A stretch of DNA of 64,000 bases, from positions 248,001 through 312,000 of the forward strand of contig NZ_MDEN01000066.1 of the NCBI RefSeq assembly GCF_001705435.1. Direction: 5' to 3'. The notes beneath the pieces were generated by a model that was given only the letters and a program-made list of their open reading frames with translations, had not been told where the DNA came from and made no database searches. Position 1 is the stretch's first letter; every line of letters begins with the position of its first letter. The DNA is from Pseudomonas graminis (GTDB lineage: Bacteria; Pseudomonadota; Gammaproteobacteria; Pseudomonadales; Pseudomonadaceae). The position numbers and the translations under genes were made by a program. Below, piece by piece: positions 1 to 64,000 of this stretch.

Positions 1-537
1 GACGGCAAAGTCGCGCCGGGCAAGAACGTGCTGGTCTACGACACCATTTGCGAGTTCACCGGCATGTCCACGGCCGACTTCTTGGCGGACAAAGGCTGTC
101 AGGTCGAGATCGTCACCGATGACATCAAGCCCGGCGTGGCCATCGGTGGTACGTCGTTCCCGACTTACTACCGCAGCATGTACCCGAAGGAAGTGATCAT
201 GACCGGCGACATGATGCTGGAGAAGGTCTACCGCGAAGGGGACAAGCTGGTCGCGGTGCTGGAGAACGAATACACCGGCGCCAAAGAGGAGCGGGTGGTC
301 GATCAAGTGGTGGTCGAGAACGGCGTTCGTCCTGACGAGGGGCTCTATTACGGGATGAAGGAAGGTTCGCGCAACAAGGGCCAGATCGACATCGACGCCC
401 TGTTTGCGATTCAGCCGCAGCCGTCGTTGAGTCAGCCGGGTGACGGGTATCTGCTGTTCCGCATTGGCGACTGCGTGGCTCAACGCAATACCCATGCGGC
501 GATCTATGACGCACTCAGGCTGTGCAAGGATTTCTAG
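1..537 (+). CDS. dgcA: Dimethylglycine catabolism protein DgcA, C-terminal part (5' end outside window)
   Basis: The reading frame is open from base 1, so the gene starts upstream; about 178 C-terminal residues are present. The first half reads as a Rossmann-type domain (PGKNVLVYDTICEFTGMSTA, then a strand ending VEIVTDD), as in old-yellow-enzyme/2,4-dienoyl-CoA reductase-like flavoproteins with a C-terminal dinucleotide-binding domain. The C-terminus contains FRIGDCVAQRNTHAAIYDALRL, the usual end of this family. It lies directly before dgcB and the etf genes, the order of the Pseudomonas dimethylglycine demethylation operon. In that pathway it oxidises dimethylglycine to sarcosine, passing electrons to DgcB. 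The name rests on this context plus the domain; the FMN barrel is not in view. Confidence 0.85.
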   Translation, partial: DGKVAPGKNVLVYDTICEFTGMSTADFLADKGCQVEIVTDDIKPGVAIGGTSFPTYYRSMYPKEVIMTGDMMLEKVYREGDKLVAVLENEYTGAKEERVVDQVVVENGVRPDEGLYYGMKEGSRNKGQIDIDALFAIQPQPSLSQPGDGYLLFRIGDCVAQRNTHAAIYDALRLCKDF

Positions 538-554
538 CGGCCGGCACACAACCC

Positions 555-645
555 TGTAGGAGTGAGCTTGCTCGCGAAAGCGGCGGGTCTGTCGACATCC
601 ATGTTGAATGTCAGTCCGGCTTCGCGAGCAAGCTCACTCCTACAG
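555..645. repeat. REPIN (inverted pair of REP sequences)
   Basis: Two inverted arms flank an unrelated centre. The left arm starts TGTAGGAGTGAGCTTGCTCG and the right arm is its reverse complement, ending at about 645. The element fills most of the 161 bases between dgcA and dgcB. Related elements with the same GAGCTTGCTCGCGA core occur at 25685-25775 and 40419-40508. Confidence 0.9.
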
Positions 646-698
646 GAATCGAGTAAGGCATCCCGACCTGCAAGACCCTGAGTCTTTGGGAGCTCCAC

Positions 699-2660
699 AT
701 GCTAAACACCCTTCTTCCCATCCTGCTCTTCGCTGCCCTGGGCCTTGCGGTCCTTGGCGCGTTGCGGCGGGTGAGCCTGTGGCGCAACGGGCGTGCCGCC
801 AAGGTCGATCTGCTCGGCGGGTTGCTGGCCATGCCCAAGCGCTACATGGTCGATCTGCACCACGTCGTCGCCCGGGACAAATACATCGCCAATACCCACG
901 TGGCTACGGCGGGCGGGGCTGTTGCGTCGATCGTGCTTGCGATTCTGGTTCACGGGTTTGGCTGGCATAACCGGGTCCTCGGCTACGCGCTGTTGCTGAT
1001 GTCGGCCGTGATGTTCGTGGGCGCAATCTTCATGTACCTGCGTCGTCGCAACCCGCCGAGTCGGTTGTCGAAAGGCCCGTGGATGCGCCTGCCGAAAAGC
1101 CTGCTGGCGTTCTCGGGCTCGTTCTTTATCGTCACGTTGCCGGTTGCGGGCGTTCTGCCTGCGAACTTCGGTGGCTGGTTGCTGGCGATCATTCTTGGGA
1201 TTGGCGTGCTGTGGGGCGTCTGCGAATTGTTCCTCGGCATGACTTGGGGCGGCCCCATGAAACACGCCTTCGCTGGCGCGCTGCACCTGGCCTGGCACCG
1301 CCGTCCCGAGCGTTTTGGCGGTGGCCGCTCGACGGGGCTGAAACCCCTTGATCTGATGGACAAAACCGCGCCGCTGGGCGTGGAGAAACCCAAGGACTTC
1401 ACCTGGAATCAGCTGCTCGGTTTCGATGCGTGCGTGCAGTGCGGCAAGTGCGAAGCGGCGTGCCCGGCCTTCGCTGCCGGCCAGCCGCTGAACCCGAAAA
1501 AACTGATTCAGGACATGGTCGTCGGCCTGGCGGGCGGCACCGATGCAAACTTCGCCGGCAGCCCTTATCCGTCCCTCGACGGCCAGGGCAAGCCTATCGG
1601 CGAACATGGCGGCAACCCCCATCAACCCATCGTCAACGGGCTGGTCGACGCCGACACCCTGTGGTCGTGCACGACCTGCCGGGCCTGCGTGGAAGAATGC
1701 CCAATGATGATCGAGCACGTTGACGCCATCGTCGACATGCGCCGGCATCTGACCCTCGAAAAAGGCGCCACCCCCAACAAAGGCGCCGAGGTCCTGGAGA
1801 ACCTCATCGCAACGGACAACCCAGGTGGCTTCGCGCCGGGCGGACGCATGAACTGGGCGGCTGACCTGAACCTTGACGCCATGAGCCACAAGAAAACCGT
1901 GGACGTGCTGTTCTGGGTCGGCGATGGCGCGTTCGACATGCGCAATCAGCGCACCTTGCGCGCCTTCGTCAAAGTGCTGAAAGCGGCCAAGGTCGACTTC
2001 GCCGTGCTGGGGCTGGAGGAACGCGACAGCGGCGATGTGGCTCGTCGTCTGGGCGATGAAGCAACGTTTCAGACGCTCGCCAGACGCAACATTCAGACGC
2101 TGGCGCAGTACGACTTCAAGCGCATCGTCACCTGCGACCCCCACAGCTTTCATGTGCTGAAAAACGAATACGGTGCGTTCGGGGGTCACTACGTCGTACA
2201 GCACCACAGCACGTATCTGGCCGAGCTGATAGTCAACGGCGCGTTGAATCTGGGTCAGCACAAAGGCGCCAGCGTCACCTATCACGATCCGTGCTACCTC
2301 GGCCGTTACAACGGCGAGTACCAAGCGCCGCGCGATGTGCTGCGTGCGCTGGGCATTGAGGTCAAGGAAATGGTCCGGTCCGGATTCCGCTCACGCTGCT
2401 GCGGCGGCGGCGGTGGCGCGCCGATCACCGACATTCCGGGCAAGCAACGGATCCCCGACATGCGCATGGATGACATCCGCGAGACGGGCGCCGAGCTGGT
2501 GGCTGTGGGTTGTCCACAGTGCACCGCGATGCTCGAAGGCGTGGTCGAGCCACGGCCGATGATCAAGGACATCGCCGAGCTGGTAGCTGAAGCACTGCTT
2601 GAAGAAACCGCGCCTGCAAAACTGGCAGCGGCCCGACGTGAACCTGCGGAGGCGCATTGA
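699..2660 (+). CDS. dgcB: Dimethylglycine catabolism Fe-S/membrane protein DgcB
   Basis: 653 residues. The N-terminal ~200 residues hold several hydrophobic helices (for example LAVLGAL and IVTLPVAGVLPANFGGWLLA). Two ferredoxin-type 4Fe-4S motifs follow, CVQCGKCEAACP near residue 244 and CTTCRACVEECP near 324. Two heterodisulfide-reductase-like cysteine clusters come after, the first with CYLGRY and CCGGGGG near 532-570 and the second with CPQC near 606. This is the layout of membrane Fe-S oxidoreductases that link a flavoprotein dehydrogenase and ETF to the quinone pool. The start ATG has GGGAG six bases upstream. The stop codon overlaps the etfA start (TGATG), indicating translational coupling. 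The dimethylglycine role is inferred from operon context with dgcA. Confidence 0.88.
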   Translation: MLNTLLPILLFAALGLAVLGALRRVSLWRNGRAAKVDLLGGLLAMPKRYMVDLHHVVARDKYIANTHVATAGGAVASIVLAILVHGFGWHNRVLGYALLLMSAVMFVGAIFMYLRRRNPPSRLSKGPWMRLPKSLLAFSGSFFIVTLPVAGVLPANFGGWLLAIILGIGVLWGVCELFLGMTWGGPMKHAFAGALHLAWHRRPERFGGGRSTGLKPLDLMDKTAPLGVEKPKDFTWNQLLGFDACVQCGKCEAACPAFAAGQPLNPKKLIQDMVVGLAGGTDANFAGSPYPSLDGQGKPIGEHGGNPHQPIVNGLVDADTLWSCTTCRACVEECPMMIEHVDAIVDMRRHLTLEKGATPNKGAEVLENLIATDNPGGFAPGGRMNWAADLNLDAMSHKKTVDVLFWVGDGAFDMRNQRTLRAFVKVLKAAKVDFAVLGLEERDSGDVARRLGDEATFQTLARRNIQTLAQYDFKRIVTCDPHSFHVLKNEYGAFGGHYVVQHHSTYLAELIVNGALNLGQHKGASVTYHDPCYLGRYNGEYQAPRDVLRALGIEVKEMVRSGFRSRCCGGGGGAPITDIPGKQRIPDMRMDDIRETGAELVAVGCPQCTAMLEGVVEPRPMIKDIAELVAEALLEETAPAKLAAARREPAEAH

Positions 2661-3880
2661 TGAGCGACATTATCCGCCGTGACCCACGTGCCGAATGGAT
2701 CGCACGTAACCGGTTGCATCCGCTGCACGCGGCCATGCAACCGGCGCAAGCCAGCTGGATGGGGCCCAACGGTGTGCTGCGTAAAAACGTGCATGGCATC
2801 GGTTTTATCGGTCCCAACGGCGTCAAACGCATTGATCGAAGCGGTGCGCAGCAAGGCGGCGCGATTAAACGCTCGGCAATGGTCGAAGCGCAGTTACCGC
2901 TGCACCAGATTGCCGAGCCCTCTTTCTACATCGCTGTCGTTCCCGACATGGTCGGCGGCCGTCTGAGCAGCCATGACCGCGACTTGCTGGGCTTGGCCCA
3001 TGGTCTGGCTGGCAACGAGGGCGCCGTCCTGGCGGTGATTTTTGGCGAGCACAAAGAGACGGCGTTCGACACTGCAGGCGTCGATCGTCTGTTGATACTC
3101 GAAGGCGGCGCGTTCACTGGTTATTCCCCCGAGCAGCGTGTTCAAGGTTTGAGAGCTGTGGATAACCAGTTCGACCCCCATCACTGGTTGCTGCCCGACA
3201 GCCGAAACGGCGGGGGAGAATTGGGACGCCGTTTTGCGGCCAGTCTGGGTGAACGACCGTCGACAAGAGTGTGGCAAGTCGCCGGCGAACGGTGCATCGG
3301 TCGTGCAGGTGCTGGCGCGGAGGATCTGTCGCGTCCCGTGTCACGGCTGATTCTCGCTCAAGCGGAATGCGCCGAGCCCGTGAGTGAGACACGGCACGAA
3401 GCACTGCCCGTGGAGTTATCCACAGCTGTTGCACGCAGCTTGCCGCGCATCGAGGACCTCGGTGCCGTGGCGGTCGATCCTGCACTTATCCCCATGTCCG
3501 AAGCTGAATTCATATTTTCGGGTGGCAACGGGGTCAAGGATTGGTCATTGTTTCACCGTACCGCCGTCGCGCTGGGTGCCACTGAAGGCGCATCCCGAGT
3601 GGCCGTTGACGATGGCTTCATGACCCGGGATCGTCAGGTCGGTGCGTCCGGTACCTGGGTCACCGCACGGGTATACGTGGCGGTCGGGATCTCCGGTGCG
3701 ATCCAGCATCTACAGGGCATTGGCGCCTGCGACAAGGTGGTGGCCATCAATCTCGACCCCACCTGCGACATGATCAAGCGCGCGGATCTGTCAGTGATCG
3801 GCGAGAGCTCTGCCATTCTCGAAGCGCTGATTGAGGCGGTCGACGCCTACCGGAACGGGGAGAAGCGCGATGCAGCCTGA
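2660..3880 (+). CDS. etfA: Electron transfer flavoprotein alpha subunit (dimethylglycine operon)
   Basis: 406 residues from the ATG that overlaps the dgcB stop by one base, with GGAGG placed seven bases upstream. The C-terminal ~130 residues carry the FAD-binding ETF-alpha signature: FSGGNGVKDW, GASGTWVTARVYVAVGISGA and VVAINLDP. The protein is about 90 residues longer than typical EtfA because of an N-terminal extension (to about residue 85) rich in Arg, His and Gly, common in the betaine-cluster ETF of pseudomonads. With EtfB it should carry electrons from DgcA/DgcB or the sarcosine branch. It contains two exact DnaA-box sequences in frame (3157-3165 and 3416-3424), the second using the rare leucine codon TTA. 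Confidence 0.86.
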   Translation: MSDIIRRDPRAEWIARNRLHPLHAAMQPAQASWMGPNGVLRKNVHGIGFIGPNGVKRIDRSGAQQGGAIKRSAMVEAQLPLHQIAEPSFYIAVVPDMVGGRLSSHDRDLLGLAHGLAGNEGAVLAVIFGEHKETAFDTAGVDRLLILEGGAFTGYSPEQRVQGLRAVDNQFDPHHWLLPDSRNGGGELGRRFAASLGERPSTRVWQVAGERCIGRAGAGAEDLSRPVSRLILAQAECAEPVSETRHEALPVELSTAVARSLPRIEDLGAVAVDPALIPMSEAEFIFSGGNGVKDWSLFHRTAVALGATEGASRVAVDDGFMTRDRQVGASGTWVTARVYVAVGISGAIQHLQGIGACDKVVAINLDPTCDMIKRADLSVIGESSAILEALIEAVDAYRNGEKRDAA

Positions 3881-4673
3881 GATGGGTGTCTCTGTGGATA
3901 AAGGTGCGCTGCACGTGATCAGCCTTGTCTCGGTCGGCGCACACCCGACGTCAGGACGGCCGCGTCGGGCTGAGCAGGATGCCCGTGCCGTAGAGCTGGG
4001 TTTGCAACTGGCTGGGGATAACTTGCACGTACTGCATGCGGGTGACGCCGAACAACCTGCATTACGTGGCTACCTGGGCATGGGTGTGGACGAGCTTCAC
4101 GTGCTGGCTAAGCCGCCAGGCGCGGACGCGGTGCCTGGGCTCACGGATTACATTCGCGAGTCGGGCGTGCAGTTGGTGCTGACCGGCAGTCAGGCGGAGA
4201 CGGGAGAAGGTTCCGGGATGCTCCCGTATTTGCTGGCTGAAACGCTAGGCTGGCCGCTCGTGGTGGGCTTGGCGGAGGTCGAGTCCATGAGCAACGGCAG
4301 CGCTCAGGTGCTGCAGGCGCTCCCCCGAGGTCAGCGCCGCCGCTTGAAAGTCCGGTTGCCATTTCTGGCGACTGTGGATAACTCGGCACCCAAACCCCGG
4401 CAAAGCGCTTACGGCCCGGCGCAGCGCGGTTTGCTGGATGTGGAAGAGATTGAAGTAGTCATCGACGAAGTGTTCACTGGGGCTGAGTTAACGCCCGCCA
4501 AGCCACGGCCAAAGCGCCTGAAGGTCATAAAAGCCAAGAGCGGCGCTGATCGCATGAAGGCCGCAACGGCGAAAGCGAGCGGAGGCGGTGGGCAGGTGCT
4601 CAAAGGGGTGACTGCTCAGGAGGGGGCTGCGGCGATTTTGAAATTGTTGGTGGAAGAGGGGGTGGTTCGTTGA
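3870..4673 (+). CDS. etfB: Electron transfer flavoprotein beta subunit (dimethylglycine operon)
   Basis: 267 residues. The chosen ATG overlaps the end of etfA by 11 bases and has GGGGAG upstream. The sequence shows the ETF-beta/adenine-nucleotide fold: RRAEQDARAVELGLQLAG, then TGSQAETGEGSGMLPYLLAE and VVGLAEVE. A Lys-rich tail (KPRPKRLKVIKAK) precedes a C-terminal helix ending at the stop. It is the last gene of the dgcA-dgcB-etfA-etfB unit, closed by the perfect hairpin at 4672-4710. Two DnaA-box-like sequences sit in frame at 3893-3901 and 4373-4381 (Val-Asp-Lys and Val-Asp-Asn codons). Confidence 0.86.
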   Translation: MQPEMGVSVDKGALHVISLVSVGAHPTSGRPRRAEQDARAVELGLQLAGDNLHVLHAGDAEQPALRGYLGMGVDELHVLAKPPGADAVPGLTDYIRESGVQLVLTGSQAETGEGSGMLPYLLAETLGWPLVVGLAEVESMSNGSAQVLQALPRGQRRRLKVRLPFLATVDNSAPKPRQSAYGPAQRGLLDVEEIEVVIDEVFTGAELTPAKPRPKRLKVIKAKSGADRMKAATAKASGGGGQVLKGVTAQEGAAAILKLLVEEGVVR

Positions 4674-4710
4674 ACACCGAAAGGCGTCACAATGGCGCCT
4701 TTCGGTGTTC
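4672..4710. terminator. Hairpin terminator after the etf genes
   Basis: A perfect 15-base inverted repeat (GAACACCGAAAGGCG and its complement) with a nine-base loop begins inside the etfB stop codon. It lies between convergent etfB and the minus-strand gene ending at 4709, so it can serve both. Confidence 0.85.
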
Positions 4711-5227
4711 ACGACTGAGGCGTATCGGGCTGCATTTTTCGACTTCTGGAATCTGCATCTACAATCACAACGTCGAAAACCTGCTCAATAACCTGACGTG
4801 GTCCCTGTTTCAAACTCCATGCAAAGAAAACGAGGCACCCAACAAGTAAAGTGAACAAGCCCGAGCCAACGAGGCTCTGCGCAGCCCCCTTCCAGAACCC
4901 TGGCCGCGCCATGCGGATGTCGTTGGCGGCTCTTGAGGAGTAAAACGCTGCCAGCTCTTCCGTTTCGGTACTCAGTGAGGACTCCAGGAAGTTTGTCGCC
5001 AGCCGGGTCGCTTGGGTTCGATAGGCTTCAATTTGCGAGCTGCTGTTGCTGATGTCGTGGAACGCAACGAGATCGCAATCTAGCGGATCAGTACCGTTTC
5101 TCTCTTTGAACGCGTGGATATACTCGATTTTTTGCCGTTTATACACCGAGTACGCCAGTTGGCCGAGTATGTCGTCCTCATCGTTCACTAACTCGCTGAA
5201 GATGTAGTTGTAGCGCTCTTCGATCAT
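4709..5227 (-). CDS. Hypothetical protein with one membrane segment
   Basis: 172 residues, not recognised. The start ATG has AGGAG about eight bases upstream. The N-terminal ~110 residues are soluble, acidic and helical (ERYNYIFSELVNDEDDIL, then LAAFYSSRAANDIRMARPGF). A single hydrophobic helix, SGLFTLLVGCLVFFAWSL, spans about residues 121-138. A short Val/Asp-rich tail follows (VFDVVIVDADSRSRK). It begins six bases after the stop of the 62-residue gene at 5234-5422, so the two are probably one transcript. Base composition is lower in GC than the flanking betaine genes, which suits acquisition. No catalytic motif is visible. Confidence 0.6.
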   Translation of the reverse strand: MIEERYNYIFSELVNDEDDILGQLAYSVYKRQKIEYIHAFKERNGTDPLDCDLVAFHDISNSSSQIEAYRTQATRLATNFLESSLSTETEELAAFYSSRAANDIRMARPGFWKGAAQSLVGSGLFTLLVGCLVFFAWSLKQGPRQVIEQVFDVVIVDADSRSRKMQPDTPQS

Positions 5228-5233
5228 GTGAAA

Positions 5234-5422
5234 TCACTCCTGCCGGAGCCTGCGGGAGGCCGATCGGAATGCTTCCCTGATTTCTTCCGTAGTCTTAGGT
5301 TTAAAGCTGATAATGCCCAATAATTCTTTGGGCAGAGCGAACGAGGCTCCTTGCTTACGTTTGGATAGCCTGTTGTTCGCCTCGATGACGACTTTGCGTG
5401 AGAACGGTGTCCAGTGATGCAT
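5234..5422 (-). CDS. Small basic hypothetical protein (62 aa)
   Basis: The frame is open further upstream, but AAGGAG seven bases before the ATG at 5422 fixes the start (MHHWTPFSRKVVIEANNRLS). The protein is strongly basic with many Arg/Lys, ends ASRRLRQE, and contains KTTEEIREAFRSASRR as a probable helix. I do not recognise the family. It is the first gene of a pair with the membrane protein at 4709-5227. Its upstream side is the long repeat tract with DnaA-box-like sites, and one of those sites (5554-5562) lies 131 bases before the start. A DNA- or RNA-binding role would suit its charge but is not shown. Confidence 0.5.
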   Translation of the reverse strand: MHHWTPFSRKVVIEANNRLSKRKQGASFALPKELLGIISFKPKTTEEIREAFRSASRRLRQE

Positions 5423-5968
5423 GAGTGTGCTCCTTGCCGCCGGTGATTTGCGCTGAGTGTAGCGAGCCGTCCGGGGCTTTGATGTCAGACGCTTCCTAAA
5501 CGTACCGGCCCAAACGTCCATGTGCATATACCCACAATCGCTGTTGATCCGACTGTGGATAAACTGTTCGGCCATTGCTACAGACCTTGTTTTCTATGGC
5601 TTTCAAGCAGGTGGTCAATTTTTGATCGCTCTATCCCGCGGATTCTTATAGGTTTTTTCCACACGCCAGGCCTCGCGGTCCTTGTTCTTACCCACATTCT
5701 CTGTGTGCGGGCGTGTGGATAAGATGTTCGTGATCCCCTGTAGGCCATGTAATCCGTGGTCTCTGGAGCGGCGGTCAGATTTTAACCAATAACAGCTCTA
5801 ACGCGTCTGTTTGCGTCTCTGACCGTTATTATCACGCCCATTGCACGTTTTTCCACAGCGATGGGGAGACTTACGCACATAGGCTGTTGGTGGTTCTGTG
5901 GATAACATGTTCGCGGTCAGGGTTAGGCCCCTGAATCCGGCGCGTTGAGCGGTATGCTCAAAAAATGA
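5423..5968. repeat. 546-base non-coding tract with diverged direct repeats and DnaA-box-like sites
   Basis: The sequence TGTGGATAA (complement of the consensus DnaA box TTATCCACA) occurs exactly at 5554-5562, 5714-5722 and 5897-5905. Each copy continues with two variable bases and TGTTCG, giving a 17-base direct repeat. Between successive copies lie TTTTCCACA at 5655-5663 and 5849-5857, matching the relaxed box TTWTNCACA, and then a related TTAC(C/G)CACAT. The second and third units also align further downstream (GTAGGCCATGTAATCCG against TTAGGCCCCTGAATCCG). The tract is therefore an array of roughly 160-180 base diverged repeats. I see no convincing gene in it. Confidence 0.7.
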
Positions 5969-6097
5969 TCAACGATTCGCGCTGAATAATGACGAAGCGG
6001 CATTGAATCGCGCTAATGCCTCCAAATCCTCAAACCTGATGGCGTTGTAAATCTCCTCAATCGGCACGGAGGTGATGAGCCTCGCCGTTTGGTTCAA
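5969..6097 (-). other. Short open frame after the ABC exporter; fragment or small peptide
   Basis: After the stop of the ABC gene at 6109 a different minus frame reads LLNQTARLITSVPIEEIYNA, then IRFEDLEALARFNAASSLFS to a stop at 5969. Composition looks protein-like rather than shadow-like. The only available starts are TTG at 6097 or an internal GTG, and no good ribosome site was seen. It may be the displaced end of the already frameshifted ABC gene, or a separate peptide of about 42 residues. Confidence 0.25.
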
Positions 6098-6108
6098 CAG
6101 CCTCGTAT

Positions 6109-7769
6109 CTACGCCAGCGCCTGCGCAACCACCCCGTCGTTTTGCAATTCGCTCCAGGGGCCGTCTGCAATGACCTCGCCGTTTTTCAACACAATCACAC
6201 GATCGAAACGGGACAGCGCAGTCATGTCGTGGGTAGCGCACACCAGCCCCCTTTTATGGAAGTGCTCGAACAGAGTGCTCCACACACCCAGGGCAGTTTC
6301 CTGATCCAGAGCCGATGTTGGCTCGTCGAACAAGTTGAAATCTCCAGGGCGATTGATTAGCCGGAGCAGTGAAAGTCGCTTTGCTTCGCCTCCGGAAATG
6401 TTTACTGCGCCTTCAGCTATTGATCGGTAGGCGGCCAGGTGTGCCACGCCAAGATCGTCAAGGATTCGGGGGAGGTGGTCTGACATGGGTTGATCAAAGA
6501 GCACAGAGTGTTTGAATGTGCCTTCAAGAAACACTGGGTCTTGAGGACAGTAGCGAACCCGATCCAGATACGTCTGAATGTCGCACCCTCGTAATGTCCT
6601 GCCATTTATGGAAAGGGCGTGCCGGAGTGTTTTCAGCGTGCCGGCCATCGTGTCTAAAAGCGTGCTTTTGCCGGCACCACTGGGCCCGATGATCGCAACG
6701 GATTGGTCAGGCGTGAAATGCAGCTTACAGTTCGTTACCTGAGCAACTGCGACCAATTCCAGTCTTGATAAAGGTTCAGGTAAAGGTTCTTGCGGTAACT
6801 CTACAAGATCCTCCAGTGACAAGATTTGCAGAAGCCTCTGTCTACCGAAAATTGATCCAGTGCCCGATAGGCCTCTGCCAAAGCGCTGCAATTACTGAGA
6901 AACATGCCCGCCAGCGAAAATACGGCGACCAGCTCCCCAACAGACAAGCGTGGAGATAGGGAAGCCTGGTCACTGACGCCCCAAGCAAGCAGCCCGGCCG
7001 TGGACAGCCCGATGTACAAAACTTTGATCGAACTGAGAACAGCGCCGGTACTTGCCACTCGTGTTGCCGCGTGTGCGTACTCTGTGTAGCTCTGGCGAAG
7101 CGGTTTCATGGCGAGGCCGCAAGCCTGCTCGAGTTTCAGGATTTTGCCTGCCTGCAGGGTTTCGAATAGCTTGGACGACACCCTGTCATCTTCATCATTG
7201 ACGGCAACCAGATAAGGGCGCCGCCAGCAGATCAGCTGGTGGTAGAGCAAGATGTAGCCGACAGAAACACCCAGCAGGGTGGTGAACATCAGTGCGCCGC
7301 CCAAGTAGGCAAAGATGATCGCGATCAAAGCCAGTTCAATCAGCAGCGGGAACCCTGATGTTATGAAAAAAATCAGAAACTTCTCGTGGGCAGTTATTCC
7401 TCGTTCCACGGATTTGATGAGGCCGCCAATCCGAAGGGAGGAAAATTGCTCAAACTCCTTGCCCAATATTTTTTCGGACCATTCGGTAGAGAGATCTGCC
7501 AGAGATGTCTGCACGAGCCTCACAAGTTGATAGGTCTGAAGCGGGTGCAACACGGACTGCAGCAGCACAGCGCCGCAAAGAATAATCAGTAAATCGCTAA
7601 GTGTGAGTGAAGCGACATCTTCTGCGACAGAGAGGTTATCAATAATCTTTCCCAGCAACAGGGCTGGCGCTAGAGTGGACAGCTTCAATAGAACGGTAAG
7701 TGCGGTGGCGCTTATGAACAGTCTTTTCCTGGCCCTCAGTGTCTCGGTGATAAAATCGATCATCCGCAT
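6109..7769 (-). pseudogene. ABC exporter (membrane plus ATPase domains in one chain), broken by a frameshift
   Basis: Two frames together give one half-transporter of about 550 residues. The 5' part (7769 down to about 6850) starts MRMIDFITETLRARKRLF with AGAGG five bases upstream and holds five or six membrane helices, such as LFISATALTVLLKLSTLAPA and FPLLIELALIAIIFAYLGGA. It runs off frame just after YRALDQFSVDR. The 3' part, in another frame, continues with QRLLQILSLEDL and a full ATPase domain: Walker A GPSGAGKST, signature NISGGEAKR, Walker B FNLFDEPTSALD and H-loop THD. The shift lies at about 6836-6850, and the second frame has only a TTG codon with no ribosome site. A single-base indel (mutation or assembly error) is the simplest reading. 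Substrate unknown. Confidence 0.75.
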
Positions 7770-8138
7770 AAGTACCTCTGGGAGCACACTGTCGATGAGC
7801 GCTTAAAAAGCCTCATCATTTGCTACGAGTGCTGTACTGATAACAGGCGCTGATCGTCATTCACATCGATTGCTGAGGTGAAACTTCTGTTCTTCATGTA
7901 GGCCGCTTCAGTGATGTCGTAGGTCGGTCTGAATAACTCTATGATTTAACTCAGGCTTTTTTGTAGGAGGCAGTGGCTGATAAGTCGAAAAAGCTGCGAA
8001 CGACCTCCTGTGCCTTTATTCAAAACTTCCGCACAGACACCCAAAACGCAGCGCGGGCAAGCGCGCTCCTACAGCTCGAATGTCTGTAGAAGTGCGGTTG
8101 CCCGCGAAGGTGTCAGCTCAAACCCGCCAGGTAAGAAC
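7770..8138. other. Intergenic region between the ABC gene and gbcA
   Basis: 369 bases without a supported gene. The part near 7770-7950 is AT-richer than its surroundings. From about 7960 it contains short inverted GTAGGAG/CTCCT stretches and, at 8051-8110, a degenerate REP pair. It is the right edge of the accessory insert between the etf and gbc genes. Confidence 0.5.
8051..8110. repeat. Degenerate REP pair
   Basis: GCGCGGGCAAGCGCGCTCCT at 8051-8070 and an imperfect inverted partner (CTGTAGAAGTGCGGTTGCCC, then GCG) at about 8084-8106 flank a short spacer. The arms match the usual Pseudomonas REP pattern with several changes. Confidence 0.6.
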
Positions 8139-9437
8139 CTACTCGTGATTTACCGCCACCCCCTTCAGATAAGAAGCAGGCTCGGCGCCCATGTTTTCCA
8201 GTAATTTGGCGCTGTACCAGTCGATGAAGTTCACCACGCCGAACTCGTACGTTTTCGAATACGGCCCCGGCTGGTAAGCGACGGAGTTAATCCCGCGCTG
8301 GTTTTCTTCGGCCAGGCGGCGGTCCTGGTCGTTGGTGGCGTCCCAGACTTCACGCAGGCGAGCGACATCGTAGTCCACGCCCTCGACAGCATCCTTGTGG
8401 ACGAGCCACTTGGTGGTGACCAGGGTTTCCTGTGCGCTGACCGGCCACACGGTGAACACAATCACGTGGTCGCCCATGCAGTGGTTCCACGAGTGGGGAA
8501 GGTGCAGGATGCGCATCGAGCCCAGGTCAGGGTTCTGGATGCGCCCCATTAGCTTTTTGCTGCCTTGCTTGCCATCCATCGTCATCGAAACAGTGCCTTT
8601 GAGCAGCGGCATGCGCACGATGCGGTTGCGCAGGCCAAAGCTGGCGTGGGCGAACGGGATTTTTTCGGCCTCCCAGGCGGCGGCGGAGGCTGCAACGTGG
8701 TCCTTGAAGGCCTGGTCGGCGCGTGGGTCGGTGACGTCGTCCCACTCCAGCAAGGTATTCAGCAGCTCGGGATGCGAACCGTTGCAGTGGTAGCACTCGC
8801 GGTTGTTCTCCAGCACCAGCTTCCAGTTGGCTTTTTCGACCAGGGTGGTTTGCACCGCCACCTTGGTGTTCTCCATGTCATACGGTTCCATGTAGTGATT
8901 CAGCGTCTGCAGAAACGCGTCGATGGCGGGAGGGTTGCTGGCCATGCTGATGAAAATGTAACCACCCGCCACTTTGCAGTGCGCAGGCTTGAGGCCGAAC
9001 GCCTTCATGTCGAAGTCCGCACCCATCTCGGTGCCCGCGTACAGCAGGCGACCGTCGAGTTCGTACGTCCACTGGTGGTAAGGACAAACCAGCTTGGCGA
9101 CCTTGCCTTTTTCCTTGGTGCACAGGCGAGAACCGCGGTGGCGGCAGACGTTGTGGAACGCATTGATCGAGCCGTCCGGTCCGCGCACGACCAGGATCGG
9201 GTTCTTGCCGATCTGCAGGGTGAGGAAGTTACCTTTGGCCGGCACTTCACAGCTCATGCCCGCGATCAGCCACTCTTTCTGAAAGATTTCCTGCATGTCG
9301 ATTTCAAACAGCCGCTCATCGCTGTAGAAAGGCTGCGGCAGCGAGTAAGTGCGCTCGCGGGTGTGCAGCATCTCGGCAGTCGCCTTGCGCGCAGGTTCCA
9401 GCGGATCGCCCAAGCTCAGAGTTGCGGTGACGTCCAT
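8139..9437 (-). CDS. gbcA: Glycine betaine monooxygenase, Rieske oxygenase subunit GbcA
   Basis: 432 residues, normal for the family. The Rieske 2Fe-2S ligands are visible as C98-x-H100 and C118-x2-H121 (CRHRG and CPYHQW). The mononuclear iron site is seen in NRECYHCNGSHPE with His217 and His222. The enzyme demethylates glycine betaine to dimethylglycine, releasing formaldehyde, with electrons from GbcB. It is divergent from gbcB across a 329-base promoter region holding a CGACC/GGTCG dyad. Cytoplasmic; no signal peptide. Gene order with dgcAB and sox matches known Pseudomonas betaine catabolism, which makes the substrate assignment strong. Confidence 0.93.
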   Translation of the reverse strand: MDVTATLSLGDPLEPARKATAEMLHTRERTYSLPQPFYSDERLFEIDMQEIFQKEWLIAGMSCEVPAKGNFLTLQIGKNPILVVRGPDGSINAFHNVCRHRGSRLCTKEKGKVAKLVCPYHQWTYELDGRLLYAGTEMGADFDMKAFGLKPAHCKVAGGYIFISMASNPPAIDAFLQTLNHYMEPYDMENTKVAVQTTLVEKANWKLVLENNRECYHCNGSHPELLNTLLEWDDVTDPRADQAFKDHVAASAAAWEAEKIPFAHASFGLRNRIVRMPLLKGTVSMTMDGKQGSKKLMGRIQNPDLGSMRILHLPHSWNHCMGDHVIVFTVWPVSAQETLVTTKWLVHKDAVEGVDYDVARLREVWDATNDQDRRLAEENQRGINSVAYQPGPYSKTYEFGVVNFIDWYSAKLLENMGAEPASYLKGVAVNHE

Positions 9438-9641
9438 CTTTCAAGTCCTCAGGCCGCGCTTTGCGCAGTCTACGAATGTGGCTGATACGGTGGGTGTGTA
9501 GCGAAGCGCGCGAGGCGGCAGTGATTTCTGACGCCCAGGCCGATGGATAAAGAATCTGTAATGAATTGATGGCGAGTGTGGAGCCGGGCGCGACCTGAAC
9601 CTTATCCATGGGCGACATGGCCGAATCCGTTTCCGACGGCC

Positions 9642-9667
9642 CGACCCCTATAGACCGGGGCTGGTCG
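9642..9667. promoter_or_regulatory. Candidate operator in the gbcA-gbcB divergent promoter
   Basis: CGACC and GGTCG are separated by 16 bases (9642-9646 and 9663-9667), giving a 26-base dyad, about midway between the two divergent starts. GbdR, an AraC-family activator, is known to switch on gbcA and gbcB in Pseudomonas. This dyad is a candidate site by position and symmetry only; I have not matched it to the published motif. The rest of 9438-9766 shows nothing else clear. Confidence 0.35.
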
Positions 9668-9766
9668 CCATAAGTATGTGAATGTCGCTGATAGGTAAAT
9701 AGGCGGCTCGCGCGTTACGCAGAATCGCCACCATGAGAGGCCGACCGTCGGCCGTGGAGAGTGTGT

Positions 9767-10867
9767 ATGTCCCAGAGTTTCCTCAGCCCGGTCAACACCC
9801 AGACGTGGGCCAACGGCCGCCACCTGGTACGGGTCGTCAAAGTGATCCAGGAAACCTGGGACGTGCGCACGTTCTGCTTCATGGCCGACCAGCCGATTCT
9901 GTTCTTCTTCAAGCCAGGCCAGTTCGTCACCCTGGAGCTGGAAATCGACGGCGTGCCAATCATGCGCTCGTACACCATCTCCAGTTCGCCTTCGGTGCCC
10001 TACAGCTTCTCTATCACCATCAAACGTGTGCCCGGCGGCAAGGTTTCAAACTGGCTGCACGACACGCTGCACGAAGGCCAGGAGCTGGCGGTGCACGGGC
10101 CGGTGGGGCTGTTCAACGCCATCGACTTTCCGAATCCGAAAATCCTCTACCTCAGCGGCGGCGTCGGCATCACGCCGGTCATGTCCATGGCACGCTGGTA
10201 TTACGACACCAACGCCAACGTCGACATGGTCTTCGTGCACAGTTCGCGCTCGCCAAAAGACATCATCTACCACCGCGAGTTGGAGCAGATGGCGTCGCGA
10301 ATCAATAATTTCGCCCTGCACATCGTCTGTGAAAAGCACGGGTTGGGTGAGCCGTGGGCAGGTTATCGCGGTTATCTGAACCAGAAGATGCTCGAACTGA
10401 TGGCCCCGGATTTCATGGAGCGGGAGGTGTTCTGCTGCGGGCCGACGCCGTACATGAGTGCGGTCAAGCGGTTGCTTGAAGCCAACGGCTTCAACATGGC
10501 GCAGTACCACGAAGAATCCTTTGGCGCGACGCCACCGGAAGCCCGCGCCGACGCCGTGGAGCATGCCGAACAGGCCGCCGATGCGCCGGATCTCGATGTC
10601 GCTGAGTTGAATCAGGTGGAGTTCACCGACACCGGCAAGAGTATCCGCGTCGCGCCAGGCGAAACCGTCCATGCGGCGGCTGCCAAGCTTGGCCTGATGA
10701 TTCCCAAGGCGTGCGGCATGGGCATCTGCGGTACGTGCAAGGTGATGAAGCTAAGCGGGGAGGTCGAGATGGAACACAACGGCGGCATCACCGATGACGA
10801 CGTGGACGAAGGCTACATCCTGGCGTGCTGCAGCGTGCCGAAGGGGGATGTCCGGATTGAGTATTGA
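9767..10867 (+). CDS. gbcB: Glycine betaine monooxygenase, reductase subunit GbcB
   Basis: 366 residues. An upstream in-frame GTG exists at 9761, but GGAGAG five bases before the ATG at 9767 favours MSQSFLSPVNTQTW. Order of domains: FAD-binding ferredoxin-reductase type (RSYTISSSP near residue 67), NAD-binding (LSGGVGITPVMSMARW), and a C-terminal plant-type 2Fe-2S ferredoxin with cysteines in CGMGICGTCK near 316-324 and a final CC near 354. It passes electrons from NADH to GbcA. It is transcribed away from gbcA and followed by a hairpin terminator at 10901-10936. Confidence 0.93.
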   Translation: MSQSFLSPVNTQTWANGRHLVRVVKVIQETWDVRTFCFMADQPILFFFKPGQFVTLELEIDGVPIMRSYTISSSPSVPYSFSITIKRVPGGKVSNWLHDTLHEGQELAVHGPVGLFNAIDFPNPKILYLSGGVGITPVMSMARWYYDTNANVDMVFVHSSRSPKDIIYHRELEQMASRINNFALHIVCEKHGLGEPWAGYRGYLNQKMLELMAPDFMEREVFCCGPTPYMSAVKRLLEANGFNMAQYHEESFGATPPEARADAVEHAEQAADAPDLDVAELNQVEFTDTGKSIRVAPGETVHAAAAKLGLMIPKACGMGICGTCKVMKLSGEVEMEHNGGITDDDVDEGYILACCSVPKGDVRIEY

Positions 10868-10900
10868 GGCCTGACGCCGTCCTCAAACGTTCTCCGCGGC

Positions 10901-10936
10901 TTAAAGAGCCGACTCGGTCTGGAGTCGGCGCTTTAA
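10901..10936. terminator. Hairpin terminator between gbcB and the chemoreceptor gene
   Basis: 15-base arms (TTAAAGAGCCGACTC and its complement with one mismatch) enclose a six-base loop between two convergent genes. The A-rich and T-rich ends allow use in both directions. Confidence 0.75.
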
Positions 10937-10942
10937 CGTCGG

Positions 10943-12568
10943 TTAAACCTTGAAGCGCGCAACCATCCCGTTCAAATCCACGGCCAGGCGCGACAGCTCG
11001 TTGCTCGCTGCGCTGGTCTGGTTGGCACCTGTCGCAGATTGAGTCGACAGGTCGCGGATGTTGACCAGGTTGCGGTCCACTTCCCGAGCGACCTGGGCCT
11101 GCTCTTCCGCCGCGCTGGCGATCACCAGGTTGCGTTCATTGATTTCCACAACGGCGCTGTTGATGGTGTCCAGCGCAAGGCCTGCCCCCTTGGCGATGTT
11201 CAGGGTGGACTCGGCGCGTTCAGTGCTGCTGCGCATGGAGTTCACAGCCTGCTCGGTACCGCCCTGGATGCTGCCGATCATGCGCTCGATTTCGCTGGTT
11301 GACTGCTGAGTGCGGTGGGCGAGGGCGCGGACTTCATCGGCCACTACCGCAAACCCGCGACCCGCTTCACCCGCACGGGCCGCTTCAATGGCGGCATTGA
11401 GGGCCAACAGGTTGGTCTGGTCCGCCAGACCGCGGATCACATCCAGCACTTTGCCGATGTCACGGGATTCGTCCGCCAAGTTACCGATCAACGTGGAGGT
11501 GCTCTGCACATCAGTGCTCATGCGTTCGATGGCGGTGACGGTTTCCTGCACCAGATCACGGCCATCGCTGGCGGACTTCGTAGCGTTCTTCGACGCTTCC
11601 GAGGTGCTCACAGCGTTGCGTGCGACTTCTTCCACGGCGCTGGTCATTTGGTTGACCGCAGTGGCGGCCTGTTCGATTTCGTCGTTTTGCTTGGAGAGGC
11701 CGAGCGCGCTTTCGTCGGTGACAGCGTTCAGCTCTTCGGCGGCCGAAGCGAGCTGGGTCGCCGAACCGGAAATACGCTGCAGGGTGTCGCGCAGCTTGGA
11801 CTGCATCTTCAGCATCGCGGCCAGCAAACGGCCTGCTTCGTCGGTTCCGTTCACGTTGATGGTACGCGTCAGATCGCCTTCGGCAATGTCTTCAGCGGCG
11901 TTCAGTGCCGAAGCGATAGGTCGGGTGATGCTGTTGGTCAGCAACCAGGCGAACAACACGGTCAGCACAGTGGCAATGATCAGCAGCGTGACGACCATCG
12001 TGAACGCGGTCGAATACTGTTGAGTGGCCGTCGCACTGGCTTCATTGACCTGTTGGGTATTCATCTCAATCAGCTTGGCGAGCACCACGTTCATCTGGTC
12101 TGAGTTGGTCTGCAGATCGGCGCTGAGCAAACGGGTCAGCTCGATCATGTCGTTGGCCTGACTCAGCGTCTTCATACGGCTTTCGAGCTGGCGGTAGTCG
12201 TTGAGCAACTTGACGTACTGGTCGTAGGCCGACTGCTCTTCGGGCGCGGAAATCATCTTGGCGTAGATTGTCCGGGCGTCGTCGATCTGCTTGTTGCGCA
12301 TGGCAAACAATTCAGTGGTTTTCTGCAGCGTGTCGGGGTCGCGGTTCAGCATTAGGCGATAGGACAGAACACGCAGGCGAATGCTGCCTTCGGTCAATTT
12401 ATCCAGCGCCTTGATGCTCGGCATGCTTTTGGTGGCCATGGCGACGTTGGCGTTGTTGATTTTGTTCATTTGCGACAGAGCGAACACGCCCAGAATCAGC
12501 ATCAGGAGGCCGATGACGGCAAATCCGAGAAAAGCGCGGGGCGCTATATTCAAATTACGTAGGGACAT
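10943..12568 (-). CDS. Methyl-accepting chemotaxis protein
   Basis: 541 residues from the internal ATG ([14 protein letters not shown]); the longer frame upstream lacks a good start. A membrane helix ([20 protein letters not shown]) is followed by a periplasmic helical sensor of about 150 residues resembling the four-helix-bundle MCP type. A second membrane helix ([20 protein letters not shown]), a HAMP domain and the cytoplasmic signalling coiled coil come next. The hairpin tip is conserved ([20 protein letters not shown]). There is no C-terminal NWETF-like receptor-tether pentapeptide. Lying next to gbcB it might sense a betaine-related compound, but nothing in the ligand domain proves it. 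Confidence 0.9.
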
Positions 12569-12883
12569 TACGGTTCCAGAGAGGCCGCGATCCATGCGAG
12601 GCGAAAGAGAGAAGGGACAGAGATGCACGGTTTATCGGTCGTCTTCACGGGGACTTGATGCCGTTGCTCTGCGCTGCGCGGTTATGTCGCAGTCGATGAC
12701 CTGACGAGCAGCAGGAACAAGATCGCAAAAATGGAGTCAATCAGGGCCGCTATGCGTTTGCGGAATAGAGTTGTGGAGATGCTTGTTGGTCGGTGTAGTG
12801 GCATGAATGCCTTGATTTCACTGGTAGCTAAAGTGACTTTTCTTTATCGTACGCGCCCTTTGAAATTTGCCTGAGATATCAAA
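12569..12883. other. Intergenic region between divergent chemoreceptor and coiled-coil genes
   Basis: 315 bases between divergent genes, so promoters for both should lie here. The stretch near 12835-12880 is AT-rich and could hold the promoter of the rightward pair. I found no RNA gene or repeat. Confidence 0.4.
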
Positions 12884-13117
12884 ATGTTGGAAGCATCCCT
12901 AAGCCAGTTGGAAAAGCTCGTCAGTGACCTGGTACAGCACAATCAGGAGCTGCAGAACACGAACGCACAACTCGCCGAAGAGTTGAAACAAGCCAGGGAT
13001 GACAACGACAGTCTGCAGTTGAGCCTGATGGAGCAGGAAGAGAAACAGGGTGCAACGGCTGCGCGTATTCAGGCGTTGGTCGATCGCGCCACCAGCGTCA
13101 GCGCGGTTGACGCATGA
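12884..13117 (+). CDS. Small coiled-coil protein of the ZapA-partner type (TIGR02449-like)
   Basis: 77 residues, nearly all predicted helix: LSQLEKLVSDLVQHNQELQN, then TNAQLAEELKQARDDNDSLQ with heptad leucines. It ends four bases inside the next gene (ATGA overlap), so translation of the two is coupled. In pseudomonads a short coiled-coil protein of this kind normally precedes zapA, which supports a partnership in divisome regulation. No enzyme motif is present. The ribosome site is weak. Confidence 0.7.
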   Translation: MLEASLSQLEKLVSDLVQHNQELQNTNAQLAEELKQARDDNDSLQLSLMEQEEKQGATAARIQALVDRATSVSAVDA

Positions 13118-13416
13118 TCACCGATCAGGACGGCGCCAAGGTTATTTCCATCCTTGGCAACGACTACACGATCAAGGCACCTGCCGGCCAAGAGCAGACT
13201 TTGATGGACGCTGTGTCGATGCTGAAATCGGCACTGTTCGAAACCAAGCGCAGTTACCCGACGCTGATCGGCGACCGCTTGCTGGTGCTGGCGGCGTTGA
13301 ACCTGTGTTCAAAGCAGATCGAACTCAAGCAACAACATGCCGAAGCGCTGAGCCGTTATGAAGACAAGGTCAGCGCGACGGTCGAGGTGATCGAGAAGGT
13401 GATTGCTCAGGGGTGA
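13114..13416 (+). CDS. ZapA-like cell division protein
   Basis: 100 residues. The N-terminal half has the ZapA pattern (VISILGNDYTIKAPAGQEQT, then an Asp-Ala helix) and the middle matches the conserved core (IGDRLLVLAALNLCSKQIEL). The C-terminus is coiled coil (EALSRYEDKVSATVEVIEKV). ZapA binds FtsZ and bundles its filaments at mid-cell. The usual Pseudomonas zapA is followed by the 6S RNA gene and a 5-formyl-THF cyclo-ligase. Here the next gene is threonine aldolase, and the sequence is divergent, so this may be a second copy. A hairpin follows at 13426-13456. Confidence 0.72.
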   Translation: MITDQDGAKVISILGNDYTIKAPAGQEQTLMDAVSMLKSALFETKRSYPTLIGDRLLVLAALNLCSKQIELKQQHAEALSRYEDKVSATVEVIEKVIAQG

Positions 13417-13425
13417 GGCGCCGGT

Positions 13426-13456
13426 GCAGCCCATCCGCTGACTGCTGATGGGCTGC
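13426..13456 (+). terminator. Hairpin after the zapA-like gene
   Basis: Ten-base perfect arms (GCAGCCCATC and GATGGGCTGC) with an 11-base loop lie between convergent genes. There is no T-run, so termination efficiency is uncertain. Confidence 0.5.
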
Positions 13457-13483
13457 AACCTGCCGGTGACGGGCCAGCTGTTT

Positions 13484-14524
13484 TCAGCCTCCCATCACCA
13501 GCCGGATATCCGCTGCCAGCTCCCTTACGCGGGTTTTTTCGGTGTCCCACGAGCACATGAAGCGCGCGCCACCGACGCCGATGAAGGTGTAGAAGCGCCA
13601 GCCTCGTGCGGTCAGCGCAGCAATGGCCGCTTCCGATAATTGCAGGAAAACGCCGTTGGCCTGTACGGGGAACATCAATTCCACCCCGGGAATATCCTTG
13701 ACCAGATCCGCCAGCAACTGCGCGCAGCTATTCGCGTGGCGTGCGTGCTTGAGCCAGGCGTCGTTTTCCAGCAAACCTACCCACGGTGCCGACAGAAAAC
13801 GCATCTTCGAGGCGAGTTGCCCGGCCTGTTTGCAGCGGTAGTCGAAGTCTTCGGCGAGCTTGTGATTGAAGAACAGGATCGCCTCGCCCACTGCCATGCC
13901 GTTTTTGGTGCCGCCGAAGCACAGCACATCAACGCCGGCTTTCCAGGTCAGCTCCGCAGGCGAGCAACCCAGAAACGCGCAGGCATTGGCGAAGCGGGCA
14001 CCGTCCATGTGCAGGTTCAGGCCCAGCTCCTTGCAGGTCTCGCTGATGGCTTCGAGCTCTTGCGGCTGATACACGCTGCCCACTTCCGTGGCTTGGGTCA
14101 GCGTGACCACTCGGGGTTTCGGATAATGGATGTCGGCGCGTTTGAGCGCGACTTCACGAATGGACGCGGGTGTCAGCTTGCCGTTCTCGCTGCGTGCGGT
14201 CAGCAGTTTGGAGCCGTTGGAGAAGAACTCCGGCGCGCCGCATTCGTCGGTTTCGACGTGGGCGGTTTCCGAGCAAATGACGCTGTGGTAACTCTGGCAG
14301 AGGGATGACAGCGCCAGGGAGTTGGCCGCTGTGCCGTTGAAGGCGAAGAACACCTCGCAGTCTGTTTCGAACAACTGACGGAATTGATCGGCCGCGCGCG
14401 CTGTCCACTGGTCGTCGCCATAGGCACGCTGGTGCCCGTGGTTGGCTTGATCCATGGCCGCCCACGCCTCCGGGCAGATTCCCGAATAGTTGTCGCTGGC
14501 AAACTGCTGGCTTTGGTCTGACAT
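13484..14524 (-). CDS. ltaE: Low-specificity L-threonine aldolase
   Basis: 346 residues from the ATG (MSDQSQQFASDNYSGICPEA) preceded by AGGGA. It is a fold-type I PLP enzyme: the substrate/cofactor loop HMDGARFANA is followed by the PLP lysine in FGGTKNG near residue 207. Threonine aldolases cleave threonine or allo-threonine to glycine and acetaldehyde. The position between gbcB and glyA agrees with the glycine-centred theme of the window and with the order in other pseudomonads. Complete, no anomalies. Confidence 0.88.
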   Translation of the reverse strand: MSDQSQQFASDNYSGICPEAWAAMDQANHGHQRAYGDDQWTARAADQFRQLFETDCEVFFAFNGTAANSLALSSLCQSYHSVICSETAHVETDECGAPEFFSNGSKLLTARSENGKLTPASIREVALKRADIHYPKPRVVTLTQATEVGSVYQPQELEAISETCKELGLNLHMDGARFANACAFLGCSPAELTWKAGVDVLCFGGTKNGMAVGEAILFFNHKLAEDFDYRCKQAGQLASKMRFLSAPWVGLLENDAWLKHARHANSCAQLLADLVKDIPGVELMFPVQANGVFLQLSEAAIAALTARGWRFYTFIGVGGARFMCSWDTEKTRVRELAADIRLVMGG

Positions 14525-14623
14525 GGCCGGTTCCCTGTAATCGAAGCCTGCGACTGTAACCAAAGTTGATCGGTTTGGTCATGCATTCTTGCGTCGGAAA
14601 ATTCAGCCAGGCAGCGAAGCAAT

Positions 14624-15367
14624 ATGACCGAAACAAAATCAATGACCTTACCCGCGCGTGATCGCGCGCTGGACCTGCTCAAGTGGCTGGCGATGCTGAG
14701 CATGGTGATGGACCACCTGCGCTATGTCGGCTGGCACGCCAATTGGCTGTACGTACCGGGGCGCCTGGCATTCCCTTGGTTCTGCCTGGCGATCGCGGTC
14801 AACGTCGTGCGCACTGGCCGGCGCGAAGTGGATTCGTCGATCAAGTGGAAATATCTGGCCTGGCTGGCCGTGTTTTCTGTGATCGCGGAGCTGCCCTATC
14901 GGATTTACATGGCGGGTGAGGTCACGACGCTCAATGTATTGCCGACGCTGGCGCTGGGTTTGCTGGTTGCGCAGGGCGGGATGAGTCGGTCATGGCCGGC
15001 GCGGCTGCTGGGGATCGCTGCCCTGGTTATAGGTGTGCTGTTTGGACCGCAGTTGATGTTCGGCATGTATGGGGTGTTGCTGCCGCTCGCGTTTGTGCTC
15101 GTGCTGCGGACCTCGTTACTGCTGGCGATTGTGCCGGGGATTGTCTGCTTGTTGAGCAACGAGTGGCCGAAAATCATCGATGGCATGCTGTGGGGCGACC
15201 CGATTTCCATCGGCGCCCTGACGGCCTGTCTGCTGGCACCGCTGTTGGGGTTAGCGATTGTTCGCGGGCGCCCGGCATTCGGGGTGTGGCCGATGCGGCG
15301 GTGGGCGTACCTGATTTATCCGGTGCATTTTTTGTTGCTCTTCGGGCTGCGGCAGATCATCGAATGA
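14624..15367 (+). CDS. TraX family integral membrane protein
   Basis: 247 residues with about eight hydrophobic segments. The opening (RDRALDLLKWLAMLSMVMDH) is typical of TraX/acyltransferase-3-like proteins, and the end (WAYLIYPVHFLLLFGLRQII) is the conserved TraX C-terminus. F-plasmid TraX acetylates pilin; chromosomal Pseudomonas copies have no pilin context and probably modify another surface molecule. No tra genes are nearby, so conjugation is not implied. Divergent from ltaE, with a 99-base gap. Confidence 0.82.
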   Translation: MTETKSMTLPARDRALDLLKWLAMLSMVMDHLRYVGWHANWLYVPGRLAFPWFCLAIAVNVVRTGRREVDSSIKWKYLAWLAVFSVIAELPYRIYMAGEVTTLNVLPTLALGLLVAQGGMSRSWPARLLGIAALVIGVLFGPQLMFGMYGVLLPLAFVLVLRTSLLLAIVPGIVCLLSNEWPKIIDGMLWGDPISIGALTACLLAPLLGLAIVRGRPAFGVWPMRRWAYLIYPVHFLLLFGLRQIIE

Positions 15368-15430
15368 CGGTGGTTTGGAGGACATTTACGCAGCGTGTGC
15401 GCCCTGGGCTTTATGTTCTGACCTCCGACG

Positions 15431-15612
15431 CCTTCCCGGCTAAAGCCGGTCCTACTGTCGAACTCGGTGTATTAGTCGGACCGGCTTCCGCCGGGAAGAG
15501 GCCGGTGAGAACGCCATCAGTTTGCGGCGTGACGCCTGATGCCTTCCCGGCTGAAGCCGGTCCTACTGTCGAACTCAGTGTATTAGTCGGACCGGCTTCA
15601 GCCGGGAAGAGG
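15431..15612. repeat. Tandem doublet of REPINs
   Basis: Two nearly identical copies (15431-15501 and 15542-15612) each carry the arms CCTTCCCGGCTNAAGCCGGT and their inverse. They share the centre CCTACTGTCGAACTC and differ at only a few bases. The pair fills most of the 380-base gap between traX and the aminotransferase gene. The arm family differs from the GAGCTTGCTCGCGA REPINs elsewhere in the window. Confidence 0.88.
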
Positions 15613-15747
15613 CCTGTGTGAGCACCATCAGTTTCTCGGTGTCGCTCTAGACAAACCGCCGTCACCGCCCGTATCTTCCGCCTCAGGCCACCGCAGTGGC
15701 CAGCGTCGCTCGGACGGTTCCGGGCGCTTACGTCTTCAGAGGTTTCC

Positions 15748-16965
15748 ATGGCAGACCAAGGTTCGCCGCGCCGCTTTGCGCGCATCGATCGACTCCCCCC
15801 TTACGTGTTCAACATCACCGCCGAGCTGAAAATGGCTGCGCGTCGTCGTGGTGAGGACATCATCGACCTGAGCATGGGCAACCCCGACGGGGCAACGCCG
15901 CCGCACATCGTCGAGAAACTGGTCACCGTCGCCCAACGTGAAGACACTCACGGCTACTCGACTTCGCGTGGCATCCCGCGTCTGCGTCGGGCGATTTCCA
16001 GCTGGTATAAAAAACGCTACGACGTCGACATCGATCCAGAAGATGAAGCCATCGTCACCATCGGCTCCAAGGAAGGCCTGGCGCACTTGATGCTCGCCAC
16101 GCTGGATCAGGGCGACACCGTCCTGGTGCCGAACCCCAGTTACCCGATTCACATCTACGGCGCCGTGATCGCCGGCGCCCAGGTGCGCTCCGTGCCGCTG
16201 GTGCCGGGCGTGGACTTCTTCGCCGAGCTGGAGAAAGCCATTCGCGGCTCGATCCCCAAACCGAAGATGATGATTCTGGGTTTCCCATCCAATCCGACCG
16301 CTCAATGCGTCGAGCTGGATTTTTTCGAGCGCGTCGTTGCCCTTGCCAAACAGTACGACGTGCTGGTGGTTCACGACCTGGCCTACGCCGACATCGTTTA
16401 TGACGGCTGGAAAGCCCCGTCGATCATGCAGGTCCCAGGCGCCAAGGACATTGCGGTGGAGTTTTTCACCCTGTCCAAGAGCTACAACATGGCCGGCTGG
16501 CGCATCGGCTTCATGGTCGGCAATCCCGAGCTGGTCAATGCACTGGCGCGGATCAAGAGCTACCACGATTACGGCACGTTCACGCCGCTGCAAGTCGCCG
16601 CCATCGCTGCGCTGGAAGGCGATCAACAGTGCGTGCTCAACATCGCCGAGCAGTACCGCCAGCGTCGTAACGTGCTGGTCAAAGGTCTGCACGAACTGGG
16701 CTGGATGGTCGAAAACCCGAAAGCGTCGATGTACGTCTGGGCCAAGATTCCCGAGGCTTATGCGCACCTGGGGTCACTTGAGTTCGCGAAGAAACTGCTG
16801 GCCGTAGCCAAAGTCTGCGTGTCGCCTGGCGTCGGTTTTGGTGAATATGGCGACGACCATGTGCGCTTTGCGCTTATCGAGAATCAGGACCGCATCCGTC
16901 AGGCTGTACGCGGTATTCGCGGGATGTTCAGGGCGGATGGACTGCTGCCTGCGAAGTTGCTCTGA
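15748..16965 (+). CDS. alaC: Alanine/valine-type aminotransferase (AlaC family)
   Basis: 405 residues with AGAGG five bases before the ATG. Class I/II PLP aminotransferase: the cofactor region has [16 protein letters not shown], the Asn/Asp pair is in FPSNPTAQ and HDLAYADI, and the PLP lysine is in [11 protein letters not shown] near residue 245. E. coli AlaC makes alanine from pyruvate and glutamate; the pseudomonad relative is very similar. The terminator follows at 16979. A degenerate second copy of the last ~50 bases of this gene and its terminator lies at 18701-18836, on the far side of the orphan genes. Confidence 0.85.
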
Positions 16966-16978
16966 TTCAATTATCAAA

Positions 16979-17010
16979 CTCTCCCTTGCAGTAGCAGGGG
17001 AGAGCTTAGG
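16979..17010 (+). terminator. Terminator of alaC
   Basis: Seven-base arms CTCTCCC and GGGAGAG (16979-16985 and 16998-17004) are followed by a T-rich run (CTTAGGTTTT), 13 bases after the alaC stop. Confidence 0.7.
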
Positions 17011-17072
17011 TTTTGCAAGCGTTTACAATTCATCGGTGACTCGTCGATCCTGTGAGGGTGGCGAAGTGGCGG

Positions 17073-17495
17073 TCACGATTTGGCCGGATCCTCCACGGTC
17101 TCAACGAGAAGCCTGACGACTGCCGTGTCTGTGCGTTCATCAAAAATAACTGTTTTATTGTAGACTTTATATTTGGTCGTAAAGTCGATGTGAATGTAGT
17201 CCTCGGCCTGAACCTGAAAGTAAAAGCCGTCAGTGATGCGATCAACCTCTGGTTTTTCGGTCGTCTTTTTTTGGCCTCCGGGTGTAGTGGCGTTATAGGC
17301 TACAGCGACTTCCCCTGTTGACGGGATGTAGGTGAAAACTCTGTATAAAACTACTTGTTCTCCGCCTCCGCCACCTTCAGGGTCTATCCATGAGTACCAG
17401 TCGCCAGGATAAACATAAAACAAGCCCTCATTGATCGAGAGGGGGCCCGCTGTTAGCTCTATATACTGTTTTTTATCGTTATTTGTGTCAGTCAT
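17073..17495 (-). CDS. Orphan hypothetical protein (140 aa), island gene 1
   Basis: Not recognised. The start ATG has AAGGA eight bases upstream. The sequence is rich in aromatic and beta-branched residues with a Gly run (PEGGGGGEQV near residue 40). It contains FYVYPGDWYSWIDP and a C-terminal strand-rich half (FYFQVQAEDYIHIDF), so an all-beta fold is likely. No signal peptide, membrane helix or catalytic motif is seen. GC content is lower than in neighbouring core genes. A CTGTCA-N4-TGACAG palindrome lies 168 bases upstream (17663-17678). The PGD(W/Y)Y motif recurs in island gene 2 (PGDYYAEN). Confidence 0.55.
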   Translation of the reverse strand: MTDTNNDKKQYIELTAGPLSINEGLFYVYPGDWYSWIDPEGGGGGEQVVLYRVFTYIPSTGEVAVAYNATTPGGQKKTTEKPEVDRITDGFYFQVQAEDYIHIDFTTKYKVYNKTVIFDERTDTAVVRLLVETVEDPAKS

Positions 17496-17835
17496 GTCGT
17501 CAGTCCTTTTGAGCTTGGATGAATATCAAATTCACATGCGTTAATAAGTCTGGCGCTTTGTTCAGACTTAACTTAGTGGATCAAGCAGTAATTTTCAGCT
17601 TTGAAGCGGGTCATCCCAAATCGATGCACTTCCAACGTAGGCCGATGCGCCAAGCACGTCTACTGTCAGAAATGACAGGTGATGCCGCCGCTGGTAGCGC
17701 CGCTGGGCGCAACGAGAGTGAATTTGCGGTGCCCCAGAAGTGTTGCCGAGCGTTGCCAAAAAGGTCTGATTGCGACATTTGGTGCACATGTTCCGGGATG
17801 CGGATGGATTACGCCTAAAAACGGCATGTCGTCAC
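17496..17835. other. Non-coding gap between island genes 1 and 2
   Basis: 340 bases. The palindrome at 17663-17678 is the only clear element. Frames crossing this stretch lack ribosome sites and have shadow-like composition. Confidence 0.45.
17663..17678. promoter_or_regulatory. Palindromic operator, copy 1
   Basis: CTGTCAGAAATGACAG is a perfect 6-4-6 palindrome upstream of island gene 1. The flanks CGTCTA on the left and GT on the right are shared with copy 3 (19445-19460). Confidence 0.6.
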
Positions 17836-18573
17836 TCATTTGCCGAGCTCATGACGGGACCTCGGCACATCCGGCAGCGGCATATGTTTGAGGATCGGTG
17901 ATGAGGGTGATTCGGGATGTGTGGTGATGCCATAGATGACCGACAGTTTATTGGAACTGTTCTCTGCATAGTAATCACCGGGCGCGGCACATCGGATTGC
18001 TTCAGCTTCCGTAACAGTTTTTGAGTAGCTGCGCCCTTCAACAGTACGGATGTTGACCGAGACTTGGCGGTCTTCGGACACTCTGAAAGTTCTGTCCATC
18101 ACAATGTCTTCTTCAGAGGGACTTACGTAAAAAGTCGAGCCTTTTGGAAGATACAGCGCAAGGTCGGATTCGACGGACTGCGGTGCCGCGATGGGCGGTA
18201 GTTCCCATAAGTAGATATCGGCGACCACTTCTGCGTCCGGATAGGAAATGATCTTGAGAATGACCGAATAGTACCCGCCGTCCTGATGAACGATGTCTTG
18301 CGGGGTCGCATAAAGCCTGGCATCGCCCACTGCGACTGTGGCCGAAAGAACTTCGTGCGAATCCTCGACGTAGACGGCAATCAGCGCCTCAGCTGAGTTC
18401 AGTTCGCGAATAATCCTCAGCTTGACCGAGCCTTCTATATCCACCGTATGAAACACGCCTTGAGTCAGAAAGAGCAACGGCTCAGTAGCAGGCCCCTGCC
18501 GACTGACGTGTTTCCCCCTCAGGCTTTTCCACAACTGGGGAGTTAGCGTATGCGACCTTGCGATTGTGCCCAT
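17836..18573 (-). CDS. Orphan hypothetical protein (245 aa), island gene 2
   Basis: Not recognised. The frame is open to 18672, but the ribosome site AAGGGA six bases before the ATG at 18573 fixes the start (MGTIARSHTLTPQLWKSLRG). It also keeps the palindrome at 18644-18659 outside the gene, 71 bases upstream. The protein is beta-rich with many short Val/Ile strands (VKLRIIRELNSAEALIAVYV). It includes FYVSPSEEDIVMD and APGDYYAENSSNK, the latter resembling PGDWYSW of island gene 1. No signal peptide or membrane helix. GC is lower than in core genes. Confidence 0.55.
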   Translation of the reverse strand: MGTIARSHTLTPQLWKSLRGKHVSRQGPATEPLLFLTQGVFHTVDIEGSVKLRIIRELNSAEALIAVYVEDSHEVLSATVAVGDARLYATPQDIVHQDGGYYSVILKIISYPDAEVVADIYLWELPPIAAPQSVESDLALYLPKGSTFYVSPSEEDIVMDRTFRVSEDRQVSVNIRTVEGRSYSKTVTEAEAIRCAAPGDYYAENSSNKLSVIYGITTHPESPSSPILKHMPLPDVPRSRHELGK

Positions 18574-18643
18574 GATCATTCCCTTGATTGAGTAGCTGGC
18601 ATTCCGTTTACCCAAAAGTAAGCCCGTCATCGCTATTTGAATA

Positions 18644-18659
18644 CTGTCAGTTTTGACAG
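18644..18659. promoter_or_regulatory. Palindromic operator, copy 2
   Basis: CTGTCAGTTTTGACAG has the same 6-4-6 arms as copies 1 and 3 with a different centre. It lies 71 bases upstream of the island gene 2 start. On the gene's strand it is followed by TATTCAAAT, which could be part of a promoter. Confidence 0.6.
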
Positions 18660-18700
18660 TCCCCGTGCCCATTGGGCTGAGGTGTTTTAGAGCGCTGATG

Positions 18701-18836
18701 ATTCGCAGGATGTTCCGGGCGGATGGGTTGTTGTCTGTAAAACCGGCCTGATTAGCTGAAAAACTCTCCCCCGACAGTAAGCGAGAGAGTTCGCAAGATG
18801 CAAAATTCTACGATGAGCTCGTCTGCGAGGACCGTC
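18701..18836 (+). pseudogene. Remnant of a second alaC 3' end with its terminator
   Basis: Bases 18701 onward align with 16915 onward, the end of alaC: ATTCGC-GGATGTTC-GGGCGGATGG is shared with few changes. The remnant reads [16 protein letters not shown] then stop, against [16 protein letters not shown] in alaC. The match continues through the ACTCTCCC hairpin (18763-18790) and fades near 18836. It is separated from alaC by island genes 1 and 2. This is a displaced, diverged duplicate of the gene tail and not a functional gene. Confidence 0.75.
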
Positions 18837-18978
18837 ACTTAATGCTAATAATTTCATTGCTTTAGTTAAGGAGTGGTAATTGTAATCGCAGTGGGCTTGT
18901 TCGCAGAAGGTTGCCCAATTTTAACTATGTTTCTTATTGCCTAGTGAGCCAGGAGGGCGGCTCGGCTCACGCAGCCTT

Positions 18979-19215
18979 TTACGGATGAGCAATAACTTGA
19001 GGAGATGAAGTCAAGTACACGAAGTACTGTGTTGTGATGGAGCTATCACCTTCTATATGCGCCAACCCTTTTCGTATTACCGTGTACACGTCGGGGCTCA
19101 CAAAGGAAACTGTCAGGAGATCACCTTGGCTGAGCGCCGCAAAGGTCCAGTCTTGCAAAGGTGCTTCGCCTTTATACACATCATTTACATAAATTTTCGC
19201 AGGGATATTAGCCAT
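18979..19215 (-). CDS. Orphan hypothetical protein (78 aa), island gene 3
   Basis: Not recognised. The start (MANIPAKIYVNDVYKGEAPL) has AAGGA eight bases upstream, a good site. A short beta-rich protein: LSQGDLLTVSFVSPDVYTVI, then a C-terminal strand TTQYFVYLTSSPQV. No signal peptide or membrane helix. The palindrome copy at 19445-19460 lies 230 bases upstream on the same side as for the other two genes. I link it to island genes 1 and 2 by strand, size, composition and shared palindrome. Confidence 0.5.
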   Translation of the reverse strand: MANIPAKIYVNDVYKGEAPLQDWTFAALSQGDLLTVSFVSPDVYTVIRKGLAHIEGDSSITTQYFVYLTSSPQVIAHP

Positions 19216-19798
19216 GGTGGTTATCCTTCTTACAGTGTGGTGATGCCCAGATACAGGTATGCGTCAGGGGATAGTTTTCGAAAGCATTTTGGCGCAGAGT
19301 GCTGTTGTTGATTGGGGCACGGCTAATATGAGCCCGCCGTGCTTTATCAAGTTTGCTTCATAGCTATCGTGAAGCTTTGCCGCGATTCAACGACTTACGC
19401 CTGAGCTGCAATTTGACTTTAGGCCTGCGGGTAAGGCGCGTCTACTGTCAGAAATGACAGGTATTGTGGCCGTTCGTCGGATGTCGAGTGGGCTTGAAGT
19501 TGAAAATTTGAACACCCGGTCGCGCAACCGCTTCTAGTCAACAACCGCTTCTAACTGTGAAATCGTTCGACCAAGACTTCCCGGCTCAGCCGGGGCTTTC
19601 ACGTGCACTGCGCATCCTCGCAGGAGCATTACCTATCCTGCGCAACCAATGCTCCTGCCTAACCCATGTCGTAAACGCGCCTTTGTGTGGCGTGCGTAGG
19701 CATCTGGGCTGTCAGCGTCAGCCATACCATCGTGGCCAAAGGGCAGTTCAAGGCCCTGTCGATCATTCAGGCGCCGCGCCGCCGCTGGGAGAACCGCG
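19216..19798. other. Intergenic region upstream of glyA
   Basis: 583 bases. It holds the third palindrome (19445-19460) and, near 19577-19595, a single REP-like arm (TTCCCGGCTCAGCCGGGGCT). The part next to glyA (about 19680-19798) must carry the promoter of the glyA-sox operon; I cannot name a site. No gene is supported. Confidence 0.5.
19445..19460. promoter_or_regulatory. Palindromic operator, copy 3
   Basis: CTGTCAGAAATGACAG, identical to copy 1, with the same CGTCTA on the left. It lies upstream of island gene 3. Confidence 0.6.
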
Positions 19799-21052
19799 AT
19801 GTTCAGCAAGCAAGACCAGATTCAGGGTTATGACGATGCACTGTTGGCCGCGATCAGTGCCGAGGAGCAGCGTCAGGAAGACCACATCGAGCTGATCGCC
19901 TCGGAGAACTACACCAGCAAGCGCGTGATGCAGGCTCAGGGCAGCGGCCTGACCAACAAATACGCCGAGGGTTATCCCGGCAAACGTTATTACGGCGGCT
20001 GCGAGCACGTCGATAAGGTCGAGCAACTGGCGATCGATCGCGCCAAGCTCCTTTTCGGCGCCGATTACGCCAACGTCCAGCCGCATTCCGGTTCGTCGGC
20101 CAACAGCGCGGTTTACCTGGCGCTGCTGCAAGCGGGTGACACCTTGCTGGGCATGAGTCTGGCCCATGGCGGTCACCTGACCCACGGCGCCAAAGTGTCG
20201 TCCTCGGGCAAGCTGTACAACGCCGTTCAATACGGCATCGACGTTGCCACTGGCCTGATCGATTACGACGAAGTCGAGCGACTGGCCGTCGAGCACAAAC
20301 CGAAGATGATCGTTGCCGGTTTCTCGGCCTACTCCAAAACCCTGGATTTCCCGCGCTTCCGCCAGATCGCCGACAAAGTGGGCGCGCTGCTGTTCGTCGA
20401 CATGGCCCACGTCGCCGGTCTGGTCGCTGCCGGTTTGTACCCGAACCCGCTGCCGTACGCCGATGTGGTCACCACCACCACCCACAAAACCCTGCGCGGT
20501 CCACGTGGCGGTTTGATCCTGGCCAAAGCCAACGAAGAGATTGAGAAAAAGCTCAACTCCGCTGTGTTTCCGGGTGCCCAGGGTGGCCCATTGATGCACG
20601 TGATTGCCGGCAAGGCCATCTGCTTCAAAGAAGCCATGGAGCCCGGTTTCAAAGCCTATCAACAGCAAGTGATCGACAACGCCCAGGCCATGGCGCAGGT
20701 GTTCATTGATCGCGGTTACGACGTTGTTTCGGGCGGGACCGATAACCACCTGTTCCTCGTCAGCCTGATCCGTCAGGGCCTGACCGGGAAGGACGCTGAC
20801 GCAGCATTGGGTCGCTCGCACATCACCGTCAACAAGAACGCCGTGCCGAACGATCCGCAATCGCCGTTCGTGACGTCGGGCCTGCGCATCGGCACTCCCG
20901 CCGTGACCACGCGCGGTTTCAAAGTTACTCAGTGCATCACGCTGGCCGGCTGGATCTGCGACATCCTCGACAACCTCGGCGACGCCGATGTCGAGGCCAA
21001 CGTTGCCGAGCAGGTCTCCGCGCTGTGCGCCGATTTCCCGGTTTACCGCTGA
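19799..21052 (+). CDS. glyA: Serine hydroxymethyltransferase (sox-cluster copy)
   Basis: 417 residues, normal length, with GGGAG before the ATG. Family marks: [11 protein letters not shown] near residue 30, [15 protein letters not shown], and the PLP lysine in [14 protein letters not shown] near residue 230. It interconverts glycine and serine with tetrahydrofolate one-carbon units. As first gene before soxB it takes the glycine and 5,10-methylene-THF made by sarcosine oxidase. Pseudomonads carry more than one glyA; this is the copy tied to betaine/sarcosine catabolism. Confidence 0.93.
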
Positions 21053-21067
21053 GTCAGGAGTCGCACC

Positions 21068-22318
21068 ATGCAGCATTACTCGGGCTTCGGCCTCTTCAAA
21101 CACTCCCTCAGCCACCACGAAAACTGGCAGCGCATGTGGCGCACGCCGACCCCGAAAAAGGTCTACGACGTCGTGATTGTGGGCGGCGGCGGACACGGTC
21201 TGGCAACGGCCTATTACCTGGCCAAAGAGCACGGCATCACCAATGTGGCTGTGGTCGAAAAAGGCTGGTTGGGCGGCGGTAACACCGCGCGCAACACCAC
21301 CATCGTGCGTTCCAACTACCTGTGGGACGAATCCGCGCACTTGTACGAACACGCGATGAAACTGTGGGAAGGCCTTTCCCAAGACATCAATTACAACGTC
21401 ATGTTCTCCCAGCGCGGCGTGTACAACCTGTGCCACACCCTGCAGGACATGCGTGATTCCGAGCGCCGCGTCAGCGCCAACCGCTTGAACGGCGTCGATG
21501 GCGAGCTGCTCAACGGCAAGCAAGTGGCTGAAGAAATTCCGTACCTCGACTGCTCGAAAAACACCCGCTACCCGATTATCGGCGCCACCGTGCAACGTCG
21601 CGGCGGTGTGGCGCGTCATGACGCCGTGGCCTGGGGCTATGCCCGTGCCGCCGATGCGTTGGGCGTGGACCTGATTCAACAGACCGAAGTGACCGGCTTC
21701 CGCAAGGAAAACGGCGTGTGCATCGGCGTTGAAACCAACAAGGGCTTCATCGGCGCCAAGCGCGTCGGCGTGGTGACGGCCGGCAACTCTGGCCACATGG
21801 CCAAGCTCGCCGGTTTCCGTCTGCCGGTGGAATCCCATCCGCTGCAAGCGCTCGTATCGGAGCCGATCAAACCCATCATCGACAGCGTGATCATGTCCAA
21901 CGCCGTACACGGTTATATCAGCCAGTCCGACAAGGGCGATCTGGTGATCGGTGCCGGTATTGACAGCTGGATCGGCTACGGCCAGCGCGGCTCGTACCCG
22001 GTGATCGAGCACACCATTCAGGCCATCGTCGAGATGTTCCCGGTGCTGTCGCGGGTGCGCATGAACCGCCAGTGGGGCGGCATCGTCGACACCACGCCGG
22101 ACGCCTGCCCGATCATTTCCAAGACGCCTGTGCCGAACATGTTCTTCAACTGCGGTTGGGGCACCGGTGGCTTCAAGGCCACCCCGGGCTCGGGGAACGT
22201 GTTTGCTGCAAGCCTGGCCAAGGGCGAAATGCACCCGCTGGCCAAACCCTTCTCAATCGACCGGTTCCACAACGGCGCATTGATCGATGAACACGGCGCT
22301 GCAGCCGTAGCCCACTAA
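21068..22318 (+). CDS. soxB: Heterotetrameric sarcosine oxidase, beta subunit
   Basis: 416 residues. An N-terminal FAD-binding motif [19 protein letters not shown] lies near residue 34. The C-terminal [19 protein letters not shown] and [12 protein letters not shown] are typical of SoxB. His and Arg residues near [15 protein letters not shown] match the covalent-FMN subunit. The beta subunit holds the oxidising flavin site where sarcosine becomes glycine. It starts 15 bases after glyA and is followed 14 bases later by soxD. Confidence 0.94.
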
Positions 22319-22332
22319 CAGAGGACTTTCCC

Positions 22333-22647
22333 ATGTTGCATATCTTCTGTCCTCACTGTGGCGAACTGCGCTCCGAAGAGGAATTCCACGTCTCCGGTCA
22401 GGCCCACATCCCGCGTCCACTGGACCCGGCGGCCTGCACCGACGAAGAGTGGGGCGACTACATGTTCTTCCGCGACAACCCGCGCGGCCTGCACCACGAG
22501 TTGTGGATTCACGCGGCGGGTTGCCGGCAGTACTTCAACACCACGCGTGACACCGTGACCTACGAAATTCTCGAAACCTATCCGATCGGCACGCAGCCGC
22601 AGTTCGTCAATCCCGCGCCCGCGATCAGAAAGGGAGAACAGGTATGA
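22333..22647 (+). CDS. soxD: Sarcosine oxidase, delta subunit
   Basis: 104 residues. The zinc ligands are visible as Cys6, Cys9 (FCPHCG), His60 and Cys64 (IHAAGC). The small delta subunit stabilises the tetramer. Its end overlaps soxA by four bases (ATGA), indicating coupled translation. Confidence 0.94.
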   Translation: MLHIFCPHCGELRSEEEFHVSGQAHIPRPLDPAACTDEEWGDYMFFRDNPRGLHHELWIHAAGCRQYFNTTRDTVTYEILETYPIGTQPQFVNPAPAIRKGEQV

Positions 22648-25600
22648 GCCAGTCCAATCGCCTGCCCAACGGCGGCCGCATCGATCGCAGCAAGGTTCTC
22701 AATTTCAACTTCAACGGCCAGACCTACCAGGGTTTTGAAGGCGACACCCTGGCCGCCGCCTTGCTCGCCAACGGTGTCGACATCATCGGCCGGAGCTTCA
22801 AGTACTCGCGGCCCCGCGGCATCTTTGCGGCAGGTTCCGAAGAGCCGAATGCCGTGCTGCAGATCGGCGCCACCGAAGCCACGCAGATTCCCAACGTGCG
22901 CGCCACGCAACAGGCGCTTTACTCGGGCCTTGTCGCGACCAGCACCAATGGCTGGCCGAGCGTGAACACCGACATGATGGGCATTCTCGGCAAGGTCGGC
23001 GGCAAGCTGATGCCGCCGGGTTTCTACTACAAAACCTTCATGTACCCGCAGTCGTTCTGGATGACTTACGAGAAGTACATCCGCAAGGCAGCGGGCCTCG
23101 GGCGTTCGCCGACCGAGCTGGATCCGGACACCTACGACAACATGAACCAGCACTGCGACGTGCTGGTGGTCGGCGCCGGTCCTGCAGGTCTGGCCGCTGC
23201 CCTGGCGGCTGCGCGCAGCGGTGCTCGGGTCATCCTGGCGGACGAGCAGGAAGAATTCGGCGGCAGCCTGTTGGACAGCCGCGAAAGTCTGGACGGCAAA
23301 CCGGCAGCGGAATGGGTAGCGACGGTGGTGGCCGAACTCAAAGGCCTGCCCAACGTCACCCTGCTGCCGCGCGCCACGGTGAACGGCTATCACGACCACA
23401 ATTTCCTGACCATTCACGAGCGGCTGACCGATCACCTCGGCGACCGCGCGCCAATCGGCCAGGTACGTCAGCGTATGCACCGGGTTCGCGCCCAGCGCGT
23501 GGTGCTGGCGAGCGGCACCCACGAGCGTCCGCTGGTTTACGGCAACAACGACGTACCGGGCAACATGCTGGCTGGCGCTGTTTCTACTTACGTGCGCCGT
23601 TATGGCGTGGCGCCGGGCAAGAAACTGGTGCTGTCGACCAACAACGATTACGCCTATCGCGTGGCGCTGGACTGGCTCGACGCTGGTCTGCACGTGGTGG
23701 CCGTCGCCGATGCGCGTCACAACCCGCGCGGTGCGTTAGTGGAAGAGGCCCGCGCCAAAGGCATTCGGATCCTGACCGGCAGTGCCGTGGTGGAAGCCCG
23801 TGGCAGCAAGCGCGTCAGCGCCGCCCGCGTGGCTGCCATCGATGTCAAAGCCCACAAAGTGGCCAGCCCTGGTGAATGGCTCGACTGCGATCTGGTGGCC
23901 AGCTCCGGGGGTTACAGCCCGATCGTTCACCTGGCTTCGCACCTCGGTGGCAAGCCGGTCTGGCGCGAAGACATCCTCGGTTTCGTGCCGGGCGAAGCGC
24001 CGCAGAAACGTGTCTGCGTCGGCGGTGTAAATGGCGTTTACGCGCTCGGCGACTCGCTGGCCGACGGTTTTGAAGGGGGTGTTCGTGCCGCCAGTGAAGC
24101 CGGTTTCAAACCGGTCGAAGGCGTACTGCCGAAAGCGCTGAGCCGTGTGGAAGAACCAACACTGGCGCTGTTTCAGGTACCGCACGAAAAGGGCACTGCG
24201 CGGGCGCCGAAGCAATTCGTCGACCTGCAGAATGACGTCACTGCAGCGGCCATCGAGCTGGCGACCCGCGAGGGTTTCGAGTCCGTCGAGCACGTCAAAC
24301 GCTACACCGCGCTGGGTTTCGGTACCGACCAGGGCAAGCTCGGCAACGTCAACGGCCTGGCGATTGCCGCCCGTTCGCTGAACGTGTCGATCCCGGAAAT
24401 GGGCACCACTATGTTCCGTCCGAACTATACGCCGGTGACCTTCGGCGCCATTGCCGGCCGTCACTGCGGTCACGTCTTCGAGCCTGTGCGCTTCACCGCG
24501 CTGCATGCCTGGCACGTCAAGAACGGCGCTGAATTCGAAGACGTCGGTCAGTGGAAACGTCCGTGGTATTTCCCGAAAGCCGGTGAAGACATCCACGCCG
24601 CCGTGCGCCGCGAATGCAAGGCTGTGCGCGACAGCGTCGGTCTGCTGGACGCATCGACGCTGGGCAAGATCGACATTCAAGGCCCGGATGCGCGGGAATT
24701 TCTGAACCGGATCTACACCAACGCCTGGACCAAACTGGACGTGGGCAAGGCCCGTTACGGCCTGATGTGCAAGGAAGACGGCATGGTCTTCGACGATGGC
24801 GTGACCGCCTGCATCGCCGATAACCACTTCATCATGACCACCACGACCGGTGGCGCCGCACGCGTGCTGCAGTGGCTGGAAATCTATCAACAGACCGAAT
24901 GGCCGGACCTGAAGGTGTACTTCACCTCCGTCACCGATCACTACGCGACCCTGACCCTGTCCGGGCCGAACAGCCGCAAGCTGCTCAGCGAAGTGACCGA
25001 CATCGACCTGGGCCGTGAAGCGTTTCCGTTCATGACCTGGAAAGAGGGGCTGGTGGCTGGTGTGCCGGCGCGAGTGTTCCGGATTTCGTTTACCGGTGAG
25101 CTTTCCTACGAAGTGAACATCCAGGCCGACTACGCCATGGGCGTTCTCGAAAAAATCGCCGAAGCCGGCAAACAGTACAACCTGACCCCGTACGGCACTG
25201 AAACCATGCACGTCCTGCGCGCCGAAAAGGGCTTCATCATCGTCGGCCAGGATACCGACGGTTCGATGACCCCGGACGATTTGAATATGGGCTGGTGTGT
25301 CGGCCGCACCAAGCCGTTCTCGTGGATTGGCCAGCGCGGCATGAATCGAGAGGACTGCGTGCGGGAAGATCGCAAGCAACTCGTCGGCCTGAAGCCGGTT
25401 GATCCGACCCAGTGGCTGCCGGAAGGCGCGCAACTGGTGTTCGATCCGAAGCAGTCGATTCCGATGAAGATGGTGGGCCACGTGACGTCGAGTTATGCGG
25501 CGAACTCGCTGGGTTACTCGTTTGCCATGGGTGTGGTGAAGGGCGGGCTGAAGCGCATGGGCGAGCGGGTGTTTGCGCCGCTGGCGGATGGCTCGGTGAT

Positions 25601-25664
25601 CGAGGCGGAGATCGTGTCCTCGGTGTTCTTTGATCCGAAGGGTGATCAGCAGAACGTGGAGTAA
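22644..25664 (+). CDS. soxA: Sarcosine oxidase, alpha subunit
   Basis: 1006 residues, full length. The N-terminal ~90 residues resemble a ferredoxin-like domain without its cysteine cluster. A Rossmann NAD/FAD domain follows, with VLVVGAGPAGLAAALAAARS near residue 172. The C-terminal ~400 residues are GcvT/aminomethyltransferase-like (GLLDASTLGKIDIQGPDARE), the tetrahydrofolate-binding half that captures the methyl carbon as 5,10-methylene-THF. A REPIN separates it from soxG, an interruption in an otherwise tight operon. Confidence 0.94.
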   Translation: MSQSNRLPNGGRIDRSKVLNFNFNGQTYQGFEGDTLAAALLANGVDIIGRSFKYSRPRGIFAAGSEEPNAVLQIGATEATQIPNVRATQQALYSGLVATSTNGWPSVNTDMMGILGKVGGKLMPPGFYYKTFMYPQSFWMTYEKYIRKAAGLGRSPTELDPDTYDNMNQHCDVLVVGAGPAGLAAALAAARSGARVILADEQEEFGGSLLDSRESLDGKPAAEWVATVVAELKGLPNVTLLPRATVNGYHDHNFLTIHERLTDHLGDRAPIGQVRQRMHRVRAQRVVLASGTHERPLVYGNNDVPGNMLAGAVSTYVRRYGVAPGKKLVLSTNNDYAYRVALDWLDAGLHVVAVADARHNPRGALVEEARAKGIRILTGSAVVEARGSKRVSAARVAAIDVKAHKVASPGEWLDCDLVASSGGYSPIVHLASHLGGKPVWREDILGFVPGEAPQKRVCVGGVNGVYALGDSLADGFEGGVRAASEAGFKPVEGVLPKALSRVEEPTLALFQVPHEKGTARAPKQFVDLQNDVTAAAIELATREGFESVEHVKRYTALGFGTDQGKLGNVNGLAIAARSLNVSIPEMGTTMFRPNYTPVTFGAIAGRHCGHVFEPVRFTALHAWHVKNGAEFEDVGQWKRPWYFPKAGEDIHAAVRRECKAVRDSVGLLDASTLGKIDIQGPDAREFLNRIYTNAWTKLDVGKARYGLMCKEDGMVFDDGVTACIADNHFIMTTTTGGAARVLQWLEIYQQTEWPDLKVYFTSVTDHYATLTLSGPNSRKLLSEVTDIDLGREAFPFMTWKEGLVAGVPARVFRISFTGELSYEVNIQADYAMGVLEKIAEAGKQYNLTPYGTETMHVLRAEKGFIIVGQDTDGSMTPDDLNMGWCVGRTKPFSWIGQRGMNREDCVREDRKQLVGLKPVDPTQWLPEGAQLVFDPKQSIPMKMVGHVTSSYAANSLGYSFAMGVVKGGLKRMGERVFAPLADGSVIEAEIVSSVFFDPKGDQQNVE

Positions 25665-25684
25665 GTCTTGGCTTGCTTACATCC

Positions 25685-25775
25685 CTGTGGGAGTGAGCTT
25701 GCTCGCGATGGCGTGAGATCAGGCATACATCTGGTGACTGACACACCGCGATCGCGAGCAAGCTCACTCCTACGG
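25685..25775. repeat. REPIN between soxA and soxG
   Basis: Arms CTGTGGGAGTGAGCTTGCTC and their inverse enclose an unrelated centre. Same arm family as 555-645 and 40419-40508. It lies inside the sox operon, 21 bases after the soxA stop. Confidence 0.88.
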
Positions 25776-25817
25776 GAACGTGTTCACTGAAACAACAGAA
25801 TTCAACACAGGTGCTCT

Positions 25818-26450
25818 ATGACCACAGCCAACGTTTACCAACAGCGGCCAGCGACCGACGCCAAAGCCGAGTCGCCGCTGTTTCATGCTGACCTTCAGAG
25901 CCTGATCGGCAAAGGCCGCAGCAATCCGGGCGTCGTGCTGCGGGAGAAAAAGCTGCTTGGCCACTTGACCATTCGCGGCAACGGGCACGACCCGGCGTTC
26001 GCGGCGGGCGTGCACAAGGCGCTGGGCATGGAACTGCCGGGCGCGCTGGTGCTGGTGTCCAGCGGCGATAGCTCGCTCCAGTGGCTGGGCCCGGATGAGT
26101 GGCTGCTGATCGTCCCGACCGGTGAAGAGTTCGCCGTCGAGCAGAAGCTGCGCGAAGCGCTCGCCGGTTTACACATCGCTGTCGTCAACGTCAGCGGCGG
26201 GCAATCGCTGCTGGAACTGACCGGCCCGAAGGTCCGCGAAGTGCTGATGAAATCCACCAGCTACGACGTGCACCCGAGCAACTTCCCGGTGGGCAAGGCC
26301 ATCGGCACGGTATTCGCCAAATCGCAGCTGGTGATACGCCGTACCGGCGAAGACACCTGGGAACTGGTCATCCGCCGAAGCTTCGCCGATTACTGGTGGA
26401 TGTGGCTGCAGGATGCGAGTGCGGAGTATGGTTTGAGCGTCGCTGCCTGA
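25818..26450 (+). CDS. soxG: Sarcosine oxidase, gamma subunit
   Basis: 210 residues. GcvT-like small subunit with LQWLGPDEWLLIVP near residue 90 and VNVSGGQSLLELTGPKVREV, ending WWMWLQDASAEYGLSVA. It completes the alpha-beta-gamma-delta complex. It is 153 bases after soxA because of the REPIN, and 32 bases before purU. Confidence 0.92.
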   Translation: MTTANVYQQRPATDAKAESPLFHADLQSLIGKGRSNPGVVLREKKLLGHLTIRGNGHDPAFAAGVHKALGMELPGALVLVSSGDSSLQWLGPDEWLLIVPTGEEFAVEQKLREALAGLHIAVVNVSGGQSLLELTGPKVREVLMKSTSYDVHPSNFPVGKAIGTVFAKSQLVIRRTGEDTWELVIRRSFADYWWMWLQDASAEYGLSVAA

Positions 26451-26482
26451 TCCCGGATTGACCACACGATCAAGGAATACCT

Positions 26483-27340
26483 ATGAGCCGCGCCCCCGAT
26501 ACCTGGATTCTGACCGCCGACTGCCCCAGCGTGCTGGGCACGGTGGACGCGGTGACGCGTTATCTCTTCGAGCAGGGCTGTTACGTCACCGAACACCATT
26601 CGTTCGATGACCGGCTGTCCAGCCGCTTCTTCATTCGCGTCGAATTTCGCCAACCGGACGGGTTTGACGAAGCGTCTTTCCGTGCAGGCCTGGCCGAGCG
26701 CGGCGAATCCTTCGGCATGATCTTCGAACTCACCGCCCCGAACTACCGCCCGAAAGTGGTGATCATGGTGTCCAAAGCCGATCACTGTCTCAACGATCTG
26801 CTCTACCGACAGCGCATCAATCAGCTGTCCATGGACGTGGTCGCCGTCGTTTCCAATCACCCGGACCTCGAACCGCTGGCGCGCTGGCACGACATTCCCT
26901 ACTACCATTTCCCCCTCGACCCCAATGACAAACCGGCGCAGGAAGCCAGGGTGATGAAGGTGATCGAAGACACCGGCGCCGAACTGGTGGTGCTTGCCCG
27001 CTACATGCAAGTGCTGTCGCCGGAGCTGTGCCGCAAGCTCGATGGCAAGGCGATCAACATTCATCACTCGCTGCTGCCGGGCTTCAAAGGCGCCAAGCCG
27101 TATCACCAGGCCTACAACAAGGGCGTGAAACTGGTCGGCGCGACGGCGCATTACATCAACAACGATCTCGACGAAGGGCCGATCATCGCCCAGGGCGTCG
27201 AAGTGGTCGACCACAGTCACTACCCTGAAGACCTGATCGCCAAGGGCCGCGACATCGAAGGACTGACCCTGGCGCGAGCGGTGGGTTATCACATCGAGCG
27301 ACGTGTGTTTCTCAATGCCAACAGGACGGTGGTGCTGTAG
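26483..27340 (+). CDS. purU: Formyltetrahydrofolate deformylase
   Basis: 285 residues. The N-terminal ACT domain (WILTADCPSVLGTVDAVTRY) is followed by a formyltransferase-fold domain with the catalytic region INIHHSLLPGFKG and the Asp in YINNDLDEGPII near residue 230. It hydrolyses 10-formyl-THF to THF and formate, recycling THF loaded by sarcosine oxidase. Located right after soxG, as in the known cluster. This betaine-linked copy differs from the housekeeping purU of pseudomonads. Confidence 0.92.
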   Translation: MSRAPDTWILTADCPSVLGTVDAVTRYLFEQGCYVTEHHSFDDRLSSRFFIRVEFRQPDGFDEASFRAGLAERGESFGMIFELTAPNYRPKVVIMVSKADHCLNDLLYRQRINQLSMDVVAVVSNHPDLEPLARWHDIPYYHFPLDPNDKPAQEARVMKVIEDTGAELVVLARYMQVLSPELCRKLDGKAINIHHSLLPGFKGAKPYHQAYNKGVKLVGATAHYINNDLDEGPIIAQGVEVVDHSHYPEDLIAKGRDIEGLTLARAVGYHIERRVFLNANRTVVL

Positions 27341-27359
27341 GGGCTAGTTGCAAGCTTCA

Positions 27360-27465
27360 AGCTTCAAGCCGCAAGAGTAAAAGCGGCGTCACTCGCAACA
27401 CGTTTCGGGCCCATGTAGTGGCAGCAGCGCTTTTGCTTGCTGCTTGAAGCTTGCGGCTTGAAGCT
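27360..27465. repeat. Inverted repeat of REP type between purU and fdhA
   Basis: Arms AGCTTCAAGCCGCAAG (27360-27375) and the exact inverse CTTGCGGCTTGAAGCT (27450-27465) enclose 74 bases. The arm is locally iterated (GCAAGCTTCAAGCTTCAAGC). A third REP class in the window. Confidence 0.82.
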
Positions 27466-27507
27466 CACTGATTCACCCAATCAATAACAAATAGAGAGGT
27501 GACATGT

Positions 27508-28707
27508 ATGTCTGGTAATCGTGGTGTGGTGTATCTCGGCGCGGGCAAGGTCGAAGTACAGAAAATCGACTATCCCAAGATGCAGGACCCGCGCGGCAAG
27601 AAGATCGAGCACGGGGTGATCTTGCGCGTGGTTTCCACCAACATTTGTGGCTCCGATCAACACATGGTGCGTGGCCGAACGACTGCCCAGGTCGGCCTGG
27701 TACTGGGTCACGAAATCACCGGTGAGGTGGTCGAGAAAGGCAGCGACGTCGAAAACCTGAAGATCGGTGACCTGGTGTCCGTGCCCTTCAACGTCGCCTG
27801 CGGCCGTTGCCGCTCCTGCAAAGAGCAACACACCGGCGTCTGCCTGACCGTCAACCCGGCCCGCGCCGGTGGTGCCTACGGTTATGTCGACATGGGCGAC
27901 TGGACCGGCGGCCAGGCCGAATATGTGCTCGTGCCCTATGCCGACTTCAATCTGCTCAAACTTCCTGATCGCGACAAGGCGATGTCGAAGATTCGCGACC
28001 TGACCTGCCTCTCCGACATCCTGCCCACCGGCTACCACGGCGCGGTGACTGCCGGTGTTGGTCCGGGCAGCTCGGTGTACATCGCCGGCGCCGGTCCCGT
28101 GGGGCTTGCCGCCGCCGCTTCAGCGCGCTTGCTTGGCGCGGCAGTCGTCATTGTCGGTGACGTCAATCCGGTGCGTCTGGCGCACGCCAAGGCCCAGGGT
28201 TTCGAGATCGCCGACCTCTCCAAAGACACCCCGCTGCACGAGCAGATCGCCGATCTGCTGGGCGAGCCTGAAGTGGACTGCGCCGTCGACGCCGTAGGCT
28301 TCGAAGCACGTGGCCATGGGCACGCGGGCGCCAAGGCCGAGGCACCGGCCACCGTACTTAACTCGCTGATGGGCGTGGTTCGCGTCGCCGGCAAGATCGG
28401 CATTCCCGGCCTTTACGTGACGGAAGACCCGGGCGCCGTGGACGCTGCCGCCAAGGTCGGCGCGCTGAGCATTCGTTTCGGTCTGGGCTGGGCAAAATCC
28501 CACAGCTTCCACACCGGCCAGACGCCGGTCATGAAGTACAACCGTCAACTGATGCAGGCGATCATGTGGGACCGCATCAACATCGCCGACGTGGTTGGCG
28601 TGGAAGTCATCAGCCTCGACGACGCCCCGCGCGGTTACGGCGAGTTCGATGCCGGTGTGCCGAAGAAATTCGTCATCGACCCGCACAAACTGTTCAGCGC
28701 CGCGTGA
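27508..28707 (+). CDS. fdhA: Glutathione-independent formaldehyde dehydrogenase
   Basis: 399 residues, the length of the P. putida enzyme, from the ATG with AGAGG eight bases upstream (an upstream GTG at 27499 is less likely). Zinc-dependent medium-chain dehydrogenase: catalytic-zinc region NICGSDQH near residue 44 and LGHEITGEV. The structural-zinc loop CGRCRSCKEQHTGVC follows, and the NAD motif YIAGAGPVGLAAAASA is near residue 190. It oxidises formaldehyde released by GbcAB, DgcAB and sarcosine oxidase to formate. It ends the cluster with a strong terminator at 28723-28750. Confidence 0.93.
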   Translation: MSGNRGVVYLGAGKVEVQKIDYPKMQDPRGKKIEHGVILRVVSTNICGSDQHMVRGRTTAQVGLVLGHEITGEVVEKGSDVENLKIGDLVSVPFNVACGRCRSCKEQHTGVCLTVNPARAGGAYGYVDMGDWTGGQAEYVLVPYADFNLLKLPDRDKAMSKIRDLTCLSDILPTGYHGAVTAGVGPGSSVYIAGAGPVGLAAAASARLLGAAVVIVGDVNPVRLAHAKAQGFEIADLSKDTPLHEQIADLLGEPEVDCAVDAVGFEARGHGHAGAKAEAPATVLNSLMGVVRVAGKIGIPGLYVTEDPGAVDAAAKVGALSIRFGLGWAKSHSFHTGQTPVMKYNRQLMQAIMWDRINIADVVGVEVISLDDAPRGYGEFDAGVPKKFVIDPHKLFSAA

Positions 28708-28722
28708 TCCTATGACGCTCTC

Positions 28723-28750
28723 AAAAGGCGACCTTCGGGTCGCTTTTTTT
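28723..28750 (+). terminator. Terminator of fdhA
   Basis: GCGACC and GGTCGC arms around a TTCG tetraloop are followed by seven T, and preceded by an A-run. Textbook intrinsic terminator. Confidence 0.92.
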
Positions 28751-28893
28751 ATGCCTGACGTAGGCCTCTAGTCCGGCATTTGTAGGGCGTTTCTGAAAAT
28801 GGTTGGGGAGCGTTTGAATTCCATTCCTGCTTGTTTCAGCTGCCTTATCTCCGTGTTATTTGTCCGGCCGGTTTTTCAGGTGGCGGGTCATGC

Positions 28894-29484
28894 ATGCTTG
28901 TCTGGTGGGTTAGAACATCGATTCATTTCCTCGTCGCGATGCCGCTCATTGTCTTGCCCGCCACGCTGACGAGCGCTCATCTCGAGCCTGTTTCTTCGGG
29001 CTGGGCATCGTCGGAGGTGTTCTTTGAAAACCCCAACGCCTGCGTCTGGGCCGGTATGGCGCCGGCGGTCTGTCAGGCCGGATACCGCGCCGCTTACCGC
29101 CAACATGTGCGCATCGCGCCGACCTACCGTGAGCTGGCGGACTGCGAGGCTGATTTCACCCCGGGTGAGTGTTTCGCTGCCGACGTGTCCCGGCTCTGGT
29201 CGCCCTGGTTGTCCGGTTTCGCGATCATCACCCAGGTTCAGCTGACATCCACTGGGGGTAGCCCCGACTCCCAGGTGCGCCTCTTCAGTGAACCGCTTTA
29301 TCGTGGCGCCGATCATCGGGGCGGTACGCGCTTGATCAGCCTGCGCGAGAAGCTTCACAACGGTGAGCATTTCGATAAGGCGTTCATTCGCCACCGACGC
29401 CTGCAGGCGGGCTCGACGGCGGCAGATCAAAGGCTGGCGCGGACCTTCGAGCCGCAGCGTTTGTTTTATGTGAGCAAACCCTGA
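28894..29484 (+). CDS. DUF1190 (YgiB-like) family protein
   Basis: 196 residues from the ATG at 28894; the frame is open from a TTG at 28831. A hydrophobic N-terminus (FLVAMPLIVLPATLTSAH) suggests export. The conserved DUF1190 pattern follows: Cys pair in NACVWAGMAPAVCQAGYRAA, then APTYRELADCEADFTPGEC and a Trp-Pro-Trp-like WSPWLSGFAI. The tail RLFSEPLYRG resembles the family's SxPLYR end. Function of the family is not known. It begins about 140 bases after the fdhA terminator and is probably separately transcribed. Confidence 0.65.
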   Translation: MLVWWVRTSIHFLVAMPLIVLPATLTSAHLEPVSSGWASSEVFFENPNACVWAGMAPAVCQAGYRAAYRQHVRIAPTYRELADCEADFTPGECFAADVSRLWSPWLSGFAIITQVQLTSTGGSPDSQVRLFSEPLYRGADHRGGTRLISLREKLHNGEHFDKAFIRHRRLQAGSTAADQRLARTFEPQRLFYVSKP

Positions 29485-29571
29485 GGCCTCGGGCGGAACT
29501 TCCCTTCGAGGGGCGGTCCAACGCGTGTTTACCCGGCCACGGCCGGTCTCCCGGCAAACGAGGTTGTTGCG

Positions 29572-30135
29572 ATGAAAGTTTCACTGAAAAACGTACGCAG
29601 TGCTGCGCTGGCGAGCCTGATGGCGCTGGCCGCCACGCCGGTCTTCGCTTTCAATCTGAATGACGCGGCCAATGCCGTTTCCAATGCAACCGGCGGTCAG
29701 CAAAAGGCAACCGCCGCGCCCGAGGCAGCCGGGCTATTGAACACGCTGGGCACGCAGTTGAACGTCACGCCGGAGCAAGCGGTGGGCGGGACCGGCGCCT
29801 TGTTGGGGCTGGCCAAGAACAAGCTCGCCGGCAACGACTATTCGCAACTGAGCAAATCAGTGCCAGGCCTTGATCAACTGGCCGGCACATCGGCTCTCGG
29901 CAGCCTGAGTGGTCTTGGCGGTCTGCTGGGCAACTCCGGAAGCAGCAACTCTGCCTTGGATAGTGCGCTGGGCAACGTGCAGAGCATGGGCGACGTGAAC
30001 AAGGCGTTCAGCGCCCTGGGCATGAACAGCAGCATGGTCAGCCAGTTCGTGCCGGTGATTCTGCAGTACCTCGGTCAGCAAGGCGCGGGCGGTTCAGCGT
30101 TGCAGGCGTTGAGTGGCGTCTGGGGCGCCAAGTAA
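29572..30135 (+). CDS. Exported DUF2780-type protein
   Basis: 187 residues. A clear signal peptide (AALASLMALAATPVFA, cleavage after AFA) precedes a low-complexity linker. A Gly/Leu/Ala-rich body follows (LNTLGTQLNVTPEQAVGGTG), matching the helical DUF2780/VcgC family. The repeated GLGGLLGNSG stretch is an unusually Gly/Ser-rich insert. The C-terminal QFVPVILQYLGQQ closes the domain. Periplasmic, function unknown. Confidence 0.72.
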   Translation: MKVSLKNVRSAALASLMALAATPVFAFNLNDAANAVSNATGGQQKATAAPEAAGLLNTLGTQLNVTPEQAVGGTGALLGLAKNKLAGNDYSQLSKSVPGLDQLAGTSALGSLSGLGGLLGNSGSSNSALDSALGNVQSMGDVNKAFSALGMNSSMVSQFVPVILQYLGQQGAGGSALQALSGVWGAK

Positions 30136-30183
30136 TGTAGTTGCAGCGCCCCGGCAATCGGGGCGCCTGCTGCTACGGATGTG

Positions 30184-31071
30184 CTAAGCAATCGCGCCGC
30201 GTAACTCGGCGATCCGCGCATCCTTCTCTTGCCACAGCCGGTTGACCCAGTCCTGCACATACACGCGGAACACCGGGTCATTCTCGTAATCGCCCTGCCA
30301 CAGCGCAGGGTCGAGTTCGCGGGTCTTGATGTCGACAATCACCCGTGGCACTCGTCCTGATAGCAAGTCCCAGAACCCCGGGATGCGCTCGCTTGGATAA
30401 ACGACCGTCACATCAAGCACCGCGTCCAGCTGCTCACCCATCGCTGCCAGCACGAATGCGACGCCGCCTGCCTTGGGCTTTAGCAAGTAACGATAGGGCG
30501 AAGCCTGTTGGGCTTTCTTGGCCGGGGTGACGCGTGTGCCTTCCAGGTAATTCACCACGGTCACGGGCTGACGTTTGAACAGCTCGCATGCCTCGCGGGT
30601 GATTTCCAGATCCTTGCCCTTGAGCTCGGGATGCCTGGCCAGAAACGCCTTCGTGTAGCGCTTCATGAACGGGTAATCGAGTGCCCACCATGCCAGCCCC
30701 AAAAACGGCACCCAGATCAGTTCTTTCTTTAGGAAGAATTTGAAGAAGGGTGTACGTCGATTCAACGCCTGCACCAGCGCCGGGATGTCTACCCACGACT
30801 GATGGTTACCGATGACCAGGTAGGAGGTATCGCCACGCAGGCCTTCGTCGCCGCGGATTTCCCACTGGGTTGGCAGGCAGATTTTGAAAATCAGCTTGTT
30901 GATTTCACACCACGTCTCGGCGATCCACATCACTGCCACCGAGCAGTTGTCGCGCATCTCGCTCTGGAACACCAACTTGAGCAGCGCAAAGACCATCAGT
31001 GGGCCGATCAGCACCAGCGTATTGAGCAGAAGCAGCAGCGTGACGGCAATTCCGGTGAGCAGGTGACGCAT
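30184..31071 (-). CDS. Inner-membrane 1-acyl-glycerol-phosphate acyltransferase-like protein (YihG type)
   Basis: 295 residues from MRHLLTGIAVTLLLL. Two hydrophobic N-terminal segments are followed by the PlsC catalytic motif NHQSWVD (HX4D) near residue 95 and the substrate motif LEGTRVTP near 174. These are the hallmarks of lysophosphatidic-acid acyltransferases. E. coli YihG, the closest pattern I know, acts beside PlsC on phospholipid acyl composition. Convergent with the DUF2780 gene. Confidence 0.8.
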   Translation of the reverse strand: MRHLLTGIAVTLLLLLNTLVLIGPLMVFALLKLVFQSEMRDNCSVAVMWIAETWCEINKLIFKICLPTQWEIRGDEGLRGDTSYLVIGNHQSWVDIPALVQALNRRTPFFKFFLKKELIWVPFLGLAWWALDYPFMKRYTKAFLARHPELKGKDLEITREACELFKRQPVTVVNYLEGTRVTPAKKAQQASPYRYLLKPKAGGVAFVLAAMGEQLDAVLDVTVVYPSERIPGFWDLLSGRVPRVIVDIKTRELDPALWQGDYENDPVFRVYVQDWVNRLWQEKDARIAELRGAIA

Positions 31072-31289
31072 AAGGCACTCGCGGTCGACAGGGTGGCGCG
31101 CAATGATAAGCAGGCCGGGCAGTTGGCGCAAAACCCTGGCGATACCGACGAATGTTTCACGCCTTTGTCAGTAGGCTCCCTATGCTTGGCTCGCTTGGCC
31201 CTGAGCGCGAAGCCTGCCGCGAACCATCGGCAGAGTGACGGTCTAAACCGGGCACACGCCCCGCCCATTCATCACGAGGAATCAGATCC

Positions 31290-31790
31290 GTGAAATCCCT
31301 TCTGGCGCTTATGTCTTTGCTGGCGTTGCCTGTCATGGCTGCCGAACCGACGTTGTACGGTCGTTACGAATACATTCAGGTCTCGGAGATCGGCGAGACA
31401 TTCAAAGCCAAGATGGACACCGGCGCGTTGACCGCATCGCTGTCGGCCAAGGACATCGAACTGTTCAAGCGCGATGGCGATGACTGGGTGCGTTTCCGTC
31501 TGGCGACCAAGGACGCCGACAGCAAAGTCTACGAGCACAAGGTGTCGCGCATCAGCCGGATCAAAGGCCGTTCCGAAGGCGACGATGACGAAGAGCCGGC
31601 CGATCCCACCAAGCGCCCGGTTGTCGATCTTGAGCTGTGCCTGGGTAACGTGAAACGCACCGTGGAGGTCAACCTCGTCGACCGCAGCCACTTCAACTAT
31701 CCGTTGCTGATCGGCGCCAAGGCCCTGCGTGAATTCGGCGCGGCGGTGAATCCGGCGCGTCGTTATACGGCCGATAAACCTGAGTGCTGA
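31290..31790 (+). CDS. Retropepsin-like aspartic protease, exported (Zn_protease/RimK-associated family)
   Basis: 166 residues from a GTG with GAGGA upstream. A signal peptide (MKSLLALMSLLALPVMA) is followed by the catalytic aspartate motif KMDTGALTASLSA near residue 46. The domain continues with the Arg/Asp-rich strands typical of PF05618 and ends with HFNYPLLIGAKALREFG. Members are single-motif, retropepsin-like and periplasmic in pseudomonads; they are often annotated ATP-dependent zinc protease by history. Probably works as a dimer, since only one Asp-Thr-Gly is present. Confidence 0.78.
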   Translation: MKSLLALMSLLALPVMAAEPTLYGRYEYIQVSEIGETFKAKMDTGALTASLSAKDIELFKRDGDDWVRFRLATKDADSKVYEHKVSRISRIKGRSEGDDDEEPADPTKRPVVDLELCLGNVKRTVEVNLVDRSHFNYPLLIGAKALREFGAAVNPARRYTADKPEC

Positions 31791-32072
31791 TGGCCGTTTT
31801 GATTGCGTCCCCGAGCGATTGCGCGGGACGCTTCAGGCATGCGGCATATGATCCGATTTGATGGCCTACTTATTGGAATAAGTCACGACTGAACGAAACA
31901 AGATGAAGCGCTACGACGTCGCGCCGGCCACCTTGAGCATTATGGGGAACCGAGGTCTTCACTCACTCAGAGGCCAAAACGCCGAGTCGCGACGCTTAAA
32001 AATGTCATGATGGCGGTCGGCTGGTAGCGCTGGCCTGTATTACACGCAAACTAATGGAATGGACCCTAAAGC

Positions 32073-32441
32073 ATGAAGTGCATCACGTTTGAAAAACTAG
32101 TAATCACCGCTGTCGTTGCCGTCAGCATTTCTGGTTGTGGCTCCATTGCGCAACGTACGCAGAGTGACTCGGACTTGCAGGAAAAGGCCGCCTTCGCCCT
32201 GAACACCAGCAGCGACAAAATCACTATTTTGTCAAAATCGGCTTCCTTGGAGTCGGTGCGCTTTCAGGTAAAGAGCGATAAGGGAATTTACAATTGTTAC
32301 TTTACCTCTGTAGTCGTAGTGAACTCGGATGCTATTTGCTCGGGTCCTGTACAGGGCACCGTTCAGTCTGCCCAGACGCAGAAGGAAGCAGCGCAGCCGC
32401 AGAACTGTAATGCATTGTTGAAAGCCGCGAAACGCTGCTAA
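32073..32441 (+). CDS. Small lipoprotein, hypothetical
   Basis: 122 residues with a lipobox ISGC after a hydrophobic stretch (LVITAVVAVS), so lipidation at about Cys22 is expected. The mature part has Ser/Gln-rich segments and four further Cys (NCY, AIC, NCN and the C-terminal RC). No family recognised. GC is clearly lower than in flanking genes, suggesting separate ancestry. Followed by a strong terminator. Bases 31791-32072 before it show no gene. Confidence 0.6.
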   Translation: MKCITFEKLVITAVVAVSISGCGSIAQRTQSDSDLQEKAAFALNTSSDKITILSKSASLESVRFQVKSDKGIYNCYFTSVVVVNSDAICSGPVQGTVQSAQTQKEAAQPQNCNALLKAAKRC

Positions 32442-32450
32442 AGACGAAGC

Positions 32451-32478
32451 AAAAAGGCCGGAGTTATCCGGCCTTTTA
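32451..32478 (+). terminator. Terminator of the lipoprotein gene
   Basis: AAAGGCCG and CGGCCTTT-type arms (AAAAAGGCCG / CCGGCCTTTT) with a seven-base loop, ten bases after the stop. Confidence 0.85.
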
Positions 32479-32553
32479 GTATGCGATTTTTGCGCCCACC
32501 TACTTACAGGTTAGCGTTTATCTAAAACCTACTCATTGTTGCGTGACCGATTT

Positions 32554-33183
32554 CTACACAGGCGGCTGAGTCTCTACCATCGATGGCCGCTGACTGACTT
32601 CGTAATACCAGTTCGCCAATCGTGGGTAGCTGCTGCGCCAGCCCAGATTGGGCTGGCGGAAATCCAGATAGCCCACCGCGCATGCCACGCTGATCGACGC
32701 TACGTCGAAATGCGTACTCAATTCGGTGACGGCTTCGGCTTCGAAATAGGCCAGCGTGCGATCGATTTTCTGCTGCTGGGCGTCGAGCCATTCCGACCAA
32801 TGTTTTTCCTCGGGCCGCAGAAAGGTCTCGTAGCGGATGAGCAGTGCAGCGTCCAGCAGGGCATCGGCCAGTGACGCAAGTGTCAATCGCCGCCAGCGCG
32901 CCGAGCCTTCCTTGGGAATGAGGGGGTTGCCGACATGCTGTTGATCCAGGTATTCGAGAATCACCCGGCTGTCATGGATCACGTTGTCGTCGGCCAGGCA
33001 CAGCGCCGGAATTTTTCCGCACGGATTGCCGCGGCAGAGTTCAACGTCGGGGCTCACGGGGGTGAGGGCAACGGCCTTGAGACTGACCCGGCTCGCCTGT
33101 CCGGTCTCATGAAGCAAGATCAGCACCTTGCGAGCGAAGGGCGAAGCGGCGTTGTAATACAGCGTCATGCTGGGCGCAGACAT
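32554..33183 (-). CDS. Glutathione S-transferase, YibF-like
   Basis: 209 residues. Thioredoxin-fold N-terminus with MTLYYNAASPFARKVLILLH, the cis-Pro region GKIPALCLADD and the glutathione Ser motif HDSRVILEYLDQQ. The C-terminal helical domain ends ISVACAVGYLDFRQP, a segment I recall in E. coli YibF. Substrate unknown. Confidence 0.83.
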   Translation of the reverse strand: MSAPSMTLYYNAASPFARKVLILLHETGQASRVSLKAVALTPVSPDVELCRGNPCGKIPALCLADDNVIHDSRVILEYLDQQHVGNPLIPKEGSARWRRLTLASLADALLDAALLIRYETFLRPEEKHWSEWLDAQQQKIDRTLAYFEAEAVTELSTHFDVASISVACAVGYLDFRQPNLGWRSSYPRLANWYYEVSQRPSMVETQPPV

Positions 33184-33289
33184 GGATATTCCTCTGATCG
33201 GCCTGGGCCTCCAGACTAGTCAGGGCCAGGACGCTGCGCAATATCCTGAAGCATTGCCGGGCCGATTTGCGACGGCCCGGACATTGATG

Positions 33290-34603
33290 TCAGACCGTCG
33301 GGACCCCATCGGGCGAATCAGCCGATGGTCTGCCGGATTGCGCCGCAGGTGTGCCGGTCAGCAGCGGCTTCGCGACAAACCAGATGATTGTGGCGGCGAT
33401 AAGATCGAAAGCGGCCAGCGCCACAAACAGCGGGCTGTAGCCGACTTTAGTCACCATGATCCCGAGCACCAGCGTGAACAACGCCGCGCCGAGAAACCCG
33501 AACATGCCACCGAGGCCTGTTGCCGTACCCACTTCGTTCTTGCCGAAGGAGTCCGACGTGATTGCGTAAAGGGCGCCTGACAGCGTCTGGTGCGCGAAAC
33601 CTCCGGCGCACAGCAGCGCGATGGCGACATAAGGGCTGTCCACCAGACCGATGCAGCCAGGGCCGATCATGCACAGCGAGCCCAGCACCATCACCATCTT
33701 GCGCGACGTGAGCAGGGACACGTTGAAATGCTTGTAGAAAAACGGGCTCAGGTAACCGCCCAGCACGCAGCCGATGTCAGCTGCGAGAAACGGCAGCCAG
33801 GCAAACATCGCGATTTCCTTGATGTTCATGTGACGCTCGGTCATCAGGTACAGCGGAATCCAGGCGTTGAACGTCTGCCAGGCCGGCTCTGACAGCATGC
33901 GGGCTGACGCGATTGCGTAGAAATTGCGGGTGCCGACGATCTTCTTCCAGCTGGCGTGCTTGGTCGGCGCGTCCTTCAGGTGGGACTCCTGACCGGCAAG
34001 AATATAATCGCGCTCCTCGTCACCCAGCAAACGCTGATTGCGCGGGTGTTTGTAGAAGAATAACCAGCCCGCGCTCCACAGCAGGCCCAGCCCGCCGACG
34101 ATGATGAACGCGATCTGCCAGCCGCTGTGCAGAATCGCCCAGACCACGAGGGGAGGGGCCAGCAAGGCACCGATCGACGAACCGATGTTGAACCAGCCGA
34201 TGGCAACCGAGCGCTCTTTGGCCGGAAACCATTCCGTGGTCGCTTTGATCGCTGCGGGAAACCCCGCCGCCTCAGTGATACCCAGCAAGCTGCGCAGAAA
34301 CGCCAGACTCTGCCAGCCGGTGGCCATAGCCGCCGATGCGCACGCCACAGACCAGGCGATGGCGAACACTGCAAAGCCGATCTTGGTGCCGATGGCGTCG
34401 ATCACGTAACCGGCAACCGGCTGCATGAAGGCATAGCCCATCTGCCACGCGATGACGACGTGCGAGTACTGTTCGGTGGAGATGTTCAGCTCGCTCATCA
34501 TGGTGGGAGCGGCGACGGAGAGGGTATTGCGCGCGAGATAGTTGACGATCAGGCCGCCGGTTATCAGCGCGACCATCCACCAACGGATGCCTTTGATTTT
34601 CAT
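33290..34603 (-). CDS. MFS transporter of the hexuronate/sugar-acid (ExuT/GudP-like) type
   Basis: 437 residues from MKIKGIRWWMVALITGG. Twelve hydrophobic segments are seen. The first loops carry the anion:cation symporter family pattern (LARNTLSVAAPTMMSELNIS; GITEAAGFPAAIKATTEWFP). The latter resembles the ExuT, GudP and DgoT signature. Substrates of that group are hexuronates, glucarate or galactonate. A short palindrome ATACG-N4-CGTAT at 34646-34659 lies 43 bases upstream and may be the operator of a local regulator. Confidence 0.82.
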   Translation of the reverse strand: MKIKGIRWWMVALITGGLIVNYLARNTLSVAAPTMMSELNISTEQYSHVVIAWQMGYAFMQPVAGYVIDAIGTKIGFAVFAIAWSVACASAAMATGWQSLAFLRSLLGITEAAGFPAAIKATTEWFPAKERSVAIGWFNIGSSIGALLAPPLVVWAILHSGWQIAFIIVGGLGLLWSAGWLFFYKHPRNQRLLGDEERDYILAGQESHLKDAPTKHASWKKIVGTRNFYAIASARMLSEPAWQTFNAWIPLYLMTERHMNIKEIAMFAWLPFLAADIGCVLGGYLSPFFYKHFNVSLLTSRKMVMVLGSLCMIGPGCIGLVDSPYVAIALLCAGGFAHQTLSGALYAITSDSFGKNEVGTATGLGGMFGFLGAALFTLVLGIMVTKVGYSPLFVALAAFDLIAATIIWFVAKPLLTGTPAAQSGRPSADSPDGVPTV

Positions 34604-34928
34604 CGAGTCCACTCTGGGTATTGTTTTTATTAGGCGGCGATCGTTATACGTCGTCGTATGACTCGATTTAGTCAAAAGCACGTTTTGTTGTCAATGGGAA
34701 TACCCATAAATTGCCATTGTATTTCTATATGTAACTGGATTGTCACCGGCGGGGCTGGGTTTTGGGCGATCGAGTGCCTAGGGGGCCGTGAATTGAGGGG
34801 GCAGAACGCAGGCTGGCTGGCTTTGTAAATTGCCGACGGTCGTATGATGACTGGAATGGCGGAAAATGCTTGTCCCTCGCTTGAGGAGCGGGGGGCAAGC
34901 CAGTCGTCTGGTGAGGCAATGCGGTTCG
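34604..34928. other. Intergenic region between the MFS gene and the Hcp-linked genes
   Basis: 325 bases, AT-rich in its first half, holding the palindrome at 34646-34659. No gene supported. Confidence 0.45.
34646..34659. promoter_or_regulatory. Candidate operator for the MFS gene
   Basis: ATACG-TCGT-CGTAT is a perfect 5-4-5 palindrome 43 bases upstream of the transporter start. Similar short palindromes bind GntR-type regulators of sugar-acid genes. The regulator gene is not in the window. Confidence 0.4.
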
Positions 34929-35189
34929 CTACTTTGGCTCGTCGTCACGCCACCAGCTATAGATCACTAGGTCTACTCCGAGATAGAAAATGCCAAATAA
35001 CAGTGTTTCGTAATCCAGGAAGTAAGCATCTCGCACTTCTTCCATGGCAACAATCCATGAGATCACGTACTTGAAGTAGAAGACTATCAACGCCAAGCCA
35101 GTCAAGCATTGATAGAGTCTTGGTACGGTGATTCGACGTATACCCCAGATCACAAAACACATAATTGCCAGGGACAGACCAGTTCCCAT
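34929..35189 (-). CDS. Small membrane protein, candidate immunity protein of the Hcp-linked pair
   Basis: 86 residues with three hydrophobic segments (LSLAIMCFVIWGIRRI; LTGLALIVFYFKYVISWIVA; TLLFGIFYLGVDLVIYSW). The start ATG shares its first base with the TGA of the upstream gene, so translation is coupled. It is the third gene of hcp / unknown / membrane protein. Inner-membrane immunity proteins are typical partners of type VI pore-forming effectors. Not recognised by name; the immunity role is inferred from layout only. Confidence 0.5.
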   Translation of the reverse strand: MGTGLSLAIMCFVIWGIRRITVPRLYQCLTGLALIVFYFKYVISWIVAMEEVRDAYFLDYETLLFGIFYLGVDLVIYSWWRDDEPK

Positions 35190-35674
35190 CAGCGGCCGCC
35201 GTTCACTTTCAGGATTAATGATGCTGACGAGCGTTGAGGACCGATGCCACCTGACACTTGGGCATCAATACTGACGATGACGTCTCCTGAATGAAAGGTC
35301 GGCAATCTGTTTTTGATCGCCGAAGCGGATGTTGTTCCAGCGATCTTTTCCGCGATGCTCCCTAACGGTGACGCAAGTTTTCCTCCGATGGAGCCAACTA
35401 GGGTTCCTATCGTAGCCCTCTGATCATTAAGCAGGTCTGCTGAGTTCCGGCTCACTGGTTGTGACACCGCAAGCACCATCCGGCAAGGCCGCCCCTGTGC
35501 AAGCATCCGCTCGTAGGTTTCCTCAATCAACCGGGTGACCTCAAAATGACTCCTGGTTATTTCCGGTAGGTTGATCGTTCTCAACGATGCGGCATCGTCC
35601 GGCTGCACGGTGAAGTGAATAAGCGTAAACACGACACCGTAATGGCCGACATGTTGGGTACGTTCGAAGTCCAT
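35189..35674 (-). CDS. Candidate type VI secretion effector downstream of hcp
   Basis: 161 residues from MDFERTQHVGHYGVVFTLIH, with GAGGG before the start. The N-terminal half is beta-rich and compact. Residues ~90-130 have a Gly/Ala-rich amphipathic stretch (IGTLVGSIGGKLASPLGSIA) with glycine-zipper spacing. The C-terminus is Ser/Val rich (DVIVSIDAQVSGGIG). It begins 14 bases after hcp, and effectors carried by Hcp are often encoded there. The glycine zipper plus a three-helix membrane partner recalls pore-forming effectors such as P. aeruginosa Tse4 with Tsi4. Homology to those is not established here. Confidence 0.5.
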   Translation of the reverse strand: MDFERTQHVGHYGVVFTLIHFTVQPDDAASLRTINLPEITRSHFEVTRLIEETYERMLAQGRPCRMVLAVSQPVSRNSADLLNDQRATIGTLVGSIGGKLASPLGSIAEKIAGTTSASAIKNRLPTFHSGDVIVSIDAQVSGGIGPQRSSASLILKVNGGR

Positions 35675-35688
35675 GACATATCCCTCGC

Positions 35689-36177
35689 TCAGCAATATTG
35701 CTTATTGCCGATCCTGTCCCATCCGCCCGTTACGCTGCCGGCCGCGCTCCCGTCGTTTCTTTTTTGCAGGGTGTAGGTCGAGCGGATACGGCCGTAGTTG
35801 AGCTGGATGAGTTCGGTGGGAATGCCGTCGTTGGCGAGTTGGTTGTATTCGGCAATGATCACTTCTTCGAGAATGATCTCGTAGAACTTCATTTTGTCGC
35901 CCCCTGCACGGTGTACGGAAAGCTTCACTTCCTTGAAGTGCTCTCCGGCGCAGTTGGCTGCCATCAGTTTGCAGCTCGACTTGTCGAGCATCTTGGTCAG
36001 CGTCAGATTGCTGAGCGTGGTGCGCCCGGAAGTCGCGCCGCCTGCCGTGCTGGCTGTAACGGACGCGCTCTGGTAGGTGCCGAACGAATACCCGGTGATT
36101 TCAATCCAGTCTTTGCACTGCTCATCCAGTGCTTCGCCAGCAATGCCTTCAATCTTCAAAAATGCGTCGAGCGCCAT
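35689..36177 (-). CDS. hcp: Type VI secretion tube protein Hcp (orphan copy)
   Basis: 162 residues. Hcp family marks: start MALDAFLKIEGIAGEALDEQ, the loop EITGYSFGTYQSA, and HFKEVKLSVHRAGGDKMKFY. It forms the hexameric rings of the type VI tube and carries small effectors in its lumen. No other tss gene (TssB, TssC, ClpV, VgrG) is in the window, so this is an orphan locus. It leads a short operon with the two genes below it. Upstream, 36178-36459 has no gene. Confidence 0.88.
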   Translation of the reverse strand: MALDAFLKIEGIAGEALDEQCKDWIEITGYSFGTYQSASVTASTAGGATSGRTTLSNLTLTKMLDKSSCKLMAANCAGEHFKEVKLSVHRAGGDKMKFYEIILEEVIIAEYNQLANDGIPTELIQLNYGRIRSTYTLQKRNDGSAAGSVTGGWDRIGNKQYC

Positions 36178-36459
36178 TGTGGGTCTTCCCGATGGATAGT
36201 GTGGATGCCCTGCCAGGGCGGAATATCGATTATCGGGAGGGTGACTCGCAGGGGAGGCCAGCCTGGGAGTCGGAGCGTGTAGGACGCTTAGTGTTGTTGC
36301 GAGGGAAGTTTCTTACGGACTTGTTCGACTTATAACCAAGGGAGGCCAGGCAGGATGCGATGTTTTACTGCGGATGCGCGCGCCCCTGCCATCGTCAAAG
36401 CAAGCCGGTTCATTGGGAACGGTTCGATGTAAATCATGTAAAAGCGGGGCTTCGGTGAA

Positions 36460-36651
36460 TCAAACCCGCTTGCGCGCCATCAATCCTTTGCAGCTGTACC
36501 AGGTCGGAATGGCCATGCCGACCCAGGCGAGTACATCCCACGCACCGTCGCCCAGCAGCGCGGCGAACAGGCCGACTGCGGTCAGCACGGCGATCCAGCC
36601 GGGCGTGCCGAAGGTCTTCCAGAACGCCGAATGCTTCTTGTGTCGGGTCAT
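36460..36651 (-). CDS. Small membrane protein downstream of the PepSY gene
   Basis: 63 residues (MTRHKKHSAFWKTFGTPGWI) overlapping the PepSY gene by four bases (ATGA). Two hydrophobic segments: GWIAVLTAVGLFAALLGDGA and VLAWVGMAIPTWYS. This small partner after a PepSY protein is common in iron-related operons of Proteobacteria. Ends in a basic KGLMARKRV tail. Function unknown. Confidence 0.65.
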   Translation of the reverse strand: MTRHKKHSAFWKTFGTPGWIAVLTAVGLFAALLGDGAWDVLAWVGMAIPTWYSCKGLMARKRV

Positions 36652-37787
36652 GCCACTTCCGCCTCTACGGCGACTGCTTTTGCCGCAGCGACAGTGGCGC
36701 GACGACGGACCCACCACAGATACAAGCCACTGCCGAGGACGATGATGGTCAAGACGTCCAGCGCGGCCCAGAGGATTTTCATCGGCATGCCGCCGTAGTC
36801 GCCGAAGTGCAGCGGTTGCGACAGCAGCAGGGCGTCCATGTACCACGGGCGTCCCAGCGTCGCGGTCACGTGCAGGTCCTGGGCGTCGATCAGTACGGGA
36901 GTGAGCAGGTGAGACGTCAGGTGCGTGTCGCCTTTCATGAACACGGCGTAGTGATGCTCGCTGGAAAAACGCGAGCCGGGAAAGGCAATGAAGCTCGGCT
37001 CGGCGCCGGGGACAGTGGCTTTGGAGATGTCGATCAATCGGGTTGCCGGTGCGCGTTCGGCCAGGGGTGGGGCGTCCTTGTAGGGCGCGATCATGGTCAT
37101 CAGCGCGTCGGTGCGCCACTGGGCGATCACTAAATCGGCGCAGGCGTTGAGCACACCGGTCAGGCCCACGACCATGGCCCAGGTCAGCGTGACGACGCCG
37201 ATCAGGTTGTGCAGATCAAGCCAACGTACCCGCGTGGATTTATTCGGCCGCACCGTGGCGAAATCCAGCCGACGCATAAAGGGTGCGTACAGCACGACGC
37301 CGGAAATGATCGCCATGACAAACAGAAGGCCCATGAACGCCAGCAACAGCTTGCCCGGCAACCCCGCGTACATGTCCACGTGCAGACGCAGCATGATCAT
37401 CATGAAACCGCCGTTGGCGCTCGGCGTTTCCATCGCTTCGCCGGTGCGGGCGTCGAGCATGAAACTGTGGGATTCATTGGGGTCGCCGCCGGCGGTTTTA
37501 CCCATGATGGCGTAGACGCCGTTGGGGTCATCATCATCCCAGCCGAAATACTGCATCACGTCGCCGGGGCGATGGGCCTCGGCTGAGCGAACCAGTTGCT
37601 CTAGGTCCAGATGCGGCGTGCCGGCGGGCATTTCCTTGAATTCCGGTGCATCGCCCGTCAGGTGAGCGATCTCGTGACTGAAGATCAGCGGCAAGCCAGT
37701 GACTGCCAGCATCAGCAGGAATGCCGTGCAGATCAGGCTGGTCCACGTGTGGATGAAAGACCAGCGGCGAATGGTTTGGCTTTTCAT
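36648..37787 (-). CDS. PepSY-associated membrane protein, iron-uptake context
   Basis: 379 residues from MKSQTIRRWSFIHTWTSLIC. Four membrane helices: one near residues 13-35, LLLAFMGLLFVMAIISGVVL near 135, one near 190 and one near the C-terminus (VLTIIVLGSGLYLWWVRRR). Conserved PepSY-TM motifs include the early His-Thr-Trp and the periplasmic region between helices. Such proteins sit beside TonB receptors and may act in reduction or uptake of iron-siderophore complexes in the inner membrane. It lies 81 bases after the TonB receptor gene on the same strand. Confidence 0.82.
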   Translation of the reverse strand: MKSQTIRRWSFIHTWTSLICTAFLLMLAVTGLPLIFSHEIAHLTGDAPEFKEMPAGTPHLDLEQLVRSAEAHRPGDVMQYFGWDDDDPNGVYAIMGKTAGGDPNESHSFMLDARTGEAMETPSANGGFMMIMLRLHVDMYAGLPGKLLLAFMGLLFVMAIISGVVLYAPFMRRLDFATVRPNKSTRVRWLDLHNLIGVVTLTWAMVVGLTGVLNACADLVIAQWRTDALMTMIAPYKDAPPLAERAPATRLIDISKATVPGAEPSFIAFPGSRFSSEHHYAVFMKGDTHLTSHLLTPVLIDAQDLHVTATLGRPWYMDALLLSQPLHFGDYGGMPMKILWAALDVLTIIVLGSGLYLWWVRRRATVAAAKAVAVEAEVA

Positions 37788-37868
37788 GTGGAAATCCGGA
37801 GTCAGCGAAAGCGACAAAGGCCGCTGTGTGGGAGCGGCCCTTGTTTCGGGTAATGAGAGTTTAAACGA

Positions 37869-40304
37869 TTACCATTTGTAGTCTACGCTCGCGAGCACGG
37901 TACGACGGTCGCCGTAGTAGCAATAGAAGCCGTCGCAGGTGGAAATGTATTCCTTGTCGAAGACGTTGTTGGCATTGACCGACACGCTCACGCCCTTGAG
38001 GGCGTTGTTCATGCGGCCGAGGTCGTAATGCACGGCAGCGTCGTAGACGGTGTAGGCATTGCTGTGCCCGTAGTTGGAATCGGCGACAAAGCCGTAACTG
38101 CCGATCGCAATATTGTCGGTCTCGCCAATGTACCGTGAGCCAAAGCCCAGGCCGAAACCGTCGAGCACCCCGTCGTGCCAGGTGTAATCACCCCAGATCG
38201 CCGCCTGATTTTCAGGCGTGAGTGGCAGCGGACGATTCTTGTCCAGCGGGTCGGTGACTTTGGTCATCTTGCTGTTGGCGTAGGTGTAGGACGCCGTCAC
38301 TTTCAGGTTGTCAGTGACATCGCCTACCGCTTCCAGCTCGAAGCCGCGCACCTTCGCTTCGCCCAGCGGACGCTGCACGCCAAGGGTGTCGCTGAGCACG
38401 ATGTCGCGACGGGTCAGGTCGTACGCCGCCGCAGTGAAGATGATGTTGCTGCCCGGCGGCTGGTATTTGAGGCCCACTTCGTACTGCTTGCCCGTCCCCG
38501 GCTGGAACGCCACGCCGTTGGCGCCGCCTTGCTCTGCCTGGAACGACTCGGCGTAGGAAATGTAAGGCGTGAATCCGGAGTCGAAGACGTAGCTGAGCGC
38601 GGCGTTGCCGGTGAACGCGCTGTCGGTGCGGTCGTCGGACTGATCGCTGTTGTAGAACTTCGATTCGGTCTTGAGCAGATCCTGGCGCCCGCCCAGGGTC
38701 AGACGCCAGTTATCCAGGGCCAGTTGGTCCTGAATATAAACGCCGACGTCCCGGGTTTTCTGGTTGTAATCCTGATACGCGGTGTAATCGATGTTGCTGA
38801 AGTCCTGCCCGTAAATCGGCTTGGCGATGTTGCTGGTCGGCGCGTTGCCGTACTGCCATTTGTAGTTGTGATTCAGTCGCTGATAGTCGAGCCCGAGCAA
38901 CAGGGTGTGCTTGAGTTCGCCCGTGTCGAAGTCGGCTTGCAGGTTGTTGTCCAGCGCGAACTGGGAAATGTCCTCGTTGACGACGTTGGCGCCGCGAGCA
39001 ACGGTGCCATCGTCTGACACCGAGCCGAAATAGCCGCCTGCCGTGATTCCCTGAAAGGACAGGTCGCTTTTGGTATAGCGGACGTTCTGCTTGAACTGCC
39101 AGACGTCGTTGAGACGATGCTCGAAGGCATAGCCAAGCGCGTAGTAAGTCTTGTCGTAAAACTCCCAGTCCGGATCGCCCAGGTTTTCGTGATATTTCAC
39201 GCGGCCCACGGCCGATGGGTATTTGGTGCCCTGAATCGGCAGGAACTGGCTGGTGATCCCGGTATCGTCACGATTGAACTGGCTGAGAAAGGTCAGTTTG
39301 GTGTCCGGGTCGATGTTCCAGGTCAGGCTCGGCGCGAGGTTGTAGCGCTTGTCATCGATGTGGTCCACCGAGGTGCCGCTGTCACGCACGACGCCGCTGA
39401 CGCGGTACTCGAAATTGTCGGCATCGTCGATCTTGCCGGTGCTGTCGAAGCTGATCTGCTTGCGGTTGTAAGTGCCGACCTGAACCTGCACCTCGTGGCT
39501 GGCGTCGGCTTCGGGGCGACGACTGACCATATCAAGCATGCCGCCTGGCGGGGTCTGACCATAAACCGAAGACGCCGGGCCACGCAGGAGGGCAACGCGC
39601 TTCAGATCCCAGGTCTCCATTTTCGGCATCACGTATGCCCCTTTCGGCAGTGGCAGGCCGTCGAGGAATTGGGTGGGTTCAAAGCCGCGGACTTTCAGCC
39701 ATTCGGACCGGCTGTCGCTGCCGTAACTGCTGGCAACCACGCCCGGCATGTAGCGAACGGCGTCGTCGATGTTCTGCACCGCCCGATCCTGCATCTGCTG
39801 CCGGGTCGCGACCGAGATCGAGCGCGGCGCTTCAACCAGCGCGGTGTCGGTTTTGGTGCCGGCTGCGGTGCGACTCGCGGCGTATCCCTGCGCCGGGCCC
39901 CACGCGCTTTCGAAGCTTTCCTGACTGCCTTGAATGCTGGTGGCCGGCAATGCCATCGCGCCTTCTGGCGCAGCCACCAGCGTGTAGGTCCCTGCCGTCG
40001 TCAGGTTCAGTTGCAAGCCAGTGCCGCGCAGCGCCTGGCCCATCGCCCCAGACGCGTCGAACTGCCCCTGAACCGGCGCCGACGTGCGCCCCGCTGCCAG
40101 TGCCGGATCCAGCGACAGGGCCAGGCCCGCCTGACTGGCAATCTGCGTCAGCGTCGTGGACAGCGGTGCGGCCGGCAGATCGTAGGCGCGGACACTGGAA
40201 GCCTGGGAAGCGGCCATCAGCGGCGCACTGAGCAGCGGCGCGGAAATGGCGACGGCGATAGCCAGCAGGCTAGGTCGCAGAAGGGTGTGAAGCGTGCGGG
40301 ACAT
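37869..40304 (-). CDS. TonB-dependent siderophore transducer (outer-membrane receptor with signalling domain)
   Basis: 811 residues from MSRTLHTLLRPSLLAIAVAI with a signal peptide ending near ALMAAS. Next comes an STN-type signalling domain (AYDLPAAPLSTTLTQIASQA to about residue 120). The plug follows (ISVATRQQMQDRAVQNIDDA; VRGFEPTQFLDGLPLPKGAY), then a 22-strand barrel ending in an aromatic residue (SVDYKW). This FecA/FpvA-like design lets the receptor signal to an anti-sigma factor. The FecR-type and sigma genes are immediately upstream. A TTGAGAACCATTT stretch ~20-35 bases before the start resembles a Fur site. Siderophore unknown. Confidence 0.9.
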   Translation of the reverse strand: MSRTLHTLLRPSLLAIAVAISAPLLSAPLMAASQASSVRAYDLPAAPLSTTLTQIASQAGLALSLDPALAAGRTSAPVQGQFDASGAMGQALRGTGLQLNLTTAGTYTLVAAPEGAMALPATSIQGSQESFESAWGPAQGYAASRTAAGTKTDTALVEAPRSISVATRQQMQDRAVQNIDDAVRYMPGVVASSYGSDSRSEWLKVRGFEPTQFLDGLPLPKGAYVMPKMETWDLKRVALLRGPASSVYGQTPPGGMLDMVSRRPEADASHEVQVQVGTYNRKQISFDSTGKIDDADNFEYRVSGVVRDSGTSVDHIDDKRYNLAPSLTWNIDPDTKLTFLSQFNRDDTGITSQFLPIQGTKYPSAVGRVKYHENLGDPDWEFYDKTYYALGYAFEHRLNDVWQFKQNVRYTKSDLSFQGITAGGYFGSVSDDGTVARGANVVNEDISQFALDNNLQADFDTGELKHTLLLGLDYQRLNHNYKWQYGNAPTSNIAKPIYGQDFSNIDYTAYQDYNQKTRDVGVYIQDQLALDNWRLTLGGRQDLLKTESKFYNSDQSDDRTDSAFTGNAALSYVFDSGFTPYISYAESFQAEQGGANGVAFQPGTGKQYEVGLKYQPPGSNIIFTAAAYDLTRRDIVLSDTLGVQRPLGEAKVRGFELEAVGDVTDNLKVTASYTYANSKMTKVTDPLDKNRPLPLTPENQAAIWGDYTWHDGVLDGFGLGFGSRYIGETDNIAIGSYGFVADSNYGHSNAYTVYDAAVHYDLGRMNNALKGVSVSVNANNVFDKEYISTCDGFYCYYGDRRTVLASVDYKW

Positions 40305-40418
40305 GAACGGCACCTCGATGGAAATGGTTCTCAATGCCTATGTGCCGAACGAGATCTGGAAAGTGATAGGGCCGGGCGAAAATAATCTGTGAATTTAGTC
40401 AGTAGGCGTACGAAGCCC

Positions 40419-40508
40419 TTTGGGAGCGAGCTTGCTCGCGAAGACAATTTTCAGCCCTGGTGATCCAGTGGATGTACCGGCCCCTTCGCGAGCAAGCTCA
40501 CTCCCACG
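40419..40508. repeat. REPIN between the receptor and fecR genes
   Basis: Arms of the GGGAGCGAGCTTGCTCGCGA class and their inverse lie in the gap before the TonB gene. Same family as 555-645 and 25685-25775. Confidence 0.85.
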
Positions 40509-40555
40509 GGGTTGCGGTTATCCAGATGCCCCAAGCCTGCCCAAGAGACCCCGAA

Positions 40556-41548
40556 TTAAAGCGCAGCTGCCGGCTTCTTCCCGCTGCCGACCACCGTCAC
40601 CCACCACGGCGTACGTGCTTCGATCTGCACGGGCAGCGTGGGCGTCAGAGCCTTGAGCGCCAGGTCGGTGTTGGTCAACGGAAAGCTGCCGGTGATACGC
40701 AGATCCGCGACGTCGTTCGCTACGCCGAGATGGCCCGGACGATAGCGGGCAAGCTCCGCAACGACATCTGCCAGACGAGCGTTATCGACCACCAGCATGC
40801 CGCGCATCCAGGCGCCGGTGCCGGGCGTCAGGGCGAGCATGGGCCCGAGGCTGTTGCGATGAATCAACATCTGCTGCCCCTCGTTCAGCACCTTTTCATG
40901 ATTCGAAGCCTGCGGGTGCACGGCGACGGCTGATTGCAGCACGCTCAACAGCGTGCCGTCGGCCTGCCGCTTGACCAGGAACTGCGTGCCCAGTGCACGC
41001 ATCTGCCCCTCAGGCGTCTCGACGATGAACGGACGCGCGTCGTTGTGGCTCCCGGTCTCCACGAAGATCTCGCCTTCTTGAAGCACGACCCGCCGCTGTT
41101 TGTCATCGAACCGCACGTCCAGTGCACTGTGGGTGTTGAGGCGGATCAGGGTGTTATCCGACAAGCGAATCGTGCGCTGCTCGCCGGTGGCGGTGCGCAG
41201 ATCCGCCAGCCAGTAATCCACCGGCAGCAGGCGATCACCCAGAAACAGCGTCAATCCCAGCGCCAGCGCCACCCCTGCAAACCCGCGTCCCAGCTTGCGC
41301 AAACGCGAGCCCATCCCGTCACGGGACCCCAAAAGCGCCGAACGTGCCGGGCCGGTGGTCCCGGCAAAACGTTGATCGACCATGCCCAACTGCATCCAGG
41401 CCCGGGCGTGCTCGTCGCTGGCGGCGTACCACTTGGCGAACTCTTCACGCTCGGCTTCGCTGCCCCGGCCGCAATCCAGGCACAGTTGCCAGGCGATGGC
41501 GGCGTCCAGCACGTGGGATGAAACAGGTCGGGTAGAAATACGGCTCAT
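40556..41548 (-). CDS. FecR-like anti-sigma factor
   Basis: 330 residues. The start overlaps the sigma gene's stop by four bases (ATGA). Layout: cytoplasmic N-terminal DUF4880-like helix domain (AIAWQLCLDCGRGSEAEREE), one membrane helix (GFAGVALALGLTLFLG), then a periplasmic FecR domain (GEQRTIRLSDNTLIRLNTHS) and a C-terminal domain. It transmits the receptor's signal to the ECF sigma and often is needed for sigma activity. Upstream of the receptor gene with a REPIN between them. Confidence 0.9.
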   Translation of the reverse strand: MSRISTRPVSSHVLDAAIAWQLCLDCGRGSEAEREEFAKWYAASDEHARAWMQLGMVDQRFAGTTGPARSALLGSRDGMGSRLRKLGRGFAGVALALGLTLFLGDRLLPVDYWLADLRTATGEQRTIRLSDNTLIRLNTHSALDVRFDDKQRRVVLQEGEIFVETGSHNDARPFIVETPEGQMRALGTQFLVKRQADGTLLSVLQSAVAVHPQASNHEKVLNEGQQMLIHRNSLGPMLALTPGTGAWMRGMLVVDNARLADVVAELARYRPGHLGVANDVADLRITGSFPLTNTDLALKALTPTLPVQIEARTPWWVTVVGSGKKPAAAL

Positions 41549-42063
41549 GTTGGTTCGCCATAGAGTGCGATGTAGCACTGGCGTAAGCCCTGCGCCAGGT
41601 ACTGACGCACACGGGGTACCGAGACGCCGAGCTTTAAGGCGATCTCCGCATGGGGCATGCCGTCCAGGCGGTTGTACAGAAAGGCGGCGCGCGCCTTGCT
41701 GGACAGCTTGCCCAGCAGACGGTCGATGGCTTTGAGGTCTTCGAGAATCAGCTGCTGCTCTTCCAGGGAAGGTTGTTCGCCCTCGGGAATCAGCATCAGC
41801 TCGTCCAGATACGCCTGTTCCAGCGCGGCACGACGGAAGTGGTCGAACAGCAAGCCTTTCGCGATCGAAACCAGAAAGGCCCGGGGTTCGCGGGGTTCAA
41901 GCAATTGCTCGCGGCCGAGCAAGCGGATGAACGTGTCTTGACTGAGGTCTTCGGCGCGGTGGGGGCAAGCGACATTGCGTCGGAGCCAGCCCAGCAGCCA
42001 GCCGCGATGGTCGCGATAGAGCGTTCCGACGAGCTGCTGCTGGGGACTTTGAAGTGACGACAC
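41545..42063 (-). CDS. ECF sigma factor of the FecI type
   Basis: About 172 residues; the frame is open to 42180, and I take the GTG at 42063 (VSSLQSPQQQLVGTLYRDHR) as the start, which is uncertain. Region 2 has GWLLGWLRRNVACPHRAEDL and the sigma-2 motif SQDTFIRLLG. Region 4 is AEIALKLGVSVPRVRQYLAQ. The iron-starvation ECF class controls the TonB receptor downstream. A Fur-box-like element lies at 42088-42106, just upstream. Confidence 0.85.
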   Translation of the reverse strand: MSSLQSPQQQLVGTLYRDHRGWLLGWLRRNVACPHRAEDLSQDTFIRLLGREQLLEPREPRAFLVSIAKGLLFDHFRRAALEQAYLDELMLIPEGEQPSLEEQQLILEDLKAIDRLLGKLSSKARAAFLYNRLDGMPHAEIALKLGVSVPRVRQYLAQGLRQCYIALYGEPT

Positions 42064-42087
42064 AAGCGCACCGAGGAGAACAAAGGG

Positions 42088-42106
42088 GATAACGAGAATT
42101 GTTCGC
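42088..42106 (-). promoter_or_regulatory. Candidate Fur box upstream of the ECF sigma gene
   Basis: GATAACGAGAATTGTTCGC keeps the GATAA-GA-AAT-TT framework of the 19-base Fur consensus. It lies about 25 bases before the proposed start, a usual position for iron-starvation sigma genes. Confidence 0.5.
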
Positions 42107-42234
42107 GATTGTGTCAGAGCCGCCCAATGCTGGCAATTGGTCCTTGTAGGAACAAGCCGAACGGTTGACGTAGGAATCAACCATTAGATTTGTAAGGCGC
42201 GGCGGGATCCAGAGGCAGGCCCAGAGGATGAACG

Positions 42235-42954
42235 CTAAAACGAATGCGATTGTTGCTGCCGTCGCCATTTCGCCACGCCTTGCTCAAGCTGTGTAGGGGT
42301 TTCGATCCCCTGTCTTCTGGCGTGGCTGAACAGAATCATCGCGAGTTCGGCGGTCACCAGCGCATCGGCGCTGGCGTGATGACGCTCTTCGGCGTGGAGC
42401 CCGAAGAATCGCGTCCAGTCGTCCAGGCTTGCCTGGCGCAAGTTCGCGTTCGGGCAAATGAAGGGCGCGATGTGAGCAACATCGATGAAGGGGTGCAGCA
42501 GGCGATAGCCCAGGCTTTCCTTTAATGCCCGCCCCAGCATGTGCTCGTCGAACGCCGCGTGGAAGGCCAGCAGCGGGCTGTCACCCACGAACGCCATGAA
42601 ATCCAGCAGCGCTTCGACCGGCTCGCTGCCCGCCGCAATTGCGGTGGGCCCCAACCCGTGAATCAATACGCTCGGGCTGAGTTTGTGATCGGTGCGCATC
42701 AGCGTGCGCTCGAACTGCTGCCCTAGATCGATCGCGCCATCTTCGATGACCACGGCGCCAATCGACAGCACGTCGTCCCGCTGCAGATTCAGCCCGCTGG
42801 TTTCAAGATCAACCACGACCCACCGTTGCTGGCGCAGTGTCTTTTGATCCAGGACGCCCGGGCCGGGCAAGGCGCGCAGGCGCTGTTGCTGTTCAGGTGT
42901 CAGCTCAGGGGCGACGGCGCGTTTGGGGGGCTTGAGCCAGCGGAACAAATTCAT
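42235..42954 (-). CDS. DEDDh 3'-5' exonuclease (DnaQ/PolC-epsilon-like)
   Basis: 239 residues from MNLFRWLKPPKRAVAPELTP. Exo I motif VVDLETSG near residue 48, exo II FHAAFDEHML near 136 and exo III HHASADALVTAE near 196 supply the D-E-D-D and His residues. Members trim DNA or RNA 3' ends; the target is unknown. It starts ten bases after the cNMP/CBS protein gene and is probably co-transcribed, an arrangement common in pseudomonads. Confidence 0.85.
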   Translation of the reverse strand: MNLFRWLKPPKRAVAPELTPEQQQRLRALPGPGVLDQKTLRQQRWVVVDLETSGLNLQRDDVLSIGAVVIEDGAIDLGQQFERTLMRTDHKLSPSVLIHGLGPTAIAAGSEPVEALLDFMAFVGDSPLLAFHAAFDEHMLGRALKESLGYRLLHPFIDVAHIAPFICPNANLRQASLDDWTRFFGLHAEERHHASADALVTAELAMILFSHARRQGIETPTQLEQGVAKWRRQQQSHSF

Positions 42955-42964
42955 GATCAGTCGC

Positions 42965-44899
42965 TTACAGTTGGTAGCGCACGGTGAGGCTGGTCTGCAG
43001 CCGCTGCGCCTGCCGGAACGACTCACGCAGGATGCGCCGGTCCAGATGATTGAGCACATCCGGGTCGATGCGATTGGAGTAGGGCAGGTTTTGCCGGTTC
43101 TGCTGCTGATGTTGCTGCATGCGGGTTTGCTGGATGAAGTGATAAGCCTCTTCATAGGCCGCACCGTCCAGCGGGTCGATCACCTCTTTGGCGACCAACT
43201 GACGCAGCCTGTCCAGCGTGTTGCTCGCCTCGACGCCGTTGGCCAGCGCGAGCAAGCGCGCTCCGTCGACGAACGGCGTCAGGCCTTGGGTTTTAAGGTC
43301 CAGGGTGTCCTTCTCGCTGCCTTTTCGGGCGACCACGAAATCCTTGAAGCGGCCCACCGGTGGGCGTTGACGCAGGGCGTTGTCGGCCATCATGCGCTGG
43401 AACAAGGCGTTGTCTGCCACTTGGGCAAGAATGCTCTGACGCAATTGATCGCCGCCGCTTTCATCGCCCCAGACCACGCGCAGATCGAAATAGATAGAAG
43501 ACGACAGCAGGTTCTCCGGCGTGGCTTCGCGAATGAACGAGCCGAAGCGCCGCGCCCACTCGATGCGCGACAGGCACAGCTGCGGATTGCTCGCCATGAT
43601 CCCGCCCTTGCACAGCGCGAATCCGCACACCGCCAGGCTTTGATTGATCCGCTCGGCGATGGGCAACAACCGGCCGCGAATCTCAGCGGCCTCGGCGGCA
43701 TCCCTGGCTTCGAACAGAATGCCGTTGTCCTGATCGGTGTACAGCGTCTGTTCGCGCCGGCCCTCGCTGCCGAAACACAGCCAGCTGAAAGCGATGCCAG
43801 GATCGCCTTTTTCTTCGAGCGTCAGCTCGATGACGCGGCAGACCATGTGATCGTTGAGCAGCGTGATGATCTGGGTGATCTGGGTGGACGAGGCGCCGTG
43901 GGCGAGCATTCGGTCCACCAGTTGAACGATGTCGCCGCGCAGATTGGCCAGCGAATCGATGCGCGGCGCGCTGCGGATGGTGCGCGCCAGATGCACCAGA
44001 TCCACGCGCTGCAGGGAGAACAGGTCGCGCTCGGAGACCACGCCACACAAGCGCTGATCTTTCACCAGACAGACGTGGGCGATATGGCGCTGGGTCATGG
44101 CAATGGCCGCATCGAAGGCGCTGGCGTCCGGGCTCAGGTAGAACGGCGCCTGAATCATGCTCCGTTCGATGGGCTCGCCGAAGTCGGCGTCGATGTTGGC
44201 GACGACCTGGCGCAGATCGCGCAGCGTAAAAATACCCAGCGGCGCTTTGGCCTCGTCCACGATCACGATACTGCCGACTTGCTGCTCGTCCATCTGCCGC
44301 ACGGCCTCCCGCAGCGGCGTGTCGGGGGAGCACGTCACCGGATGACGCATCGCCAGTTCACCCAGTCGCGCATTCAGTGAGTATTGGGTGCCGAGTGTTT
44401 CCACCGCCTTCTGCTTTACTTGCTGATTAACCTGGTCAAGCAAGCTGCTGACGCCGCGCAGGGCGAAGTCGCGGAACTCATTTGAGAGCGCAAACAGCTT
44501 GATGAAGGCTTGCTTGTTGAGCTGCAGACAGAAAGTGTCTTCGGCCGCCAGATGCTCGGTTCGTGTGGCGCGTTCGCCGAGTAGTGCCGCGAGGGGAAAG
44601 CACTCGCCCGTGGTGATTTCGAACGTGGTCTCGGTGCCGCGTTTTGCGGAATGGGGGCGCTCACCCACGACGCGGCCTTGCTTGACGATGTAAAAATGTT
44701 CTACTGGCCCATCGCTAGGCTTGATGATGCTCTCGTCTGTAGCGTAGAAACGCAGGTGACACTGTTCCACAAGGTAGGCCAGATGGGCATTTTCCATCTG
44801 GTTGAACGGCGGGAATTTTTGCAGGAACTGCATCGTGCCGTGGATGTTCTGCAGAACGGCTGTTTTGCCTGCCTGGGTAAAAGCGTCCGCTTTGCTCAT
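42965..44899 (-). CDS. cNMP-binding / CBS-pair / DUF294 nucleotidyltransferase-like protein
   Basis: 644 residues. Domains in order: cyclic-nucleotide-binding-like fold (res ~20-150, IKPSDGPVEHFYIVKQGRVV), two CBS domains (~185-305, VGSIVIVDEAKAPLGIFTLR and HVCLVKDQRLCGVVSERDLF), then a DUF294 nucleotidyltransferase-like domain. The last has GSEGRREQTLYTDQDNGILF near 378, keeping the GSxxR and Asp-Asp metal pattern of GlnD-type enzymes. A helical DUF294_C tail ends the chain. Predicted signal-transducing enzyme; ligand unknown. Overlap-free but only ten bases before the exonuclease gene. Confidence 0.85.
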   Translation of the reverse strand: MSKADAFTQAGKTAVLQNIHGTMQFLQKFPPFNQMENAHLAYLVEQCHLRFYATDESIIKPSDGPVEHFYIVKQGRVVGERPHSAKRGTETTFEITTGECFPLAALLGERATRTEHLAAEDTFCLQLNKQAFIKLFALSNEFRDFALRGVSSLLDQVNQQVKQKAVETLGTQYSLNARLGELAMRHPVTCSPDTPLREAVRQMDEQQVGSIVIVDEAKAPLGIFTLRDLRQVVANIDADFGEPIERSMIQAPFYLSPDASAFDAAIAMTQRHIAHVCLVKDQRLCGVVSERDLFSLQRVDLVHLARTIRSAPRIDSLANLRGDIVQLVDRMLAHGASSTQITQIITLLNDHMVCRVIELTLEEKGDPGIAFSWLCFGSEGRREQTLYTDQDNGILFEARDAAEAAEIRGRLLPIAERINQSLAVCGFALCKGGIMASNPQLCLSRIEWARRFGSFIREATPENLLSSSIYFDLRVVWGDESGGDQLRQSILAQVADNALFQRMMADNALRQRPPVGRFKDFVVARKGSEKDTLDLKTQGLTPFVDGARLLALANGVEASNTLDRLRQLVAKEVIDPLDGAAYEEAYHFIQQTRMQQHQQQNRQNLPYSNRIDPDVLNHLDRRILRESFRQAQRLQTSLTVRYQL

Positions 44900-45131
44900 G
44901 ACCGATACCGCTTGTTTTTATTGACCCCATGGTCGACCGCTTATCGGGCAGTGCCCATTGGACGTAAGTCTTAGGTGACTGCAAAGGCATTGGCTCGCAT
45001 CGAACCAAGGTGTAAAACCGCAGCGATGCAGTTAGCGCGAGGCCCCAGGGCCGGCATGAAGCCGACAGGATGTGCAGCGTATCAATCGCTTGCGCTGTCA
45101 GAATTGGAGTCGACAGGAAGATGAGACGGGT

Positions 45132-45578
45132 ATGTTCGATCACAGTATTTTGAGTGATGAAGAGCGCGAAGCCCTCAATGAGGTAATGCTCGCGCCTGCG
45201 TCCCAATCGCCACATCGGGTGTTGATCGTCGATGACGACAAGGATGCTCGGGAAGTTCTGGCCGAAATTCTCAGTCTCAATGACATCAGCTGCATCACCG
45301 CCGCCGGCGGCACGAGCGCCATGCACTTGCTGCAGACCCGGCCCTCCATTGCGCTGCTGATCACCGATCTGCGCATGGCGCCGTGCGACGGGCTGGACCT
45401 GATTCGAAGGGTGCGCGAATCGGACCGTGCGGAGTTGCCGATCATTATCGTGTCTGGCGACGCCAACGTACGTGACGCCATCGACGCCATGCACCTGAGC
45501 GTGGTGGATTTCCTGCTCAAGCCGATCAATACCAAGCAGCTGTTGCGACTGGTGAAGCGGGAGCTGGAAATGGCCTGA
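45132..45578 (+). CDS. Receiver-only response regulator
   Basis: 148 residues from MFDHSILSDEEREALNEVML. The receiver domain has the acidic pair VLIVDDDKD near residue 32, the phosphorylated Asp in LLITDLRM near 77, Thr/Ser in IIIVSGDAN and Lys in FLLKPINTK. There is no DNA-binding or enzymatic output domain after it, so it acts by protein contact or phosphotransfer. The N-terminal 28-residue helix is an addition to the CheY core. Divergent from the cNMP/CBS gene with a 232-base gap; its kinase is not here. Confidence 0.85.
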   Translation: MFDHSILSDEEREALNEVMLAPASQSPHRVLIVDDDKDAREVLAEILSLNDISCITAAGGTSAMHLLQTRPSIALLITDLRMAPCDGLDLIRRVRESDRAELPIIIVSGDANVRDAIDAMHLSVVDFLLKPINTKQLLRLVKRELEMA

Positions 45579-45611
45579 TGACGCCGTCTCTGGACTGCGT
45601 TGCGGCAATAA

Positions 45612-45647
45612 AAAAGGCGGTGTCCATTTGCGTGGACACCGCCTTTT
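45612..45647. terminator. Bidirectional terminator between the response regulator and glcB
   Basis: A perfect 15-base inverted repeat AAAAGGCGGTGTCCA with a six-base loop, A-run on one side and T-run on the other, between convergent genes. Confidence 0.92.
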
Positions 45648-45660
45648 GTCTGGGCGCTGA

Positions 45661-47838
45661 TTAAGCCCCGTGTTTTGCCTTGAACTCTCGACGGCGACGG
45701 TGTAGCACCGGCTCGGTGTAACCGTTCGGCTGCCGTGTGCCTTCGATCACCAGTTCAATCGCTGCCTGAAACGCGATGTTGCTGTCGAAATCTGGTGCCA
45801 GGGGGCGATACAGCGCATCACCTGCGTTCTGACGGTCCACCACCGGTGCCATGCGCTTCAGACTTTCCATTACCTGCTGCTCGCTGACCACGCCGTGGCG
45901 TAGCCAGTTGGCGATGTGCTGGCTGGAAATGCGCAGCGTGGCACGGTCCTCCATCAGGCCGATGTCGTTGATGTCCGGCACCTTCGAGCAGCCAACGCCC
46001 TGATCGATCCAGCGCACCACATAACCGAGAATGCCCTGGGAGTTATTATCCAGTTCGTTCTGGATCTCCTCGGCCGTCCAGTCAGTGTTCGGCGCCAATG
46101 GAATGGCCAGGATATCGTCGACCGAGGCCGGCGCGCGCCGGGCAAGCTCGGCCTGACGCGCGAACACATCGACCTTGTGGTAATGCAGCGCGTGCAGTGC
46201 AGCGGCAGTGGGCGAGGGAACCCACGCGGTATTGGCGCCGGCCAGTGGATGGGCGATTTTCTGTTCAAGCATCGCGGCCATCAAGTCAGGCATCGCCCAC
46301 ATGCCCTTGCCGATCTGCGCGCGCCCTTGCAGGCCGCATTTCAAGCCGATATCGACGTTTGAATTTTCATACGCGCCGATCCACTTTTCCGCCTTCATCT
46401 GCGCCTTGCGTACGACAGGGCCGGCTTCCATCGACGTGTGAATCTCGTCACCGGTGCGGTCCAGGAAGCCTGTGTTGATGAACACCACACGCTCGCTCGC
46501 CGCCTGAATGCAGGCCTTGAGGTTGATCGTGGTGCGACGCTCTTCGTCCATGATCCCGACTTTCAGCGTGTTGCGCGGCAGGTTCAGCACCGCCTCTATA
46601 CGCCCGAACAACTCGTTGGTGAACGCTACTTCCTCAGGGCCGTGCATCTTTGGTTTGACGATGTACACCGAGCCCGTGCGGCTGTTGGCGCGGGAGGTAT
46701 TGCCCTTGAGGTTGTGAATCGCCGCGAGGCTGGTCAGCAGGCCATCAAGAATGCCTTCCGGCACTTCGTTGCCCTGATTGTCGAGGATCGCATCGATGGT
46801 CATCAGGTGACCGACGTTGCGCACGAACAGCAGCGAGCGGCCATGCAGCGTGACGGGTTCGCCGGTGGGCGAGGTGTAAACGCGGTCGGGGTTCATGGTA
46901 CGGGTGAAGCTAGTACCGCCTTTGGCGACTTCTTCGGACAGATCGCCCTTCATCAGCCCCAGCCAGTTGCGGTACACCACGACCTTGTCGTCGGCGTCGA
47001 CGGCAGCGATGGAGTCTTCGCAATCCATGATGGTGGTCAGCGCCGCTTCCATCAGCACGTCTTTGACACCGGCCGGGTCGGTCTGGCCGACCGGGCTCGT
47101 GGCGTCGATCTGGAGTTCGAAGTGCAGACCGTTGTGCTTGAACAGCAGCGCGGTCGGCGCCGACGCGTCGCCCTGGAAGCCGATCAGCTGAGCATCGTCG
47201 TGCAGGCCGGTGTTGCTGCCGCCCTTGAGGCTGACGATCAGCATGCCATCGACCAGCTTGTAGGCGGTGGAGTCAACGTGGGAGCCCGCCGCGAGTGTGG
47301 CGGCTTCGTCCAGAAAGGCGCGGGCGAAGGCGATGACTTTGTCGCCGCGGACGCGGTTGTAGCCTTTGCCTTTTTCCGCGCCGCCCGCTTCGCTGATGGC
47401 GTCGGTGCCGTACAGCGCGTCATACAGCGAGCCCCAGCGGGCATTCGATGCATTGAGCGCGAAACGTGCGTTCATCACCGGCACCACCAACTGGGGGCCG
47501 GCCATGCGGGCAATTTCTTCGTCAACGTTTTGTGTGGTGATCTGGAAGTCTGCCGCTTCTGGCAGCAGATAGCCGATTTCCAGCAGGAACGCTTTGTAGG
47601 CGGACGCGTCGTGGGCGTTGCCGGCATTGGACTGATGCCACGCGTCGATACGCGCCTGGAATTCGTCGCGTTTGGCGAGCAGGGCTTTGTTCTTCGGTGC
47701 GAGCTCGTGGATGAGCGCATCGGCACCGGCCCAGAATGAAGCGGCGTCGAGGCCGGTTCCGGGAATGGCTTCGTTGTTCACGAAATCCAGCAGGACATTG
47801 GCGACCCGCAGGCCCCCGACTTGAACGTGTTCAGTCAT
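45661..47838 (-). CDS. glcB: Malate synthase G
   Basis: 725 residues, the usual length of isoform G, with GAGG before the ATG. Catalytic marks: [20 protein letters not shown] and the acidic/Arg pair in [20 protein letters not shown]. The C-terminal domain includes GQ(R/K)-like NPxxG and [15 protein letters not shown]. It condenses glyoxylate with acetyl-CoA to malate in the glyoxylate/glycolate route. Terminator shared with the response regulator. An inverted ATGTAGT/ACTACAT pair lies 35-62 bases upstream. Confidence 0.95.
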
Positions 47839-48160
47839 TGCTTGCCTCACTCTGCTCAGCTGTTTGACATCTATGTAGTGCGCGCGAGGCGATACTACAT
47901 GACGGTTCGCGGCGTGAAAATCCAGACTTGATTTGCAGCGATCAACCGAATTTAGGCATTCGGTCAGGCACCGATGTGGGATGTTCTCAAAGAGCGATCA
48001 GATTGTTCCAGAAAATTATTCGGATCGTACACAGAAATTCCTGGTGCGCTTACACCGCTGCGGGCAGTGCAGACGTGCCTATACTCCCCACAACCACCCC
48101 GCAACCCTTGAGGCGTGGTATTAAACAGACCTCAGTTGCTGCACATAAAAGGAGTCGTTT
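47839..48160. other. Divergent promoter region of glcB and gcvR
   Basis: 322 bases between divergent genes. The ATGTAGT/ACTACAT inverted repeat (47873-47900) is the only element I can point to; AT-rich sequence near 47995-48030 may hold the gcvR promoter. Confidence 0.45.
47873..47900. promoter_or_regulatory. Inverted repeat upstream of glcB
   Basis: Seven-base arms ATGTAGT and ACTACAT, 14 bases apart, 35-62 bases before the glcB start. Candidate binding site of a glyoxylate/glycolate regulator; not matched to a known motif. Confidence 0.35.
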
Positions 48161-48688
48161 GTGGATCATCTTATCGTCACGGTGTCTGCACCGGACAAGC
48201 CGGGTGTGGTCGAGCAGCTCGCCGCATGCATTGCCGATCACGGTGGCAATTGGCTGGAAAGCCGTATGTCACACATGGCCGGGCAGTTCGCCGGGATCCT
48301 GCGGGTCAGCGCGCCGGTCGACGCGCATCAGCCCCTGCGCAGCGCGCTGGAAGGGCTCTCGGTAAAAGGCATCCGTGTACTGTTCGCCGAAGTCCTTCCG
48401 GAATCCTTGCCGGAGTGGAGGCCCATCACTATGGACCTGGTGGGCAATGATCGATCCGGGATCGTGCGCGACGTCACTCGCGTGCTGACCGAACAAGGCG
48501 TCAACCTGGAGCACTTGGTGACCAGCGTCGAACCCGCGCCCATGAGCAGCGAAACGCTGTTCCGCGCCCATGCCGAGTTGGGATTGCCGATGGACCTTTC
48601 ACTGGATGTGCTGCAGCAGCGGTTGGAAACCCTGGCGGATGACCTGATGGTGGAACTGCATCTGCCGACCGACGAGTCATCGATGTAA
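48161..48688 (+). CDS. gcvR: Glycine cleavage system regulator GcvR-like (double ACT protein)
   Basis: 175 residues from GTG with AGGAG six bases upstream. Two ACT domains: first IVTVSAPDKPGVVEQLAACI with NWLESRMSHMAGQFAG, second MDLVGNDRSGIVRDVTRVLT with LEHLVTSVEPAPMSSE. No DNA-binding domain; in enterics GcvR binds glycine and holds GcvA inactive. Its place next to glcB and within a glycine-generating region fits control of glycine flux. The exact partner in Pseudomonas is not certain. Confidence 0.82.
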   Translation: MDHLIVTVSAPDKPGVVEQLAACIADHGGNWLESRMSHMAGQFAGILRVSAPVDAHQPLRSALEGLSVKGIRVLFAEVLPESLPEWRPITMDLVGNDRSGIVRDVTRVLTEQGVNLEHLVTSVEPAPMSSETLFRAHAELGLPMDLSLDVLQQRLETLADDLMVELHLPTDESSM

Positions 48689-48738
48689 CCGCTGCAGGTC
48701 CGGTTTTTGACGGGCCTGCGTCGATCCCTCTTACCTGC

Positions 48739-49632
48739 TCAGGCCTGGGCGCGTTTGCGCAGCGAGCGCCACGCGTCGACGCTGTAAATGATCAGCCCGG
48801 CCCAGATGAAGGCGAAGGTTACCAAGGTGGCCGAAGGCATGTGCTCGTCGTACAGCACCACCGCCAATGCGAGCACGAGCGTCGGCGCGATGTACTGCAA
48901 AAAGCCCAGTGTCGCGTAGGGCAAATGCCTCGCTGCAGCGTTGAAACACACCAGCGGCACGAGGGTTACCGGACCGGCCGCCGCCAGCCAGAGCGCCTCG
49001 GATGTTGTCCAGAATTCCGGCTGTGCGCTGTGGGCAAGCGGGTTGAACATCAACCAGCCTACGGCCAGCGGCACCAGAATCCAGGTCTCCACCACGAGGC
49101 CAGGCAGTGCGGCCACTGGTGCTTTTTTACGAATCAGGCCGTAGAAGCCGAAGGTGAACGCCAGCGCGAGCGACACCCACGGCAGGCTGCCCACTTGCCA
49201 GACCTGCTGAAGCACACCGATCAACGCCAGCATCACCGCGACCCATTGCAACGGTCGCAGTCTTTCACGCAGCAGCACCATGCCGAGCATCACGTTGATC
49301 AGCGGGTTGATGAAGTAGCCCAGGCTGGCTTCGACCATGTGGTTGTTGTTCACGGCCCAGACGTAGATCAGCCAGTTGGCGGCGATCAGCGTGCCGCTGG
49401 AGGCGAGAATGGCAAGTCGTTTGGGATTATCCCGTAGCTCCTGCCACCAGCCGGGGTGTTTCCAGACCAGCAAGAGAAGCGAGCCGGAAATGGCCGACCA
49501 GATCGCCCGATTGACGATGATTTCCAGTGAAGGAACGCTGGCCAGCACCTTGAAGTAGATCGGAAACAGTCCCCAGATGATGTAGGCGCTCAGGCCCAGA
49601 ATGTACCCGCGACGCGGGTTGGCAGCTTGCAT
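48739..49632 (-). CDS. rarD: EamA-type permease RarD
   Basis: 297 residues with AAGGA before the ATG. Ten hydrophobic helices of the EamA/DMT pattern; the opening RRGYILGLSAYIIWGLFPIY and the central VSLALAFTFGFYGLIRKKAP match RarD. Substrate unknown; related chloramphenicol-sensitivity proteins. Convergent with gcvR; a weak hairpin lies at about 48693-48719. Confidence 0.87.
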   Translation of the reverse strand: MQAANPRRGYILGLSAYIIWGLFPIYFKVLASVPSLEIIVNRAIWSAISGSLLLLVWKHPGWWQELRDNPKRLAILASSGTLIAANWLIYVWAVNNNHMVEASLGYFINPLINVMLGMVLLRERLRPLQWVAVMLALIGVLQQVWQVGSLPWVSLALAFTFGFYGLIRKKAPVAALPGLVVETWILVPLAVGWLMFNPLAHSAQPEFWTTSEALWLAAAGPVTLVPLVCFNAAARHLPYATLGFLQYIAPTLVLALAVVLYDEHMPSATLVTFAFIWAGLIIYSVDAWRSLRKRAQA

Positions 49633-49723
49633 GAGTGGTCCTTCGGCAAGTTTTTTGTTGTGGTGATGGTTCTATCTTTTTCGGTAACCGAACGTCGCGC
49701 AGGCGTGGGACGTGTGGCTGACG

Positions 49724-49856
49724 TGTAGGAGCGTGGCTTGTCCCGCGATCGGCTGCGCAGCAGTCGTAAACCGGACGATTTAGCCTCGTCTGGTACATCG
49801 AGTGTCCGGATTGCTGCCGCTTCGCGCCAGTTCGCGGGACAAGCCACGCTCCTACA
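49724..49856. repeat. REPIN of a GCGTGGCTTGTCCCGCGA class
   Basis: Arms TGTAGGAGCGTGGCTTGTCC and their inverse around a longer centre. A fourth arm class in the window, lying between rarD and srkA. Confidence 0.86.
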
Positions 49857-49872
49857 GAGTTTTCTCGCGTTT

Positions 49873-50847
49873 TCAGAACAGCTTCAGCGGTTCCTCGTTC
49901 AGCGCGGACAACTGCTCGCGCAGCGCCAGCACTTGATCGCCCCAATAGCGTTCGGTGCCGAACCAGGAAAAGCTGTGGGGGAACGCCGGATCGTCCCAAC
50001 GACGCGCCAGCCATGCGCTGTAGTGCAGCAGGCGCAGTGCACGCAACGGTTCGATGAGCGCCAGTTCACGGGGATCGAAGTCGTGAAACTCGTTGTAGCC
50101 GTCCATCAATTCCGACAACTGACTCAGACAATCCTGACGATCACCCGCGAGCATCATCCAGACATCCTGCACCGCCGGGCCCATGCGGCAGTCGTCGAGA
50201 TCGACGATGTGGAAGATGTCGTCGCGGGTCATCATGTTGCCGGGGTGGCAATCGCCGTGCATGCGGATGTTCTGATGGGGTGTGGCGGCGTAGACATCTT
50301 CCACGCGCTTGAGCAGGTCCTTGGCAACGGACTCATAGGCCGGCAGCAGGCTGCGCGGAATCACGTTGTTGTCCAGCAGGTAGTTCAGCGAGTTGTGGCC
50401 GAAGTTCTGCACGCCAAGGGCTTCGCGGTGCTGGAACGGACGCGTGGCGCCAACGGCATGGATACGCCCCAGCAACTGGCCGAGACGGTAGAGCTGTTCG
50501 AGATTGCCGGGCTCTGGCGCGCGGCCGCCACGGCGGGGGAAGAGCGTGAAGCGAAATCCGGCGTGCTCGAACAGGGTTTGGCCGTTATGCACGAGGGGCG
50601 CGACGACGGGAATTTCGACGTCGGCGAGCTCTGCGGTGAAGCTGTGTTCTTCGAGAATGGCGTCGTTGGTCCAGCGATCAGGCCGATAGAACTTGGCGAT
50701 CAATGGCTGCTGTTCATCGATGCCAACCTGGTAGACGCGGTTTTCGTAGCTGTTGAGGGCGAGAATACGGGCGTCGGTGACAAAGCCGATGCTCTCGACG
50801 GCGTCCAGCACCAGGTCAGGTGTAAGTGTTGCGAACGGGTGGGCCAT
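49873..50847 (-). CDS. srkA: Stress-response kinase SrkA (YihE family)
   Basis: 324 residues. Aminoglycoside-phosphotransferase-like kinase: the catalytic loop is IRMHGDCHPGNMM near residue 193, with Asp then Asn. The metal-binding HIVDLDDCRMGPA follows near 210. E. coli SrkA is a Ser/Thr protein kinase that protects cells from death caused by MazF or reactive oxygen. Complete and intact; separated from rarD by a REPIN. Confidence 0.9.
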   Translation of the reverse strand: MAHPFATLTPDLVLDAVESIGFVTDARILALNSYENRVYQVGIDEQQPLIAKFYRPDRWTNDAILEEHSFTAELADVEIPVVAPLVHNGQTLFEHAGFRFTLFPRRGGRAPEPGNLEQLYRLGQLLGRIHAVGATRPFQHREALGVQNFGHNSLNYLLDNNVIPRSLLPAYESVAKDLLKRVEDVYAATPHQNIRMHGDCHPGNMMTRDDIFHIVDLDDCRMGPAVQDVWMMLAGDRQDCLSQLSELMDGYNEFHDFDPRELALIEPLRALRLLHYSAWLARRWDDPAFPHSFSWFGTERYWGDQVLALREQLSALNEEPLKLF

Positions 50848-51001
50848 GCTAACTCCTGCGCGCAGCAGGCTGCCGCGTCGGGCCAGTCATGGTAACTCAG
50901 GCGTGTTACACCTGACACAGCGCGTTACGCCCGGTGCCTCTGATTCACTGGATTCCCCATCCCTCCGATTGCACCCTTTCCGGGATGGGGAAGCGCTCGC
51001 G

Positions 51002-52915
51002 TCAGGCGCCGATCACGCCGCCATCCTCACGCGTGATCACCATCACCGAGGATCTCGGCTTGCCATTCGGCAGGTGCTCGGGGAAGGTCGAGCCGCCGTT
51101 TTCGCCGGGGTGCTGAATGCCGACGAACAGTGCTTTCTGGTCGGGCGCGAAGCTGATGCCGGTCACTTCACACCCCACCGGCCCGACCATGAATCGACGG
51201 ATCTCGCCGCTGGCGGGGTCAGCGCACAGCATCTGGTTATTACCCATTCCGGCGAAGTCACCCGCATTGGTAGCGTCGCCATCCGTCAGAATCCACAGCC
51301 GCCCGGCAGCATCGAAACCCAGGCCATCCGGGCTGTTGAACATGTTCTGGGGGTTGATGTTACTTGATCCCCCTTGGGGCGTTCCTGCATGCACACCCGG
51401 GTTGCCAGCGACGACAAACAAGTCCCACGCAAACTCCATCGCTGCTGCGTCCGACCCTGTTTCCTGCCAGCGCAGAATCTGCCCGTACTGATTTTTCGCT
51501 CGGGGATTCGGCCCGCCGACTGGCTGCCCGTCATCGCCGCGCTTGATGTTGTTGGTCAGCGTGCAATAGACCTGGCCGTCCTTGGGACTGACGACGATCC
51601 ACTCGGGCCGGTCCATGCGCGTCGCTTTCACCTGACTTCCCGCCAGCCGTGCATGAATCAGCACTTCAGCCTGATTGGCGAAACCACTGGCCGCATCAAT
51701 GCCGTTCTTGCCGTGGCTCAGTTCAATCCATTTGCCCTGGCCGTTCGGGTGATCGGGGTTGCTGTCGCCAGCGTCAAACTGCGCCACGTATAGCGTGCCG
51801 TGGTCGAGGATGTCGCGGTTGGCCTTAAGGTTCTCGTGATCGACCTTGTCCCGGCTGATGAATTTGTAGATGAACTCGCCGCGCTCATCGTCGCCCATGT
51901 ACACCACGACGCGGCCGTCTTTGGTTTCGGTCAGCGCAGCGTTTTCATGCTTGAAGCGGCCCAGCGCGGTGCGTTTGACTGGCGTGGATTTCGGGTCGAA
52001 CGGGTCGATCTCTACCACCCAGCCATGACGATTGGGTTCGTTGGGGTTTTTGGCGACGTCGAAGCGCGGGTCGTGCAGGTGCCAGTTCACTTCCTTGCTG
52101 GCAGCCGTGACGCCATAGCGTTTGGTTGCGGCGTCGAAAATTTTTGCCGGATCGCTGCTGCCGAAACAGTCGGTGAAGTTCTCTTCGCACGTTAGGTAGG
52201 TGCCCCACGGCGTCTTGCCATTGGCGCAGTTCTGGAACGTCCCGAGTACGTTTTTGCCGGTCTTGTCGGCGGCGGTCTTCAACCACTCATGGCCGGCAGC
52301 CGGGCCGCTCAGGTGAATCGGCGTGTTGCCGTGGATGCGCCGGTTGTAGTTGGAGCCTTGCACGAACGCCCACTGCTGACCTTCGCGCTTGACCTCAATC
52401 ACCGAAACGCCTTCGCTGGCCTGAGCCTTGTGCACGTCTTCGGCAGACTGCGGGTCTTTGCCGTGATCGAAGAGGTAGCGGTAGTTGGTGTATTCGTTAT
52501 TGATCGCCATCAGGGCGCGGCTGGCCGTCTCCGGCGTGTCGCCGGGAAAGGTGAACAGGCTCATGCCGTCATTGTTGTCGCCGAATTGCAGTTCCTGCAT
52601 CTTCGCGGTGCCTTTGCCGCTGGGGTCAAACGCCGGGCCGTTGGTCTGCAGCGGCTGGCCCCAACTGATCAGGACCGAGGAGCGATAACCCGGCGGCAGA
52701 CTGATGCTGTCGGCGGTGGAGGAGGGGATGCTGTCGAAGCCGAGCAGCGTGCCGTTGGCGGCGCTGACACTGGCGGCCATGGCGCTGCGGCTGAGCAGGT
52801 TGCCGCCCAGAAACATCGCCGCGCCGCACAGGGCCCCCGCGCTAATGAACCCGCGTCGGGTCAGGCCAACCATGTTTTCGAGGTCGGTGGATTGGTTATC
52901 TTTTAATAGCGTCAT
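51002..52915 (-). CDS. phoX: PhoX-family alkaline phosphatase, Tat-exported
   Basis: 637 residues; GGGAG six bases before the ATG at 52915. The N-terminus has the twin-arginine motif LTRRGFISAGALCGAAMFLG, so export is folded and cofactor-loaded. The body matches the PhoX/DUF839 beta-propeller (WGTYLTCEENFTDCFGSS; GRFKHENAALTETKDGRVVV), a Ca2+/Fe-dependent phosphatase used in phosphate starvation. Three heptamer repeats with 11-base spacing lie upstream (52959-52987), possibly a Pho box. Confidence 0.9.
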   Translation of the reverse strand: MTLLKDNQSTDLENMVGLTRRGFISAGALCGAAMFLGGNLLSRSAMAASVSAANGTLLGFDSIPSSTADSISLPPGYRSSVLISWGQPLQTNGPAFDPSGKGTAKMQELQFGDNNDGMSLFTFPGDTPETASRALMAINNEYTNYRYLFDHGKDPQSAEDVHKAQASEGVSVIEVKREGQQWAFVQGSNYNRRIHGNTPIHLSGPAAGHEWLKTAADKTGKNVLGTFQNCANGKTPWGTYLTCEENFTDCFGSSDPAKIFDAATKRYGVTAASKEVNWHLHDPRFDVAKNPNEPNRHGWVVEIDPFDPKSTPVKRTALGRFKHENAALTETKDGRVVVYMGDDERGEFIYKFISRDKVDHENLKANRDILDHGTLYVAQFDAGDSNPDHPNGQGKWIELSHGKNGIDAASGFANQAEVLIHARLAGSQVKATRMDRPEWIVVSPKDGQVYCTLTNNIKRGDDGQPVGGPNPRAKNQYGQILRWQETGSDAAAMEFAWDLFVVAGNPGVHAGTPQGGSSNINPQNMFNSPDGLGFDAAGRLWILTDGDATNAGDFAGMGNNQMLCADPASGEIRRFMVGPVGCEVTGISFAPDQKALFVGIQHPGENGGSTFPEHLPNGKPRSSVMVITREDGGVIGA

Positions 52916-52958
52916 CACGGGCTCCCTGCGGTTTAGGGCAAAACCCTATGCAGTTCGG

Positions 52959-52987
52959 ATGACGTTATTGTGTCGGTCAGATGACGA
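52959..52987 (-). promoter_or_regulatory. Candidate Pho box upstream of phoX
   Basis: On the gene strand TCGTCAT-N4-CCGACAC-N4-ACGTCAT: three heptamers at an 11-base period, each matching the CTGTCAT/CTGTCAC consensus at about five of seven bases. It lies 44-72 bases before the start. Confidence 0.4.
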
Positions 52988-53018
52988 GTCGGGCTTCGGT
53001 GTTTCGTGCAAGCGGCGC

Positions 53019-53783
53019 TTACAGCGGCGTGCCGAGCAGAATATTGGAGGGCGCAAACTGAACCTTCACAGCGCCGCCGGCCTTGAGCTGCAAGGCATGC
53101 AGCCGGTCCGCGTCGACCACTGCGCAAAGGATCTGATGGCTGGGGAGGACGATTTTGACCTCGCTCGGGCCGTCATCGGCGGCGAGAATTTCCTCGATTT
53201 TACCGGTGAGGCAATTGTGTCCGATTGTTTCAGATTGGTCGGGCGTCAGTAGCTCCAGCCAGCCGGCCTTAATCAAGGCGAACACATCCGTGCCGATTTC
53301 GAGCCCCAGTCGCAAGGTGCTGTCGTGGGTGATCTGCGCCTCGATCGACAAACCGCCCGCGAGCTGCAACATGATCATGTCGTTGCGGCCTTGGGAGCGG
53401 ACGCCGCTGACCTGACCATGTAGCTGATTACGCGCGCTGGTGCGCAGCATCAGGCGGCTGAGCAAGGCGAGGTCATCGGATTCCTCCGACGTTTCCAGCA
53501 GTTGGGTCTGCAACGCTTGCAAGCGCTGATAAAGCCGCAGCACGCGCTCGCCTTCGGCGGACAATTTGGCGCCGCCACCCCCTCGACCGCCGACGCTGCG
53601 CTCGACCAGCGGTTTTTGCGCCAGATTGTTCAGCTCATCGATGGCGTCCCATGTCGCCTTGTAACTGAGCCCGGCGCTCTTCGCCGCGCGGGTAATCGAA
53701 CCCTGCTCGGCAATGTGCTGCAACAGTGCGATGCGGTGAGGGCGACGAACCATGTGCTGGGTGAGGGACGGCGGTAGGGACAT
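53019..53783 (-). CDS. modE: ModE-like molybdate-responsive regulator
   Basis: 254 residues from MSLPPSLTQHMVRRPHRIAL. N-terminal winged helix (res ~20-90: ITRAAKSAGLSYKATWDAID, VERSVGGRGGGGAKLSAEGE) and two C-terminal Mop/TOBE domains (~125-190 and ~190-254). The molybdate-binding signatures are SARNQLHGQVSGV and LTGKIEEI. ModE represses molybdate transport when molybdate is bound. No modABC operon is adjacent in this window. Convergent neither with phoX nor comF, all three being on the minus strand. Confidence 0.87.
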   Translation of the reverse strand: MSLPPSLTQHMVRRPHRIALLQHIAEQGSITRAAKSAGLSYKATWDAIDELNNLAQKPLVERSVGGRGGGGAKLSAEGERVLRLYQRLQALQTQLLETSEESDDLALLSRLMLRTSARNQLHGQVSGVRSQGRNDMIMLQLAGGLSIEAQITHDSTLRLGLEIGTDVFALIKAGWLELLTPDQSETIGHNCLTGKIEEILAADDGPSEVKIVLPSHQILCAVVDADRLHALQLKAGGAVKVQFAPSNILLGTPL

Positions 53784-53873
53784 AGGAGTCGGATGCGCTG
53801 AAAGTGATGACGCCGGAGTGTAAGCCAAAACGCCTCGCGCCCAAATGCTGCGAAGTTTTAACGTCTCGGCCGA

Positions 53874-54608
53874 TCAGTCCCCAGGTTTTGGCGTTCTTGC
53901 CAGGCAATACACATCCACCGATTGGGCGCCGGCTTTGAGCAACAGTTCTGCCAGTGCGTTGGCCGTCGAGCCGGTGGTGAGTACGTCATCAATCAGCGCG
54001 AGGTGCTTGCCGATGATCGCCGTGGCGTCCTTCAGTGCAAACGCGGACGCCAGATTGCGCTTTCTGGCTTTTGCATCCAGACCCTGCTGTGAAGGTGTTT
54101 CTTTCACGCGGCGGATCACGCGCTCTTCAACAGGCAGTCCCAGTCGAGCACCGAGCCAGTTCGCCAACATCGCTGCCTGATTGAAGCCGCGCTGACGCAG
54201 TCGTTTTTTGGCGAGTGGCACCGGGATAAGACAGTCGGGTCGGCGCAGGCCATCATTAAAGCGATGCTGCAGGGTCTCGCCCAACAGCTCCGCCAGCAGT
54301 CGCCCAAGTGGCCATTTCCCTTGATGCTTGAAGCGCGTGACCAGCGCGTCGATCGGGAAGTCGTACAGCCACGGAGCGATGACTTCATTAAAGGCGGGAG
54401 GGTGGCGATTGCAGGCGCCGCAGGTGAGGCCGGACATCGGCATGGGCAGTGCGCAGCGATCGCACTGGTCAATCAGCCACGGGAGCTCGCGCTCACAGGG
54501 CACGCAGATCGGGGTGCTTGAATCAGTTGTTTCATCGCACAACAAACACGTCTGTACGTTTTTTAACCAGATGTAAACCTCGTGCCCGTTATATGGTTGA
54601 CAGCGCAT
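53874..54608 (-). CDS. comF: ComF family protein
   Basis: 244 residues. Four N-terminal CxxC pairs (CLLC, CVPC, CDRC, CGAC) suggest zinc binding. The phosphoribosyltransferase-like motif [18 protein letters not shown] lies near residue 203, and [10 protein letters not shown] near 138 is the ComF mark. Role in DNA uptake and processing is inferred from family. It is divergent from bioB across a short promoter region, as in other pseudomonads. Confidence 0.88.
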
Positions 54609-54624
54609 GTTGCTTCCTTAAATA
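54597..54624 (+). promoter_or_regulatory. Candidate sigma-70 promoter of bioB
   Basis: TTGACA at 54597-54602, 16-base spacing, TAAATA at 54619-54624; it lies 95 bases before the bioB start. The -35 box overlaps the first bases of comF on the opposite strand. Confidence 0.45.
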
Positions 54625-54718
54625 TGCCGAACATCCGTGTTGCGCCTGTGGGCTTTCCGGTTTTGCCGCTGGGCGAAGCCGCCCGGGTCATCGTCCAGAA
54701 AACATCAAGGAGCCGCCC

Positions 54719-55774
54719 ATGAGCGCCAGCATCAATGCCAACCTGCGTCACGACTGGAATCTAGCCGAGGTCAAGGCGCTGTTCACACAGCCATTCAATG
54801 ACCTGCTGTTTCAGGCGCAAACCGTGCACCGCGCTCACTTCGACGCCAACCGCGTGCAAGTCTCGACCCTGCTGTCGATCAAAACCGGCGCCTGCCCGGA
54901 AGACTGCAAGTACTGCCCGCAATCGGGCCACTACAACACCGGTCTGGAAAAAGAAAAGCTGATGCAGGTCCAGCAAGTGCTGGAAGAAGCCGCACGCGCC
55001 AAGGCCATTGGTTCGACCCGTTTCTGCATGGGCGCGGCGTGGAAGCACCCGTCGGCCAAAGACATGCCCTACGTGCTGGAGATGGTCAAAGGCGTCAAGG
55101 CCATGGGCCTGGAAACCTGCATGACCCTCGGCAAGCTGGATCAGGACCAGACCCGGGCGCTGGCCGACGCTGGCCTCGATTACTACAACCACAACCTCGA
55201 CACGTCGCCGGATTTCTACACCAGCATCATCACCACCCGCACCTACAGCGATCGTCTGCAGACCTTGGCGTACGTGCGTGATTCAGGGATGAAGATCTGC
55301 TCGGGGGGTATTCTGGGCATGGGCGAATCCCTGGACGACCGCGCCAATCTGCTGATCCAGCTCGCCAATCTGCCGGAGCATCCGGAGTCCGTGCCGATCA
55401 ACATGCTGGTGAAAGTCGCCGGCACGCCGCTGGAAAACGCCGAGGATATCGATCCGTTCGATTTCATCCGCATGCTGGCCGTCGCACGCATCCTGATGCC
55501 GCAGTCCCACGTGCGCCTGTCCGCCGGCCGCGAAGCCATGAATGACCAGATGCAGGCCCTGGCGTTCTTCGCCGGCGCCAACTCGATCTTCTACGGCGAC
55601 AAACTGCTGACCACCGCCAACCCGCAGTCCGACAAGGACATGCAGCTGTTCTCGCGTCTGGGCATCCAGCCTGAAGCGCGCGAAGAGCACTCGGACGAGG
55701 TGCATCAGGCCGCTATCGAGCAGGCGCTGATCGAGCAGAAAAGCAGCGAGCTGTTTTACGACGCGGCGGTTTGA
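54719..55774 (+). CDS. bioB: Biotin synthase
   Basis: 351 residues from the ATG with AAGGAG six bases upstream. Radical-SAM cysteine motif [16 protein letters not shown] near residue 57 (C-x3-C-x2-C). The DNHNLDTSP-like strand [12 protein letters not shown] near 159 and SGGILGMGE near 196 complete the family. It inserts sulfur into dethiobiotin, the last step of biotin synthesis. First gene of bioBFHCD. Confidence 0.95.
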
Positions 55775-55804
55775 GCTTCCATAGTGGCTTGACTCGAGGC
55801 CTGC

Positions 55805-56995
55805 ATGTCTTTTGATCTGAACGCACGTCTCGCTGCCCGTCGTGCCGAGCACCTTTATCGTCAGCGGCCCCTGCTGCAAAGCCCGCAGGGGCCTGAAGTG
55901 ATTGTCGACGGCAAGCCGCTGCTGGCGTTCTGCAACAACGATTACATGGGGCTGGCGAGTCATCCTGAGGTCATCGCTGCGTGGCAAGCCGGCGCCGAGC
56001 GTTGGGGCGTCGGCGGTGGCGCTTCGCATTTGGTGATTGGCCACAGCACGCCCCATCACGCTCTCGAAGAGGCCCTCGCCGAGTTCACCGGACGGCCCCG
56101 CGCGCTGTTGTTTTCCAACGGCTACATGGCCAATCTCGGCACGGTCACCGCGTTGGTGGGGCAGGGCGACACGGTGCTGGAAGATCGTCTCAATCACGCT
56201 TCGTTGCTCGACGCCGGCCTGCTCAGCGGTGCGCGTTTTTCCCGCTACCTGCACAACAATTGCGACAGCCTCGCCGGCCGGTTGGACAAGGCGGTTGGAG
56301 ACACGCTGGTGGTCACCGACGGTGTGTTCAGCATGGACGGCGACGTCGCTGACCTGCCCGCGCTGGCCAAGGCGGCGAAAGCCAAAAACGCCTGGCTAAT
56401 GGTCGACGATGCCCACGGCTTCGGCCCGCTGGGGGCGAACGGTGCAGGCATTGTCGAGCACTTCGGCCTCGGCATCGATGAGGTCCCTGTGCTGATCGGC
56501 ACGCTGGGTAAATCCTTCGGCACGGCGGGCGCGTTCGTTGCGGGCAGCGAAGAACTGATCGAAACGCTGATCCAGTTTGCCCGCCCCTACATCTACACCA
56601 CCAGTCAGCCGCCGGCGCTGGCGTGCGCGACGCTGAAAAGCCTCGAACTGCTGCGCACCGAACACTGGCGGCGTGAGCACCTGGCGGCACTCATCAAACA
56701 GTTTCGCGCCGGCGCTCAAGCCCTCGGCCTGGAGCTGATGGACAGTTTCACCCCCATCCAGCCGATTCTGATTGGCGACAGCGGGCGCGCGTTGCGGCTG
56801 TCGCAGTTGCTGCGAGAACGGGGCGTGATGGTCACCGCCATTCGGCCACCAACGGTGCCTGCGGGCAGCGCGCGTCTACGCGTGACATTGTCCGCCGCCC
56901 ACAGCGAAGCACAGGTGCAGCTATTGTTGCAGGCACTGGAGCAGTGTTATCCGCTGCTGGGCGTAGACGAATCTTCGGAGCTGGACCATGCGTGA
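55805..56995 (+). CDS. bioF: 8-amino-7-oxononanoate synthase
   Basis: 396 residues. PLP enzyme: [34 protein letters not shown] and the PLP lysine in [15 protein letters not shown] near residue 238. It joins pimeloyl-ACP (or CoA) and alanine. Overlaps bioH by eight bases. Confidence 0.95.
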
Positions 56996-57719
56996 TCAGT
57001 TGATCCTGTTGCCGGGCTGGGGCCTCGGCGTCTCGCCCCTTGAACCGCTGGCTGCAGCGCTGCGAGGGCTCGACGAACATTTGCGGGTGGTGATCGAACC
57101 CTTACCGGACATGGACACCGACAACCTCGATGACTGGCTCGACGAGCTGGATTCGACGTTGCCCGACAACGTCTGGCTTGGCGGCTGGTCGCTGGGTGGC
57201 ATGCTCGCCGCGGAACTGGCGGCGCGCAGGGGCGAGCGCTGCTGTGGGCTGGCGACGTTTGCCAGCAACGTCTGCTTCGTGGCCCGCAGCGAGTGGCCCA
57301 ATGCGATGCCACAAACGGATTTCGATGCGTTCATTGCCGGTTGCAAAGCCGATCTGGACGCAACCCTCAAGCGCTTCAGTCTGTTGTGCGTGCAAGGCGC
57401 CGAGGAGCCGCGCGCGCTGTCGAGACAGCTCAAAGCCTGCGCGCCCCACGGCACCAGTGCCGGCTTGATCGAAGGCCTCAAGCTGCTGGAACAAATGGAC
57501 ACGCGCAGAGCGCTGCAAGGGTTTCGCGGCCCTCAATTGCACCTGTTCGGTGGCCTGGATGCGTTGGTGCCGGCAGAAGCGTCGGCGGACCTGCTGACCC
57601 TCCAGCCTGACATCGAAGTCGGCGTGATCGAGCAGGCCAGTCATGCCTTCATTCTGGAAAACCCGCACGGCGTCGCCGCTGCAGTTCATGCGTTTTTACA
57701 CGGGTCCGGTGATGACTGA
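56988..57719 (+). CDS. bioH: Pimeloyl-ACP methyl ester esterase
   Basis: 243 residues. Alpha/beta hydrolase: nucleophile elbow GGWSLGGML with Ser near residue 68, acid in [13 protein letters not shown] near 188, His in [13 protein letters not shown] near 215. It removes the methyl cap from pimeloyl-ACP made through BioC. Overlaps bioF upstream and bioC downstream, each by eight bases. Confidence 0.93.
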
Positions 57720-58560
57720 TCTTTCCCACTGCGCGGTGCTGAAGGCCGTGAAACAGCAACAGGCATCCGGGCAGCAGGCGCTGCCGGACAAGCGTCAAGT
57801 GGCGGCGTCCTTCTCCAGGGCGGCGACCAGCTACGACAGCGTGGCCGATTTGCAGCGCGCCGTTGGTACCGAACTGATGACGCGACTGCCTGATCTGGCA
57901 CCGTCCCGCTGGCTGGACCTGGGCAGCGGCACCGGTTGTTTCAGCCGCGCGCTGACGAAGACGTTTCCGCACAGCGAAGGCATTGCGCTCGACCTTGCCG
58001 AAGGCATGCTGCGCTATGCACGGCCTTCAGGGGGTGCCGCGCATTATGTGGCAGGCGACGCGGAGAACGTGCCGCTGCGTGACGCGAGCGTCGATCTGAT
58101 GTTCTCCAGCCTGGCAGTGCAATGGTGCCCGGATTTTTCTGCAGTGCTGAGCGAAGCGGGTCGCGTACTGAAGCCAAGTGGCGTGTTCGCTTTTGCCAGC
58201 CTCTGCGTCGGGACGCTGTTTGAGCTGCGCGACAGCTGGCAGGCGGTGGACGGCATGGTCCACGTCAATCGTTTTCGCGAGCGGGAAGAGTATCAACGCC
58301 TCTGCGCCGCCAGTGGTTTGAACGTGCGCAGCCTCGAAGTCCTGCCCCACGTGTTGCACTATCCCGACGTGCGCAGCCTGACCCACGAACTCAAAGCACT
58401 GGGCGCGCACAACATCAATCCGGGTCGTCCGGGAGGCCTGACCGGCCGTGCGCGAATTCAGGCTTTGATGGAGGCGTACGAAAGGTTTCGTCAGGAAAAA
58501 GGCCTGCCCGCCACGTATCAGGTGGTGTACGCCATCCTGACTAAACCCGGCATTGATTAA
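57712..58560 (+). CDS. bioC: Malonyl-ACP O-methyltransferase
   Basis: 282 residues from [20 protein letters not shown]; the ATG overlaps bioH. S-adenosylmethionine motif [17 protein letters not shown] near residue 65, then [14 protein letters not shown]. It methylates malonyl-ACP so that fatty-acid enzymes can extend it to pimelate. Confidence 0.93.
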
Positions 58561-58646
58561 AGAATGATCATTTAGTCGGCGTTTTTCACACGAACGCTAT
58601 AGTAAGCAGGGAATAGTTTGAAATATCTGAACGGATGGTCGCCACG

Positions 58647-59327
58647 ATGAGCGCTGCGTATTTCATCACGGGAACCGACACCGACGTCGGCAAGACCACC
58701 ATCGCCACGGGGCTTCTGTACGCGGCGCGGCAGTCGGGGTTGAGCACGGCGGCGGGCAAGCCGGTGGCTTCCGGTTGTGACGTCAAACCCAAGGGGTTGC
58801 GCAACTCGGACGCCGTCGCCTTGCGTGCCGAGTGCTCGATCCAGCTGACCTACAATGAGGTCAATCCGGTGGCCTTCGAGCCGGCAATCGCGCCCCATCT
58901 GGCCGCGCGGGAAGCGGGAGTCGCCCTGACTGTGCAGTCTCTGCTCGGGCCGATGCAGCACATCCTCGCCAAGCAGGCTGATTTCACGCTGATCGAAGGC
59001 GCCGGCGGCTGGCGTGTTCCCCTGGCCGATCAAGCCAATCTGTCCGATCTGGCCATCGCGCTGAAGCTGCCGGTGATTCTCGTGGTGGGCGTGCGCCTGG
59101 GCTGTATCAGCCATGCGTTGCTGTCAGCCGAAGCGATCGCCAACGACGGTCTGCAACTGGCGGGCTGGGTGGCGAATATTATTGATCCCAAAACGTCACG
59201 GCTTGAGGAAAACCTCGCCACGCTGGCAGAGCGTCTGCCGGCGCCGTGCCTGGGCCGCGTGCCGTTCATGAAGAAGGCAACTGCGGAAATGATTGCCGAG
59301 CATCTGCATCTGGAACTGCTGGACTAG
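58647..59327 (+). CDS. bioD: Dethiobiotin synthetase
   Basis: 226 residues from MSAAYFITGTDTDVGKTTIA; an upstream in-frame ATG at 58635 is less likely. P-loop TGTDTDVGKTT and the DEGAGG-type IEGAGGWRVPL near 119 are diagnostic. It makes dethiobiotin from DAPA using ATP and CO2. Ends the operon; bioA is not in the window. Confidence 0.94.
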   Translation: MSAAYFITGTDTDVGKTTIATGLLYAARQSGLSTAAGKPVASGCDVKPKGLRNSDAVALRAECSIQLTYNEVNPVAFEPAIAPHLAAREAGVALTVQSLLGPMQHILAKQADFTLIEGAGGWRVPLADQANLSDLAIALKLPVILVVGVRLGCISHALLSAEAIANDGLQLAGWVANIIDPKTSRLEENLATLAERLPAPCLGRVPFMKKATAEMIAEHLHLELLD

Positions 59328-59451
59328 CGGGCGACGTGCCGCTGAGTGTGAGGCCCGTCACAAGGCGCAATGCCACTAGTCGCTTTGCAAAGTAATCCAG
59401 GCGCTTTGCTGCTTTAATCGCTGTGTTCGCTATGAACAGAGGATCGTGCTC

Positions 59452-59748
59452 ATGCAAATCTCACTGAACAACACGCTGTACCCGGGCCTCAGCGCCATGC
59501 AGGTCGGGCAGAACCGTGTCGATCAGGCTGCGACGCAACTGGCCAGCCCCGCGACCGAGGTGTCAGGGCGCAGTCAGTCTTCGGATTTCCAGCTTGAGCG
59601 TCTGCGCTCCGTCGATCGTCCGCAACGTTCCGACATGGCCACTAATGTGGTGGAACTGACCCAAGGCCGGATTCAAGTCCAGGCAGGCGTCAAAGTTGAA
59701 AAAGCCAGCGATGAAATGCTCGGCACGCTGATCGATACCTTCGCCTGA
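59452..59748 (+). CDS. Small flagellar-rod-like protein, unknown function
   Basis: 98 residues from the ATG with AGGA upstream. The start MQISLNNTLYPGLSAMQVGQ and end VVELTQGRIQVQAGVKVEKA resemble the terminal helices of flagellar rod/hook proteins (FlgC/FlgE), joined without their middle domain. In Pseudomonas such a gene stands between bioD and the fadE pair, so it is conserved. Function unknown; no flagellar genes nearby. Confidence 0.6.
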   Translation: MQISLNNTLYPGLSAMQVGQNRVDQAATQLASPATEVSGRSQSSDFQLERLRSVDRPQRSDMATNVVELTQGRIQVQAGVKVEKASDEMLGTLIDTFA

Positions 59749-60096
59749 TTCTCTTCGCTTCGTGCGCTACGGCGCACGTTGCTGGATGCTACGCCTCTCC
59801 TGAATAACACCTCATTCACGTGCCCATTCTCCGGGCGCTTTCGCGTTTTTTATCCCGACGTTTTCTAGACTCAACGCTGCGGTCTCAACCGCCTGGCGTC
59901 GCAACCGCGCGCCTGCGGTTTGCCCGCGTCAGGTGATGAAAGGTGCCGGGCGTCGCTTGACAAGGTATAGGCGTAAACGTATGTTTCAAACACCTGTTTG
60001 ATCGCCGCGTGATCCCAAACACCGGCGCCGGGGCAACGCCCCACAGTGACCACACGGTCATCCAATTCCAGGATTCACCAGCAGAGGTTTATCGCT
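59749..60096. other. Intergenic region before the first acyl-CoA dehydrogenase
   Basis: 348 bases. The clear content is a promoter (59957-59985) with a PsrA-type operator (59986-60001). A weak hairpin with T-run near 59838-59855 may end the upstream gene. Confidence 0.5.
59957..60001 (+). promoter_or_regulatory. Promoter with PsrA-type operator for the fadE gene
   Basis: TTGACA (59957-59962), 17-base spacing and TATGTT (59980-59985) are followed at once by TCAAAC-ACCT-GTTTGA (59986-60001), a perfect palindrome. The inner CAAAC-N4-GTTTG matches the PsrA consensus (G/C)AAAC-N2-4-GTTT(G/C). Placed over the start point, it would repress transcription and release on long-chain fatty acids. Confidence 0.65.
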
Positions 60097-61902
60097 ATGC
60101 CTGACTACAAGGCCCCCTTGCGTGATATTCGCTTCGTCCGTGACGAGCTGCTCGGCTACGAAGCGCACTATCAGAGTCTGCCAGCATGCCAGGACGCCAC
60201 GCCTGACATGGTTGACGCCATTCTCGAGGAAGGCGCCAAGTTTTGTGAGCAGGTCCTGGCCCCGCTGAACCGTGTGGGTGACACCGAAGGCTGTACCTGG
60301 AGCGAGTCCGGCGTAAAAACGCCGACCGGTTTCAAGGAAGCCTACAAACAGTTCGTCGAAGGCGGCTGGCCGAGCCTGGCCCACGACGTCGCTCATGGCG
60401 GTCAGGGTCTGCCCGAGTCGCTGGGTCTGGCGGTCAGTGAAATGGTCGGCGAAGCCAACTGGTCGTGGGGCATGTACCCAGGCCTGTCGCACGGTGCGAT
60501 GAACACCATCTCCGAGCACGGCACCCCTGAGCAGCAAGACGCTTACCTGACCAAACTGGTTTCCGGCGAGTGGACCGGCACCATGTGCCTGACCGAACCT
60601 CACTGCGGTACTGACCTGGGCATGCTGCGCACCAAGGCCGAGCCTCAGGCTGACGGTTCGTACAAAGTATCCGGTACCAAGATCTTCATTTCCGCTGGCG
60701 AACACGACATGGCCGATAACATCGTCCACATCGTGCTGGCCCGCCTGCCCGATGCGCCTGCCGGCACCAAAGGCATTTCCCTGTTCATCGTGCCGAAGTT
60801 CGTGCCGGCCGCTGATGGCAGCGTCGGCGAGCGCAACGCAGTCAACTGCGGCTCGCTCGAACACAAGATGGGCATTCACGGCAACGCCACCTGCGTGATG
60901 AACTTCGACGGGGCAACCGGTTTCCTGATCGGCCCGCCGAACAAAGGCCTGAACTGCATGTTCACGTTCATGAACACCGCACGTCTGGGCACGGCGCTGC
61001 AAGGTCTGGCCCACGCCGAGATCGGTTTCCAGGGCGGCCTGAAATACGCCCGTGAGCGTCTGCAGATGCGTTCCCTGACTGGCCCGAAAGCGCCCGAGAA
61101 AGCAGCTGACCCGATCATCGTTCACCCGGACGTACGTCGCATGCTGCTGACCATGAAGGCCTTCGCCGAGGGGAGTCGCGCGATGGTGTACTTCACCGCC
61201 AAGCAGGTCGACATCGCCAAGTACAGCGACGACGCCGAAGCCAAGAAGCAAGCTGACGGCCTGCTGGCCTTCATGACGCCGATCGCCAAGGCGTTCATGA
61301 CCGAAGTCGGTTTTGAATCTGCCAACCACGGCGTGCAGGTCTACGGCGGCCACGGCTTCATCGCCGAGTGGGGCATGGAGCAGAACGTTCGCGACGCCCG
61401 TATCGCCATGCTGTACGAAGGCACCACGGGTATTCAGGCGCTCGACCTGCTGGGTCGTAAAGTGCTGATGACTCAGGGCGAGGCGCTCAAGGGCTTCACC
61501 AAGATCGTCCACAAGTTCTGCCAGTCGCAGGAAGGCAATGAAGCGATCAGCGAATTCGTGGCGCCGCTCGCTGCGCTGAATAAGGAGTGGGGTGAGCTGA
61601 CCATGAAGGTCGGTATGGCGGCCATGAAAGACCGTGAAGAAGTCGGCGCCGCGTCGGTGGACTACCTGATGTATTCCGGTTATGCCTGCCTGGCGTATTT
61701 CTGGGCTGACATGGCCCGTGTTGCAGCCGAGAAACTTGCGTCCGGCACCGGCGAAGAAGCCTTTTACACCGCCAAGCTGCAGACGGCGCGCTTCTACTTC
61801 CAGCGCATCCTGCCGCGCACTCGCACTCACGTGGCAACCATGCTGTCGGGCGCGAGCAACCTGATGGACATGAACGAAGAACACTTCGGTCTGGCTTACT
61901 AA
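60097..61902 (+). CDS. Long-chain acyl-CoA dehydrogenase (FadE type)
   Basis: 601 residues from MPDYKAPLRDIRFVRDELLG with AGAGG upstream; the length and 50-residue C-terminal extension mark the ~600-residue class. FAD/substrate motifs MCLTEPHCGTDLG and TKIFISAGEHDMADN. Catalytic Glu in MLYEGTTGIQALDLLGRK near residue 443. It starts beta-oxidation of fatty acids. A PsrA-type site lies in its promoter and a terminator follows. The partial gene at 63601 is a paralogue with the same opening. Confidence 0.9.
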   Translation: MPDYKAPLRDIRFVRDELLGYEAHYQSLPACQDATPDMVDAILEEGAKFCEQVLAPLNRVGDTEGCTWSESGVKTPTGFKEAYKQFVEGGWPSLAHDVAHGGQGLPESLGLAVSEMVGEANWSWGMYPGLSHGAMNTISEHGTPEQQDAYLTKLVSGEWTGTMCLTEPHCGTDLGMLRTKAEPQADGSYKVSGTKIFISAGEHDMADNIVHIVLARLPDAPAGTKGISLFIVPKFVPAADGSVGERNAVNCGSLEHKMGIHGNATCVMNFDGATGFLIGPPNKGLNCMFTFMNTARLGTALQGLAHAEIGFQGGLKYARERLQMRSLTGPKAPEKAADPIIVHPDVRRMLLTMKAFAEGSRAMVYFTAKQVDIAKYSDDAEAKKQADGLLAFMTPIAKAFMTEVGFESANHGVQVYGGHGFIAEWGMEQNVRDARIAMLYEGTTGIQALDLLGRKVLMTQGEALKGFTKIVHKFCQSQEGNEAISEFVAPLAALNKEWGELTMKVGMAAMKDREEVGAASVDYLMYSGYACLAYFWADMARVAAEKLASGTGEEAFYTAKLQTARFYFQRILPRTRTHVATMLSGASNLMDMNEEHFGLAY

Positions 61903-61923
61903 GTCAGCCCAAGCGTTTCCCTC

Positions 61924-61956
61924 AAGCCGCTTGCCCTCAGGGACAAGCGGCTTTTT
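61924..61956 (+). terminator. Terminator of the first fadE gene
   Basis: Arms AAGCCGCTTG and CAAGCGGCTT with a 10-base loop, then a T-run, 22 bases after the stop. Confidence 0.9.
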
Positions 61957-62080
61957 TGTGCCTGGCTGATTTTTGTATCAGGGCCACGCACATTCTCTCT
62001 CATCCTATGCATGACGCGGCCGATACAGGCACAATGCCATTTAATCAGCACTCACATCGTTCGGTGAGGAGATAATCCTT

Positions 62081-63376
62081 TTGCTGCGCCCCTCTGCCGC
62101 ACGGCTCAGTCATTTTTTACCCTCTCTGGCCTTGCTGGTTGCCGGACTGGCGGCCGCGTATGTGAAAGACCTCAACGTCTTCTTCACCTCACTTTTCAAC
62201 GTGCTGCCCACCCTGGTGCTGTTGCTGGGTGGTGCGTACTGCGGGGTATACAAGCGACAGCGTGAGCTGTTCCTGATGATCACCGTGTACATCGCCTATT
62301 TCCTCCTCGACACACAGACCGACTACTACCGCGATTACGGCAAGGTCCGAGAAGACGCCGCCGTGGTGTTTCATCTGTGTTGCCTCTTGCTCCCGGTCAT
62401 GTTTGGTCTGTTTGCGGCCTGGGAAGAGCGGACCCATCTGTTTCAGGACTTGATTGCACGGTTGGCCGTTCTGGTCGCGGTAGGCAGCGTTGCCCTGGGT
62501 CTCGAACAGAGCTTTCCCGCCGGGCTGCTGGCCTGGCTCGCCGACATCCGCTGGCCAGCGCTTCACGGTGAATGGATGAGCCTGATTCAGCTGTCCTACG
62601 TGACCTTTCTCATTGCGTTCGCCGTGCTCATCACGCAGTACCTCTATAAGCCGCGGCCCCTGCATGCGGCTCAACTGGTGGGGTTGCTCGGGATGTTCTG
62701 GGCGTTACCGAAGACCTTCATCCTGCCCTTCACCCTGAACATCATGTGCAGCCAGGTGATGTTGATGATTGCGGCGGCGGTCGCGCACGAGGCCTATCAA
62801 ATGGCTTTCCGCGACGAGCTGACCGGGCTGCCAGGTCGACGTGCGCTGAATGAGCGGATGCAGCGACTGGGCCGCAATTATGTGCTGGCGATGAGCGACG
62901 TCGATCATTTCAAGAAATTCAACGACACCCATGGCCACGATGTCGGCGATCAGGTGCTGCGTCTGGTGGCGAGCAAGCTGTCGAAGATCACCAATGGCGG
63001 CGGGCGCGCCTATCGTTATGGCGGCGAAGAGTTTGCCATCGTGTTTGCCGGCAAAACCCTCGAAGAATGCATGCCGCACCTTGAGGTCATCCGCGAAACC
63101 ATTGCCAGTTATCAGATTCAGCTGCGCAATCAGGACAATCGTCCGAATGATGATCTGCAAGGGCGTCAGCGTCGGGCGGGGTCCCAGGCTTCAGCGGTGT
63201 CGGTCACGGTCAGCATCGGCGTGGCCGAGCGTCTGCCGGAGCACCGCAATCCGGAAGAAGTCCTTAAATCCGCCGATCAGGCGCTGTATGCCGCCAAAGG
63301 CGCCGGGCGTAATTGCGTCATCAGTCACTTGCAGACCAGCAAGCGTGGCGCTGTGCGCATGGCTGCCGCCGGCTAA
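62081..63376 (+). CDS. Membrane diguanylate cyclase (GGDEF)
   Basis: 431 residues from TTG with GAGGAG nine bases upstream. Seven hydrophobic segments in the first ~225 residues (LLVAGLAAAYVKDLNVFFTS; LFLMITVYIAYFLLD) resemble a 7TM sensor. The GGDEF domain opens FRDELTGLPGRRALNERM, and the active site YRYGGEEFAIVFAG is intact near residue 312. I see no RxxD inhibitory site in the expected place, so feedback control may be lost. It lies between two acyl-CoA dehydrogenases in the same direction. Confidence 0.88.
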   Translation: MLRPSAARLSHFLPSLALLVAGLAAAYVKDLNVFFTSLFNVLPTLVLLLGGAYCGVYKRQRELFLMITVYIAYFLLDTQTDYYRDYGKVREDAAVVFHLCCLLLPVMFGLFAAWEERTHLFQDLIARLAVLVAVGSVALGLEQSFPAGLLAWLADIRWPALHGEWMSLIQLSYVTFLIAFAVLITQYLYKPRPLHAAQLVGLLGMFWALPKTFILPFTLNIMCSQVMLMIAAAVAHEAYQMAFRDELTGLPGRRALNERMQRLGRNYVLAMSDVDHFKKFNDTHGHDVGDQVLRLVASKLSKITNGGGRAYRYGGEEFAIVFAGKTLEECMPHLEVIRETIASYQIQLRNQDNRPNDDLQGRQRRAGSQASAVSVTVSIGVAERLPEHRNPEEVLKSADQALYAAKGAGRNCVISHLQTSKRGAVRMAAAG

Positions 63377-63600
63377 AAGCTACTCTTTTCCACCTCTGGA
63401 CGAACGCACACGCCGCTGTGCGCAGGCATCAGCATGACCGTCGCTTGCGCGTGACCGAATCTTTGATAATAGTCACGTGTTGACCCTATGTGTCGCAAAT
63501 GGTGTTCATGTACACTCGTTCCATTGACACATCGGCGCCGCACTTTCTCTGCTGTGCCGCTCCTCCCCCGAGTTCTTTGCCGCTGAAACGAGGTTTGCCA

Positions 63601-64000
63601 TGGCTGACTACAAAGCGCCCTTGCGCGATATGCGCTTCGTCCTCAATGAAGTGTTCGAGGTCTCCCGACTTTGGGCCACGCTGCCCGAATTGTCCGAAAC
63701 CGTGGACGCCGAGACCGTCGAGGCGATTCTCGAAGAAGCGGGCAAAGTCACTGGCCGGTCCGTTGCACCCCTGAGTCGCGCGGCCGATGAGGAAGGCTGT
63801 CACTGGAACGACACCGTCGTCACTACCCCGGCAGGCTTCGTTCAGGCTTACAAAACGTACGCTGAAGGTGGCTGGGTTGGCGTCGGTGGCAATCCGGAGT
63901 TCGGCGGCATGGGCATGCCCAAAGCGGTGTCTGCTCAGGTCGAGGAAATGGTCAATTCCGCAAGCCTGGCGTTCGGGCTGTACCCGATGCTGACGTCCGG
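63601..64000 (+). CDS. Acyl-CoA dehydrogenase, N-terminal part (3' end outside window)
   Basis: 133 residues in view from MADYKAPLRDMRFVLNEVFE; the gene continues past the window. The opening matches the gene at 60097 (PDYKAPLRDIRF), and the core FVQAYKTYAEGGWVGVGGNP and SASLAFGLYPMLTS are alike. A tandem fadE paralogue, common at this position in Pseudomonas. The promoter lies in the 224 bases after the diguanylate cyclase; I saw no PsrA-type site there. Confidence 0.88.

Follow-up and report, generated by a model that had tools for sequence, protein, structure and literature searches.

A palindromic promoter box before orphan and other accessory-looking genes of Pseudomonas, probably served by LuxR solos

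The described elements closest to the one reported here are the lux and las boxes. At the lux promoter of V. fischeri and at lasB of P. aeruginosa they are dyads of 16-20 bp with half-sites of the form CTG(C/T)CA, located near -42, where they overlap or abut the -35 element and serve class-II activation. The centre of the lux box lies at -42.5 from the transcript start, and the half-site of the las box is CTGCCA. The receptors that read such boxes bind their lactone in a pocket marked by the spaced residues W-Y-D-P-W.

Two types of LuxR solos of Pseudomonas are relevant for the comparison. In the available part of PMC8546723, subgroup A is defined by neighbouring ferredoxin-NADP reductase and rRNA-methyltransferase genes and is described as very widespread in fluorescent Pseudomonas, while subgroup F is recognised by an ankyrin gene together with genes of the methionine pathway. 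According to the same part, no promoter regulated by Ppu16R, a subgroup A protein from P. putida 16A, was found. PpoR is located between fprB and rlmG, and PsaR1 beside an enolase-phosphatase gene (accessible part of PMC10134790). Mutation of a PpoR relative changed 84 genes, and the terms 'lux box' and 'binding site' are absent from the accessible text of that paper (PMC11543582). According to the accessible portion of PMC3909224, two of three solos keep nine conserved residues, psaR1 shows no autoregulation, survival in the plant depends on it, and the PsaR1 target genes were left to future work. A literature search on LuxR solos, PsaR1, PpoR, lux boxes, Tc toxins and the letters of the box itself, with most subscription articles lying outside it, found no paper naming the box; its novelty rests on this absence from the literature searched.

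The window, that is, the whole 64-kb stretch of DNA analysed, contains three exact copies of the palindrome CTGTCA-N4-TGACAG, as recorded in the initial annotation, which had interpreted them as a shared operator defining a small regulon of unknown function. No fourth exact copy is present in the window, the next best match (at 11709) having two mismatches. The number of exact copies expected from the base composition of the window is 0.003 (Poisson probability of three or more, 5e-9). Each copy is upstream of one minus-strand gene:

17073..17495, minus strand: orphan gene 1, 140 aa; relatives in 3 of 298 Pseudomonas genomes, its own included
17663..17678, minus strand: box copy 1, gene-ward sequence CTGTCATTTCTGACAG
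17836..18573, minus strand: orphan gene 2, 245 aa; relatives in 6 of 298 Pseudomonas genomes, its own included
18644..18659, minus strand: box copy 2, gene-ward sequence CTGTCAAAACTGACAG
18979..19215, minus strand: orphan gene 3, 78 aa; without Pfam or NCBIfam match
19445..19460, minus strand: box copy 3, same letters as copy 1

The distances between box and start codon are 168, 71 and 230 bases for genes 1, 2 and 3, respectively, in agreement with the initially reported range of 71 to 230. Copies 1 and 3 are indeed identical and share their flanks ('CGTCTA' before and 'GGT' after the palindrome on the plus strand). In the gene-ward direction the longer of these flanks reads TAGACG, one version of the recurrent -35-like element described below, so a recent duplication is not needed to explain the likeness of the two copies. 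The designation of the genes as orphans is borne out for genes 1 and 2 by the rarity of their relatives; for gene 3 it corresponds to the lack of a family match. None of the three proteins had a Pfam or NCBIfam match above cut-off, and single-sequence fold predictions of gene 1 (mean pLDDT 45.6) and gene 2 (mean pLDDT 34.1) were uninformative.

Upstream of seven diverged relatives of genes 1 and 2, four exact boxes and two boxes with one mismatch were found, one relative being without a box. Genome G152 has exact boxes before its relatives of gene 1 (CTGTCATAAATGACAG, 30% identity) and gene 2 (CTGTCAGTTTTGACAG, 57% identity), and G020 has an exact box before a gene 1 relative (CTGTCATTTGTGACAG, 41% identity) and a one-mismatch box before a gene 2 relative (CTGTCAACAATGACAA, 92% identity). 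Other relatives of gene 2 are preceded by an exact box in G182 (CTGTCAATGTTGACAG, 89% identity) and by a one-mismatch box in G066 (CTGCCAGTTCTGACAG, 59% identity); no box was found upstream of the one in G285 (26% identity). The gene 2 relatives begin with MGTIARS, as does gene 2 itself.

In total 11 exact boxes were identified in the source genome (5.96 Mb), compared to 0.28 expected from base composition, and the reversed pattern, used as a control, had no match there. The 119 Pseudomonas genomes contain 854 boxes, with 0 to 35 per genome: at least one box is present in 83 genomes and at least three in 65, and 36 genomes have none. The reversed pattern gave 14 forward matches in all (added by hand) in the same genomes. 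At 11 sites here and as many as 35 in related genomes, the regulon is not the small one initially proposed. An extended form of the box was also run against one genome per species for 84,980 species, yielding at least 119 stretches, of which 80 were listed. Among these at least 119 stretches, 117 belonged to Pseudomonas, the matches including P. fluorescens, P. koreensis, P. mandelii, P. gingeri, P. syringae, P. viridiflava, P. corrugata, P. chlororaphis and others, and two to metagenome bins of other genera. The latter two may be chance matches, and the non-Pseudomonas share is that of a sample of at least 119 stretches only.

For the first geometry set, 54 sites were each oriented to the nearest downstream gene. 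The most informative columns outside the palindrome were a central T and C, T-A/T-G-N-C at +1 to +5, A at +25 and T at +29. These columns read as a weak -35-like TAGNC abutting the palindrome, followed by a -10-like hexamer at +24 to +29. All three window copies have a T-A-N-N-N-T hexamer at +24 to +29 (TACGTT, TACTTT and TAAAGT), and the palindrome is followed by TAGAC in two of them and by TATTC in the third. The candidate elements are as follows:

17657..17662, minus strand: -35-like TAGACG after copy 1, fitting the common motif TAGNC
17634..17639, minus strand: -10-like TACGTT of copy 1, at +24 to +29; predicted transcript start near 17627
18638..18643, minus strand: -35-like position after copy 2, TATTCA, an incomplete fit to TAGNC
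18615..18620, minus strand: -10-like TACTTT of copy 2; predicted start near 18608, 35 bases before the start codon
19439..19444, minus strand: -35-like TAGACG after copy 3
19416..19421, minus strand: -10-like TAAAGT of copy 3; predicted start near 19409, with a leader of about 194 bases

This geometry recurred in two test sets. The former comprised the sites listed from the 84,980-species scan, minus L145 and L156, which overlap with the first set, and one non-Pseudomonas locus, and the latter the scan loci not used before, with one non-Pseudomonas record left in; as the extended scan pattern fixed the letters up to +5, its loci test the downstream part only. Among the 81 dissimilar segments of test set 1, T at +29 was found in 61 and A at +28 in 50, but A at +25 in only 30, so the latter letter is not general. 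In test set 2, 31 of the 37 dissimilar segments, all unlike any earlier site, carry T at +29, and 21 carry A at +28. The content of T averages 23% over columns +7 to +65 in either set, and +29 ranks first.

The boxes are also tied to gene starts. The listed scan set contains 86 sites (three palindromes counted on both strands), 83 of them with a downstream gene; the box is within 130 bases of the start of that gene in 58 of 83 cases, and the next gene is on the strand of the box in 72 of 84. The respective numbers for the sites of test set 2 are 26 of 36 and 33 of 37. Checked genome-wide, the motif is thus not spread at random without a link to gene starts. The earlier suggestion of a shared operator is supported by the over-representation of the box, its position before gene starts, its retention before most diverged relatives and the constant distance to the -10-like element, and it is close to certain that both the box family and the promoter family are real.

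The transcript start predicted from the -10-like element is at about +36 from the box, which would place the centre of the palindrome near -43.5, a typical position for an activator. A scan of 16900-19900 for consensus sigma-70 promoters found none, compared to 2.5 in shuffled sequences, and an Rfam search of the same interval gave no match. An activator is the reading favoured by weak core elements with a dyad at this distance upstream, and, judging from the sequence, the box promoters are likely to be activator-dependent. As to the lux-box family, a 16-bp dyad with lux/las-like half-sites is present. The half-site is CTGTCA here, one letter from CTGCCA, while it is CTGCCA or CTGTAG in the lux and las systems; a further difference is that box-rich genomes have 3-35 sites, which precede accessory-looking genes. 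The las-like variant CTGCCA-N4-TGRCAG showed no clear enrichment in the 28 genomes scanned for it.

The remaining eight sites of the source genome stand before genes for unnamed proteins, both small and larger, for an amidase-like protein, for a protein that is either histidine-kinase-like or small, and for a lipoprotein, recognised as such from its first residues; at locus L004 the likely target starts about 350 bases from the box. The 140 box-adjacent proteins fall into 15 clusters, with 55 singletons left over; the set includes the three from the window as well as some near-duplicates and neighbours on the wrong side of the box. In the three biggest clusters, of 34, 12 and 8 members, one scanned protein each carries, respectively, an Ig-like Big_2 domain (L170), a SET domain barely above cut-off (L146), and a TcA-type VRP1 domain (L180). 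SpvB, RHS repeats or ricin-B-like lectin domains are found in further box genes. A joint scan of 77 proteins identified VRP1 in three, thioredoxin in two, a beta-propeller domain in two, and M60 peptidase, GH3, amidase and others in one each, while at least 38 of the 77 had no family match at E 0.001. By their sequences, the genes behind the boxes look accessory: orphan, Ig-like, lectin-like and Tc-type. One group looked like halovibrin, but this name was dropped, as the scanned members had no Pfam (L205) or NCBIfam (L003 and L205) match.

Two LuxR solos are candidates for the activator. The only PF03472 match in the source genome is a putative LuxR solo of 238 aa encoded outside the window (G000:C60:185400-186116). 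Both the autoinducer-binding domain PF03472 (27.8 bits) and the GerE HTH domain PF00196 (56.5 bits) scored above cut-off in this protein (L012:1330-2046), and its nearest solved relatives by sequence are CviR, SdiA, RhlR, LasR and QscR. Its gene has a methionine-salvage (mtn) gene on one side and an ankyrin gene further on, which, from their sequences, we take to be mtnC and an ankyrin gene. This is the layout of subgroup F and PsaR1, with the methionine-salvage/enolase-phosphatase gene on one side and the ankyrin gene on the other, and the gene is full-length in the source genome. Subgroup F is reported, in the available part of PMC8546723, as limited to P. viridiflava, whereas here full-length orthologues of the mtnC-linked LuxR were found in 12 of 119 Pseudomonas genomes and a match to its HTH part only in 19 further genomes. 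The 17 HTH-only loci that were read contain short genes of 77-124 aa, one of them interrupted by a stop codon. Among the nine such loci with neighbours listed, the HTH-only gene adjoins what we take to be an acireductone-dioxygenase-like gene in seven; the far neighbour is an ankyrin gene in two, and another gene or not seen in the rest. There was no sign of autoregulation, as only two matches with at most two mismatches to the box occur in 157 kb around the luxR genes; this rarity agrees with PsaR1, likewise described as not auto-regulated in the accessible portion of PMC3909224.

The second putative LuxR solo occurs in other box-rich genomes. In 17 of 20 fetched loci (L120-L139) both a ferredoxin-NADP-reductase-like and an rRNA-methyltransferase-like gene are its neighbours; gene calling gave only one of the two in full in L124 and L128, and L134 (G006) has neither and encodes another LuxR. 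We take the flanking genes to be those for ferredoxin-NADP reductase and an rRNA methyltransferase, in line with the layout in PMC8546723. The same neighbour genes (17 of 20 loci) and the same two domains, autoinducer-binding and GerE HTH, make these proteins similar to subgroup A and PpoR. The likeness ends with the genomes having only weaker PpoR-like matches (below 230 bits), which mostly have no box and in which the las-like variant CTGCCA-N4-TGRCAG is not clearly enriched either. The residues W-Y-D-P-W are kept in the mtnC-linked protein and in all eight PpoR-type proteins tested. All 19 genomes with the HTH-only gene also fall in the PpoR-type group.

The distribution of the boxes follows that of these two genes. 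At least three boxes are present in 53 of 54 genomes with a PpoR-type match, called at 230 bits or more against an alignment of eight such proteins, a limit chosen after the box counts had been seen and, beyond the 20 fetched loci, applied by score alone. The same is true for 9 of 12 genomes with the full-length mtnC-linked LuxR. In total, 62 of 66 genomes with either LuxR have at least three boxes, compared to 3 of 53 with neither (Fisher p 6e-25, ignoring phylogeny). No genome of the 119 has both a PpoR-type match of at least 230 bits and a full-length mtnC-linked LuxR, and the 22 genomes lacking a PF03472 match have two boxes at most. Several genomes depart from this pattern. No box was found in G007 despite a 240-bit PpoR-type match, and the full mtnC-linked LuxR is accompanied by a single box in each of G026 and G066 and by none in G094. 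The three box-rich genomes counted as having neither LuxR are G051 (9% contaminated; 6 boxes) and G057 (3 boxes), both with weaker matches only, and G088 (5 boxes), whose PpoR-type match is split in two pieces.

We consider it probable that the box marks a class-II-type activator promoter whose activator is a LuxR-type quorum-sensing solo. A dimeric transcription activator is predicted to bind each palindrome and, from about -43.5, would touch RNA polymerase and switch on the gene behind. In the source genome this would be the mtnC-linked LuxR (PsaR1/subgroup-F type); the PpoR/subgroup-A type would take this role in the majority of the other box-rich genomes, some of which also have the short HTH-only gene matching the mtnC-linked protein. 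One receptor could thereby control a genome-wide set of changing, unrelated, accessory-looking genes, possibly in response to acyl-homoserine lactones. The candidacy of LuxR comes from the similarity of the half-site to that of las, the lux-type position and the co-distribution with LuxR genes, and it is the best-supported identity of the activator, with the greater part of our confidence behind it. The function initially left as unknown can in this way be specified as that of a promoter dependent on an activator, probably a LuxR solo. Both the box and the LuxR genes follow clades, and the association as counted ignores phylogeny; moreover, the same box would need to be read by two different LuxR solos, encoded by separate genes, depending on the species. 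These points, together with the exceptions G007, G026, G066 and G094, favour a different dimeric regulator that activates from the box and co-varies with the same clades, the LuxR solos being bystanders. We regard this as unlikely, though it deserves some weight: the box resembles the lux and las boxes, its position of -43.5 compares with -42.5 for the lux box, and almost every box-rich genome has one or the other of two separate LuxR genes, co-occurrence having been compared for LuxR only.

It is improbable that the palindrome is the operator of a repressor blocking the promoter. It does abut the -35 region, where a repressor could act, but it is located upstream of the -35/-10 region, not over it, and at a constant distance, and the -35-like and -10-like elements are weak, with no consensus promoter found. 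The SOS boxes of LexA have the form CTGT-N8-ACAG, with TA-rich inner letters at SOS genes, so that the outer letters of our box fit their consensus. The inner letters and the distribution differ: of the 50 CTGT-N8-ACAG sites in the source genome 11 have CA..TG as inner letters, a separate group being TA-rich as in LexA boxes, and 36 of 119 Pseudomonas genomes lack the box, although LexA is, to our knowledge, general in the genus. We therefore give almost no credence to LexA. Hardly any more is due to a mobile repeat, or to palindromes copied along with the orphan genes. The identity of copies 1 and 3 with their short shared flanks could be read so, but TAGACG, the flank in common, is a -35-like element that also occurs at unrelated genes and in unrelated species, and the box genes belong to many unrelated groups, with 55 of 140 being singletons. 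The Pho box, a direct repeat of CTGTCAT, was put aside, since the half-sites of the present box are inverted and not direct repeats.

A broader picture may also be considered, which we hold only tentatively, at a little under even chances. The regulon would be a Pseudomonas-wide 'plug-in' one: newly acquired orphan, lectin-like, Ig-like and Tc-type genes would repeatedly join one LuxR-solo promoter of fixed layout, and a receptor for foreign or self signals would control a fast-changing accessory arsenal. The two LuxR solos would replace each other as master across species. At one of the two loci the sensor domain is missing (HTH-only) where the other LuxR is kept, and the box centre differs between regulator classes among the listed sites. 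A box so defined, with as many as 35 promoters listed per genome, would open the question of LuxR solo targets to direct testing and would allow functions of many orphan genes to be predicted from shared control. It would also point to a cell-cell or host signal as the trigger for expression of Tc-type and lectin-like genes.

The centres were compared for boxes with a fitting flank in 5 of 9 genomes of the full-mtnC type, 8 of 12 PpoR-only genomes and 9 of 11 genomes with both PpoR-type and HTH-only genes. Among the sites listed, GATC is the centre of 0 of 25 in full-mtnC-type and 21 of 72 in PpoR-only genomes, while TTTC/GAAA is that of 12 of 25 and 4 of 72, respectively. These differences fit different proteins reading the same half-sites, and clade effects could give the same picture. 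The link of box centre to regulator class is not strict, as the both-gene genomes fall in different centre types: TTTC/GAAA was found at 0 of 33 listed sites in one part of them, but in G037 and G079, counted by hand, it accounts for 10 of 17 and 7 of 14 listed sites, respectively.

The box (the palindrome CTGTCA-N4-TGACAG) stands directly before Tc-type components in several Pseudomonas species (L018, L030, L043, L044, L169, L179, L180, L186, L201 and L211; L-handles denote stretches of DNA read from the compared genomes, G-handles the genomes themselves), the Tc-type assignment being based on a domain check for some loci and on sequence likeness for the remainder. Among the most recurrent products behind the box is a protein of about 174 aa (L146, L155, L160, L174, L185 and others). 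Its cluster comprises 12 of the 140 box-adjacent proteins, a set that includes some duplicates; the single member scanned carries a SET domain scoring just above the cut-off.

Of the two candidate activators of the box, the mtnC-linked LuxR solo is also matched by short HTH-only LuxR genes of 77-124 aa (L102-L115, L117-L119), one of which is cut by a stop codon. In seven of the nine loci listed, the HTH-only gene adjoins one and the same gene, presumably acireductone-dioxygenase-like. The HTH-only genes look as if they were the mtnC-linked LuxR with its sensor domain lost. The other candidate, the PpoR-type LuxR, is also present in all 19 genomes with an HTH-only gene. Boxes are present despite a broken PpoR-type LuxR match in three genomes:

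G088, C21, 117468-118161: match in two pieces; 5 boxes
G074, C8, 115839-116546: match with one in-frame stop; 30 boxes
G090, C18, 123854-124555: match with one in-frame stop; 9 boxes

The sets of orphan genes differ by species (window 16965-19799; L262-L268) in the interval between two genes, which we take to be an aminotransferase gene and glyA: the window has three, G020 and G152 two each, and G066 one. Possibly, this interval is a small hot spot for lineage-specific genes. Adjoining an aminotransferase gene is a repeat:

15430-15634 of the window: 1.8 tandem copies of a 111-bp unit, with 92% matches
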